From: Candidatus Uhrbacteria bacterium
Lineage (GTDB): Bacteria > Patescibacteriota > Patescibacteriia > UBA9934
NCBI GenBank assembly: GCA_943357745.1
Contig: CALRGN010000005.1
Location: 1 to 32,931, forward strand
DNA: 32,931 nucleotides
Direction of reading: 5' to 3'
In this document: in pieces, positions 1-32,931 of the stretch
Layout: each line of letters starts with the position of its first letter
Numbering within the stretch: position 1 is the first letter of the stretch
The notes under the pieces: model-generated
Database searches by the model: none
What the model was told of the DNA's origin: nothing
What the model saw: only the letters and a program-made list of their open reading frames with translations
Position numbers and translations under genes: made by a program

Positions 1-2
1 CG

Positions 3-362
3 TTAGCGTTAAGAATGGGAGCGGGGTTGAGTTTACTTTATATGGGACTGGTGGATAAATTGTTGAATTTGCCGATGGCGATGAATGTTGTGGTGGGGTC
101 GGGATTAACGCGCTACCCGCCATATGATGCTGGGATCTGGATTGTGGGAGCGGGATTTTTAGAAGTAATTCTTGGGGTTTTGCTTATTATTGGACTTAAA
201 ACCAGGGGCACGGCCACGGTGGGATTATTGGGGCTGGCATTGGGGACGATTTATTTTAAAGAGATTTTATCATTCCACTTGCCACTGGCAGTGGCTTTGA
301 TTGGGATAATTATTTTGGGAGCGGGGGTTAAATCACTAGATCAACATTATGGAAAAGGATAA
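3..362 (+). CDS. DoxX-like membrane protein (5' truncated by window edge)
   Basis: The reading frame is open upstream of the ATG at 15 (codons for L-A-L-R precede it), so the gene very probably begins before the window. The visible part is about 115 residues with four hydrophobic segments and the family-like pattern of a GxxLLYxGLxDKL start, a G-rich second helix and a short polar tail. DoxX-family proteins are small four-helix membrane proteins associated with quinone or thiol redox chemistry. The stop lies inside the next gene (14-nt overlap with the VKOR gene), so the two are translationally coupled, which supports a joint role in envelope redox. The family call rests on pattern recognition only; a specific substrate cannot be given. 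Confidence 0.72.
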   Translation, partial: LALRMGAGLSLLYMGLVDKLLNLPMAMNVVVGSGLTRYPPYDAGIWIVGAGFLEVILGVLLIIGLKTRGTATVGLLGLALGTIYFKEILSFHLPLAVALIGIIILGAGVKSLDQHYGKG

Positions 363-807
363 AGTTTTAATGTTAGTTGCCAGTGGACTAGCTCTGATTG
401 GATTCATAGATTCCGCCTATTTAACTACTACCCATTATTTTGGAGTACCGATTATTTGTGGAATAACTGAAGGGTGTGAAGCGGTGACAACCTCAGTTTA
501 CGCCTACATTTTTGGAGTGCCGACCGCCTTGTTTGGCACGATGTATTATGGATTAGCAGTGTTAGGTTGGTTTGCGAGTTTTCTGGGAGGATCAACGGGG
601 TTGTTGAGATTTATGGCCTGGTTTGCAGTGATTGGCGTGGGCGTCTCGGCTTGGCTAGTTTTTGTGCAAGCGTTTTTATTGAAACAGTGGTGCCAATGGT
701 GCTTAATCTCGGCGGCATGTTCAGTGTTGATTTTTGGGCTCGCGATTTATTTAAATCGCAAGGGTCATAATATAAGCATCGAACATAGACCTGACCTAAG
801 CCCCTAA
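349..807 (+). CDS. Vitamin K epoxide reductase (VKOR) family protein
   Basis: This is a 152-residue protein with four or five hydrophobic helices. All four hallmark cysteines are visible: a loop pair C37 and C43 (ICGITEGCEAV) and the active-site CxxC C115/C118 (QWCQWC). A TS pair (residues 47-48) and GVPTALFG match the family pattern. Bacterial VKORs pass electrons from a DsbA-like thiol oxidase to quinone, so it probably drives disulfide formation outside the membrane. It overlaps the DoxX-like gene by 14 nt and ends tail-to-tail (4-nt overlap) with the diacylglycerol-kinase-like gene. There is no fused thioredoxin domain, so it needs a separate partner; the DsbA-like protein at 22419 is the only candidate in the window, but it has only one active-site cysteine. 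Confidence 0.88.
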   Translation: MEKDKVLMLVASGLALIGFIDSAYLTTTHYFGVPIICGITEGCEAVTTSVYAYIFGVPTALFGTMYYGLAVLGWFASFLGGSTGLLRFMAWFAVIGVGVSAWLVFVQAFLLKQWCQWCLISAACSVLIFGLAIYLNRKGHNISIEHRPDLSP

Positions 808-1559
808 AATCTTCGATCTTTGCCGGTCACCAGCCTAAGCCGGCCGGGGAGTACTTGAAAAATTAATTGATCGGCGGTGAGGGATTCTTCTGAATCCAAA
901 ATGACCGTCATTTTTTTATCTGAAGTTAATAAAAAGCTCCCGGCGCGAAGGTGGGTTAAATATTCTTCTTTTCTAAACCAGCGGCGTTTTAGCTGGGAAG
1001 CAAAAAAGTCCAAGGCGCCATCAGTAGGATCAATTTCAAACTTCCCCACTGACAATGCTAAATTAATAATTTGAAAATCAGCCCAACCGGACCAGATCAT
1101 TTCTGATTGTTGCAAAGATAATTTGGGAGAATGGAATGTACCGGCGGCGGCATGTAAATATGGTCGACCATTTACCTCACCTAAGTCAATCTCTTGTACC
1201 AATCGCGCCGATAATGTATCACAGGCGCTTGAACCGGCATCAATCCCCAACAATGGCCCGAGAACTCCCCCTTTCACCACGGGAATAAACCCAACCACCA
1301 CCTGACTCTCCCCCGATTGCCGACAATTTGGGAGAACCGCCTCTAAAACCCGCCTTAAGGTTCCATCATCCCCCACTGCCACCACGGTGCGGGCGCCGTC
1401 AGCGATCTCATTTTTTACCACGGCCACCGGATCTCTAAACAAGGCCAATCTCGTGACCTTCCCCATGATCCCAAGGTCGGTAAGCCTGGTCTCGATGACA
1501 CCCACTTCCCGCTCATACCGCTTGTCCTCTAAAAATTCGTCGTATAGATATGAGTACAC
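804..1559 (-). CDS. Diacylglycerol kinase-like (YegS/LCB5-type) protein
   Basis: This 251-residue protein starts with GTG. Around residues 59-72 the sequence VVAVGDDGTLRRVL matches the nucleotide-binding GGDGT loop of the diacylglycerol/sphingosine kinase and NAD kinase fold, with the first G-G changed to G-D. A second motif around residues 90-105 (VGFIPVVKGGVLGPLLG) lies where family members have the GTGN loop, but that tetrapeptide is not conserved. The C-terminal half looks like the beta-sandwich lipid-kinase domain. It is the last gene of the minus-strand aminoacyl-tRNA synthetase/bactofilin operon. The substrate is unknown, and the altered motifs leave open reduced or altered activity. 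Confidence 0.68.
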   Translation of the reverse strand: MYSYLYDEFLEDKRYEREVGVIETRLTDLGIMGKVTRLALFRDPVAVVKNEIADGARTVVAVGDDGTLRRVLEAVLPNCRQSGESQVVVGFIPVVKGGVLGPLLGIDAGSSACDTLSARLVQEIDLGEVNGRPYLHAAAGTFHSPKLSLQQSEMIWSGWADFQIINLALSVGKFEIDPTDGALDFFASQLKRRWFRKEEYLTHLRAGSFLLTSDKKMTVILDSEESLTADQLIFQVLPGRLRLVTGKDRRF

Positions 1560-1602
1560 AATTTAGCGACTACCTAAAGATTATTTACTCATCCCCTTAA
1601 AA

Positions 1603-1944
1603 TTATTCGCTGATCCCGACTCCCATTCTAATAGTGCCATTGATAGTGGCCCCACCAGCGACAGATAAAACTCCAGCAGTAATATCTCCGGTGATCTCCG
1701 CCGTTTCCAAGATCTCTAATTTCTCCGCAATCTCCACAGTTCCCCGTAAGACACCAGCCACAATGGCATTCTTAGCTTGAAGATTGGCCTCAATCTTTGC
1801 TTCTGAGCCGATATTCAAATCACCTTGACTAATCACCGTTCCTTTAACATCGCCGTCAATAAAAATATTTCCGTCCACTCTCAACTCACCATTCATTTCT
1901 ACTCCCTTGGCGATGATCGTATCGGCACCAGATCCCTTTGCCAT
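1603..1944 (-). CDS. Bactofilin family cytoskeletal protein
   Basis: This 113-residue protein consists almost entirely of short beta-helix-like repeats rich in G, I and V, such as VDGNIFIDGDVKGTV and AEITGDITAGVL. Bactofilins polymerise without nucleotide into filaments that organise cell shape and envelope enzymes. The N-terminal KGSGADTIIAKGVEMNG is the usual short lead into the beta-helix. Its start lies 3 nt from the end of argS and it precedes the lipid-kinase-like gene, so it is co-transcribed with the synthetases. Confidence 0.9.
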   Translation of the reverse strand: MAKGSGADTIIAKGVEMNGELRVDGNIFIDGDVKGTVISQGDLNIGSEAKIEANLQAKNAIVAGVLRGTVEIAEKLEILETAEITGDITAGVLSVAGGATINGTIRMGVGISE

Positions 1945-1947
1945 ATT

Positions 1948-3654
1948 TTACATTTGTTTAATAGTCTCAATCCCTAAGCATTGTAACGCATTTGTGAGAG
2001 TGATGTGAATAGCCCTTAAGAGATCAAGCCTGGCGCCCTCTAAAGTGGGGTTTGAATCACCAATTATGGGGACTTCTTCATAATATCTGCCAAACTGCTG
2101 AGCGAGAGTGAAGGCAAAATGAGCCAAGAGCGAAGGATCAGCCTTGAGAGCGCTGGCGGCCACTAGATCTGGGAATTGAGCGATTGTTCTGATTAAGGAG
2201 TGTTCTAAGGGATGCACTAAGAGATTGGGGTTAGATTCTGGGGCGAGGGTTGATTTGGTGAGAATGGAACTAATTCTAACCAAAGCATACATCACATAGG
2301 GCCCGCTAAAACCTTCATATGCAGTGGCCTCGGAGAGATCAAAAACGATCGGCTTGGCTTGGGTTTGCCGGAGCATGAAAAATTTAATACTAGCCAAGGT
2401 GAGTTTTTTGGCGGTAGTCACGATTTTTTTGGGGGACCATTCCGGATGATGAGCGGCAACCTTAGCTTTGATGTCAGAGAGTAACTCCGTCTCCAGATCG
2501 GTCCATCTTACAATCGTGCCCAACCGAGAACTCATCGCTCCCTCGGGGAGAGTTACAAAATCATAGCCCAGGTGCACCAAGTCTTGGTTGAAGCCTAGAT
2601 GGCGTAAAGTGAGAAATAATTGAGTGAGAGCCAGGGATTGACGATTATCTACCACATAAAAAGAACGGTCGGGATGATAGTCTTCTTGCTTTTGATAAGC
2701 CAGCGCCAGATCTTTGGCGTTATATAAGAGGGTGTTGTCGGTTTTTCTAAGGAGATTAATCCCGGCCGATTCTGCCGTAAGATCCACAATCACCGCCCCT
2801 TCACTTTTTACGGCAATCCCCTCGGTTAGCATCCGGCTCACAATTGTCTGAGCACTAGCAATTAGCTCATGCTCAAAATAGACCTTATCAAGGGTTAAGC
2901 CAAAATCAGCAAATACTTCCTGAAGATTGTCCACCGACCACAGCCAAGTAGTTTTCCACAATTCCCACCAAGGACCAGTACCATCTTCCAACGCTTTCTG
3001 GATGGCACTTACCTCCGGTTGCAAAGTTGGATCTGCTTTTAACAATTGCGTGGCTTCCGTGTAGGCACGGCCAAGAAAATTAAGACGTTCGGTGGGAGCG
3101 GGAATGAAATCGGGATAAAACTTTTGGATTGACCAAAGGCATTTGGCAACATTAGCACCAAGATCATTAATGTATGAAACAGGAATAACCTGATAACCGT
3201 TAATGGCTAAAATATTGGTCATCGCCAACCCGTAGGAGAGATTTCTTAAATGCCCTAAATGAACCTCTTTATGGGTATTTAAATTGGCGTACTCAATCAG
3301 CACCCGCTTGCCGGCTCCGGTATTTTGTTTACCATAACGCGCTTTCTGACGCCGTACTTCTGCTAGCACTTGCTCCGTTAAAGTTTGATTGTCATAAATA
3401 AAATTTAAATAGGGACCGATTGCTTTGGTGGAAGCCACCAACCCGCCCCGTCCGCATTTGGCCGCTAACTCTGTGGCGATTTCTGCCGGATTCCTACCAA
3501 GTCCCTTGGCCAACTCAAAACAGGGAAAAGATAGGTCACCAAACTCTGGTTTGGGGGGAGAAATGAGCTGATCTAAACTTAACGGATAGGTTTTGCCAAG
3601 AGCTTTTTTGAGAAGACGATAGCATTCTTGTTTGGCTTTAAATTGGGTGTACAT
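1948..3654 (-). CDS. argS: Arginyl-tRNA synthetase
   Basis: This 568-residue class I synthetase charges tRNA-Arg. The N-terminal part (about 1-105) resembles the ArgRS additional domain, with the typical KPEFGDLSFPCFELAK and GPYLNF segments. The HIGH signature is HLGH in THKEVHLGHLRN (about residue 138). The KMSKS loop is replaced by AMSSRLG, a common degenerate form in ArgRS. The C-terminal DALR-type anticodon domain begins near YVMYALVRI. It lies third in the minus-strand operon, 19 nt after tyrS. Length and motif order are normal. Confidence 0.95.
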   Translation of the reverse strand: MYTQFKAKQECYRLLKKALGKTYPLSLDQLISPPKPEFGDLSFPCFELAKGLGRNPAEIATELAAKCGRGGLVASTKAIGPYLNFIYDNQTLTEQVLAEVRRQKARYGKQNTGAGKRVLIEYANLNTHKEVHLGHLRNLSYGLAMTNILAINGYQVIPVSYINDLGANVAKCLWSIQKFYPDFIPAPTERLNFLGRAYTEATQLLKADPTLQPEVSAIQKALEDGTGPWWELWKTTWLWSVDNLQEVFADFGLTLDKVYFEHELIASAQTIVSRMLTEGIAVKSEGAVIVDLTAESAGINLLRKTDNTLLYNAKDLALAYQKQEDYHPDRSFYVVDNRQSLALTQLFLTLRHLGFNQDLVHLGYDFVTLPEGAMSSRLGTIVRWTDLETELLSDIKAKVAAHHPEWSPKKIVTTAKKLTLASIKFFMLRQTQAKPIVFDLSEATAYEGFSGPYVMYALVRISSILTKSTLAPESNPNLLVHPLEHSLIRTIAQFPDLVAASALKADPSLLAHFAFTLAQQFGRYYEEVPIIGDSNPTLEGARLDLLRAIHITLTNALQCLGIETIKQM

Positions 3655-3673
3655 AAGCGTTGCAACGGTCTGG

Positions 3674-4894
3674 TTACATGATTTTTAGCAAACCTAGTTT
3701 TCCCTTGGCAATCAGATCGCCTGGAGAGACTAGTGTAAGAAGATCGGTGACGGCGGTTTGATTTAGTTTAATACCGCCCTGGACTACTAGTTGCCGGCAT
3801 TGAGTTTTAGATGAAGCTAGTCCACTTTCCAAAAGGCAGTCTTGAATGGTTAGGGCTGGTCTGAAAGCGATGATGGGAACATTAGCGGGGATTTGATGAT
3901 CTCTAAAACGGGCGTCAAAGGCGAGAGCGGCGGTTTTAGCATCTCCGGGGGAGTGAAATTTGGCTACTAGCCCTTGAGCTAGCTCCACTTTGAGTTGACG
4001 GGGATTCTCGCCGGCAGTTAATCTTGATTTTAGGTCCACCAACTGAGCCATCGATAATCCGAGCACTAGTTCTTGATAGGGCAAAATCAAATCATCAGAA
4101 AGGGCCATTACTTTGCCAAACATCTCCTCAGGGGAGTCATCTAAACAGATCATTCCCCCTTCTGATTTACTCATTTTCTTGCCGGCATCATTAGTGAGAA
4201 GTGAGGTGGTGATTACGAATTTTTCTTTGGCGGGGTGACCTAATACGCCGGCTTTCATCAAAGTCCTACCCGCGAGCATATTAAAAGTCTGATCGGTACC
4301 ACCGATTTCTACATCTACATCAAGCGCCACCGAATCAAACCCCTGCATCAGCGGGTATAAAAATTCATGGAGACCGATCGGTTTGCCCGCTTCTATCCGG
4401 CTCTCAAACATGTCCCGCTCCAACATTTGTTGAACGGTGAAGTTTGAGGACAGGGTGATAATTTCTGCTAGCGTGAGAGGGGAAAGCCAGCGATCGTTAA
4501 ATTCCAGCCGAGCGGGGTTTGGGCCATCAAAAGCGATGATCTTACCAGCCTGAGCGGGATAAGTAGCGGCGTTAGCTTTGACCTGCTCAGCTGTGAGCAC
4601 AGACCGAGTGGCCGTTTTATCCGTAGGGTCCCCAATCATGGCCGTGAACGAGCCGATTACCATAATCACTTCAAACCCAAGCTCCTGAAACTGACGCAAC
4701 TTTTCTAAAAGTAAAGCGTGGCCGATATGGAGGTGGGGAGAAGTGGGATCAAAACCGGCGTAAACCCTAAGTTTGCGACCAGATGCTAAGGCCACGCCAA
4801 GGGCATGAGTGGTGGGATAAATCTGAGCGACATTATGACGAAGAAGATGTTCTGTGAGTATTTTTTGGTTGGTAGGAAGAACAGGGTTGGACAT
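3674..4894 (-). CDS. tyrS: Tyrosyl-tRNA synthetase
   Basis: This class I synthetase charges tRNA-Tyr. The HIGH motif is HLHIGHALLLEKL and the KMSKS motif is KKMSKSEGG; GGTDQTFN is the typical tyrosine/tRNA-binding segment. The last ~60 residues (from TIQDCLLESGLASSK) form an S4-like RNA-binding domain. The ORF track extends to a GTG at 4909; I prefer the ATG at 4894 (MSNPVLPTNQ), giving 406 residues, because the five extra residues abut a tandem-repeat spacer and are not part of the conserved fold. It is the second gene of the operon, after valS. Confidence 0.94.
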   Translation of the reverse strand: MSNPVLPTNQKILTEHLLRHNVAQIYPTTHALGVALASGRKLRVYAGFDPTSPHLHIGHALLLEKLRQFQELGFEVIMVIGSFTAMIGDPTDKTATRSVLTAEQVKANAATYPAQAGKIIAFDGPNPARLEFNDRWLSPLTLAEIITLSSNFTVQQMLERDMFESRIEAGKPIGLHEFLYPLMQGFDSVALDVDVEIGGTDQTFNMLAGRTLMKAGVLGHPAKEKFVITTSLLTNDAGKKMSKSEGGMICLDDSPEEMFGKVMALSDDLILPYQELVLGLSMAQLVDLKSRLTAGENPRQLKVELAQGLVAKFHSPGDAKTAALAFDARFRDHQIPANVPIIAFRPALTIQDCLLESGLASSKTQCRQLVVQGGIKLNQTAVTDLLTLVSPGDLIAKGKLGLLKIM

Positions 4895-4910
4895 AAAATA
4901 ATTAGCCACA

Positions 4911-4944
4911 CTTAATAAATTGGTTCCCTTAATAAATTTGTTCC
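4911..4944 (-). repeat. Tandem 17-bp duplication forming the valS-tyrS spacer
   Basis: Two adjacent 17-bp units, cttaataaattggttcc and cttaataaatttgttcc, differ at one base and fill almost exactly the gap between the valS stop and the tyrS start region. It looks like a slippage duplication. It may alter ribosome re-entry at tyrS, but no SD-like site is visible in it. Confidence 0.85.
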
Positions 4945-7683
4945 CTAGTATTCTCCCACATTTTTTAATTCTCGGCGAAGGGTGATTAGTTTAGCTTCAA
5001 TGGCGGCGAGTTTTTCTTGCTCTATTACTACCACTGCAACGGGAGCGCGGGAAGTGAAGTCAGCATTGGTGAGCTTTGAAGTGAGAGTGGAGTGATAGCG
5101 CTCGGCGGTGGTGATCTCGGCTCTAAGGCGAGCGCGTTGAATGGTGGGATCAGCCTGCTCTGGCAAAACGATTGAAATCGTTCGCTCGCCAATCACGGCT
5201 GTAGCCGAGCTGGTTGAACCATCTGAGCTGGTGGAACCATCTGAGCTGGTGGAACTGACCTGACTAACTGGGGTGGTGGGACTATTATTACTAGCGCTTT
5301 GTAAAATGGTGGTTTTGGTGAGTTGAGCGATCAAATTGAGGTCAGTGTCAGAAATTATGTTTGCGCCAACCAAAGTTAAATCAATCACCTCCTTGGGCGG
5401 GATTTTTGATTCTGATCGGAGATTTCTGATACCCACGACCAATTCTTGAAGTTCGGCGAATGATCCTTCGGCGTCTAGATTCTGATACCGGGGTTTATCG
5501 GCGACGGGCCAATTGGCGACCATAATCAATCCCCTCCCCCAAGATTCATAAAGTGTCTCCGTTACAAATGGCATGAGCGGATGCCAGAGAATAAGTAGTC
5601 GCTCCAGAATAAATAGCAAAATCTCATCTTTATCTTTTTCAATTTTGGCTATTTCCAAATACCAATCGGCAAATTCTCCCCAAGTGAAATCTCGCAGAAG
5701 CTCGCCCGCCGCTGATAGTTCAAGGACATGATTATGAACGGTAACTTTTTCTACCACGGTGGCAAAACGAGAGAGAATCCACTGGTCGGCCAAAGTTATA
5801 GGGGTAACAGAATTGATCGATTTAATTTTACTGACCATGGAATCGCCGACCGCTTCACCGACCATTGATCCATCAACAGTCGTTAGCACAAACCGAGCGA
5901 TGTTCCAAAGTTTGTTGGTGAAATTCCTATACCCGGCGATTTTTTCGGCAGAGAGCCGAGTGTCGTTGCCGGGAGTGCCGCCAATTACAAGCGAAAGTCG
6001 GGTGGCATCGGCGCCATATTGGGCGATCATATCTAGAGGATCAATGATGTTGCCAAGCGATTTGGACATTTTGCGACCTTGATCATCTTTTACCAAGCCG
6101 TGAAGATAAACGGTCTTGAAAGGGATCTGGTCAAACAAATAGGTGGACATTAAAATCATGCGCGCCACCCAAAAGAACAGAATATCGTAACCGGTTTCAA
6201 GCACGGAGGTGGGGTGATAGGTTTTAAGATCGGGAGAATTTAAATCCGGCCAACCAAGGGTAGAAAAAGTCCAGAGACCGGAGGAGAACCAGGTGTCTAG
6301 CGTGTCTTCATCTTGCACCCAACCGTCGCCAGTTGGGGCGATGCCGACCACAATTTCTTGGGCCCGATACCAAACTGGCACCCGATGCCCAAACCAAATC
6401 TGTCGGCTAATGCACCAATCACGGAGGTTATCAATCCAGGTAAAATAGGTGGCCACAAAACGATCGGGAATAATTTGGATTGATTTTGACCGAACCGCCT
6501 CTTGCATTAATGATTTGAGCGTTACTGTTCTTCCGTTTTTTAGAAATGACTTGTTTACAGCGATAAACCACTGGAGTTTGGGGAGTGATTCAACCGTCGC
6601 GCCAGTTCTCTCGGCAGTGGGGAGATTATGGGCAATTTCTTGTTCGTCTTCAAGCAGTCCAGAAGTACGCAACCAGTCAACGATTTTCGCGCGAGCCTCA
6701 AGTACCGGCAAACCGCTCACAAGCCCACCGTTGGTGGGCAACATTTTGGCATCTTCACCGATCACTCTGATGATGGGGAGTTGATGACGAGAGGCGATCT
6801 CAAAATCAATCGAGCTATGAGCAGGAGTAACACCAAGGGCACCGGTGCCATAATTGGGATCAACGGAATCTTCGCCTATGATAGTGATTGTCAGAGGGGC
6901 ACCAGCAAAGGTGAGGGAGAATTTCTGACCGATCAATTTTTGATACCGTTGATCATCGGGATGAACGGCGACAGCGGTATCACCCACCTTGGTTTCTGGT
7001 CTGGTGGTGGAGATGGCGATTGGAAACTCTGGACCGTACTTAAAAGTGTAGAGTTTGGTGGTGGTTTCCTTATAAATAATCTCGTCATCAGAAATAGTGG
7101 TTTGACCGATTGGGTCCCAATTTACGATTCTGTCACCACGGTAAATAAGGCCGTCCTCATAAAAGCGCTTGAAAGCGGTGTTGACGGCGATGGTGCGAGT
7201 GGCGTCTAGTGTGTAAGCCTCCCGCGACCAATCAAGAGAAGAGCCGATTTTTTTGCATTGGTTAATGATAGTGTCATGACTTTCCTGCGCATACTGGTGA
7301 ACACGGGCGAGAAAAGCCTCGCGACCAAGATCATGGCGGGTCTTGGGCTTCTCCCCTGATTTTGTTTCCTCTTTGATGATTTTTTCTACTTTGGATTGGG
7401 TGGCAATGGCGGCGTGGTCGGTACCGGGGAGCCAAAGTGCCTTTTTACCCATTAGACGGGCAAACCGAATCATTGCGTCCTGGATGGCAAGCATGGTGGC
7501 GTGACCAATGTGAAGGGTGCCAGTTACATTGGGTGGGGGGAGAACAATCGTAAATGGTTCGGTGCGAGGTGAGGCGGAGTTGGCTGGCAAATTGTCCGGA
7601 TTAAAATAGCCACTCTTCAGCCATTTTTGATAGATTTTATCTTCAACCAATTGGGGCTGATACGCTTTTGGCAAATCTGGCAT
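4945..7683 (-). CDS. valS: Valyl-tRNA synthetase
   Basis: This 912-residue class I synthetase charges tRNA-Val. It has the HIGH motif in LHIGHATMLAIQD near residue 58, a CP1 editing domain (ISTTRPETKVGDTAVAV), the conserved DTWFSSGLWTFSTLGWP region, and KMSKS in GRKMSKSLGN. The C-terminal coiled-coil arm ends with TLRRELKNVGEY. Between the anticodon domain and the arm is a low-complexity Ser/Thr/Asp/Gly linker encoded by an 18-bp tandem repeat. It is the first gene of the minus-strand operon, with a good promoter whose predicted start lies only a few nt before the ATG. Confidence 0.96.
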   Translation of the reverse strand: MPDLPKAYQPQLVEDKIYQKWLKSGYFNPDNLPANSASPRTEPFTIVLPPPNVTGTLHIGHATMLAIQDAMIRFARLMGKKALWLPGTDHAAIATQSKVEKIIKEETKSGEKPKTRHDLGREAFLARVHQYAQESHDTIINQCKKIGSSLDWSREAYTLDATRTIAVNTAFKRFYEDGLIYRGDRIVNWDPIGQTTISDDEIIYKETTTKLYTFKYGPEFPIAISTTRPETKVGDTAVAVHPDDQRYQKLIGQKFSLTFAGAPLTITIIGEDSVDPNYGTGALGVTPAHSSIDFEIASRHQLPIIRVIGEDAKMLPTNGGLVSGLPVLEARAKIVDWLRTSGLLEDEQEIAHNLPTAERTGATVESLPKLQWFIAVNKSFLKNGRTVTLKSLMQEAVRSKSIQIIPDRFVATYFTWIDNLRDWCISRQIWFGHRVPVWYRAQEIVVGIAPTGDGWVQDEDTLDTWFSSGLWTFSTLGWPDLNSPDLKTYHPTSVLETGYDILFFWVARMILMSTYLFDQIPFKTVYLHGLVKDDQGRKMSKSLGNIIDPLDMIAQYGADATRLSLVIGGTPGNDTRLSAEKIAGYRNFTNKLWNIARFVLTTVDGSMVGEAVGDSMVSKIKSINSVTPITLADQWILSRFATVVEKVTVHNHVLELSAAGELLRDFTWGEFADWYLEIAKIEKDKDEILLFILERLLILWHPLMPFVTETLYESWGRGLIMVANWPVADKPRYQNLDAEGSFAELQELVVGIRNLRSESKIPPKEVIDLTLVGANIISDTDLNLIAQLTKTTILQSASNNSPTTPVSQVSSTSSDGSTSSDGSTSSATAVIGERTISIVLPEQADPTIQRARLRAEITTAERYHSTLTSKLTNADFTSRAPVAVVVIEQEKLAAIEAKLITLRRELKNVGEY
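5207..5258 (-). repeat. 18-bp tandem repeat inside valS linker
   Basis: Almost three copies of gagctggtggaaccatct (plus-strand reading) encode repeated SSDGST-type peptide units in a linker of ValRS. The first two units differ by one base. The repeat length is a multiple of 3, so copy-number changes keep the frame. Confidence 0.85.
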
Positions 7684-7692
7684 ATTACCCCA

Positions 7693-7721
7693 AGTTTAAA
7701 TGAAGTTCCGAGATTTGTCTA
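7693..7721 (-). promoter_or_regulatory. Candidate valS operon promoter
   Basis: On the minus strand, TAGACA (7721-7716) and TAAACT (7698-7693) are separated by 17 bp. The predicted start is about 3 nt upstream of the valS ATG at 7683, so the transcript would be nearly leaderless. Seen by eye; no score computed. Confidence 0.6.
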
Positions 7722-7725
7722 TGAT

Positions 7726-7731
7726 TATAAT
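7726..7731 (+). promoter_or_regulatory. Possible -10 box for the sigma-like gene
   Basis: A perfect TATAAT lies about 50 nt upstream of the ATG at 7781, but no good -35 hexamer is seen at 16-18 bp spacing. It would leave a leader of about 43 nt carrying a GGAG Shine-Dalgarno (7772-7775). It lies back-to-back with the valS promoter. Confidence 0.4.
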
Positions 7732-7780
7732 CTGATTTGCATTTCTTTAGAGATAGCAGTAATCTTAAAGTGGAGCAAAA

Positions 7781-8764
7781 ATGACCAAAACTCAAGGCTA
7801 CCCCGCTTGGTGTTTGTCCCCCAGAGACCGTGTGAATGTTGATCTGATCCGATTGATCAGATCCAGCAAAGCGTCAGATCCTACGGCCAATCATGACATT
7901 GAAACTTTTTTATTGTTCAATCGCGGATTGATCAATAAAGCCGTCTCTCAATTTGCTTGGCCTCGTAACGAATCTGACCGAGAAGATTTAATCCAGGATG
8001 CCCAGTTGATTATGCTGGAGATGCTTCCTAGGTATGATGAGGAAAGAGGCGCCGTTTCCACCTTTTTCTTTTTATGGTTAAGAGCTAAACTTCCTAAAAC
8101 TGACAGCAATCGCCTGCGTTTTGGGATCTCTTTGCCAAGAAATCTGGCTGAAAAAAGAAGCGCAGTTGAATGGGTGGCGAAAGAAATATATCTCCGCACC
8201 GGTAACTACCCCAATCGGATTGAACTGGCACAGTCTCTCTTCCAGCGCGGTTTTGACGGAACACCGGCAAGCATCGCTAAATTACTGGAAGACTTACAGC
8301 TCGTTCACATCCATCCGGTCAGCATTCTGCCGGAAAATAATTCCGAGAACGGTCGTTCAGATCACTGGGAATTGGAGATCAATACCAACCACCTCGGCGA
8401 GAATTGGTCTGACCCAGTGTATTCTGGAGATCAAGTAGCCAACCACCAGCGGTACTTGGAATTACTGCAACAGTTGAATGATTATCGGCCGGATATGAGG
8501 AACAGCAGAACAATGAGTTTACTCATTGCTCGCTTCCGGAGCAATCCGCCTCGGTCGCTGTTGATCAAGTCTAATGTTGAACTGGCTAAAGAGCTTGGTA
8601 TCACCAGAGAAGCGATCCGGCAGAACCTCGCTAATCTTGTGAAACGGCTTCAACCAACACTAGATATAGCCGAGTTGTCCCGATTGGCCCGCTTGGAATA
8701 TTACCGGCTCAATGATCAATTGGGCGTACCAGTTCTTGATAGTCATCGTCGTCCCGACCAGTGA
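7781..8764 (+). CDS. Divergent sigma-70 family RNA polymerase sigma factor
   Basis: In this 327-residue protein, residues about 41-105 resemble sigma region 2 (NRGLINKAVSQF ... DREDLIQDAQLIMLEM ... FDE-like YDEERGAVSTFFFLWLRAKL). Residues about 115-170 resemble region 3 (GISLPRNLAEKR, then NYPNRIELAQSL). Residues about 262-292 form a region-4-like helix-turn-helix (NVELAKELGITREAIRQNLANL). The aromatic -10-melting residues of region 2.3 are only partly recognisable and region 4 is atypical, so it is not the primary housekeeping sigma. The start is supported by GGAG five bases before the ATG. It is divergent from valS, monocistronic and followed by a GC-rich hairpin. Other possibility: a sigma-like regulator that does not initiate transcription. 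Confidence 0.72.
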   Translation: MTKTQGYPAWCLSPRDRVNVDLIRLIRSSKASDPTANHDIETFLLFNRGLINKAVSQFAWPRNESDREDLIQDAQLIMLEMLPRYDEERGAVSTFFFLWLRAKLPKTDSNRLRFGISLPRNLAEKRSAVEWVAKEIYLRTGNYPNRIELAQSLFQRGFDGTPASIAKLLEDLQLVHIHPVSILPENNSENGRSDHWELEINTNHLGENWSDPVYSGDQVANHQRYLELLQQLNDYRPDMRNSRTMSLLIARFRSNPPRSLLIKSNVELAKELGITREAIRQNLANLVKRLQPTLDIAELSRLARLEYYRLNDQLGVPVLDSHRRPDQ

Positions 8765-8765
8765 T

Positions 8766-8791
8766 CCCCCACTAGCTCTGCTAGGTGGGGG
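8766..8791 (+). terminator. Hairpin after sigma-like gene
   Basis: CCCCCA-CTAG ... CTAG-G-TGGGGG begins 2 nt after the stop codon, giving a 10-bp stem with one bulge. The following aattgttatttc is only weakly U-rich, so termination strength is uncertain. Confidence 0.6.
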
Positions 8792-8811
8792 AATTGTTAT
8801 TTCACCACAAT

Positions 8812-8843
8812 AAAAAATCCCCATCTTTAGATGAGGATTTTTT
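8812..8843. terminator. Bidirectional Rho-independent terminator
   Basis: AAAAAATCC ... CATC-TTTA-GATG ... GGATTTTTT forms a symmetric hairpin with A and T tracts on either side. It immediately follows the tRNA-fMet CCA on the minus strand and also faces the sigma-like gene on the plus strand, so it can terminate both. Confidence 0.85.
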
Positions 8844-8919
8844 GGTTGCAGGGGTAGGATTTGAACCTACGACCTCCGGGTTATGAGCCCGGCGAGCTGC
8901 CTGGCTGCTCTACCCTGCG
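8843..8919 (-). tRNA. tRNA-fMet (CAU), initiator
   Basis: This 77-nt cloverleaf carries an encoded CCA. The acceptor CGCAGGG/CCCTGCA has an unpaired C1 opposite A72, and the anticodon stem has three G-C pairs (GGGCTCATAACCC). Both are hallmarks of bacterial initiator tRNA. The anticodon is CAT and the T arm contains TTCGAAT. The bidirectional terminator follows directly. Confidence 0.96.
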
Positions 8920-9008
8920 AAAATTCAAGGCGACATTATGTTAACATGGAAGAAGTTAACTAGCAAATCAAGTTCTCACCTATGCCAAAAGTATTTTGGT
9001 AAAATATT

Positions 9009-9075
9009 AAAAAACAAACCCCGTGCTGAGACGATTAGCCCTCCCAGTAGAGGGGGCTGGTCGTCTTGCACGGGG
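9009..9075 (-). terminator. Rho-independent terminator of the alpha-CTD gene
   Basis: Read on the minus strand, CCCCGTGC ... GCACGGGG encloses a further stem between AGACGACCAGCCCCCTC and GAGGGCTAATCGTCT, followed by TTTGTTTTTT. This long, strong intrinsic terminator lies about 40 nt past the stop of the 9117-10274 gene. Confidence 0.9.
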
Positions 9076-9116
9076 CAAGAGAGTGACAAGTGCGCCGTGG
9101 TGAGCGGCGCGCGCGT

Positions 9117-10274
9117 CTATGTGTCCTTGGTGGTCGTATCAAAGTCCGCCTCGGTCATCCCGAGACGCAGCTCGAAAAACGACAGCATAGTCTTGACATC
9201 GTTCAAGGAATCGCGTCCAAAGTTCCTGATGGTGAGCAAATCGCGTTCCGTTTTGAAGACGAGCTGGTCAACGGTCTTAATACCCGCGGAATCCAAGCAG
9301 GTTTCCGTTCTCACCCTGAGTTCGCATGCATAGATACTGCGGCTGAGGACTTCGATGTCAAAAAGAGTCTTCCCCGCCCCGATACTAGGATGCGAGATCT
9401 CTTCCCGCACCTGGTGATCGCGCCTCATCTGCATCGTCTCGATCTCGTTCACCTCGCGAGCGATTGCGGCGATCTCGATTTCCCAGAGCTCACCGTGCCA
9501 CTTGGGAGGCGACCAGTTGCGAGGCAGAAGAGCACCGGCCCACAGACGCGAGCCGACCTCATGAAGAATGGCCTTGATCCTCTCGAAGTCACCCGTTGAG
9601 CGCATGCCTTCGGGGCAGTGTTGGAGACGACCGCACTTGAAGACTTCGCCGACGTAGTGGATGTCGTCCTGGTGCAAGCGACGGGCGAGCCCGCGGTAGG
9701 CACACTGCTCGTGGGGCGAGCGCAGTCGACGACCCATGTTCGGGATCTCCACCTCCCAATCCGGCGCCGCCGGCGTGGGATGACGCTCAAGGATGAGCGT
9801 GTTGATCTCGGCCAAGAAAGTCGGATCGCTCCAGTACGACGGCTGCCACCCCAACCCGATCGGGTCGATGTGGGAATGGAGACCGAATCGGTCTGCCAGC
9901 ACCTTCATCATCCTCCGTTCACTGGTCTCGCGGCCATGAGCTCCCCGGGGATTAAAGTACACGTAGTAGAGCTCGCCCACGTAGCGGATGCGCCGATAGG
10001 CAAGGTAGGACCGATCTTTGCGGGAGAAGGGTACATCACACACCTCAAGATCGAATACCGCCATGACGTCCTTGACCGGCGAGCTCTTGGATGCCTGAAT
10101 GAAAGCGGCGAATTTTCCCTCCTTGAAGGCCTGCATGACCTCGAGGAGCACCGTCACGTCGCTCAAGGAGCGTTCGTTGGTGAGAATGTGCCCCATTGCC
10201 GAACCCGTGAGGGCGGAGAGACGCTTCAATGCCTCGAGCTTCTGACGATCGTTCATGCCAGTTTCCGTGGACAT
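9117..10274 (-). CDS. Stand-alone protein with three RNA polymerase alpha-CTD-like modules
   Basis: The last ~70 residues (303-373) closely resemble the RNA polymerase alpha C-terminal domain: GIKTVDQLVFKTERDLLTI, RNFGRDSLNDVK and the terminal LRLGM. Two weaker modules show the same helix-hairpin-helix pattern, around residues 83-132 (YRRIRYVGELYYV) and 185-245 (LARRLHQDDIHYVGEVF). There is no alpha N-terminal assembly domain, so it is not rpoA. Alpha-CTD domains bind DNA minor grooves and activators; this may be a DNA-binding transcription modulator (inference). The gene is conspicuously GC-rich (about 60% in the rows I counted) against AT-richer neighbours, and has a consensus promoter, a strong GGAGGT SD and its own terminator: an autonomous, probably transferred cassette. 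Long antisense ORFs over it are GC-driven shadows. Confidence 0.75.
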   Translation of the reverse strand: MSTETGMNDRQKLEALKRLSALTGSAMGHILTNERSLSDVTVLLEVMQAFKEGKFAAFIQASKSSPVKDVMAVFDLEVCDVPFSRKDRSYLAYRRIRYVGELYYVYFNPRGAHGRETSERRMMKVLADRFGLHSHIDPIGLGWQPSYWSDPTFLAEINTLILERHPTPAAPDWEVEIPNMGRRLRSPHEQCAYRGLARRLHQDDIHYVGEVFKCGRLQHCPEGMRSTGDFERIKAILHEVGSRLWAGALLPRNWSPPKWHGELWEIEIAAIAREVNEIETMQMRRDHQVREEISHPSIGAGKTLFDIEVLSRSIYACELRVRTETCLDSAGIKTVDQLVFKTERDLLTIRNFGRDSLNDVKTMLSFFELRLGMTEADFDTTTKDT

Positions 10275-10279
10275 GATTC

Positions 10280-10285
10280 ACCTCC
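10280..10285 (-). promoter_or_regulatory. Strong Shine-Dalgarno of the alpha-CTD gene
   Basis: GGAGGT lies 5 nt before the ATG at 10274. It is the only full-consensus SD I noticed in the window, where most genes have weak or no SD; it fixes the start. Confidence 0.85.
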
Positions 10286-10296
10286 CTATTGGATTG

Positions 10297-10309
10297 TTGA
10301 ACAGTTCAA
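10297..10309. promoter_or_regulatory. Palindrome in the alpha-CTD gene leader (possible operator)
   Basis: TTGAACAGTTCAA is a perfect 6-bp inverted repeat around one central base, about 20-30 nt downstream of the predicted start site. It could be an operator or a small hairpin; the binding protein is unknown. It does not match the spacing of the Gram-positive SOS box. Confidence 0.4.
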
Positions 10310-10335
10310 ATCACCCCACCTTGTGGTGAGGGATG

Positions 10336-10364
10336 ATACTACCTCTTTTAGCTCATTTTGTCAA
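10336..10364 (-). promoter_or_regulatory. Consensus promoter of the alpha-CTD gene
   Basis: On the minus strand, TTGACA (10364-10359), a 17-bp spacer and TAGTAT (10341-10336). The leader is about 55 nt and contains a CTCACC-ACAA-GGTGGG hairpin and the TTGAAC palindrome. Confidence 0.85.
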
Positions 10365-10370
10365 TCTCCT

Positions 10371-10397
10371 GGCTCACATGCCAATTCAAAGCAGTAA
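10371..10397 (-). repeat. 27-bp upstream element, copy 1
   Basis: Minus-strand sequence TTACTGCTTTGAATTGG followed by CATGTGAGCC. It ends 6 bp before the TTGACA of the alpha-CTD gene and matches copy 3 at 24 of 27 positions. Confidence 0.8.
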
Positions 10398-10471
10398 TGA
10401 TCCCCCGTTTTAATAATTGGCCAAGCAAACCACTCAACTATCAAACTCCAAATCAGGTGTTAAAAAAGGAA

Positions 10472-10498
10472 TTACTGGTTTGAAATGGAATGTAAGTG
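10472..10498 (+). repeat. 27-bp upstream element, copy 2
   Basis: TTACTGGTTTGAAATGG followed by AATGTAAGTG. It ends 6 bp before TTGACG of the DHH gene promoter and matches copy 3 at 22 of 27 positions. It is inverted relative to copy 1 across a ~75-bp gap in which I see no gene. Confidence 0.8.
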
Positions 10499-10504
10499 AT
10501 CGCC

Positions 10505-10534
10505 TTGACGCCTTGATGCAATCCAAGCTACTCT
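10505..10534 (+). promoter_or_regulatory. Candidate promoter of the DHH-like gene
   Basis: TTGACG and TACTCT are separated by 18 bp. The predicted start near 10541 leaves a short pyrimidine-rich leader without an SD. Confidence 0.55.
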
Positions 10535-10565
10535 ACCCCCTTATTTTTCTTCTCCCCCCACCCGC

Positions 10566-11717
10566 ATGATCTCCCCCCATGAACAACTAGCCAAGGCCAT
10601 ACTTAAAGCCGAACGGCCGCTGTTAATACTTTCGGCTGAGCCTACGGTGGACGGATACGCCGCCATGATCGCTATCAATGAAGTGGCCAAGCTATTGCAA
10701 AAGAATTTAACGGTGGTGAGTACTGGTGGTAATGCTCCTAGTCAGCTAGCTTTTCTTTCTCCTCCGGAGATCAAGAGCGATCTAACTAATTTGCGTTCGC
10801 TCACGGTGCAGGTGAATACAAAAAAAGCGAAAGTGGAGGAACTTTCTTATAGTGTTGAAGGCGAGGTAATTAATATTCACCTTCTCCCAAAACAAGGGTT
10901 CTGGACCACGGATGATATTAAAATTTTAAGCACCGCCTATCGGTACGACCTAATCTTGGCGCTAGGACTGGGATCGCTCTCGGGAGCGGGCATGATTTTT
11001 CAGCGGTATCAGGATTTTTTCTATGCAACGGCGATTATTAATCTTGACTTTGGCATGATGAGTGAAGAATTTGGTCAAATTAATTTGGTGGACCAAACGG
11101 CTACTTCACTCTGTGAAACGGTGGCCTATGCCCTGCCGGCACTGGGAGAAGAAATGTTAACGCCGGCCGTGGCCACCGCCCTACTGACTGGGATTATTTC
11201 TCAAACCAATAGTTTTAAGGACGAGCGGGTAACCACTAAGACCTTGAATCTAGTAGCTAAATTAATGGCCGCCGGCGCTAAACGAGAAGAAATTAATCAA
11301 AAATTGTATCGCACCAAATCGGTAGAGACTTTAAAACTATGGGGTAAGGCATTGGGAAATCTTAGAAGTGAACCGGAGTTGCGGTTAGTTTGGACCATGC
11401 TAACCCGGCAAGACTTTTTGCAAACCGGCGCCAATGAAGAGGCGTTGCAGGATATTGTTCAAGAGCTTCTGCGTAATTCTCCGGAGGCGCAGGTGGTGGT
11501 GATTTTTGAAGAACGAGGACTGGATTTGATTAGCATTCATATCCATGCCGAACGTCCGTTTGATGCCCTGGCGCTGGGGGCACCATTTAAGGCGGCCGGT
11601 AGCCGACAGAAAGCCACCTTGCTTGTACCGGAAGAGAACCTGCAAGGAGCGGAAAAAGTAGTAATGGATCATTTGAAAAAAACTTTACGGGAAGGGGTAC
11701 GCGGATTCTCTTCATAG
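10566..11717 (+). CDS. DHH-family (NrnA/MgpA-like) protein with lost catalytic motifs
   Basis: The 383-residue length and fold pattern match bacterial DHH/DHHA1 phosphoesterases, which degrade nanoRNA or cyclic dinucleotides. The landmarks are recognisable but altered. The first motif (HxNPDxDxxGS) reads SAEPTVDGYAA. The DHH motif region reads INLDFGMMSEEFGQINLVD, keeping the FG.iNLVD tail but not DHH. The DTxxF segment reads QTNSF. The DHHA1-like C-terminal domain contains ERGLDLISIHIHAERPFDA. Most metal ligands are therefore absent, so it is probably a non-catalytic binding protein (inference). It is followed after 29 nt by the CCA-enzyme-like gene, which has its own promoter. Confidence 0.7.
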   Translation: MISPHEQLAKAILKAERPLLILSAEPTVDGYAAMIAINEVAKLLQKNLTVVSTGGNAPSQLAFLSPPEIKSDLTNLRSLTVQVNTKKAKVEELSYSVEGEVINIHLLPKQGFWTTDDIKILSTAYRYDLILALGLGSLSGAGMIFQRYQDFFYATAIINLDFGMMSEEFGQINLVDQTATSLCETVAYALPALGEEMLTPAVATALLTGIISQTNSFKDERVTTKTLNLVAKLMAAGAKREEINQKLYRTKSVETLKLWGKALGNLRSEPELRLVWTMLTRQDFLQTGANEEALQDIVQELLRNSPEAQVVVIFEERGLDLISIHIHAERPFDALALGAPFKAAGSRQKATLLVPEENLQGAEKVVMDHLKKTLREGVRGFSS

Positions 11718-11722
11718 TATCC

Positions 11723-11740
11723 TCACGATCGTGATAAAAT
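11723..11740 (+). promoter_or_regulatory. Leaderless promoter with palindrome upstream of the CCA-like gene
   Basis: The extended -10 TGATAAAAT ends 6 nt before the ATG at 11747, so transcription would start at the ATG itself. The 12-bp perfect palindrome TCACGATCGTGA (11723-11734) overlaps the TG of the extended -10 and could be an operator. Confidence 0.5.
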
Positions 11741-11746
11741 AGGGGC

Positions 11747-13045
11747 ATGAGCCCCTTATTTTATTCCAGCCATATCTCCCCCTCCACCCGCGTGGGTGCT
11801 GTTTTAGCACAAGATAAGAGAAGTGGTTTGGCTTTTCAATTGTTGTCCCACTTCCCTCAGGCGCAAGTGAGCCTGCTTGGCGAGGGAGTGGCACAAGCAG
11901 TACAAGGCAAACAGCCGGCACGGTTGCAATTTGGAGTGTCAGGCTTGGCGTCGGAACGATTGGATAAGTATTTGCAGGCGCAAGGGCATGGTCAAACAAT
12001 TGAGTTTGTGACACTTAATCCAAATAATTATCGCCATCACAATCATCGTCAAGCTGTTTTTGATTATTGTCACGCTCAACCGTTTAGTTTAGATGCAATC
12101 ATCTACTCAATTAACCGCCATCAAATAGTTGACCCGTTTGGAGGACTGGCCGATCTAGCCCAGCAAAGATTGCGACCGGTGGGTAAATTTGATCAACTAA
12201 TAAACACCAACCCCGCGCTCAATCTACGCGGACTCAAATTGGCGGGTCAATATGGCCTCTCACCGTCTGTGAAGATTAGAGATAGCTGGGATGATTCTTG
12301 GGAAGCATTACAAGCGGTGAGTGCTGGTGCCGATGGTTTTGGCGAATATAGGTATCCACGGAGGATGGTGGGCGAGGGATTTGCTCAAGTTTTGGCGACT
12401 GGCAAGGAAGGGATGAATTGGTGGCAGGATAGTTTAGCTAGCAAAACTCTGACCCCGGAGCTTGGTTTACTAGAACAGACTCACTCCGCTAAACATGAAC
12501 ATGGACTAGCCGAGGGTTTAGAATCGCTCATAAAACTGCCGGTGCAAATGGCGGAGCTAGCTTTGAGCGCGCTGTTGTTACCTTTAGAAAATTTGGCGGT
12601 ACCGACCTTAAAAAAATTGATCGCCAAACTGCATCTATTTCATAGTCGGAGTTTAAATCACTCAAAAGCGGAATGGCTCACTCATCACGGTTATCATCTG
12701 CTTCACCTTCCGGCTCATTTAGGTGAACCGTCGTATGGACAGCTGGCGCAACATGAACATAGTGTTGATTTGGGCCGCCTTTTAAAGGCCCAGCATCAAG
12801 TGATGTCGTTTGACCATAAGCGACTTGAACGACTGGAACGGTTGCATGAGGCGATCACTCAGTGTGATTCGGTTGAATCAGATATGAATCAAGAACGGTT
12901 GATTAAAGGGCGGGATTTGATGAGCGTGGGATTTCTCCCGGGATCACATGTAAGATTTATTTTACAAAAAGTCTTTGACGCCCAGCGGTGTGGCTTGATT
13001 TCTTCCAAAGAAGAGGCGATCCGTTTGGCACTGGGGATGATTTAG
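11747..13045 (+). CDS. CCA-adding enzyme/poly(A) polymerase-like protein lacking catalytic head motif
   Basis: In this 432-residue protein, residues about 114-165 match the family neck region: AIIYSINRHQIVDPFGGLADL, then RLRPVG and LNLRGLKLAGQYG, cf. INAL...DPFGGL.DL...R.VG...LR..RFAA.LG. The C-terminus matches the tail region (RLIKGRDLMSVGFLPGSHV, AQRCGLISSKEEAIRLAL). The head, however, has LLGEGVAQAVQGKQPARLQFG where active enzymes have GGxVRDxLLG...DxD, so the carboxylates that bind catalytic metal are missing. The RRDFTINA motif reads QPFSLDAI. It also has a His-rich central part. It is probably a pseudoenzyme that may still bind tRNA. An active CCA enzyme must be elsewhere, since tRNA-Leu at 25444 does not encode CCA. 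Confidence 0.68.
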   Translation: MSPLFYSSHISPSTRVGAVLAQDKRSGLAFQLLSHFPQAQVSLLGEGVAQAVQGKQPARLQFGVSGLASERLDKYLQAQGHGQTIEFVTLNPNNYRHHNHRQAVFDYCHAQPFSLDAIIYSINRHQIVDPFGGLADLAQQRLRPVGKFDQLINTNPALNLRGLKLAGQYGLSPSVKIRDSWDDSWEALQAVSAGADGFGEYRYPRRMVGEGFAQVLATGKEGMNWWQDSLASKTLTPELGLLEQTHSAKHEHGLAEGLESLIKLPVQMAELALSALLLPLENLAVPTLKKLIAKLHLFHSRSLNHSKAEWLTHHGYHLLHLPAHLGEPSYGQLAQHEHSVDLGRLLKAQHQVMSFDHKRLERLERLHEAITQCDSVESDMNQERLIKGRDLMSVGFLPGSHVRFILQKVFDAQRCGLISSKEEAIRLALGMI

Positions 13046-13106
13046 TAAATGGTTTCTCTATATGTACCAATGTACCAAACTCGCACCTACTTCCAAAACA
13101 AATAAG

Positions 13107-13146
13107 GAGGGATTTGGGAAAGAATTTTCCATTTTATCCTCTTTTT
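13107..13146 (+). terminator. Probable Rho-independent terminator after the CCA-like gene
   Basis: GAGGGAT ... GGGAAA-gaa-TTTTCC ... ATCCTC followed by TTTTT forms a two-part stem with a small internal loop. It separates the DHH/CCA-like pair from the restriction operon. Confidence 0.65.
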
Positions 13147-13161
13147 GTTATAGGAGATTGC

Positions 13162-13188
13162 TTACTGCTTTGAATTGGAATCTAAGCC
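13162..13188 (+). repeat. 27-bp upstream element, copy 3
   Basis: TTACTGCTTTGAATTGG followed by AATCTAAGCC, about 70 bp before the mod start codon. Unlike the other copies, no convincing -35 follows at 6 bp; a CATAAT -10-like hexamer is at 13213-13218. Confidence 0.75.
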
Positions 13189-13256
13189 CTTTCGTTATGG
13201 GGAAAAATAAGGCATAATTCTTAACAATAGCTGTCTAGGCTGAATATTGAAATTCT

Positions 13257-15122
13257 ATGAAAACATCGAAATTGGATGGAGATTCCACGAACCAACAAGA
13301 AGCCCTTCTTGCGTTGCTGAGACAACACGCCCCCGAGGTCTTTAGTGAAAACAAGATCGACGTAAAGCAACTCCGCGCCACTTTGGGCGAGGAAGTTTTA
13401 GCTGATGCAGAGCGTTATGGTTTGAACTGGGCTGGCAAGATGGATTGTTTCCGAACAATTCAGGAGACCACAACGAACACCCTCAAGCCTGTCCGTGATG
13501 AGTCGGTAAACTTCGACAGTACCGAGAATCTTTTTATCGAAGGCGATAACCTAGAAGTTTTGAGGGTTCTTCAGAAGAGCTACTACGGCAAGGTAAAAAT
13601 GATTTACATCGACCCTCCCTACAACACGGGAAACGATTTTATTTACAACGACAAGTTTTCCCGAAACAAGCGGGAGTATCTCGAAGAGGTTGGAGCGATT
13701 GATAAAGAAGGCAACGTCGTGAATGCCGGGTTATACACGCAGAACACGAAAGATAGCGGACACTTCCATTCGGATTGGCTCAACATGATGTATCCGCGTT
13801 TGTTTTTGGCGAAGAATCTCCTTCGACAGGATGGAGTGATGTTTATTAGTATAGATGATAATGAAGTATACAATTTACGAACAGTCGTGAATGAGATTTT
13901 TGGAGAGGAGAATGTAGAAGAAATGATTTGGAGAAAAAGCGGAATTGGTCGTGATGGAAAAATGAAAAACACGACCACATTCAGAAATGATCATGAGTAT
14001 GTATTAGTTTGCCATAAATCTATTAAAGATTTGAACAAATCTTTTGAGATACCTAACTGGCAGAATCAATACGGAAATCCAGATTCTGATCCAAGAGGAA
14101 GTTATAAGGCCGGAAGCATTTCAAGAAAAGATGAGGCATCAAATCCACTGCATAAATTTTACTACACAGTAATATCTCCTGTCGGAAAAGAATTTACAAG
14201 GCAATTTGAGATTAGTAAGGATGATTTCCTTAGACTCGATGAGGATAAGAGAATTTATTGGGGTAAGAATAAAGATGCTGTACCAGCAGTCAAAATTTTT
14301 ACTGAAGAAAAACGAGAAGTCACCACGTCCTCGTTAATTGAGGATAAACTTTGCACCACAACAATTGGATCCAAGGAGCTCGACGAACTACTTAATATCG
14401 AAGGTTTAGGCATAACGGCTAGACCAAAGCCAGTTACGTTGATAAAAAAACTTACTCAAATTGGCGATGATAAAGATGGTATCGTGATAGATTTTTTCGC
14501 TGGTTCCGGAACGACTGCTCATGCCGTGATGCAACTCAACGCTGAGGACGGCGGCCACAGAAAATGGATCTGTATTCAGCTGCCAGAAAAATGTAAGCCA
14601 GAGACTGAAGCCGCAAAGGCTGGATTTGTTACGATTGCGGATATCGCAAAAGAACGTATTCGACGTGCGGGCAAAAAGATTAAGGAAGAAAATCCAGAAA
14701 AAACTTTTGATGTAGGATTTAAGCTATTCAAGATTGATGAGAGCAATTTCAAGATTTGGAATACCCACGTGACGAGCGTCGAACAATTGGAGCAACAGAT
14801 GATTGAGATGTTCGATAACGTCCAACCCGGTGCCACGAAAGAGGCGATGATGTACGAGTTGATTCTGAAGAGTGGCAAAGAGCTAAATGTTGCAATCGAA
14901 GAAAAGACTGCCGGGGGAGAAAAGTATTTTAGAGTAAATGACGGCTCTTTGGTGATTTGTCTTGCTGACAAGTTGAGCAAGGAGTTGTTTACAGGAATCC
15001 TCACCGAGAAACCAAAGAAGATTATCGTCCTCGACAAGTCTTTTGGGAATGACGATCAACTCAAGACGAATCTACTCCTCCAAGCTGAAGGTGCGGGAGT
15101 TGATGAGGTACGCGTGATTTAA
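13257..15122 (+). CDS. Type III restriction-modification methyltransferase subunit (Mod)
   Basis: This 621-residue N6-adenine DNA methyltransferase also supplies target recognition for the restriction complex. The N-terminus has the Mod-like ATLGEEVLADAERYGLNWAGK. Motif IV is IYIDPPYNTGNDF (DPPY at 119-122) and the AdoMet-binding motif I is DFFAGSGTTAHAV (about 412-424); this IV-before-I order is the beta class typical of Mod. The intervening stretch (about 220-400) is the target recognition domain; parts of its DNA are more AT-rich than the flanks (one row about 23% GC against about 53% near the 5' end), suggesting recombined specificity. It is the first gene of a four-gene operon; the next gene starts 2 nt after its stop. 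No SD is seen. Confidence 0.95.
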   Translation: MKTSKLDGDSTNQQEALLALLRQHAPEVFSENKIDVKQLRATLGEEVLADAERYGLNWAGKMDCFRTIQETTTNTLKPVRDESVNFDSTENLFIEGDNLEVLRVLQKSYYGKVKMIYIDPPYNTGNDFIYNDKFSRNKREYLEEVGAIDKEGNVVNAGLYTQNTKDSGHFHSDWLNMMYPRLFLAKNLLRQDGVMFISIDDNEVYNLRTVVNEIFGEENVEEMIWRKSGIGRDGKMKNTTTFRNDHEYVLVCHKSIKDLNKSFEIPNWQNQYGNPDSDPRGSYKAGSISRKDEASNPLHKFYYTVISPVGKEFTRQFEISKDDFLRLDEDKRIYWGKNKDAVPAVKIFTEEKREVTTSSLIEDKLCTTTIGSKELDELLNIEGLGITARPKPVTLIKKLTQIGDDKDGIVIDFFAGSGTTAHAVMQLNAEDGGHRKWICIQLPEKCKPETEAAKAGFVTIADIAKERIRRAGKKIKEENPEKTFDVGFKLFKIDESNFKIWNTHVTSVEQLEQQMIEMFDNVQPGATKEAMMYELILKSGKELNVAIEEKTAGGEKYFRVNDGSLVICLADKLSKELFTGILTEKPKKIIVLDKSFGNDDQLKTNLLLQAEGAGVDEVRVI

Positions 15123-15124
15123 GT

Positions 15125-15931
15125 ATGGCTATCCCAGAAGAAATTACAAGAACGATTAATAAATCCGACAGTGGATTTTTAATCGAGACTTCGAGCTTCT
15201 TGGAGTCTCAGGGCTGGGTTGTCACGATCAGTCCGTACTATCTTGATTCTTTTACGGGAAAGAGCCGAGAGATTGATTTGCTTGCTACGAAGACTGTCGA
15301 TGTGCTCTATGGTAGACGAATCGGTTCCGCGACTTACAATCTTATTATCGAATGTAAGGATATAAGGAATGGTGATCCAATGAATAACAATGCTGTTTTT
15401 TGGTTCAAGGATTCTGCTAAGTATGAAAAAGAGCTATCAGATTTTGTACAAAGGCATTTTTCAGACGATCCAAAAAATTGGGATCAGTTGAAAAACCTCC
15501 ATTATTTTGAAAACCCCGACACCGCCTTCTTGTTCGAGAGCGCTGACAATGGTGGTAAAGACCGTGAGAACGGTTCTGTTTTTAAGGCGCTTACTCAGGC
15601 GCTTCACTCGTTGATTTATTTTCGAGCAGAAGGTTATGGAAGCGTAAATACTACGGGCTACAACGTTCGGCACTACTTGCCTGTTGTTGTTTATCGAGAT
15701 ATTTCAAACGCTGTATATAAAGTGAACGACGATCGAATCGAGCAGATTAAAGAGAATTTTCTACTCGCAATGAATTACTCTTACAGTCACCCTAAGAAAG
15801 GAACGGCCATATCAGAATTCTTCCTTGTCGATGTGGTGAGACATGAGCTGCTCCAAGCGTTTTTAGACAAAATTTCGAGCGACCTGAAGAATTTACAGTC
15901 GTATATTCAGGATAAGGACGATCAAGTATGA
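15125..15931 (+). CDS. PD-(D/E)XK nuclease-like protein inserted between mod and res
   Basis: I do not recognise a named family for this 268-residue protein. The N-terminal ~80 residues show the restriction-endonuclease-fold pattern: E21 in helix 1 (GFLIETSSFLESQGW), D51 (SREIDLLA) and the E-x-K pair E76/K78 (LIIECKD), with spacing typical of Mrr-like PD-(D/E)XK nucleases. The remainder is not recognisable. It starts 2 nt after mod and overlaps res by 4 nt (ATGA), so it is translated with the restriction complex. Type III systems normally place mod and res next to each other, so this looks like a dedicated accessory. Possible roles are an extra cleavage or nicking subunit, or a fallback nuclease. 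Confidence 0.6.
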   Translation: MAIPEEITRTINKSDSGFLIETSSFLESQGWVVTISPYYLDSFTGKSREIDLLATKTVDVLYGRRIGSATYNLIIECKDIRNGDPMNNNAVFWFKDSAKYEKELSDFVQRHFSDDPKNWDQLKNLHYFENPDTAFLFESADNGGKDRENGSVFKALTQALHSLIYFRAEGYGSVNTTGYNVRHYLPVVVYRDISNAVYKVNDDRIEQIKENFLLAMNYSYSHPKKGTAISEFFLVDVVRHELLQAFLDKISSDLKNLQSYIQDKDDQV

Positions 15932-18597
15932 AATTAAAATTCGAAGCAAATCAGCAGTACCAAATCGATGCCGTAAAATCGGTGGTCGATATTTTTGAGG
16001 GCCAGCCGTTGGAGAGTGGTGATTTTGAGATGATGGTTGCTATACCGGCGGACAGACTTCAAATTGGAAGTGAGATTTTGGTTGGTAACAATCTCGTGTT
16101 GGAGCAGGAAACAATCCTGAAAAACATTCAAACCATCCAGGAACAAAACAAACTCCCCCTCAGCGATAGCGAGTTCAAGGATGGAATGAACTTCTCTACT
16201 GAAATGGAAACGGGTACGGGAAAGACATACGTCTATTTGCGAACCATACACGAACTCAATAAGAAGTACGGGTTCAAGAAGTTCGTAATTGTCGTGCCGA
16301 GTATCGCGATCAAGGAGGGTGTGATGAAAAACCTTGAAGTAACGAAGGAACATTTCGCGTTGCTGTTTGATAATCCGAAGATGGATTTTTACATTTACGA
16401 TTCCAAGAAAAGGGGTCAACTTCGGAATTTTGGTACAACGGATACGCTCCAAGTGCTCGTGATAAACATCGACTCGTTCACCAAGAAAGAAAGCAACATC
16501 ATTTACCAGGATTCAGATGATGGCATTCCGGTTCGCTACATTCAGGGTGTTTGCCCGGTGGTGATTGTTGATGAACCGCAGAACATGGAAACAGACGTGC
16601 GCAAGGTGGCAATCGCGAATTTAAATCCGCTTTGTACACTTCGGTATTCCGCGACGCATAAATATCCGTATCATCTGCTCTACAAACTCGATCCAGTACA
16701 GGCATATGACTTGGGTTTGGTGAAAAAGATTGAAGTCGACTCTGTTTTCTCCGAGGATGCGTACAACGACGCATATATTCGCGTTCTTGAAATCAAAAGC
16801 AAGAAGGCTAATATTACGGCGACCATCGAGATTGATAAAAGCGATGATTATGGCCTCCAGCGCAAGGAGGTGGTGATGAAGCCTGGAGACGACCTGTTTG
16901 ACCTCTCAGGGGAACGTGAGGCTTACAAGGACGGATTCGTGCTGGAATCCATCAGCGTTACGGACCAAACTGTGGGCTTCTCCAACGGAAATACGTTTGC
17001 GTGCGGTCAGAAGGATGAAAAGCTACAGGACGACATCATGAAATATCAGATTAAGAAAACGGTTGAAAATCATTTCGAGAAAGAAAAAAAGCTGAAAGAT
17101 AAGGGCGTGAAGGTGCTCTCCCTGTTTTTTATTGACCGCGTATCAAATTACCGAGAATACGTTGAGGCTGGCTGGGGTAAAGGAAAATTCGCACAATGGT
17201 TTGAAGAGGCATACAAAGAAATGCAGAAGAAGCCGCAGTACCAAGGCGTGCTTGAGCAAGATTGTGGCGACGTTCATGACGGTTATTTTGCACAGGATAA
17301 GAAGTCTGGCTCCTGGAAGGATTCGAGCGATGCAAAAGGAGGAGAAGGTGGAAAAACACAAGACGATGAACGGGCGTACGAGTTAATCATGAAGAACAAG
17401 GAGAAATTGTTAGACGTAAATACGCCACTACGTTTCATCTTCAGTCACTCCGCGCTTCGTGAAGGATGGGACAACCCGAACGTCTTCCAGATTTGTACGC
17501 TCAGTGAAACACAATCCGTCATGAAGAAGCGCCAAGAAATCGGACGCGGTCTTCGCTTGCCAGTGAATCAGGATGGCGAACGAATTTACGATTCGAACAT
17601 CAATGTGCTGACCGTCATTGCCAATGAAAGCTACGAACAGTTTGCGAAAGCCCTCCAGACAGAAATTGAGGAGGACTGCGGTGTTTCGTTTTCTGGTCGT
17701 ATCAAGAGCAAAGAAAAACGTCGGATAGTGAAGCTGAAGAAGGGATATGAACTCGATGAGAACTTTAAAGATTTGTGGAGCCGAATCAAACAGCGCACGC
17801 AGTATCACGTTGAGTACAGTACAAGAGACCTTATCGAAAATGCCTGGCGTGCGTGTTTGAATATCAACGTCTCGAAGCCAAGAATCAGCAACGTTCGCGT
17901 GCGCCTGAACATCAACGAGAAAGGTGTTAATACGGAAATTCGTTCAGTAAGTAGTCAGACGATCAAACAAGAGATTGGACTGGAGGCCATTCCTGACGCG
18001 ATTAACAACATTCAGCGGAAAACTCGGCTGACCAAACCGACGATATTTAAAATTCTCAAGGAATCGGATCATTTGAAAGATATCCTGGTTAATCCTCAGC
18101 AAGTCGTTGACGAGGTGACCATGAAAATCAACGAGACGCTCACTCGTATGGCAGTAGACGGCATCAAGTACGAAAAGATCGCTGGTGGCTTCTGGGAGAT
18201 GCAGCGATTCCAGAATGAAGAGCTGGAAGAGTATCTTGACCGTCTTATCAAGGTTCAGAATCAGCAGAGAACGCTTTACGACCACGTTATTACGGATTCT
18301 GCGGTGGAAGCGACCTTCGCCAAAGACTTGGAATCACGCGAGGATGTGAAGTTTTACTTCAAGCTCCCTCGATGGTTCAAGATCGAAACCCCACTTGGTG
18401 GCTACAATCCGGACTGGGCAATTGTTTTTGAGAATGACAAACGGGTGTACTTCGTTGCGGAAACCAAAAAAGAAGGCGAGATTCGAGAGAGTGAGGAGAT
18501 GAAAATCACCTGTGGTCGTGCACACTTCAAAGTGCTGGACGGTGTGCTATTTGAGCGAGTTGAGAGGCTGGAGGAGATTCAGATAAGTGGCTCTTGA
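15928..18597 (+). CDS. Type III restriction enzyme Res subunit (helicase-nuclease)
   Basis: In this 889-residue superfamily 2 translocase, Walker A is METGTGKT (93-100), motif II is VVIVDEPQ (DEPQ about 215-218) and motif III is SAT (241-243). Motif VI is in QEIGRGLRLPVN. Near the C-terminus PDWAIVFEND ... VAETKKEGE gives the PD-(D/E)XK endonuclease typical of Res (PD about 828, E845, K847). With Mod it hydrolyses ATP and cleaves DNA near unmethylated sites. All key motifs are intact, so the system looks functional. Its start overlaps the previous stop; the HEPN-like gene begins 10 nt after it. Confidence 0.95.
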   Translation: MKLKFEANQQYQIDAVKSVVDIFEGQPLESGDFEMMVAIPADRLQIGSEILVGNNLVLEQETILKNIQTIQEQNKLPLSDSEFKDGMNFSTEMETGTGKTYVYLRTIHELNKKYGFKKFVIVVPSIAIKEGVMKNLEVTKEHFALLFDNPKMDFYIYDSKKRGQLRNFGTTDTLQVLVINIDSFTKKESNIIYQDSDDGIPVRYIQGVCPVVIVDEPQNMETDVRKVAIANLNPLCTLRYSATHKYPYHLLYKLDPVQAYDLGLVKKIEVDSVFSEDAYNDAYIRVLEIKSKKANITATIEIDKSDDYGLQRKEVVMKPGDDLFDLSGEREAYKDGFVLESISVTDQTVGFSNGNTFACGQKDEKLQDDIMKYQIKKTVENHFEKEKKLKDKGVKVLSLFFIDRVSNYREYVEAGWGKGKFAQWFEEAYKEMQKKPQYQGVLEQDCGDVHDGYFAQDKKSGSWKDSSDAKGGEGGKTQDDERAYELIMKNKEKLLDVNTPLRFIFSHSALREGWDNPNVFQICTLSETQSVMKKRQEIGRGLRLPVNQDGERIYDSNINVLTVIANESYEQFAKALQTEIEEDCGVSFSGRIKSKEKRRIVKLKKGYELDENFKDLWSRIKQRTQYHVEYSTRDLIENAWRACLNINVSKPRISNVRVRLNINEKGVNTEIRSVSSQTIKQEIGLEAIPDAINNIQRKTRLTKPTIFKILKESDHLKDILVNPQQVVDEVTMKINETLTRMAVDGIKYEKIAGGFWEMQRFQNEELEEYLDRLIKVQNQQRTLYDHVITDSAVEATFAKDLESREDVKFYFKLPRWFKIETPLGGYNPDWAIVFENDKRVYFVAETKKEGEIRESEEMKITCGRAHFKVLDGVLFERVERLEEIQISGS

Positions 18598-18607
18598 ATA
18601 AAAACTT

Positions 18608-19372
18608 ATGGGTCAGGATGATCTGTACACTCCAGACGCGCAGCCAACCAACAATATGGACATGTCAATAAAATTCAATCCGCGGAAAATTAACCTAGAA
18701 CCAAGGGACATATTGCAGATATCAAACCTTGTCGACGGTGAGATTGTTCATGATCCGCTAGGTAGGCATAAGCCAGGTTCCCAGTTTGTAATCAACCACA
18801 GGGATATCGGTTCCAAGAAATTCCCCAAGGCAATGTTTCCGGCACCTAACCCCATCGAGTTCTATCTTCATTTAGTATTGCAAAGTATCGACGCTATCAG
18901 CCCCCTTGAGGTGGTAGTACAGCAAGACATCAAGCAGATAAATCGATTGATTCTGGAAGAAATTAGATTCTGTATTTTCGCGGTTGGCGCTCTTGAAGCT
19001 TTTGTGAATCAGATGATCCCAGCTACGTTCACCTATACCGATAATGGAAAGACTTTTTCTAAGAAAGACATCGAGAGGTGTTGGTCTCTGGAGGATAAAT
19101 TCAAAAAGATCATTCCCTTGATTGCAGGAGTTCGGGTCGTGGATGACACTAAAAAATGGTGTATTGTTACACTATTGATTGGTTTGCGGAATGACTTAAT
19201 TCACCTGAAGACGGCCTACCCAGTGGTTTCAGACTTCCAGTCTTACCAAGTCCTCTACCGCCGCTTGTTAGACAACAACTATGCCGAGTGCTTTGATGTC
19301 GTTAAGGCGATTATCAGTTCTATAGCTTCACCGACCCCATCTGTGAGCGGCGGTAATGGCCCCCTCCATTAG
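18608..19372 (+). CDS. HEPN-domain-like protein, last gene of the type III operon
   Basis: I recognise no named family for this 254-residue protein. Helical segments with AVGALEAFVNQMIP (about 115-128), KKDIERCWSLEDKFKKIIP (about 142-160) and GLRNDLIHLK (182-191) follow the HEPN pattern; RNDLIH (184-189) gives the Rx4H active-site motif of HEPN ribonucleases. The N-terminal ~75 residues are polar and unassigned. HEPN proteins often act as RNA-cleaving toxins or abortive effectors in defence loci. Its position 10 nt after res suggests co-expression. No antitoxin-like gene is adjacent. A later start at Met17 (18656) is possible. Could instead be a non-enzymatic scaffold. Confidence 0.6.
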   Translation: MGQDDLYTPDAQPTNNMDMSIKFNPRKINLEPRDILQISNLVDGEIVHDPLGRHKPGSQFVINHRDIGSKKFPKAMFPAPNPIEFYLHLVLQSIDAISPLEVVVQQDIKQINRLILEEIRFCIFAVGALEAFVNQMIPATFTYTDNGKTFSKKDIERCWSLEDKFKKIIPLIAGVRVVDDTKKWCIVTLLIGLRNDLIHLKTAYPVVSDFQSYQVLYRRLLDNNYAECFDVVKAIISSIASPTPSVSGGNGPLH

Positions 19373-19420
19373 GCTGTTACGAATGAATTCAGTTTTTCCT
19401 TGTGTAACTAGCAAAAGCTC

Positions 19421-19438
19421 AAAAATGAAGCCATTTTT
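19421..19438. terminator. AT-rich hairpin between restriction operon and tRNA-Val
   Basis: AAAAATG-AAGC-CATTTTT is a perfect 7-bp stem. It is GC-poor, so termination is likely weak, but it lies at the convergent ends of the HEPN gene and tRNA-Val. Confidence 0.45.
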
Positions 19439-19453
19439 ATATTCGTTCTATTC

Positions 19454-19530
19454 TGGTGGGCGATAGAAGATTCGAACTTCTGACCTTCACAATGTCAATG
19501 TGACGCTCTAACCAACTGAGCTAATCGCCC
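19454..19530 (-). tRNA. tRNA-Val (GAC)
   Basis: This 77-nt cloverleaf has acceptor GGGCGAT/ATCGCCC, anticodon stem TCACA/TGTGA with loop TTGACAT (anticodon GAC), T loop TTCGAAT, discriminator A and encoded CCA. Confidence 0.96.
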
Positions 19531-19578
19531 AAACCGTTAAGGAATTGTAGTGGGGTAGAGGAGTTAGGTCAAACTTTA

Positions 19579-19971
19579 TTAGAATTTTCTCGGTTTTGCT
19601 TCTGGGAGTTTGGCGACGAACATTAGTCCAATCCCCACTGCCAATAGGAAAATGAACCAAAGACTGCCGGCGATTAGGAGATTACCTAAATTGCAATTTG
19701 ACCATTCCACCAAGGCGATGTCTCCAAAGTGTTGAATTGAATTAAAACAAGCTTGAGCGGCGGATGATTGTTCAAGTACAAAGATTCCGGTCCAGGCGGC
19801 GCCAAAAGCAGTGGCGATAGACAGCAGAGTGAACCAACAACTGAATACGGCGGGATTTACCCTCACAAATTTACTTAATGCGACCACGGCAAATAGTACT
19901 CCCCCAAAAAGCCAATAAATCAAAAACCAAGCGAAAGTAAGAATAATAGTTGGAAAAATTAAAGTGCTCAT
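19579..19971 (-). CDS. Small multi-helix membrane protein, unknown function
   Basis: I choose the ATG at 19971 (MSTLIFPTIIL) rather than the ORF-track start at 20013. This ATG overlaps the stop of the upstream small gene as ATGA, a translational-coupling arrangement, and the extra 14 residues are polar. The 130-residue product has about three hydrophobic helices, and two cysteines (AQACFN, SNCNLG) in the loop before the last helix could form a disulfide. The tail is basic (KPRKF). No family recognised. Confidence 0.65.
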   Translation of the reverse strand: MSTLIFPTIILTFAWFLIYWLFGGVLFAVVALSKFVRVNPAVFSCWFTLLSIATAFGAAWTGIFVLEQSSAAQACFNSIQHFGDIALVEWSNCNLGNLLIAGSLWFIFLLAVGIGLMFVAKLPEAKPRKF

Positions 19972-20147
19972 AGTTGATTGATAACTGATAGGGCTAGATG
20001 AATTATAAACCAAGAACCAAGCGCCCCTAAAAACATCACCACGCCGGCGTTCTTCATGGTGTCATCATGATGAGCTCTGCCGTGCTGAAAAAAGAAAAAG
20101 GCAACTCCGGCAATGATCAGTGGCAAAATAAGTGATTCTAAAAACAT
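19968..20147 (-). CDS. Small two-helix membrane protein, unknown function
   Basis: The real start is probably the ATG at 20147 (MFLESLILPLI), because the longer ORF to 20201 would run through tRNA-Ile. The product is 59 residues with two hydrophobic segments around a polar HGRAHHDD loop. It starts 5 nt from the 3' end of tRNA-Ile and overlaps the next small membrane gene by 4 nt. No family recognised. Confidence 0.6.
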   Translation of the reverse strand: MFLESLILPLIIAGVAFFFFQHGRAHHDDTMKNAGVVMFLGALGSWFIIHLALSVINQL

Positions 20148-20151
20148 AGTT

Positions 20152-20229
20152 TGGTGGGCGCGCCTGGATTTGAACCAGGGACCATTGAGGTATAAGCTCA
20201 ACGCTCTAACCAGGCTGAGCTACGCGCCC
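20152..20229 (-). tRNA. tRNA-Ile (UAU anticodon)
   Basis: This 78-nt cloverleaf has acceptor GGGCGCG/CGCGCCC, D arm GCTC/GAGC, anticodon stem TTGAG/CTCAA with loop CTTATAC (C32, T33, TAT at 34-36, A37), T arm CCTGG-TTCAAAT-CCAGG and encoded ACCA. The anticodon TAT reads AUA directly. Most bacteria use tRNA-Ile(CAU) modified by TilS for this codon instead. Confidence 0.93.
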
Positions 20230-20360
20230 AAATGGCCCAATAAATGAGAAATGATTGCTATCTGAGCCGTGTAAGAGCTGGCTTGCTCCCGAATAGACTA
20301 GCAAATTATCTGGTTTTCCGCCATACTAATGGGACACTGAATTATAACATGGTTAAAATA

Positions 20361-20402
20361 TCGCAAAATCATCACAATAATTCGCAAAATCGTCCCAATT
20401 TC
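20361..20402 (+). repeat. Imperfect 21-bp tandem repeat before the rluA-like gene
   Basis: tcgcaaaatcatcacaataat and tcgcaaaatcgtcccaattt-c are adjacent and share most positions; the second ends one base before the ATG. It is either a slippage product or a regulatory site. Confidence 0.5.
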
Positions 20403-20403
20403 T

Positions 20404-21345
20404 ATGCAAATTACCTATAATGGTGAGTCAAAACGAGCCGATCTCGCGGTGGCTGGTATTTTAGCAGTCAGCCGCTCCCAAATCCAAAAACTTTTTAAAG
20501 CTGGCAGAGTTTTGGTGAATGACCGGATTAGTACGGCCCATTTAGCGCTAGTTGATGGCGATCAGATCGTGGTGGAACAGTGGGGTGATGCTGGCGACGA
20601 GATGGGCAGTGCTTTTGAGTCGGCGGCTCGGACGGATCTTCACCCTACTGATCCGGTTACCCTGTTAGTGGTCTATGAGGATGCCGACTTATTGGTGATT
20701 GATAAACCGGCGGGCTTACTTAGTCATGAAACCAAGGTTGGGAGCGGTGAGATGAGCGTGGCAAGTTTATTTCTGACCCGTAATCCAGAAGTGAGTGGGG
20801 TGGGACCGATTGGTAGAGAAGGATTGGTGCATCGGCTAGACAAAGCCGCCTCTGGTTTGATGATGCTCGCAAAAACTGAAGTAAGTTTTGATTTTTTGAA
20901 ACGACAATTTGCCGATCGGTTGGTTAAAAAAACTTATACCGCCCTGGTGCTAGGCAAAGTAGAGCCGGAATATGGAATGATTAACTTTCCGATTGCTCGC
21001 TCTAAGAGCAAACCGAGGATGGCGGCACGACCAACCTCGCAAGAAGGATTGACGGCCGTTACACATTACGATGTTGAGCGACGCTTTACTACGGCAACTT
21101 TGGTTTCGGTTGGGATTGAAACCGGTCGAACCCACCAAATCAGAGCGCATTTCTTTGCCTTAGGGCATCAGGTAGCCGGTGATACTGTATATGTCCAGCG
21201 CGGGGTGAAGTTAGCTAAATTGGACCGGCTATTTTTACACGCCAGTAAGCTGGAATTCGCCTTACCAAGCGGAGAACAAAAGACTTTTACCTCTCCCCTC
21301 CCCCAAGAACTAGAGGCGTATCTATTAACTTTGAAAGCGATATGA
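20404..21345 (+). CDS. RluA-family 23S rRNA/tRNA pseudouridine synthase
   Basis: This 313-residue protein has an N-terminal S4 RNA-binding domain (about 1-60; SRSQIQKLFKAGRVLVND) followed by the RluA catalytic domain. The catalytic aspartate lies in GLVHRLDKAASGLMML (HRLD near residue 144). Supporting motifs are LLVIDKPAGLLSH and GRTHQIRAHF. The S4 plus RluA order fits RluC/RluD-type enzymes that modify 23S rRNA; the exact target cannot be told from sequence. Its stop overlaps the next gene's start (ATGA). Confidence 0.92.
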   Translation: MQITYNGESKRADLAVAGILAVSRSQIQKLFKAGRVLVNDRISTAHLALVDGDQIVVEQWGDAGDEMGSAFESAARTDLHPTDPVTLLVVYEDADLLVIDKPAGLLSHETKVGSGEMSVASLFLTRNPEVSGVGPIGREGLVHRLDKAASGLMMLAKTEVSFDFLKRQFADRLVKKTYTALVLGKVEPEYGMINFPIARSKSKPRMAARPTSQEGLTAVTHYDVERRFTTATLVSVGIETGRTHQIRAHFFALGHQVAGDTVYVQRGVKLAKLDRLFLHASKLEFALPSGEQKTFTSPLPQELEAYLLTLKAI

Positions 21346-21920
21346 TCATCACAATCGCCGGTGATCCAGGATCTGGGAAATCAACGGTTGGTAAATTAGT
21401 GGCTAAACATTTGGGAATTCCCTATTTTTCTTTGGGAGATAGGAGAGCGGAATATGCTAAGGAGCTTGGATTAAATTTAGACGAGCTAAATGCTAAATCT
21501 GATCTTGATCCCGCGATTGATCAGATTTTTGACTATTGGCAAGAAACCTTAGGCGAGCAGAAGGGTGATTTTGTTTTGGATAGCCTATTGGGGTGGCATT
21601 TTTACCCCAGCTCCATCAAAATTTATTTGGGTCTTGATTCCGGTAAGGCGGCTGAGCGGATTTTTACTGACCGAAAGCAAAATGAAACTCGTGCCGACGA
21701 ACCAGCATATGCCAATGTAGGGGAAGTGGAACGGATTATAAATAAAAGAAAACAGGGCAATTGGACACGGCTCGGTAAGATTATTAAAAATAGCGGTGGC
21801 AAGATGTTAGGGTCGGTACCGATTGAATCTCAATTTGATTTATATCTGGATACGGGGGAGTTTTCTATTGCCGAGGTGGTGGAGAAGGTTGTAGAGAAGT
21901 GTAAGACATCGCAAAGGTGA
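21342..21920 (+). CDS. Cytidylate kinase-like P-loop kinase
   Basis: This 192-residue protein begins with a P-loop IAGDPGSGKST (about 5-15). The pattern GIPYFSLGDRRAEYAKELGLNLDELN and later YLGLDSGKAAERI...RADE resembles the short, archaeal-type cytidylate kinase family, which phosphorylates CMP/dCMP. The tail FDLYLDTGEFSIAEVVEKV also fits. It is translationally coupled to the rluA-like gene by a 4-nt overlap. It may instead be a related nucleoside-monophosphate kinase. Confidence 0.75.
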   Translation: MIITIAGDPGSGKSTVGKLVAKHLGIPYFSLGDRRAEYAKELGLNLDELNAKSDLDPAIDQIFDYWQETLGEQKGDFVLDSLLGWHFYPSSIKIYLGLDSGKAAERIFTDRKQNETRADEPAYANVGEVERIINKRKQGNWTRLGKIIKNSGGKMLGSVPIESQFDLYLDTGEFSIAEVVEKVVEKCKTSQR

Positions 21921-21986
21921 TAGGAGGGGTTGCCATCAAAAACCACCTCAGCCTAGTCGAACTGGTTAATAAATTGATTTTTCCGG

Positions 21987-22373
21987 TTAACTATTTTTAC
22001 TGACTACTTCTTTTTTGGCTGGTACTTCCTTTTTAACTTTTACCTCCTTCAGTTTTCTGGAAAAATCTTTGATGTAGCTCAACTTAGCTCTTCTAACAAT
22101 AAAGGTCTTGACCAATTCTAGCTTGGCTAAATTAGGTGAAGAAACCGGAAAGATTTTCTCTACGCCAAACCCGTCCGTATCTTTTCTGATGGTAAAACTC
22201 CGAGAAGCCCCGGCTCCACGGACGCCAAGGATCAACCCTTCAAAAATCTGAACACGCTCGCGCGGCTCGCCTTTAGCAGTGGTATCTTGAATCTTCTCAT
22301 GGACTCTAACCACTTGACCGGCTGATAGCTCGGCGGGAAGGAGTGACTTATAGGTAATATTAGCGTTCTTCAT
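21987..22373 (-). CDS. rplS: 50S ribosomal protein L19
   Basis: This 128-residue protein has the L19 core: AGQVVRVHEKIQD, RVQIFEGLILGVRG, SFTIRKDTDGFGVEKIFPVSSPN and VRRAKLSYI. The tail is Lys/Val-rich and slightly longer than usual. It is transcribed from its own promoter near the end of the DsbA-like gene. Confidence 0.97.
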   Translation of the reverse strand: MKNANITYKSLLPAELSAGQVVRVHEKIQDTTAKGEPRERVQIFEGLILGVRGAGASRSFTIRKDTDGFGVEKIFPVSSPNLAKLELVKTFIVRRAKLSYIKDFSRKLKEVKVKKEVPAKKEVVSKNS

Positions 22374-22393
22374 AGGGATGTTAAATCGGGGCT

Positions 22394-22422
22394 AGTTTAT
22401 CCCAACTCGCAAAATTGGTCAA
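22394..22422 (-). promoter_or_regulatory. Candidate rplS promoter
   Basis: On the minus strand, TTGACC (22422-22417), a 17-bp spacer and TAAACT (22399-22394); predicted leader about 14 nt. The -35 overlaps the last codons of the upstream DsbA-like gene. Confidence 0.65.
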
Positions 22423-23156
22423 ATTTTTACAATATTGATTAACTCCTCTATTAAGGTTTTAAAGATACTAAAGGGAATGGCGCCTTCTATTTTTTGCTGG
22501 TTGATAAAGAAAGTGGGAGTACCCACTACCCCGAGCGCTTGACCGGTGGCGATATCATTCTCAAGATCGGTGCGGAATTTTTCTGACTCCAGACAGAGAG
22601 TGAATTCTTTTTCATTTAGCCCCTGCTCTGTGGCCAGAACGATTAGAGATGGTTGATCGAAAATTATTGATTGGCCATACAAAGCATCATGGTATTCCCA
22701 AAATTTATCCTGATCATTAGCGCAACCTGCCGCCAAGGAAGCTAAATCAGCACCGGGATGCAAATCTGGCAAGGGAAAATCTTTATAAATAATTTGAATA
22801 TCGTTGGGGAACAATTTAGCGAGCGCGCGGAGAACATGGCTTTCGGTTTGTGAGAATGGGCAACCAAAGTCCGCGAATTCTACGATTCTAATAAGGGCGG
22901 AATCAGGCCCAAGTTTAGGATCGCCTTTTAAATCCTGTAAGGTGCTGGGGGATCCAATCCCGGCCTGCTTTGCCAAATAACTACCGGTCGCTAAACTTCT
23001 TTCAAACTGCAAGGCGGAATAATCTACTTTACCGGTTTTTATTTGACTGTAATAGTAAAGGATTTTATAGGCAAAAAGGGAGATGAAAACTATAATGACG
23101 CCCGCTAAAATAATCCTCCATGGAAATGGCTTGGCAGTCCGTAAAAATAAAGACAT
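22419..23156 (-). CDS. DsbA-like thioredoxin-fold protein with a single active-site cysteine
   Basis: I choose the ATG at 23156 (MSLFLRTAKPF), giving 245 residues with a basic start and one N-terminal membrane anchor (about 13-32). The extracytoplasmic domain follows the DsbA/DSBA-like oxidoreductase pattern: IVEFADFGCPFSQTESHVLRAL, AAGCANDQDKFWEYHDALYG and cis-Pro VGTPTFFINQQ. The usual CPxC reads CPFS, so the resolving cysteine is absent. It may act as a monothiol isomerase/reductase or in disulfide shuffling with the VKOR at 349-807. The longer ORF start at 23198 is less likely because a TATATT-like -10 lies between. Confidence 0.82.
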   Translation of the reverse strand: MSLFLRTAKPFPWRIILAGVIIVFISLFAYKILYYYSQIKTGKVDYSALQFERSLATGSYLAKQAGIGSPSTLQDLKGDPKLGPDSALIRIVEFADFGCPFSQTESHVLRALAKLFPNDIQIIYKDFPLPDLHPGADLASLAAGCANDQDKFWEYHDALYGQSIIFDQPSLIVLATEQGLNEKEFTLCLESEKFRTDLENDIATGQALGVVGTPTFFINQQKIEGAIPFSIFKTLIEELINIVKI

Positions 23157-23336
23157 AGCGTGCCAATATAATAACATGAACGATGGACCTAAATTCACCT
23201 AGCCTTCCATAAGGCCTAGGGAATAATATCCCCGAAGCGGCCTCTTTTTGTTAGGCGCAGTCGTTATCGAGTGATGCGATGGGGTTTGAATTCGGGATGA
23301 CATTTCTACTTAGCCTTTGCAGGAAAATACTATCGC

Positions 23337-23365
23337 TTTACTTACTTCTCTTGTTCTGGTAAACT
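23337..23365 (+). promoter_or_regulatory. Candidate secG promoter
   Basis: TTTACT and TAAACT are separated by 17 bp; the predicted start is only about 4 nt before the ATG at 23376, a nearly leaderless transcript. Confidence 0.6.
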
Positions 23366-23375
23366 GGTTTTATCT

Positions 23376-23588
23376 ATGTGGCTAAATATCGCGCAAACAG
23401 TAATCGCAATTTTATTGACAGCAGCAATTTTAGTTCAGGTACGCGGAACAAATGCTGGGCTAGCGTTTGGAGGAGATGGGGCGGTGTACCGCACTCGCCG
23501 AGGAATTGAGAAGAATTTGCATAAAATTACAATTCTGTTGGCGCTTAGTTTTTTGGTGGTAGGATTGATCAACTCATTATCCGCTTAA
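23376..23588 (+). CDS. secG: Preprotein translocase subunit SecG
   Basis: This 70-residue protein has two membrane helices separated by a polar loop. The first helix ends with ILVQVRGTNAGLAFGGDG and the loop carries YRTRRGIEKNLH, both matching SecG. It assists the SecYEG translocon. The following peptide-binding-protein gene begins 57 nt later in the same frame after the TAA. Confidence 0.9.
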   Translation: MWLNIAQTVIAILLTAAILVQVRGTNAGLAFGGDGAVYRTRRGIEKNLHKITILLALSFLVVGLINSLSA

Positions 23589-23645
23589 GGCTATTATACG
23601 ATTAAGGTCAAAGAAAATCTAAGTAGTGCTCTCCCTAAAAAATCC

Positions 23646-25340
23646 TTGGGAATATTTAATTTTTTCCCGTCTCGTCAGCAGTGGCGATATTTGCCTAAAT
23701 ACTTATCAAAACGGGAAAAAGGTTTAATGATGGTTGGTTTGATATTTGGGGTGATCGGAATTATTTTAATAGGGATTAATTGGGGTAATAAACACTTGGT
23801 GCGAATCCCTACGAGCGGTGGCAAATATATTGAAGGGGTTAATAATTACCCAAGACTCATTAACCCCCTTTATGCACCGGCTAACCCCACTGATGCTGAT
23901 TTGGTGGCGTTAATTTATTCTGGTCTAATGAAATTTGATCCTAAGTTGGGCTTGGCGACCGACCTAGTGGAAAGCTTCTCGTTGTCTAAAGAGGAAACCA
24001 CTTATACCTTTACTTTGAAACCGGATTTGCGCTGGAGCGACGGTGAACCGCTAACCACCAAGGATGTTGTCTTTACTTTGCAAGCAATTCAAAACCCGGA
24101 ATATTTGTCGGTCTTAAATCAGCGGCTCTCCAGAGTAAGTATTGAGCGGATTGATGATTTGAATTTTACTTTGACAATTCCAGAACCATACGCGCCTTTG
24201 ATTGCGGAGCTGACCTTTGGAATTTTACCGGCTCATCTTTGGGAAGATTTACCACCCAGCTCTGCCCAAATCTCGGAATTGAATTTAAAGCCGATTGGAA
24301 GCGGACCTTATAAGTTTTTAGCAATAACCAAAGATAATAAAGGATTCATTAAAAGTTATCGGCTAAGAGCGAACCTTGAATATTATGGCACGAGTCCTTT
24401 ACTTGAAGAGGTTGAGTTTAAATTCTTCCCATCCCCAATTGAGTTAAGGGAAGCGATTTTAAATAAAACTATCAACGGTACCGGATACCTAGATCAAGAA
24501 GGGGTGGCTTGGCTCCAAAATCAAGGATTCAAAGGGTTAAATAATTGGTCCACCAATCAATTTTTGGGACTGTTTTTTAACCTAAAAAAAACTGGTAGTC
24601 CTTGGCTCTCGCTGAATATGAGAAATGCTCTTGGAGTAGTTGTGGATCGATCAGCTTTAAATCAAGCCATCTATCAAGGACGAGGAGTGATGATCAGTAG
24701 CGCCCACCTCTTGCAACAATCAGGAACGGCGGTAATTGGACCTAATGAATGGGCGCAAGCTAAAGCCAATTTAGAGACCGAGGGTTGGGGTTTAGCTGAA
24801 GGTGAAGTGATTAGAAAAAAGGCCGGAGTGGAATTGGCGCTTACCATCACTACGATTGATTTATCGGCGGAGCACCAAGCGTCCTTGCTGTTATGTGAGC
24901 AATTTAAATTACTAGGTGTGAAATGTGAGGTTAATAAAGTTCCAAGGAACGCTTTGTCTTCCCTGCTCAAGAGTCGCGATTATGAAGGCTTGCTGGTGGG
25001 AGAGAAATATGGCGCAGTGATGGATCCGTATCTATTCTGGCATTCCTCGGCAATTGATAATAACGGCTATAATCTAAGTCAGCTAGTTGATCCCACCGTG
25101 GACAAGTTGGTGAACTTAATTAGAACTAGCGGCGACGGTGGTGCCCGAGCCCAGGCATGGGAAGAACTCTCGGCTCAACTATTAAACCTTAATCCCGCCA
25201 TTTTCCTCCTCCAAACTCCTTTCACCTATGTAATGTCTCCCAAAGTTGAGGGGGTTGAGGTGGGGCTAATAAATAATTTATTTGACCGATTCCAGGGAAT
25301 AGAACAGTGGTACAATAGTAAACGGTGGTCAATAAAGTAG
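23646..25340 (+). CDS. Membrane-anchored ABC-type peptide substrate-binding protein (family 5)
   Basis: This is a 564-residue protein. The ORF-track start is a TTG (MGIFNFFPSRQQWRYL); no SD is visible, and the frame is open back to the secG stop, so the start is not certain. A basic N-terminus with KYLSKREKG is followed by one helix (about 28-46) that anchors the protein; there is no lipobox. The rest is an SBP_bac_5 domain: NPLYAPANPTDADLVALIYSGL, LRWSDGEPLTTKDVVFTL, LKPIGSGPYKF. It probably captures peptides for an importer encoded elsewhere; no permease or ATPase gene is adjacent. Confidence 0.88.
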   Translation: MGIFNFFPSRQQWRYLPKYLSKREKGLMMVGLIFGVIGIILIGINWGNKHLVRIPTSGGKYIEGVNNYPRLINPLYAPANPTDADLVALIYSGLMKFDPKLGLATDLVESFSLSKEETTYTFTLKPDLRWSDGEPLTTKDVVFTLQAIQNPEYLSVLNQRLSRVSIERIDDLNFTLTIPEPYAPLIAELTFGILPAHLWEDLPPSSAQISELNLKPIGSGPYKFLAITKDNKGFIKSYRLRANLEYYGTSPLLEEVEFKFFPSPIELREAILNKTINGTGYLDQEGVAWLQNQGFKGLNNWSTNQFLGLFFNLKKTGSPWLSLNMRNALGVVVDRSALNQAIYQGRGVMISSAHLLQQSGTAVIGPNEWAQAKANLETEGWGLAEGEVIRKKAGVELALTITTIDLSAEHQASLLLCEQFKLLGVKCEVNKVPRNALSSLLKSRDYEGLLVGEKYGAVMDPYLFWHSSAIDNNGYNLSQLVDPTVDKLVNLIRTSGDGGARAQAWEELSAQLLNLNPAIFLLQTPFTYVMSPKVEGVEVGLINNLFDRFQGIEQWYNSKRWSIK

Positions 25341-25358
25341 TTGAGTTCTGCTACAAAC

Positions 25359-25387
25359 TTGACTAAAATTCCTAACAATGGTATTAT
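25359..25387 (+). promoter_or_regulatory. Candidate tRNA-Leu promoter
   Basis: TTGACT, 17 bp, TATTAT. It begins 18 nt after the peptide-binding-protein stop and would give the tRNA a leader of about 50 nt. Confidence 0.7.
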
Positions 25388-25443
25388 TTCTTCTTGCTTA
25401 GGCAGGTACTCACCACATCTTCCGAACATTGTTTATAAAATTT

Positions 25444-25527
25444 GCGGACGTGGCGGAATTGGTATACGCGCAGGTCTCAGAAGCCTGTGCCTTAAACGGC
25501 TTGGGAGTTCGAGTCTCCCCGTCCGCA
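25444..25527 (+). tRNA. tRNA-Leu (CAG), CCA not encoded
   Basis: This 84-nt class II tRNA has acceptor GCGGACG/CGTCCGC, anticodon loop CTCAGAA (anticodon CAG), variable arm GCC-TTAAAC-GGC, T arm GGGAG-TTCGAGT-CTCCC and discriminator A. The next bases are GAG, so the CCA end must be added after transcription, unlike the three other tRNAs in the window. Confidence 0.95.
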
Positions 25528-25530
25528 GAG

Positions 25531-25582
25531 ATAATCTTCCCCTTTGGGTCAGGCAAAAACTATCGCCAAATTAGAAGATTAT
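25531..25582 (+). other. Stem-loop downstream of tRNA-Leu
   Basis: ATAATCTTC (25531-25539) and GAAGATTAT (25574-25582) are perfect 9-bp inverted repeats around a 34-nt loop that contains CCC-CTTT-GGG. It could aid 3' processing or termination; no U-tract follows. The rest of 25583-25718 holds only an imperfect 18-bp tandem repeat and AT-rich sequence before the RNase J gene. Confidence 0.4.
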
Positions 25583-25622
25583 TGTTAGTCACCAAATTGG
25601 ACCATTTTAAACTTTTATATCG

Positions 25623-25658
25623 TCTCTGTTGTGCTTACTGTCTCAGCTGTGCTTACCA
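25623..25658 (+). repeat. Imperfect 18-bp tandem repeat upstream of RNase J gene
   Basis: tctctgttgtgcttactg and tctcagctgtgcttacca are adjacent and match at 14 of 18 positions. No function is apparent. Confidence 0.45.
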
Positions 25659-25718
25659 TTTCTGTAAATTAGTTACTAGTGACTGTTAAAAATTAATTAT
25701 TAGTTATTATTGTTATAT

Positions 25719-27818
25719 ATGGGTAATTTTAAACCCTCGTTCATGACTCGTTCTTCTAATTCACAATCTAATCGGCCAACCGGATCACAAACGGCGCGGC
25801 CAGCCGGATCGCCGATCGGTAGACCCACCGTGCCAGTGGTGAGACGCCCGGTGGTAACACCAACCGTTCCGACGATGAATCGGTCAGTTGTGGCCACTGC
25901 TGGTAGGGCGCCTTTTGGAGCATCTGATCGTTTAGCCGCACCGGCGGTTGGTCGAGCGGCCATCGCTCCCGGTCGGTTGCCTCCAGCCACTGACGGATCT
26001 AGAAAAAGTTCCGGTTCAAAATTTAATCGCGGTCGACGCACGCAACCGGTCAAAATTATTCCTACCGGGGCGATGAAGCAGGATATTTCTGCTAGAACGG
26101 TGGAGGCGCTTGAGTATGCCAAAAATGCTGTGCCAGTTAGCTTGCCGGCTCCGGAAAATTCTCCTAAACTTAGAGTTTACGCTTTAGGTGGTTTAGAAGA
26201 AGTAGGAAGAAATTGTACCGTTTTTGAGTGTGGTGATGATATTGTAATTGTTGATGTTGGCCTGATGTTTCCAGAAGAAAACATGCCGGGAATTGATTTT
26301 ATTGTCCCTAACACCACAAGCTTAATCGGTAAGGAGAAAAATATCCGGGGCATTATTGTGAGCCATGGTCACTTGGATCATATTGGCGGACTGCCATACA
26401 TTTTACCAAAGATCGGTTGGCCGGTGATTTACACCGCTCCGCTCACGGCGGGAATAATTAGAAACCGCCAAGAGGAATTTGGTAATGGGCATTTGCTAAA
26501 AATCGCCAATGTAACGGGCAAGACCCGAATCACTCTAGGTAAACACTTTGTCTTTGAACCGTTTCATGTAAACCATAACATCAGTGATGCTTTCGGTACG
26601 GCGTTGCATACGCCTTATGGTGTAATCCTTGGCACCGGTGACTTTAAATTTGATTTTACTCCGGCTGATGGTGATCCGGCAGACTTGATTCATATTGCCA
26701 GTTACGGCGCCAAGGATGTACTGATGTTGCAGTCAGATTCCACCAATGCCACCGTCCCTGGTCATCAAATTTCTGAACGGGAGGTGGGTGAGGAGTTAAA
26801 GCGCACCATTACTAAGGCCAAAAGCCGAGTAATTATTGGAACCTTCTCCTCAATGTTAACGCGGTTACAACAGATTTTAGAAATCGCGGAGTCGCTTAAT
26901 AAAAAAGTCTTACTCCAAGGTCGGTCGCTTATTAAAAATGTGGAGCTGGCACACAAGCTGGGCTACATGAAATATAAAACCGGAACCATTATTGAAGATG
27001 GTGAGTTCTCTAGAGTGGCTGATGACAAAATCGTTGTAGTTTGTACCGGCGCTCAAGGAGAGGTAAATGCCTCTTTGATGCGAATCGCCAACCGCGAACA
27101 TAAAATGATCTCAATTCAGCCCGGAGACATGGTGGTATTCTCTAGTTCAGTGATCCCGGGAAATGAAAGAACGGTGCAATCGCTTAAGGACACCTTGGTG
27201 AGACAAGGCGCGAAAATTGTAGATAATGCCATGGTGGATGTTCACGCTGGTGGTCATGCTAAGCAAGAGGATCTAAAACTAATGTTGCGCTTAACCAAGC
27301 CTCGTTACTTTATGCCCATCCACGGTAATCGTTTTATGCTAGAGGCTCATGCTGAATTAGCGGAATCGGTGGGCACACCGCGCTCCAATATTTTTGTGGC
27401 CGATAATGGTCAGGTAATTGAATTCGATAAGAATGGAGCCCGGTTGACGGCCGAATTTGAGGTGGCTGACTATGTGATGATTGACGGGTTAGGAGTGGGA
27501 GATATCTCCCATGTAGTGCTCCGTGATCGGCAAGCGCTCGCGGAAGATGGCATGGTGGTGGTGATTGTTAAGATCAGCAAAACCGGCGAGCTGATTGGGA
27601 TACCAGATATCACCAGTAGAGGCTTTATTGATCTTAAGGAAAATAAAGAGATTTTGTCCCAGGCGTGCTTATCAGTGCAGATGGTTCTAGACAAACACGG
27701 TCAAACCCAAATTGATCCGGAAAATATCAAACATAGTATCCGAGAAGAGGTGGGCAAATATCTCTTCCAAAAAACAGAACGCCGTCCGATGATTTTGCCG
27801 GTGTTGATTGAAGTTTAA
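25719..27818 (+). CDS. rnj: Ribonuclease J with long disordered N-terminal extension
   Basis: This is a metallo-beta-lactamase/beta-CASP ribonuclease (5'-3' exo- and endonuclease in mRNA decay and rRNA maturation). From about residue 150, LRVYALGGLEEVGRNCTVFE starts the catalytic domain; the metal motif is VSHGHLDHIGG, and further ligands lie in GTGDFKFD and PIHGNR. The C-terminus has the RNase J end domain. The first ~145 residues are low-complexity and rich in P, R, T, A and V, probably an RNA-binding tail. The track starts at TTG 25710; I prefer ATG 25719 (MGNFKPSF); ATG 25743 is also possible. A hairpin terminator follows. Confidence 0.92.
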   Translation: MGNFKPSFMTRSSNSQSNRPTGSQTARPAGSPIGRPTVPVVRRPVVTPTVPTMNRSVVATAGRAPFGASDRLAAPAVGRAAIAPGRLPPATDGSRKSSGSKFNRGRRTQPVKIIPTGAMKQDISARTVEALEYAKNAVPVSLPAPENSPKLRVYALGGLEEVGRNCTVFECGDDIVIVDVGLMFPEENMPGIDFIVPNTTSLIGKEKNIRGIIVSHGHLDHIGGLPYILPKIGWPVIYTAPLTAGIIRNRQEEFGNGHLLKIANVTGKTRITLGKHFVFEPFHVNHNISDAFGTALHTPYGVILGTGDFKFDFTPADGDPADLIHIASYGAKDVLMLQSDSTNATVPGHQISEREVGEELKRTITKAKSRVIIGTFSSMLTRLQQILEIAESLNKKVLLQGRSLIKNVELAHKLGYMKYKTGTIIEDGEFSRVADDKIVVVCTGAQGEVNASLMRIANREHKMISIQPGDMVVFSSSVIPGNERTVQSLKDTLVRQGAKIVDNAMVDVHAGGHAKQEDLKLMLRLTKPRYFMPIHGNRFMLEAHAELAESVGTPRSNIFVADNGQVIEFDKNGARLTAEFEVADYVMIDGLGVGDISHVVLRDRQALAEDGMVVVIVKISKTGELIGIPDITSRGFIDLKENKEILSQACLSVQMVLDKHGQTQIDPENIKHSIREEVGKYLFQKTERRPMILPVLIEV

Positions 27819-27845
27819 AATCCCAGACCAGTTCTCTTGGCAATT

Positions 27846-27870
27846 CCTCACCCTCACCGGTGAGGTTTTT
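27846..27870 (+). terminator. Rho-independent terminator after RNase J
   Basis: CCTCACC-ctcacc-GGTGAGG followed by TTTTT, 28 nt after the stop codon. Confidence 0.85.
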
Positions 27871-27984
27871 GGTTCTATCCCCTACCGCAACTATCCAGCT
27901 AGCGGATTTTAAACTAAACTAGTATGGCCGGTGAAGAACCGGCTGTCTAACCTGAACTCCGCCCGATATCTATTCCCCTTCACT

Positions 27985-28968
27985 ATGAAAATATTTACCG
28001 GTATCAAACCTACTAACAAACTCCATTTGGGGAACTATTTTGGGGCGCTAATGCCAACGATTGCCTTACAAGAAGAGCATGAGGTATTAATGATGATTGC
28101 TGATTTGCATGCCATCACCGTGCCGCAAATCCCTGCCGAACTTAAAGAGACAATCCTACTCACGGCGGCCACTTATCTGGCCTGCGGTGTGGATCTGCAA
28201 CGGACAATCATGTTTCAGCAGTCGGCTGTCCCCGCTCATTCAGAACTGGCTTGGATTTTAGGCTCGGTGGCTAAGATGGGTGAGCTAGAACGGATGATCC
28301 AATATAAAGATAAAGTCACCATAAAGGGAGAGTCGGTATCGGTTGGCTTGTTCAATTATCCCGTGCTCATGGCGGCCGATATTTTGCTATATCAAATCGA
28401 GGCGGTGCCGGTAGGTGTTGATCAAAAACAACATTTAGAACTTACCCGAGCTCTAGCCGAACGATTTAATAAAGATTTTGGACCGGCTTTTCTCTTACCA
28501 AAACCGCTCATAAGCAAGGAAGCTGCTAAAATAATGGGGCTAGATGATCCAAGTATCAAGATGAGTAAGAGCGCGCCTAACCCAAAAAACTATCTTGGTT
28601 TGCTTGATTCGGCCGATGAGATTGCCACTAAAATCAAAGCGGCGGTTACGGACTCGGAGCCCACCATCACCGCTGACCCCAATAGGGCTGGTGTCTATAA
28701 CCTACTAACAATTTTTAGCTTAGCCAGCAAACGATCGATTGATTCGATCGCTCATGAATACCAAGATCAGGGAACTAAAAAATTCAAGGATGATCTAACT
28801 ACAGCAGTCATTGAGCTGTTAACTCCCATTCAAGCTTCAATAACCCAACATCTAGCCAATCAAACCGAGTTGATTGAGTTGTTAGCCGAACAATCAGAAC
28901 GAGCGCGGTTGATCGCCAATAAAACACTAGTTAAAGCAAAAGAGATGGTAGGATTGTTAATTGGTTAA
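27985..28968 (+). CDS. trpS: Tryptophanyl-tRNA synthetase
   Basis: This class I synthetase charges tRNA-Trp. I choose the ATG at 27985 (MKIFTGIKPTNKLHLGNYFG), giving 327 residues, because TrpRS begins almost directly with this GxxPTxxLHLGNY signature; the longer GTG start at 27931 adds 18 unconserved residues. The KMSKS motif is IKMSKSAPNP. Other landmarks are YPVLMAADILLYQ and VGVDQKQHLELTRALA. It lies between RNase J and the RNase P RNA gene. Confidence 0.94.
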   Translation: MKIFTGIKPTNKLHLGNYFGALMPTIALQEEHEVLMMIADLHAITVPQIPAELKETILLTAATYLACGVDLQRTIMFQQSAVPAHSELAWILGSVAKMGELERMIQYKDKVTIKGESVSVGLFNYPVLMAADILLYQIEAVPVGVDQKQHLELTRALAERFNKDFGPAFLLPKPLISKEAAKIMGLDDPSIKMSKSAPNPKNYLGLLDSADEIATKIKAAVTDSEPTITADPNRAGVYNLLTIFSLASKRSIDSIAHEYQDQGTKKFKDDLTTAVIELLTPIQASITQHLANQTELIELLAEQSERARLIANKTLVKAKEMVGLLIG

Positions 28969-28971
28969 GAC

Positions 28972-29000
28972 TTGCAATTTCTTCTAAAATCAGCTACAAT
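28972..29000 (+). promoter_or_regulatory. rnpB promoter
   Basis: TTGCAA, 17 bp, TACAAT, starting 4 nt after the trpS stop. The predicted start (about 29007) coincides with the 5' strand of the RNase P RNA P1 helix. Confidence 0.8.
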
Positions 29001-29006
29001 TCCTCC

Positions 29007-29486
29007 GCGGTAAGGGGGATGGTCGCTCTAGTCTTTGACTGGAGAGGAAAGTCCGAACACCCGTTTAGGCGTAAGTCTAGATTGAGAGCCAAGTTGCTAA
29101 CAGCAACCAAGCATAATTCTTGACGGATTTATCCGGCGAGAAAAAGCTAGGGAAAGTCCGGTTTTTGCGGAAGTGGAAACTGGTTTGTCTTCGTCAGAAA
29201 TGATGAGGCACAAAGCAACAGAGACAAACTACCGGTCTAAAGCGCAAGCCATGACCGGTAAAAGTGAAACGTGAGGCGGTGTGGAGCGCATGATTTATCA
29301 GTCGCCCGGCTGCGCCTCTCCCCTTGTTGGTGACAATAAGGGGTGGCAAACCCTTGGTGGTGCAAGAGCAAACAAAGGTAGCTCGCATTGAGGTAACAAG
29401 CGATTGTTATCCCAGAGAGATGGCCTCGCTTCTTTTAGGGGTTTCCCCTGACTGGAGTACAGAATTCGGCTTATACCTTTACCGCA
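29007..29486 (+). ncRNA. rnpB: RNase P RNA
   Basis: This is the catalytic RNA for tRNA 5' maturation. The universally conserved GAGGAAAGTCCGAAC lies near 29043, and the 3' conserved block ACAGAATTCGGCTTAT near 29460. The ends pair as helix P1 (GCGGTAA at 29007-29013 with TTACCGC at 29479-29485). The length of about 480 nt is somewhat long, implying extended peripheral helices. The ORF 29324-29551 lies inside it and is a shadow. Ends are approximate. Confidence 0.93.
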
Positions 29487-29567
29487 TCTCTTCTGTTCCG
29501 ACCAGTGTTCCGAACGGCGTTCCGATCGGTGTGCCGACCGGTGCTCAATAGTCGGATTAGAAGAGAT
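29486..29567 (+). repeat. Hairpin containing four 12-bp tandem repeats, 3' of rnpB
   Basis: Four units (GTTCCGACCAGT, GTTCCGAACGGC, GTTCCGATCGGT, GTGCCGACCGGT; 29495-29542) are enclosed by perfect 9-bp inverted repeats ATCTCTTCT and AGAAGAGAT, with a further CCGAC/GTCGG pairing inside. It may terminate or protect the RNase P RNA; there is no U-tract. Confidence 0.7.
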
Positions 29568-29569
29568 TG

Positions 29570-29578
29570 TGCTAAAAT
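29570..29578 (+). promoter_or_regulatory. Extended -10 of the glycosylphosphotransferase gene
   Basis: TGCTAAAAT, an extended -10, ends 9 nt before the ATG at 29588; no good -35 is seen. The predicted leader is about 3 nt. Confidence 0.45.
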
Positions 29579-29587
29579 ACTACTGAT

Positions 29588-31009
29588 ATGAAAAAGCTTG
29601 ATTTGGCTTTTGTGGCCGGATTAGTGCCGCTTGATTTTAGTGCCATTATTATTTCAGCGATTAGCGCCTATACCCTCAGGTATTGGCCGTTTTTTACGGC
29701 TTTCAAACCGATTGCATTTGATCTCTCTTTTGAGACCTATCTTACAACTGCCCTGCTCGTATCTCCAATTTATCTCATCACTTTCGCCTTAGCGGGATTG
29801 TATTCATTTAGACCAAGACCACTTAGTACGGTGCTTGGCAGAATAATGCTTGCTTGCACGGCGGCGTTGGCGGCGATTTTAGTTATTGCGTTTTTCTTAC
29901 GGGAACTTTTTGACTCCAGATTTATTATCATCGCGGTTTGGGTACTCACCATTGCCATGGTTTTTTTGGGGAGAGTATTAATAAGAGGGATCCAGAAAAA
30001 GTTACGGGGGTATGGCTATGGTCTCACCAGAGTAGCAATTATTGGAAAAACTAAATCAGCCGAAGCGCTGAAAGATTGGTTTTTGAGTTTGCCGAGCTAT
30101 GGCTTCTCTCCGGTGCTTCAATTAGTGGGGTTTGATTCACAATCGCAACAAGAGCTCCTAGTTCTCAAATCTCAAGGCAAGCTTGATGCGATTCTTCTGG
30201 CCAATCCAGAGGCCAATAAAGATGAAGTTAAGGCGTTGAAGTGGTTCACGGAAGTGGAAAATCTGGGGTTTTATTATCTGGCGGAACTTCTGCCCGGCGG
30301 GCATTTGAGGCCGAATGTTCATACTTTTGCCGGCCGACCGGTGATTGAATTGCCGGTTACGCCCTTGGATGGCTGGGGAGCGATTTATAAACGGATTTTT
30401 GATATTGTGGGGGCGCTCGGATTGATTGCGGTTACATTACCAATTCAACTAATAGTGGCGATCTTATTATTTGTGGAACAGCCGGGAATGGTACTTTTTA
30501 ACGCCCTACCCAATGGTGAGAAAGTGAAACGAGTAGGCCAAGGCGGCAACTTGTTTTTTTATTTTAAGTTCAGATCAATGATTAAAAACGCTCATTCCCT
30601 TAGATTTAACCGAGATTTTTTACAGTCCTATGGAAATGATCGGAGCAATTCCCCACTTTTTAAGTTAAGTGATGACCCTAGAGTAACTCCAGTGGGAAAA
30701 ATTTTGCGCCGGCTTAGTTTGGATGAATTACCAGAATTTTATTTGGTGTTAGCTGGTAAGATGAGTTTGGTGGGACCAAGACCGCATTTACCAGAAGAAG
30801 TGGCTAAATATAGCCAAGCACAACGGAGAGTGCTCCGCATTAAGCCGGGGATTACCGGACTCCCCCAGATCAGTGGCCGGGCCAAACTTGACTTTGAGGA
30901 TGAGATCCGGCTAGATATGTACTATTTAGAAAATTGGTCACCGTGGCTGGATATTGTTATCCTTCTAAGAACTCCCTTTGTGGTTATCTCACAAAATGGA
31001 GCGGGCTAG
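29588..31009 (+). CDS. Polyprenyl glycosylphosphotransferase (WcaJ/WbaP-like sugar transferase)
   Basis: In this 473-residue protein the N-terminal half has about four membrane helices and a nucleotide-binding-like loop region (RVAIIGKTKSAEALKDW). A further helix (GALGLIAVTLPIQLIVAILL, about 277-296) leads into the bacterial sugar transferase domain, with FKFRSMIKNAH, LSLDELPEFYLVLAGKMSLVGPRPH and RIKPGITGLPQISGR. These enzymes load the first sugar-phosphate onto undecaprenyl phosphate, starting synthesis of a surface polysaccharide or glycoprotein glycan at the inner membrane face. Two glycosyltransferase genes follow, consistent with such a locus. Confidence 0.9.
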   Translation: MKKLDLAFVAGLVPLDFSAIIISAISAYTLRYWPFFTAFKPIAFDLSFETYLTTALLVSPIYLITFALAGLYSFRPRPLSTVLGRIMLACTAALAAILVIAFFLRELFDSRFIIIAVWVLTIAMVFLGRVLIRGIQKKLRGYGYGLTRVAIIGKTKSAEALKDWFLSLPSYGFSPVLQLVGFDSQSQQELLVLKSQGKLDAILLANPEANKDEVKALKWFTEVENLGFYYLAELLPGGHLRPNVHTFAGRPVIELPVTPLDGWGAIYKRIFDIVGALGLIAVTLPIQLIVAILLFVEQPGMVLFNALPNGEKVKRVGQGGNLFFYFKFRSMIKNAHSLRFNRDFLQSYGNDRSNSPLFKLSDDPRVTPVGKILRRLSLDELPEFYLVLAGKMSLVGPRPHLPEEVAKYSQAQRRVLRIKPGITGLPQISGRAKLDFEDEIRLDMYYLENWSPWLDIVILLRTPFVVISQNGAG

Positions 31010-31073
31010 AAAAATCATGAAACATACCGGTGAGTATTAACTTGAGACTTGGGTATTAATCCTATTTGGCCAT

Positions 31074-32204
31074 ATGAGACTAGCATTTGTACATGATCAC
31101 CTAAATCAGTATGGCGGCGCGGAAAAGGTTCTCTCCGTAATGCGGGAAATTTATCCGGAAGCGCCGGTCTACACCTTGAGCTATTCCCCAGAGAAAATTC
31201 CGGAAGCGCTTAGACCGGCTCGCGTGATTGTCTCAAAACTGGGATTACGCCCGTGGTCGATTATTCCTTTCAAATTTCTACTGCCATTCATGCCGGCAGC
31301 AACGGAGGAATACGATCTTTCTCAATTTGATGTTGTAATCTCTAATTGTAGCGCGTTTGCTAAAGGAGTGGTGGTAGCGCCCAAAACGGTGCATATCTGC
31401 TACTGTCATACGCCTACTAGATATTTGTGGTCGGATCGGAAATCTTATTTAGAAGAGCAAAAACTCCCAAAGGTTCTGAAAGTTATTTTAGGGTGGTACT
31501 TACATTGGTTGAGAATTTGGGATTTTCAGGCGGCGGACCGAGTGGATTTTTTTGTGGCCAATTCAGAAACGGTTAGACAAAGAATTAATCGGTACTACAA
31601 AAAAGATAGTGTAGTAATTTTCCCGCCGGTAGAAATAGGAGCGCTGCTAGTGGTTGACCAAAGTGAGCGCGATTTTTTTCTAGCGGGGGGGAGGTTGGTG
31701 CCGTATAAACGGATTGATCTGGCAATTATGGCCTGTAATCGTGTGGGAGCGAAATTGAAGATTTTTGGAACGGGGCCCGCTTATGCTGATCTTAAAAAAT
31801 TGGCCGGCCCAACGGTGGAATTTTTAGGCAGAATCTCTGAATCAGAGAAGTTCCGGTTATTTGCGCAAGCAAAAGCCTATTTACACCCGCAAGAAGAAGA
31901 TTTTGGAATGACGGCGGTGGAGGCAATGGCGGCTGGTACGCCGGTATTGGCCTATGGTGTTGGCGGTGCTAGCGAAACGGTGATGCCGGGGATTACGGGG
32001 GAATTATTTAGCACCCAAACGAATGAAGAATGGGCCACCGGATTAGTGAGATTTGACCCGTCAAAATACTCCCCCATTGCTTGCAAGGCCCAAGCCGATA
32101 AATTTAGTACCAAAAATTTCAAAGAAGCCATTATTAAAATAGTCACGGAAAAATTCACAGATAAGCAAAATAGATTGGTTGAGGCTGGTAGATTAGTTGG
32201 ATAG
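31074..32204 (+). CDS. Glycosyltransferase family 4
   Basis: This 376-residue GT-B enzyme has the N-terminal MRLAFVHDHLNQYGGAEKVL donor-fold start, VHICYCHTPTRYLW, and the C-terminal nucleotide-sugar site with GGRLVPYKRIDLAI, KIFGTGPAYADLKKL and the E-x7-E motif within EEDFGMTAVEAMAAGTPVLA. It probably adds a hexose to the lipid-linked glycan started by the upstream phosphotransferase. Donor and acceptor cannot be predicted. Confidence 0.9.
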   Translation: MRLAFVHDHLNQYGGAEKVLSVMREIYPEAPVYTLSYSPEKIPEALRPARVIVSKLGLRPWSIIPFKFLLPFMPAATEEYDLSQFDVVISNCSAFAKGVVVAPKTVHICYCHTPTRYLWSDRKSYLEEQKLPKVLKVILGWYLHWLRIWDFQAADRVDFFVANSETVRQRINRYYKKDSVVIFPPVEIGALLVVDQSERDFFLAGGRLVPYKRIDLAIMACNRVGAKLKIFGTGPAYADLKKLAGPTVEFLGRISESEKFRLFAQAKAYLHPQEEDFGMTAVEAMAAGTPVLAYGVGGASETVMPGITGELFSTQTNEEWATGLVRFDPSKYSPIACKAQADKFSTKNFKEAIIKIVTEKFTDKQNRLVEAGRLVG

Positions 32205-32217
32205 TAATAGCTTATTT

Positions 32218-32931
32218 ATGCGGATAGGAATAGATGCAAGGTGTCTGTTGGATGAGAATCTTACTGGAGTTAGCAGAGCGACACTAGAAATTTCACGAGC
32301 CTTGGCTAATACCCATCCCAATTGGGAGTTTTTTTTATTTGTTAGTGGAAGCAAACGAGTCCAATCTCGATTACCCCAAGATTGGCCGATCAATGTGAAT
32401 ATCTGTTCGGTGAGATATCCAAATAAGCTGGTAAGCTTGGGCTTTTGGTTAAAATGGTGGAGTTTAGATGCACTAATTGACCAACCAATAGATTGCTGGT
32501 TAGTCCCGAAATTTTCATTTTTTAATACTAACTCACCGTACCTGTTAATTGTGCACGACCTGGCCTTTGAATTTTTACCAGAAACAATCACGATATGGAA
32601 ACACTTTTATCATCGCTTGTTAAATATTAAAAAACAGACCGGTGGCGCTAGTAAAGTGTTAGTCCCGACGGCTCGCGTGGCAGCTGATTTGGAATTACTC
32701 TGGAAGATTGCGCCCGATAAGATAGAGGTAGTCTCGCTTGGCGGGGGGAGCCGAGGTCAGGTCGGGAATGTAGAATTGTGTCCGGTCGAGAGCTCGGGTC
32801 CGGTCCGAATCAAGGACGAGCTCTCTATCCGACCGTACTTTTTATCACTAGCCACGATTGAACCAAGGAAAAATTTTGCCTGCTTGTTGGCGGCTTATGC
32901 TCGCTATAAAGCGATGGTACCAACCGGTCCC
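32218..32931 (+). CDS. Glycosyltransferase family 4, 3' truncated by window edge
   Basis: This gene is absent from the ORF track because no stop is reached: the frame is open for 238 codons from the ATG at 32218 to the last base. MRIGIDARCLLDENLTGVSR, YLLIVHDLAFEFLPETIT and LATIEPRKNFACLLAAYARY are typical of GT4 mannosyltransferase-like enzymes (HDLxF and G/ATxEPRKN motifs). The catalytic E-x7-E segment would lie beyond the window. The start is 13 nt after the previous stop, so it continues the polysaccharide operon. Confidence 0.88.
   Translation, partial: MRIGIDARCLLDENLTGVSRATLEISRALANTHPNWEFFLFVSGSKRVQSRLPQDWPINVNICSVRYPNKLVSLGFWLKWWSLDALIDQPIDCWLVPKFSFFNTNSPYLLIVHDLAFEFLPETITIWKHFYHRLLNIKKQTGGASKVLVPTARVAADLELLWKIAPDKIEVVSLGGGSRGQVGNVELCPVESSGPVRIKDELSIRPYFLSLATIEPRKNFACLLAAYARYKAMVPTGP

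Follow-up and report, generated by a model that had tools for sequence, protein, structure and literature searches.

The window analysed here, a stretch of 32,931 nucleotides from Candidatus Uhrbacteria bacterium, contains three copies of a 27-bp element upstream of a gene for an acquired protein with an alpha-CTD domain, a conserved DHH-family gene and a type III restriction-modification operon. On the basis of the sequence comparisons described below, the element may well be a directional operator serving a small local regulon and recognised by a regulator that was itself acquired, a reading that we hold with evenly balanced confidence. An insertion scar or a functionless local duplication is a serious rival to the operator, and both were weighed against it.

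Identification of the 27-bp Element

Copy 1 (TTACTGCTTTGAATTGGCATGTGAGCC) lies at 10371-10397 on the minus strand, upstream of the alpha-CTD gene, copy 2 (TTACTGGTTTGAAATGGAATGTAAGTG) at 10472-10498 on the plus strand, upstream of the DHH gene, and copy 3 (TTACTGCTTTGAATTGGAATCTAAGCC) at 13162-13188 on the plus strand, 68 bp ahead of the type III mod start codon (ATG). The three copies were thus present exactly where an earlier note on this DNA had placed them, and all of them fit the consensus TTACTGSTTTGAAWTGG-MATSTRAG exactly. Pairwise identities read from the sequences were 24/27 for copies 1 and 3, 22/27 for copies 2 and 3, and 21/27 for copies 1 and 2.

The best pair of 27-mers in the surrounding 4.5-kb region matched at 24/27 positions, to be compared with a maximum of 22/27 in 60 first-order Markov shuffles of the same region, a control that was scored for one pair and not for three copies; the occurrence of three related copies by chance is far less likely than that of a single pair. 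The 17-bp core, searched with up to 3 mismatches, returned 4 matches in the window against 0.49 expected.

All three copies are intergenic and span 2.8 kb, each being oriented toward the next gene downstream, and copies 1 and 2 are inverted relative to each other. The homology among the copies ends at 27 bp, with the exception of a common 9-mer, AGGAGATTG, near copies 1 and 3. This 9-mer occurs at 10362-10370, directly after copy 1 and overlapping its -35 hexamer, and at 13152-13160, 1 nt ahead of copy 3, a placement for which a permuted unit or chance (rough estimate, < 1 in 100) are possible explanations.

Two other origins were considered and rejected. For copies 1 and 2 as the inverted ends of a small transposon, no target duplication was seen, the flanks are unrelated and there is no further copy. 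For a coding remnant, inspection by eye of the open frame shared across copies 1-3 revealed no coding-type substitution pattern.

Position of the Copies Relative to the Promoters

The predicted promoter of the alpha-CTD gene (10336-10364, minus strand) reads TTGACA-17-TAGTAT, with 10/12 matches, and that of the DHH gene (10505-10534, plus strand) reads TTGACG-18-TACTCT. Copy 1 ends 6 nt before TTGACA (10364-10359, minus strand) and copy 2 ends 6 nt before TTGACG (10505-10510, plus strand), the exact spacing of 6 bp already reported for these two sites, and both copies occupy about -42 to -69.

The -35 hexamer of the DHH promoter is conserved among the family orthologs, TTGAC being found upstream of DHH in 17 of the 19 compared (18/20 counting the present genome); one of the two orthologs lacking it has almost no upstream DNA. 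A TAnnnT motif mostly follows 17 bp after TTGAC, the distance being 18 bp in the present genome. The predicted DHH promoter was therefore confirmed independently through family conservation. The columns just upstream of this -35, corresponding to the position of copy 2, are nearly devoid of information in the family comparison, and the element was not seen upstream of DHH in the orthologs compared. Since the -35 is conserved and the upstream columns are uninformative, the DHH promoter is old and the element new.

Downstream of copy 3, no TTGACA-like hexamer was found at a distance of 6 nt, where the sequence reads TTATGG, and the closest promoter-scan match is TTAACA-16-AATATT (13221-13248), 32 nt away. 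The fixed position upstream of a -35 hexamer is thus present for copies 1 and 2 and absent for copy 3.

Gene Context and Origin of the Element

In the relatives, the locus is organised as argS-tyrS-valS on the minus strand, DHH and the 11747 gene on the plus strand, tRNA-Val, the 19579 gene and a pseudouridine synthase gene. The DHH-family gene (10566-11717, plus strand) is conserved, shows weak similarity to NrnA and is ancestrally divergent from valS; the conserved 11747 gene (11747-13045, plus strand), which follows it, is nucleotidyltransferase-like. A first block, consisting of the sigma-like gene, a tRNA-Met and the alpha-CTD gene, interrupts this order between valS and DHH, and a second block, comprising the type III restriction-modification operon and one further gene, lies between the 11747 gene and tRNA-Val. 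Comparison of the gene orders shows that both blocks are lineage-specific insertions. The valS-DHH gap (7684-7780) and the interval from the 11747 gene to tRNA-Val (13046-13256) hold other extra genes in other congeners (L084, L085, L090), and since different genes are held at the same places, these are sites of frequent gene gain.

The restriction operon that had been noted downstream of copy 3 proved to be of type III (13257-18597, plus strand) and contains mod, an unmatched gene at 15125-15931 and res only, with no match to a controller or HTH family. The gene between mod and res codes for a 268-aa protein matching no known family, in which the motifs REIDLLA and IIECKD look nuclease-like.

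Copies 1 and 2 are located at the right, DHH-side edge of the first block, where it meets the conserved DHH promoter, and the left edge of the restriction-modification insertion carries copy 3. This arrangement is what would be expected if the element were an insertion scar or recombination site marking foreign-gene junctions, with no regulatory role, and such an origin would also agree with the uptake of different genes at this locus in several congeners and with the 9-mer abutting copies 1 and 3 on opposite sides. However, the far edges of the two insertions yielded no copy, direct matches between the edges did not exceed 12 bp and were either chance-like or between tRNA genes, the empty sites in the congeners lacked the element sequence, and no recombinase or transposase was recognised among the open reading frames and family matches of the inserted blocks. 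A scar also leaves the common 6-nt spacing of copies 1 and 2 unpredicted, and we consider it a rather unlikely origin. Should it be correct, the element would be an ordinary junction repeat. A search for tRNA-borne att repeats at the insertion edges returned none.

Functionless local copying by template switching or gene conversion, the equal spacing then being due to chance, was judged unlikely. It could explain why only three copies exist within 2.8 kb and why none was seen outside the present genome, and it fits the lineage-specific nature of both insertions and the lack of the common spacing at copy 3. Copying should have carried flanking bases along, but the identity stops at 27 bp; the copies are all intergenic and gene-facing, and the pattern of mismatches suggests retention of the shared core alongside change at the remaining positions.

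Distribution of the Element

The 17-bp core was found without mismatch at 3 places only in the 650-kb assembly. Weaker matches to the core comprised one with 2 mismatches and nine with 3, and those that were checked fell inside open frames and lacked the right half of the element. A genome-wide dispersed repeat, which the earlier note had named as a refuting case, was thus rejected.

The element was absent from 4 congeners, from the 22 other genomes of the family (within about 72 of the order) and from 380 genomes of the phylum. A 25-mer searched with up to 3 mismatches gave no match in the order or phylum genomes, a pattern of 20 fixed bases had no exact match in IMG/VR or GTDB contigs, and the element was likewise not found with mod homologs, in phylum genomes or in viral contigs. 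The second refuting case, no conservation in close relatives, was therefore borne out in a formal sense; however, the genes bearing the copies are lineage-specific, so absence in relatives is also expected for a regulatory site acquired with them. Because the acquired genes are missing there too, the lack of the element in relatives is not decisive among an operator, a scar and a functionless copy.

The Acquired Alpha-CTD and Sigma-like Proteins

The candidate regulator is the acquired alpha-CTD protein (9117-10274, minus strand, 385 aa), whose alpha-CTD domain covers residues 308-364 and whose N-terminal portion of about 300 aa matched no family. Its gene has a GC content of 58% compared with about 46% for the genome region, and represents the sole PF03118 match in the assembly (completeness about 94%). 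In the alignment with the E. coli domain, R265, G296 and S299 have their counterparts, and the positions of the DNA-contact residues N268 and K298 are occupied by T and D respectively. As two of the contact positions are changed, DNA binding by the acquired domain is uncertain. Residues 95-150 and 200-250 approximately have the appearance of an internal duplication (YVGE ... W.P.YW), and these segments may be further alpha-CTD-like modules. A structure model calculated from the single sequence was uninformative (pLDDT 37).

The sigma-70-like protein (7781-8764, plus strand), also acquired, contains region 2 and a weak region 4. It has a 39% paralog on contig C28 and no counterpart in the other 22 genomes of the family; the paralog gene (L083 8589-9638) lies directly after xseA and upstream of an apparent xseB. 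The core match with 2 mismatches on C28 was considered as a possible link to this paralog and rejected, since it falls 1.6 kb off, within the coding sequence of a different gene. Peptide pattern searches of viral contigs returned no close relative of either protein, and the same outcome was obtained for the alpha-CTD protein in GTDB contigs. Three loci from other genomes of the phylum (L053, L054, L055) encode a sigma-70 region 4 joined to an alpha-CTD and separate from RpoA, which suggests joint action of the sigma-like gene and the alpha-CTD gene that neighbour each other here.

The RpoA of the present genome is a protein of 250 aa without the C-terminal domain (L122 1333-2085), its gene being directly followed by rplQ. 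The domain is likewise missing from RpoA in all 22 genomes of the family where a match was obtained, the open frame not exceeding 291 aa and ending after the N-terminal domain. Loss of the alpha-CTD in Parcubacteria has already been published (PMC8321222), and our literature search found no paper on an alpha-CTD supplied by separate proteins. Since the resident polymerase lacks the domain, neither the UP-element nor the class I mechanism in its usual form applies, and since the only alpha-CTD is carried by the acquired protein, any effect of this domain must be exerted in trans. The proposal in the earlier note that the alpha-CTD of RNA polymerase binds at the element had to be abandoned on the same grounds. 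An UP element contacted by that subunit, to which the position of copies 1 and 2 would be suited, is thus barely tenable, copy 1 moreover having 12 G/C of 27 (44% G+C) and no A-tracts; this reading is already refuted for the resident polymerase and could be restored only through the acquired alpha-CTD protein.

The Element as a Possible Local Operator

Taken together, the data are best explained by the local operator. The regulon would have come with the recently acquired genes or grown up around them. At copies 1 and 2, a regulator would bind immediately ahead of the -35 and modulate sigma-70-type initiation at the alpha-CTD and DHH genes, and at copy 3 it would act on the type III restriction-modification operon from another position. 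The sequence data establish the copies and their spacing, the conservation of the DHH promoter, the lack of an alpha-CTD in RpoA and the two insertions; that a protein binds the element, that this binding is regulatory and what the regulator is, we infer. The likeliest reader would be the alpha-CTD protein encoded next to the element, which would act on the promoter of its own gene and might do so together with the sigma-like protein; this is a guess based on neighbourhood. Control of all three units by a single regulator, as raised in the earlier note, is a conjecture, and copy 3 is without the common spacing.

In favour of an operator are the restriction to three gene-facing intergenic copies within 2.8 kb, two of them with the same 6-nt spacing to the -35, the confinement of the homology to the size of a site, and the location of copies 1 and 2 in a divergent region beside a transcription-factor-like gene. 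The lack of a CTD in RpoA points in the same direction, and the stand-alone alpha-CTD/sigma region 4 proteins of the phylum fit a role of alpha-CTD proteins as separate regulators. Against it stand the absence of the element from every relative, and hence of a phylogenetic footprint, the conservation of the DHH promoter in relatives lacking the element, and the lack of the common spacing at copy 3. The alterations at the N268 and K298 equivalents of the acquired domain also argue against it, and so does the finding that other alpha-CTD genes showed no comparable repeats next to them.

A more far-reaching version of the operator would have the acquired alpha-CTD protein restore upstream promoter recognition in trans. 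With the sigma-like protein as partner, it would bind the 27 bp at a constant distance from the -35 and so join the gene that encodes it, a core gene and the restriction operon in one circuit. We regard this version as speculative and quite improbable. If the element is an operator, it would represent a rare defined regulatory site in an ultra-small genome of the Candidate Phyla type, and through it one could test directly whether the domain that RNA polymerase has lost is substituted by stand-alone alpha-CTD proteins.

Comparison with Known Systems

An att recombination site would differ from the present case, in which neither a copy nor an att-like repeat occurs at the other edges of the insertions. 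REP/MITE-type repeats are similarly short, imperfect and intergenic, and the mutual inversion of copies 1 and 2 recalls them; however, only three copies are present here, no target duplication was seen and the arms have no homology. The C-box operators of restriction-modification systems share with copy 3 the presence of a short site ahead of a restriction operon, but no controller was recognised in this operon, the element has no conserved palindrome, and copies of it also stand ahead of genes that are not part of the operon.

The UP element, which consists of A/T-rich tracts between about -38 and -59, resembles the 27-bp element in its place just upstream of the -35, and here an alpha-CTD is encoded next door. 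It differs in that the element is a long specific sequence and not a series of A/T tracts, the polymerase lacks the alpha-CTD, and the domain belongs to an acquired protein. With a class I activator site the element shares, at two genes, a constant distance to the complete sigma-70 promoter that follows; however, class I activators normally contact the alpha-CTD that is absent from RpoA here, copy 3 is off-spacing and the regulator is only putative. The fusions of sigma region 4 with an alpha-CTD (L053, L054, L055) differ from the present locus, where two neighbouring genes are involved and the alpha-CTD protein carries the unmatched N-terminal portion, but they share with it an alpha-CTD placed outside RpoA and combined with sigma-like parts.

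Follow-up and report, generated by a model that had tools for sequence, protein, structure and literature searches.

Type III restriction-modification (R-M) systems of the EcoP15I kind consist of one operon encoding Mod, with the DPPY and AdoMet motifs, and Res, with an SF2 helicase and a C-terminal PD-(D/E)XK nuclease. Type III operons with an extra gene are also known, as in the three-gene m4C systems, which carry an ATPase gene 5' of mod (PMC8259958). Layered defence has also been suggested: in 2013, the example of PrrC led to the proposal that, in 16 HEPN clades, the HEPN protein forms a second line next to R-M, directed at RNA (Anantharaman et al. 2013, PMC3710099).

We analyzed a stretch of 32,931 nucleotides (the window) from a small Candidatus Uhrbacteria genome (650 kb, 45 contigs, 94% complete), in which an operon of the type III kind contains two further genes, hereafter gene 2 and gene 4. 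The operon shares all of the above features with the EcoP15I kind but has one cargo gene parting mod from res and another after res. With the m4C systems it has in common a type III operon plus an extra gene, whereas the extra gene of those systems lies upstream of mod, encodes a helicase-like ATPase, and is conserved (PMC8259958); the cargo of the window is nuclease-like, located between and after mod and res, and not conserved. The HEPN genes linked to R-M, such as PrrC of PrrC/EcoPrrI, resemble the window in that the R-M operon includes a gene for a probable HEPN RNase, proposed to serve as a second line of defence (PMC3710099). However, gene 4 has no ABC ATPase domain, PrrC belongs to a type I operon rather than a type III operon, and the gene 4 family (PHROG 17113), in contrast to the HEPN-R-M clades, was otherwise seen here as stand-alone. 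On the first two of these grounds, a PrrC-type R-M guardian (a HEPN protein with a fused ABC ATPase, encoded in a type I operon) was rejected as a description of gene 4.

Mod, Res, and the layout of the operon

The four genes lie on the same strand in the order mod, gene 2, res, and gene 4 (Table 1). The junctions, as read from the DNA, were TAA-gt-ATG between mod and gene 2 (2-nt gap), ATGA between gene 2 and res (4-nt overlap), and TGA, 10 nt, and ATG between res and gene 4 (10-nt gap), and both the open reading frames (ORFs) and the junctions match the arrangement given in an earlier note on this DNA. No convincing promoters or terminators were found inside the operon, their count not being above shuffle expectation.

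Table 1. Features of the operon and its downstream flank, with positions in the window
Feature	Position	Strand	Description
mod	13257..15122	+	Type III DNA methyltransferase, 621 aa; DPPY and DFFAGSGTT motifs; N6_N4_Mtase PF01555 1.3e-32; PADLOC MTase_III 1.1e-198
gene 2 (mod-res slot)	15125..15931	+	268 aa; N-terminal PD-(D/E)XK-like domain, D51, E76-x-K78; outside known families; homologues L006, L126-L128
res	15928..18597	+	SF2 helicase-nuclease, 889 aa; METGTGKT, VDEPQN, C-terminal PD829...E845-T-K847; ResIII PF04851 4e-15; RE_endonuc PF19778 1e-34; PADLOC REase_III 7e-291
gene 4 (downstream of res)	18608..19372	+	254 aa; probable HEPN RNase, R194-NDLI-H199; PHROG 17113 6e-7; PF18735 E=0.015, below cut-off
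tRNA-Val gene	19454-19530	opposite to operon	82 nt downstream of operon; possible integration landmark

Mod and Res had strong matches to Pfam and PADLOC families (Table 1). Mod has the features of a type III methyltransferase, including the catalytic DPPY, and Res those of a type III restriction subunit, namely an SF2 helicase and a C-terminal PD-(D/E)XK nuclease. Five aligned Res homologues share, without change, the Walker A motif, DEPQ, and PD829, E845, and K847 of the nuclease. These results suggest that the window holds a complete type III R-M operon in which both mod and res look intact, in line with the earlier note. The usual adjacency of mod and then res was interrupted in the window by gene 2; such an intervening gene is no bar to type III membership, because it is usual in the same Res clade (24/28, see below). 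Of 379 genomes sampled from the phylum, only 14, counting that of the window, have a comparable Res, indicating a patchy distribution, as expected for a mobile R-M system.

The gene 2 and gene 4 families

Gene 2 had nothing above the cut-off in Pfam, NCBIfam, or PADLOC. The E..D..ExK pattern (E76/K78) pointed out earlier is present as E49-I-D51 and E76-C-K78, and such a pattern arises in 55% of shuffled gene 2 sequences. Profile comparison by hhalign matched gene 2 to UPF0102, a PD-(D/E)XK family, with a probability of 77% and a P of 2.1e-5, D51 and E76/K78 being in register. None of 200 column shuffles reached the score of 33.2, the highest giving 18.9; the UPF0102 alignment used was small (6 sequences). 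One relative of gene 2 was found in the 379-genome phylum sample (L006, 31-32% identity) and three more distant ones (L126-L128) in a sample of 198 genomes from another phylum, L127 and L128 being Bacteroidota. In the alignment, the N-terminal domain of the family keeps G30, D41, and R48-E49-x-D51, as well as E-x-K in most members. D51 was kept in 5/5 homologues, and ExK was clear in P0002, P0001, L127, and L126 (read by eye, the MAFFT columns being shifted). The homologue of L128 has ACK in place of ExK, with loss of the catalytic E, indicating that the members of this family need not all be active nucleases.

The motif of gene 2 is credible because it is conserved in distant homologues and accompanied by the profile match to UPF0102, and these results suggest that gene 2 likely encodes a PD-(D/E)XK nuclease, as had been supposed from the motif. 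Gene 2 shares with UPF0102/YraN and similar PD-(D/E)XK proteins the E-I-D...E-x-K core, aligned in register, but is larger (268 aa), has an extra C-terminal part, and lies outside the curated families searched. Its profile had no relevant match among PDB sequences, and a search of plasmids, phages, and viral contigs gave no match to gene 2. Matches of Enterobacter and Priestia plasmids to a gene 2 relative (L010, L011; E 0.06-0.1) were set aside as too weak.

Neither mod nor res was found beside any gene 2 relative (L006, L126-L128), although in L006 the contig runs for only about 0.8 kb beyond it. There (L006:9035-10433), a DUF4145 gene (PF13643, 1e-12) lies 10 nt upstream of the gene 2 relative, with no mod or res on the visible contig, and the two genes possibly form a two-gene defence pair. 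DUF4145 has been assigned to the HEPN superfamily (PMC3710099), and the direct adjacency of a gene 2 homologue to such a gene, in the same phylum, resembles the PD-(D/E)XK and HEPN content of the window, whereas no mod or res lies upstream in L006 and its contig soon ends downstream. In L126 (L126:1955-7617), the gene 2 relative is clustered with a KilA-N-looking gene and a 978-aa helicase-like gene, possibly as another defence island. A toxin-antitoxin reading of genes 2 and 4 was dropped, because the two genes are not adjacent and their relatives are unpaired except in L006, where the partner is a different HEPN-type gene (DUF4145).

Gene 4 carries an Rx4H motif (RNDLIH), of the Rx4-6H kind that HEPN proteins have near the C-terminal helix. 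The motif named in the earlier note thus stands, but its numbering (R184/H189) was off by ten, the actual residues being R194 and H199. Rx4H occurs in 23% of shuffled gene 4 sequences. Gene 4 and its relatives matched PHROG 17113, a phage-associated family to which PHROG assigns no function. When aligned, five members that are 20-25% identical to gene 4 all keep E130, N134, R194, and H199. The motif is credible because it is conserved in these distant homologues, and the conservation of the four residues matches the pattern of an active HEPN domain. The HEPN call is made at the level of the motif, because the Pfam match to the HEPN family PF18735 (RiboL-PSP-HEPN) was weak and the hhalign score against RiboL-PSP-HEPN members was within the shuffle range; the gene 4 profile had no relevant match among PDB sequences.

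The frequency of Rx4H in shuffled sequences, together with the lack of a significant Pfam match and of an hhalign score above shuffles, is what would be seen if gene 4 encoded some other all-helical protein, not an RNase, with a chance Rx4H. We consider this unlikely, since five members of such low identity all retain R and H together with two other polar residues, and the weak Pfam match is itself to a HEPN family. The reading of gene 4 as a likely HEPN-fold protein and probable RNase is therefore kept, as first suggested.

Stand-alone relatives of gene 4 were identified in a CPR genome of the same phylum (L007), an Acinetobacter plasmid (L009), and two prophage-like contigs (L120 and L121). 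The last two were recovered by an alignment-based scan of viral contigs; a scan of viral contigs with the single gene 4 protein gave no match. In both (L120:4746-5504 and L121:4671-5432), the PHROG 17113 HEPN-like gene lies among tail genes and is likely a moron. The accessory genes had been thought tied to mod and res, a view contradicted by homologues without mod/res for both gene 4 (L007, L009, L120, L121) and gene 2 (L006, L126-L128). Both cargo families occur independently, which argues that genes 2 and 4 work without Mod and Res.

Gene content of the mod-res junction in related loci

We compared 93 Res loci, comprising 13 of the same phylum and the best 80 of at least 581 candidates from 84,980 species genomes. 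The loci were picked by their likeness to the Res of the window, so that the frequencies at this slot hold for its clade only, and cargo was counted on mechanical ORFs. Among the loci listed, operons whose Res is shorter than 950 aa and at least 50% identical to that of the window number 28, counting the window itself, and 24 of these hold at least one same-strand gene between mod and res. Further out such genes were rarer, with 4/16 at 43-48% Res identity and 3/13 below 43%. In the 37 cargo loci, 73 of 108 junctions were within 30 nt, and only 18 of these loci had every junction within 60 nt.

The slot genes were mostly singletons when clustered, and the cargo families were diverse and mostly defence-related. 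The families identified by Pfam included Schlafen/AlbA_2, AAA_21 with DUF4276, YhcG PDDEXK nuclease, BRO-N, KilA-N, GmrSD, Fic, Shedu, TIR, RhuM, HATPase (paraMORC-like) fused to a Ymh HEPN domain, AAA ATPase with subtilisin-like protease, and DNA methylases. No known family covers several of the slot proteins, among them that of gene 2. On the Res tree, cargo is gained or lost at least 15 times, and sister loci differ in cargo (L054/L057, L046/L052, and L073/L030). In particular, the slot of L054 holds a 104-aa gene and that of its close sister L057 holds YhcG, AAA, and DUF4276. Because such near-sister loci differ in cargo, the mod-res junction can be regarded as an exchangeable slot.

Several related loci deserve separate mention. 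L028 (L028:4722-11097), among the nearest relatives, has mod, a 261-aa gene without a family, res, and a DUF4268 protein, i.e., a four-gene layout like that of the window with unrelated cargo. In L030 (L030:708-8969), the slot holds genes for an AAA ATPase and a 922-aa subtilase-domain protein, the junctions measuring +3, +1, and -4 nt, as a candidate protease-based cargo module. Two others of the nearest relatives (L027:4913-5947 and L029:10018-11325) carry in the slot a pair of unassigned genes, one for a protein of 220/257 aa and one for a protein of 122/175 aa in which membrane segments are apparent; the two pairs look alike but are not linked by BLAST at 1e-4.

Relatives of gene 2 or gene 4 were absent from all 93 related Res loci (BLASTP, E 0.001; 13 same-phylum loci and the best 80 of at least 581), and the gene set was seen in no other locus among them, so that the four-gene order did not recur. 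These observations bear on a dedicated four-component type III system, in which genes 2 and 4 would be subunits or obligate partners of Mod and Res in a layered model. The translational coupling of the four genes is in keeping with such a system, as is the frequent linkage of HEPN proteins to R-M, PrrC being kept inactive by PrrI (PMC3710099). Nevertheless, the absence of both genes from the related loci, the occurrence of their homologues apart from mod and res, and the variation of slot cargo between sister loci make it quite improbable, and by the earlier note's own criterion, homologues away from mod and res, its expanded four-gene type III system is refuted in the dedicated form.

At the other extreme, genes 2 and 4 might be independent defences that share only the promoter and the mobility of the R-M system, with no regulatory link. 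Their stand-alone relatives in a plasmid, prophage, and chromosomes and the high diversity of unrelated slot cargo are consistent with such pure hitch-hiking. However, the cargo genes in the slot mostly share the direction of mod and res and are closely coupled to them, which suggests selection for position, such as for co-expression or a delay of res, and we therefore hold pure hitch-hiking to be a tentative and rather doubtful account.

Probable exchange of cargo and its possible meaning for defence

On balance, the locus is probably best explained as a complete and likely horizontally mobile type III R-M operon that carries exchangeable defence cargo, and not as a fixed four-part machine. 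Judged by family, Mod and Res would form a normal methylation and ATP-dependent cleavage complex. Gene 2, encoding a PD-(D/E)XK-like protein, and gene 4, encoding a probable HEPN RNase, would have been drawn from families that also stand alone and would be co-translated with the R-M genes, their coupled position arguing for co-expression. For what the cargo proteins catalyse, what triggers them, and how they may be linked to R-M in function, we infer a course in which the R-M enzyme would first cut unmodified DNA, the gene 2 protein may be another effector directed at DNA, and the HEPN protein of gene 4 would cleave RNA and so stall the cell if infection continues. A layered defence by genes 2 and 4 is thus possible as the work of co-expressed cargo.

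We further propose, giving it about an even chance, that the mod-res junction is a cargo bay in one type III R-M clade spread over many phyla, where abortive or nuclease effectors are swapped singly or in small sets and are translationally coupled, their action possibly being gated by the R-M system. The load in the window would then be a so far unseen, new PD-(D/E)XK family together with a PHROG 17113 HEPN-like protein. No description of this junction as a standing cargo slot in the clade was found in the literature searched, the scope of which excluded subscription papers and preprints, and this is not proof of novelty. If the mod-res junction is such a standing slot, new defence effectors could be found there at little cost. 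Such a slot would also make testable the question of whether exchangeable effectors are triggered by their R-M enzyme, as PrrC is, or share only its promoter.
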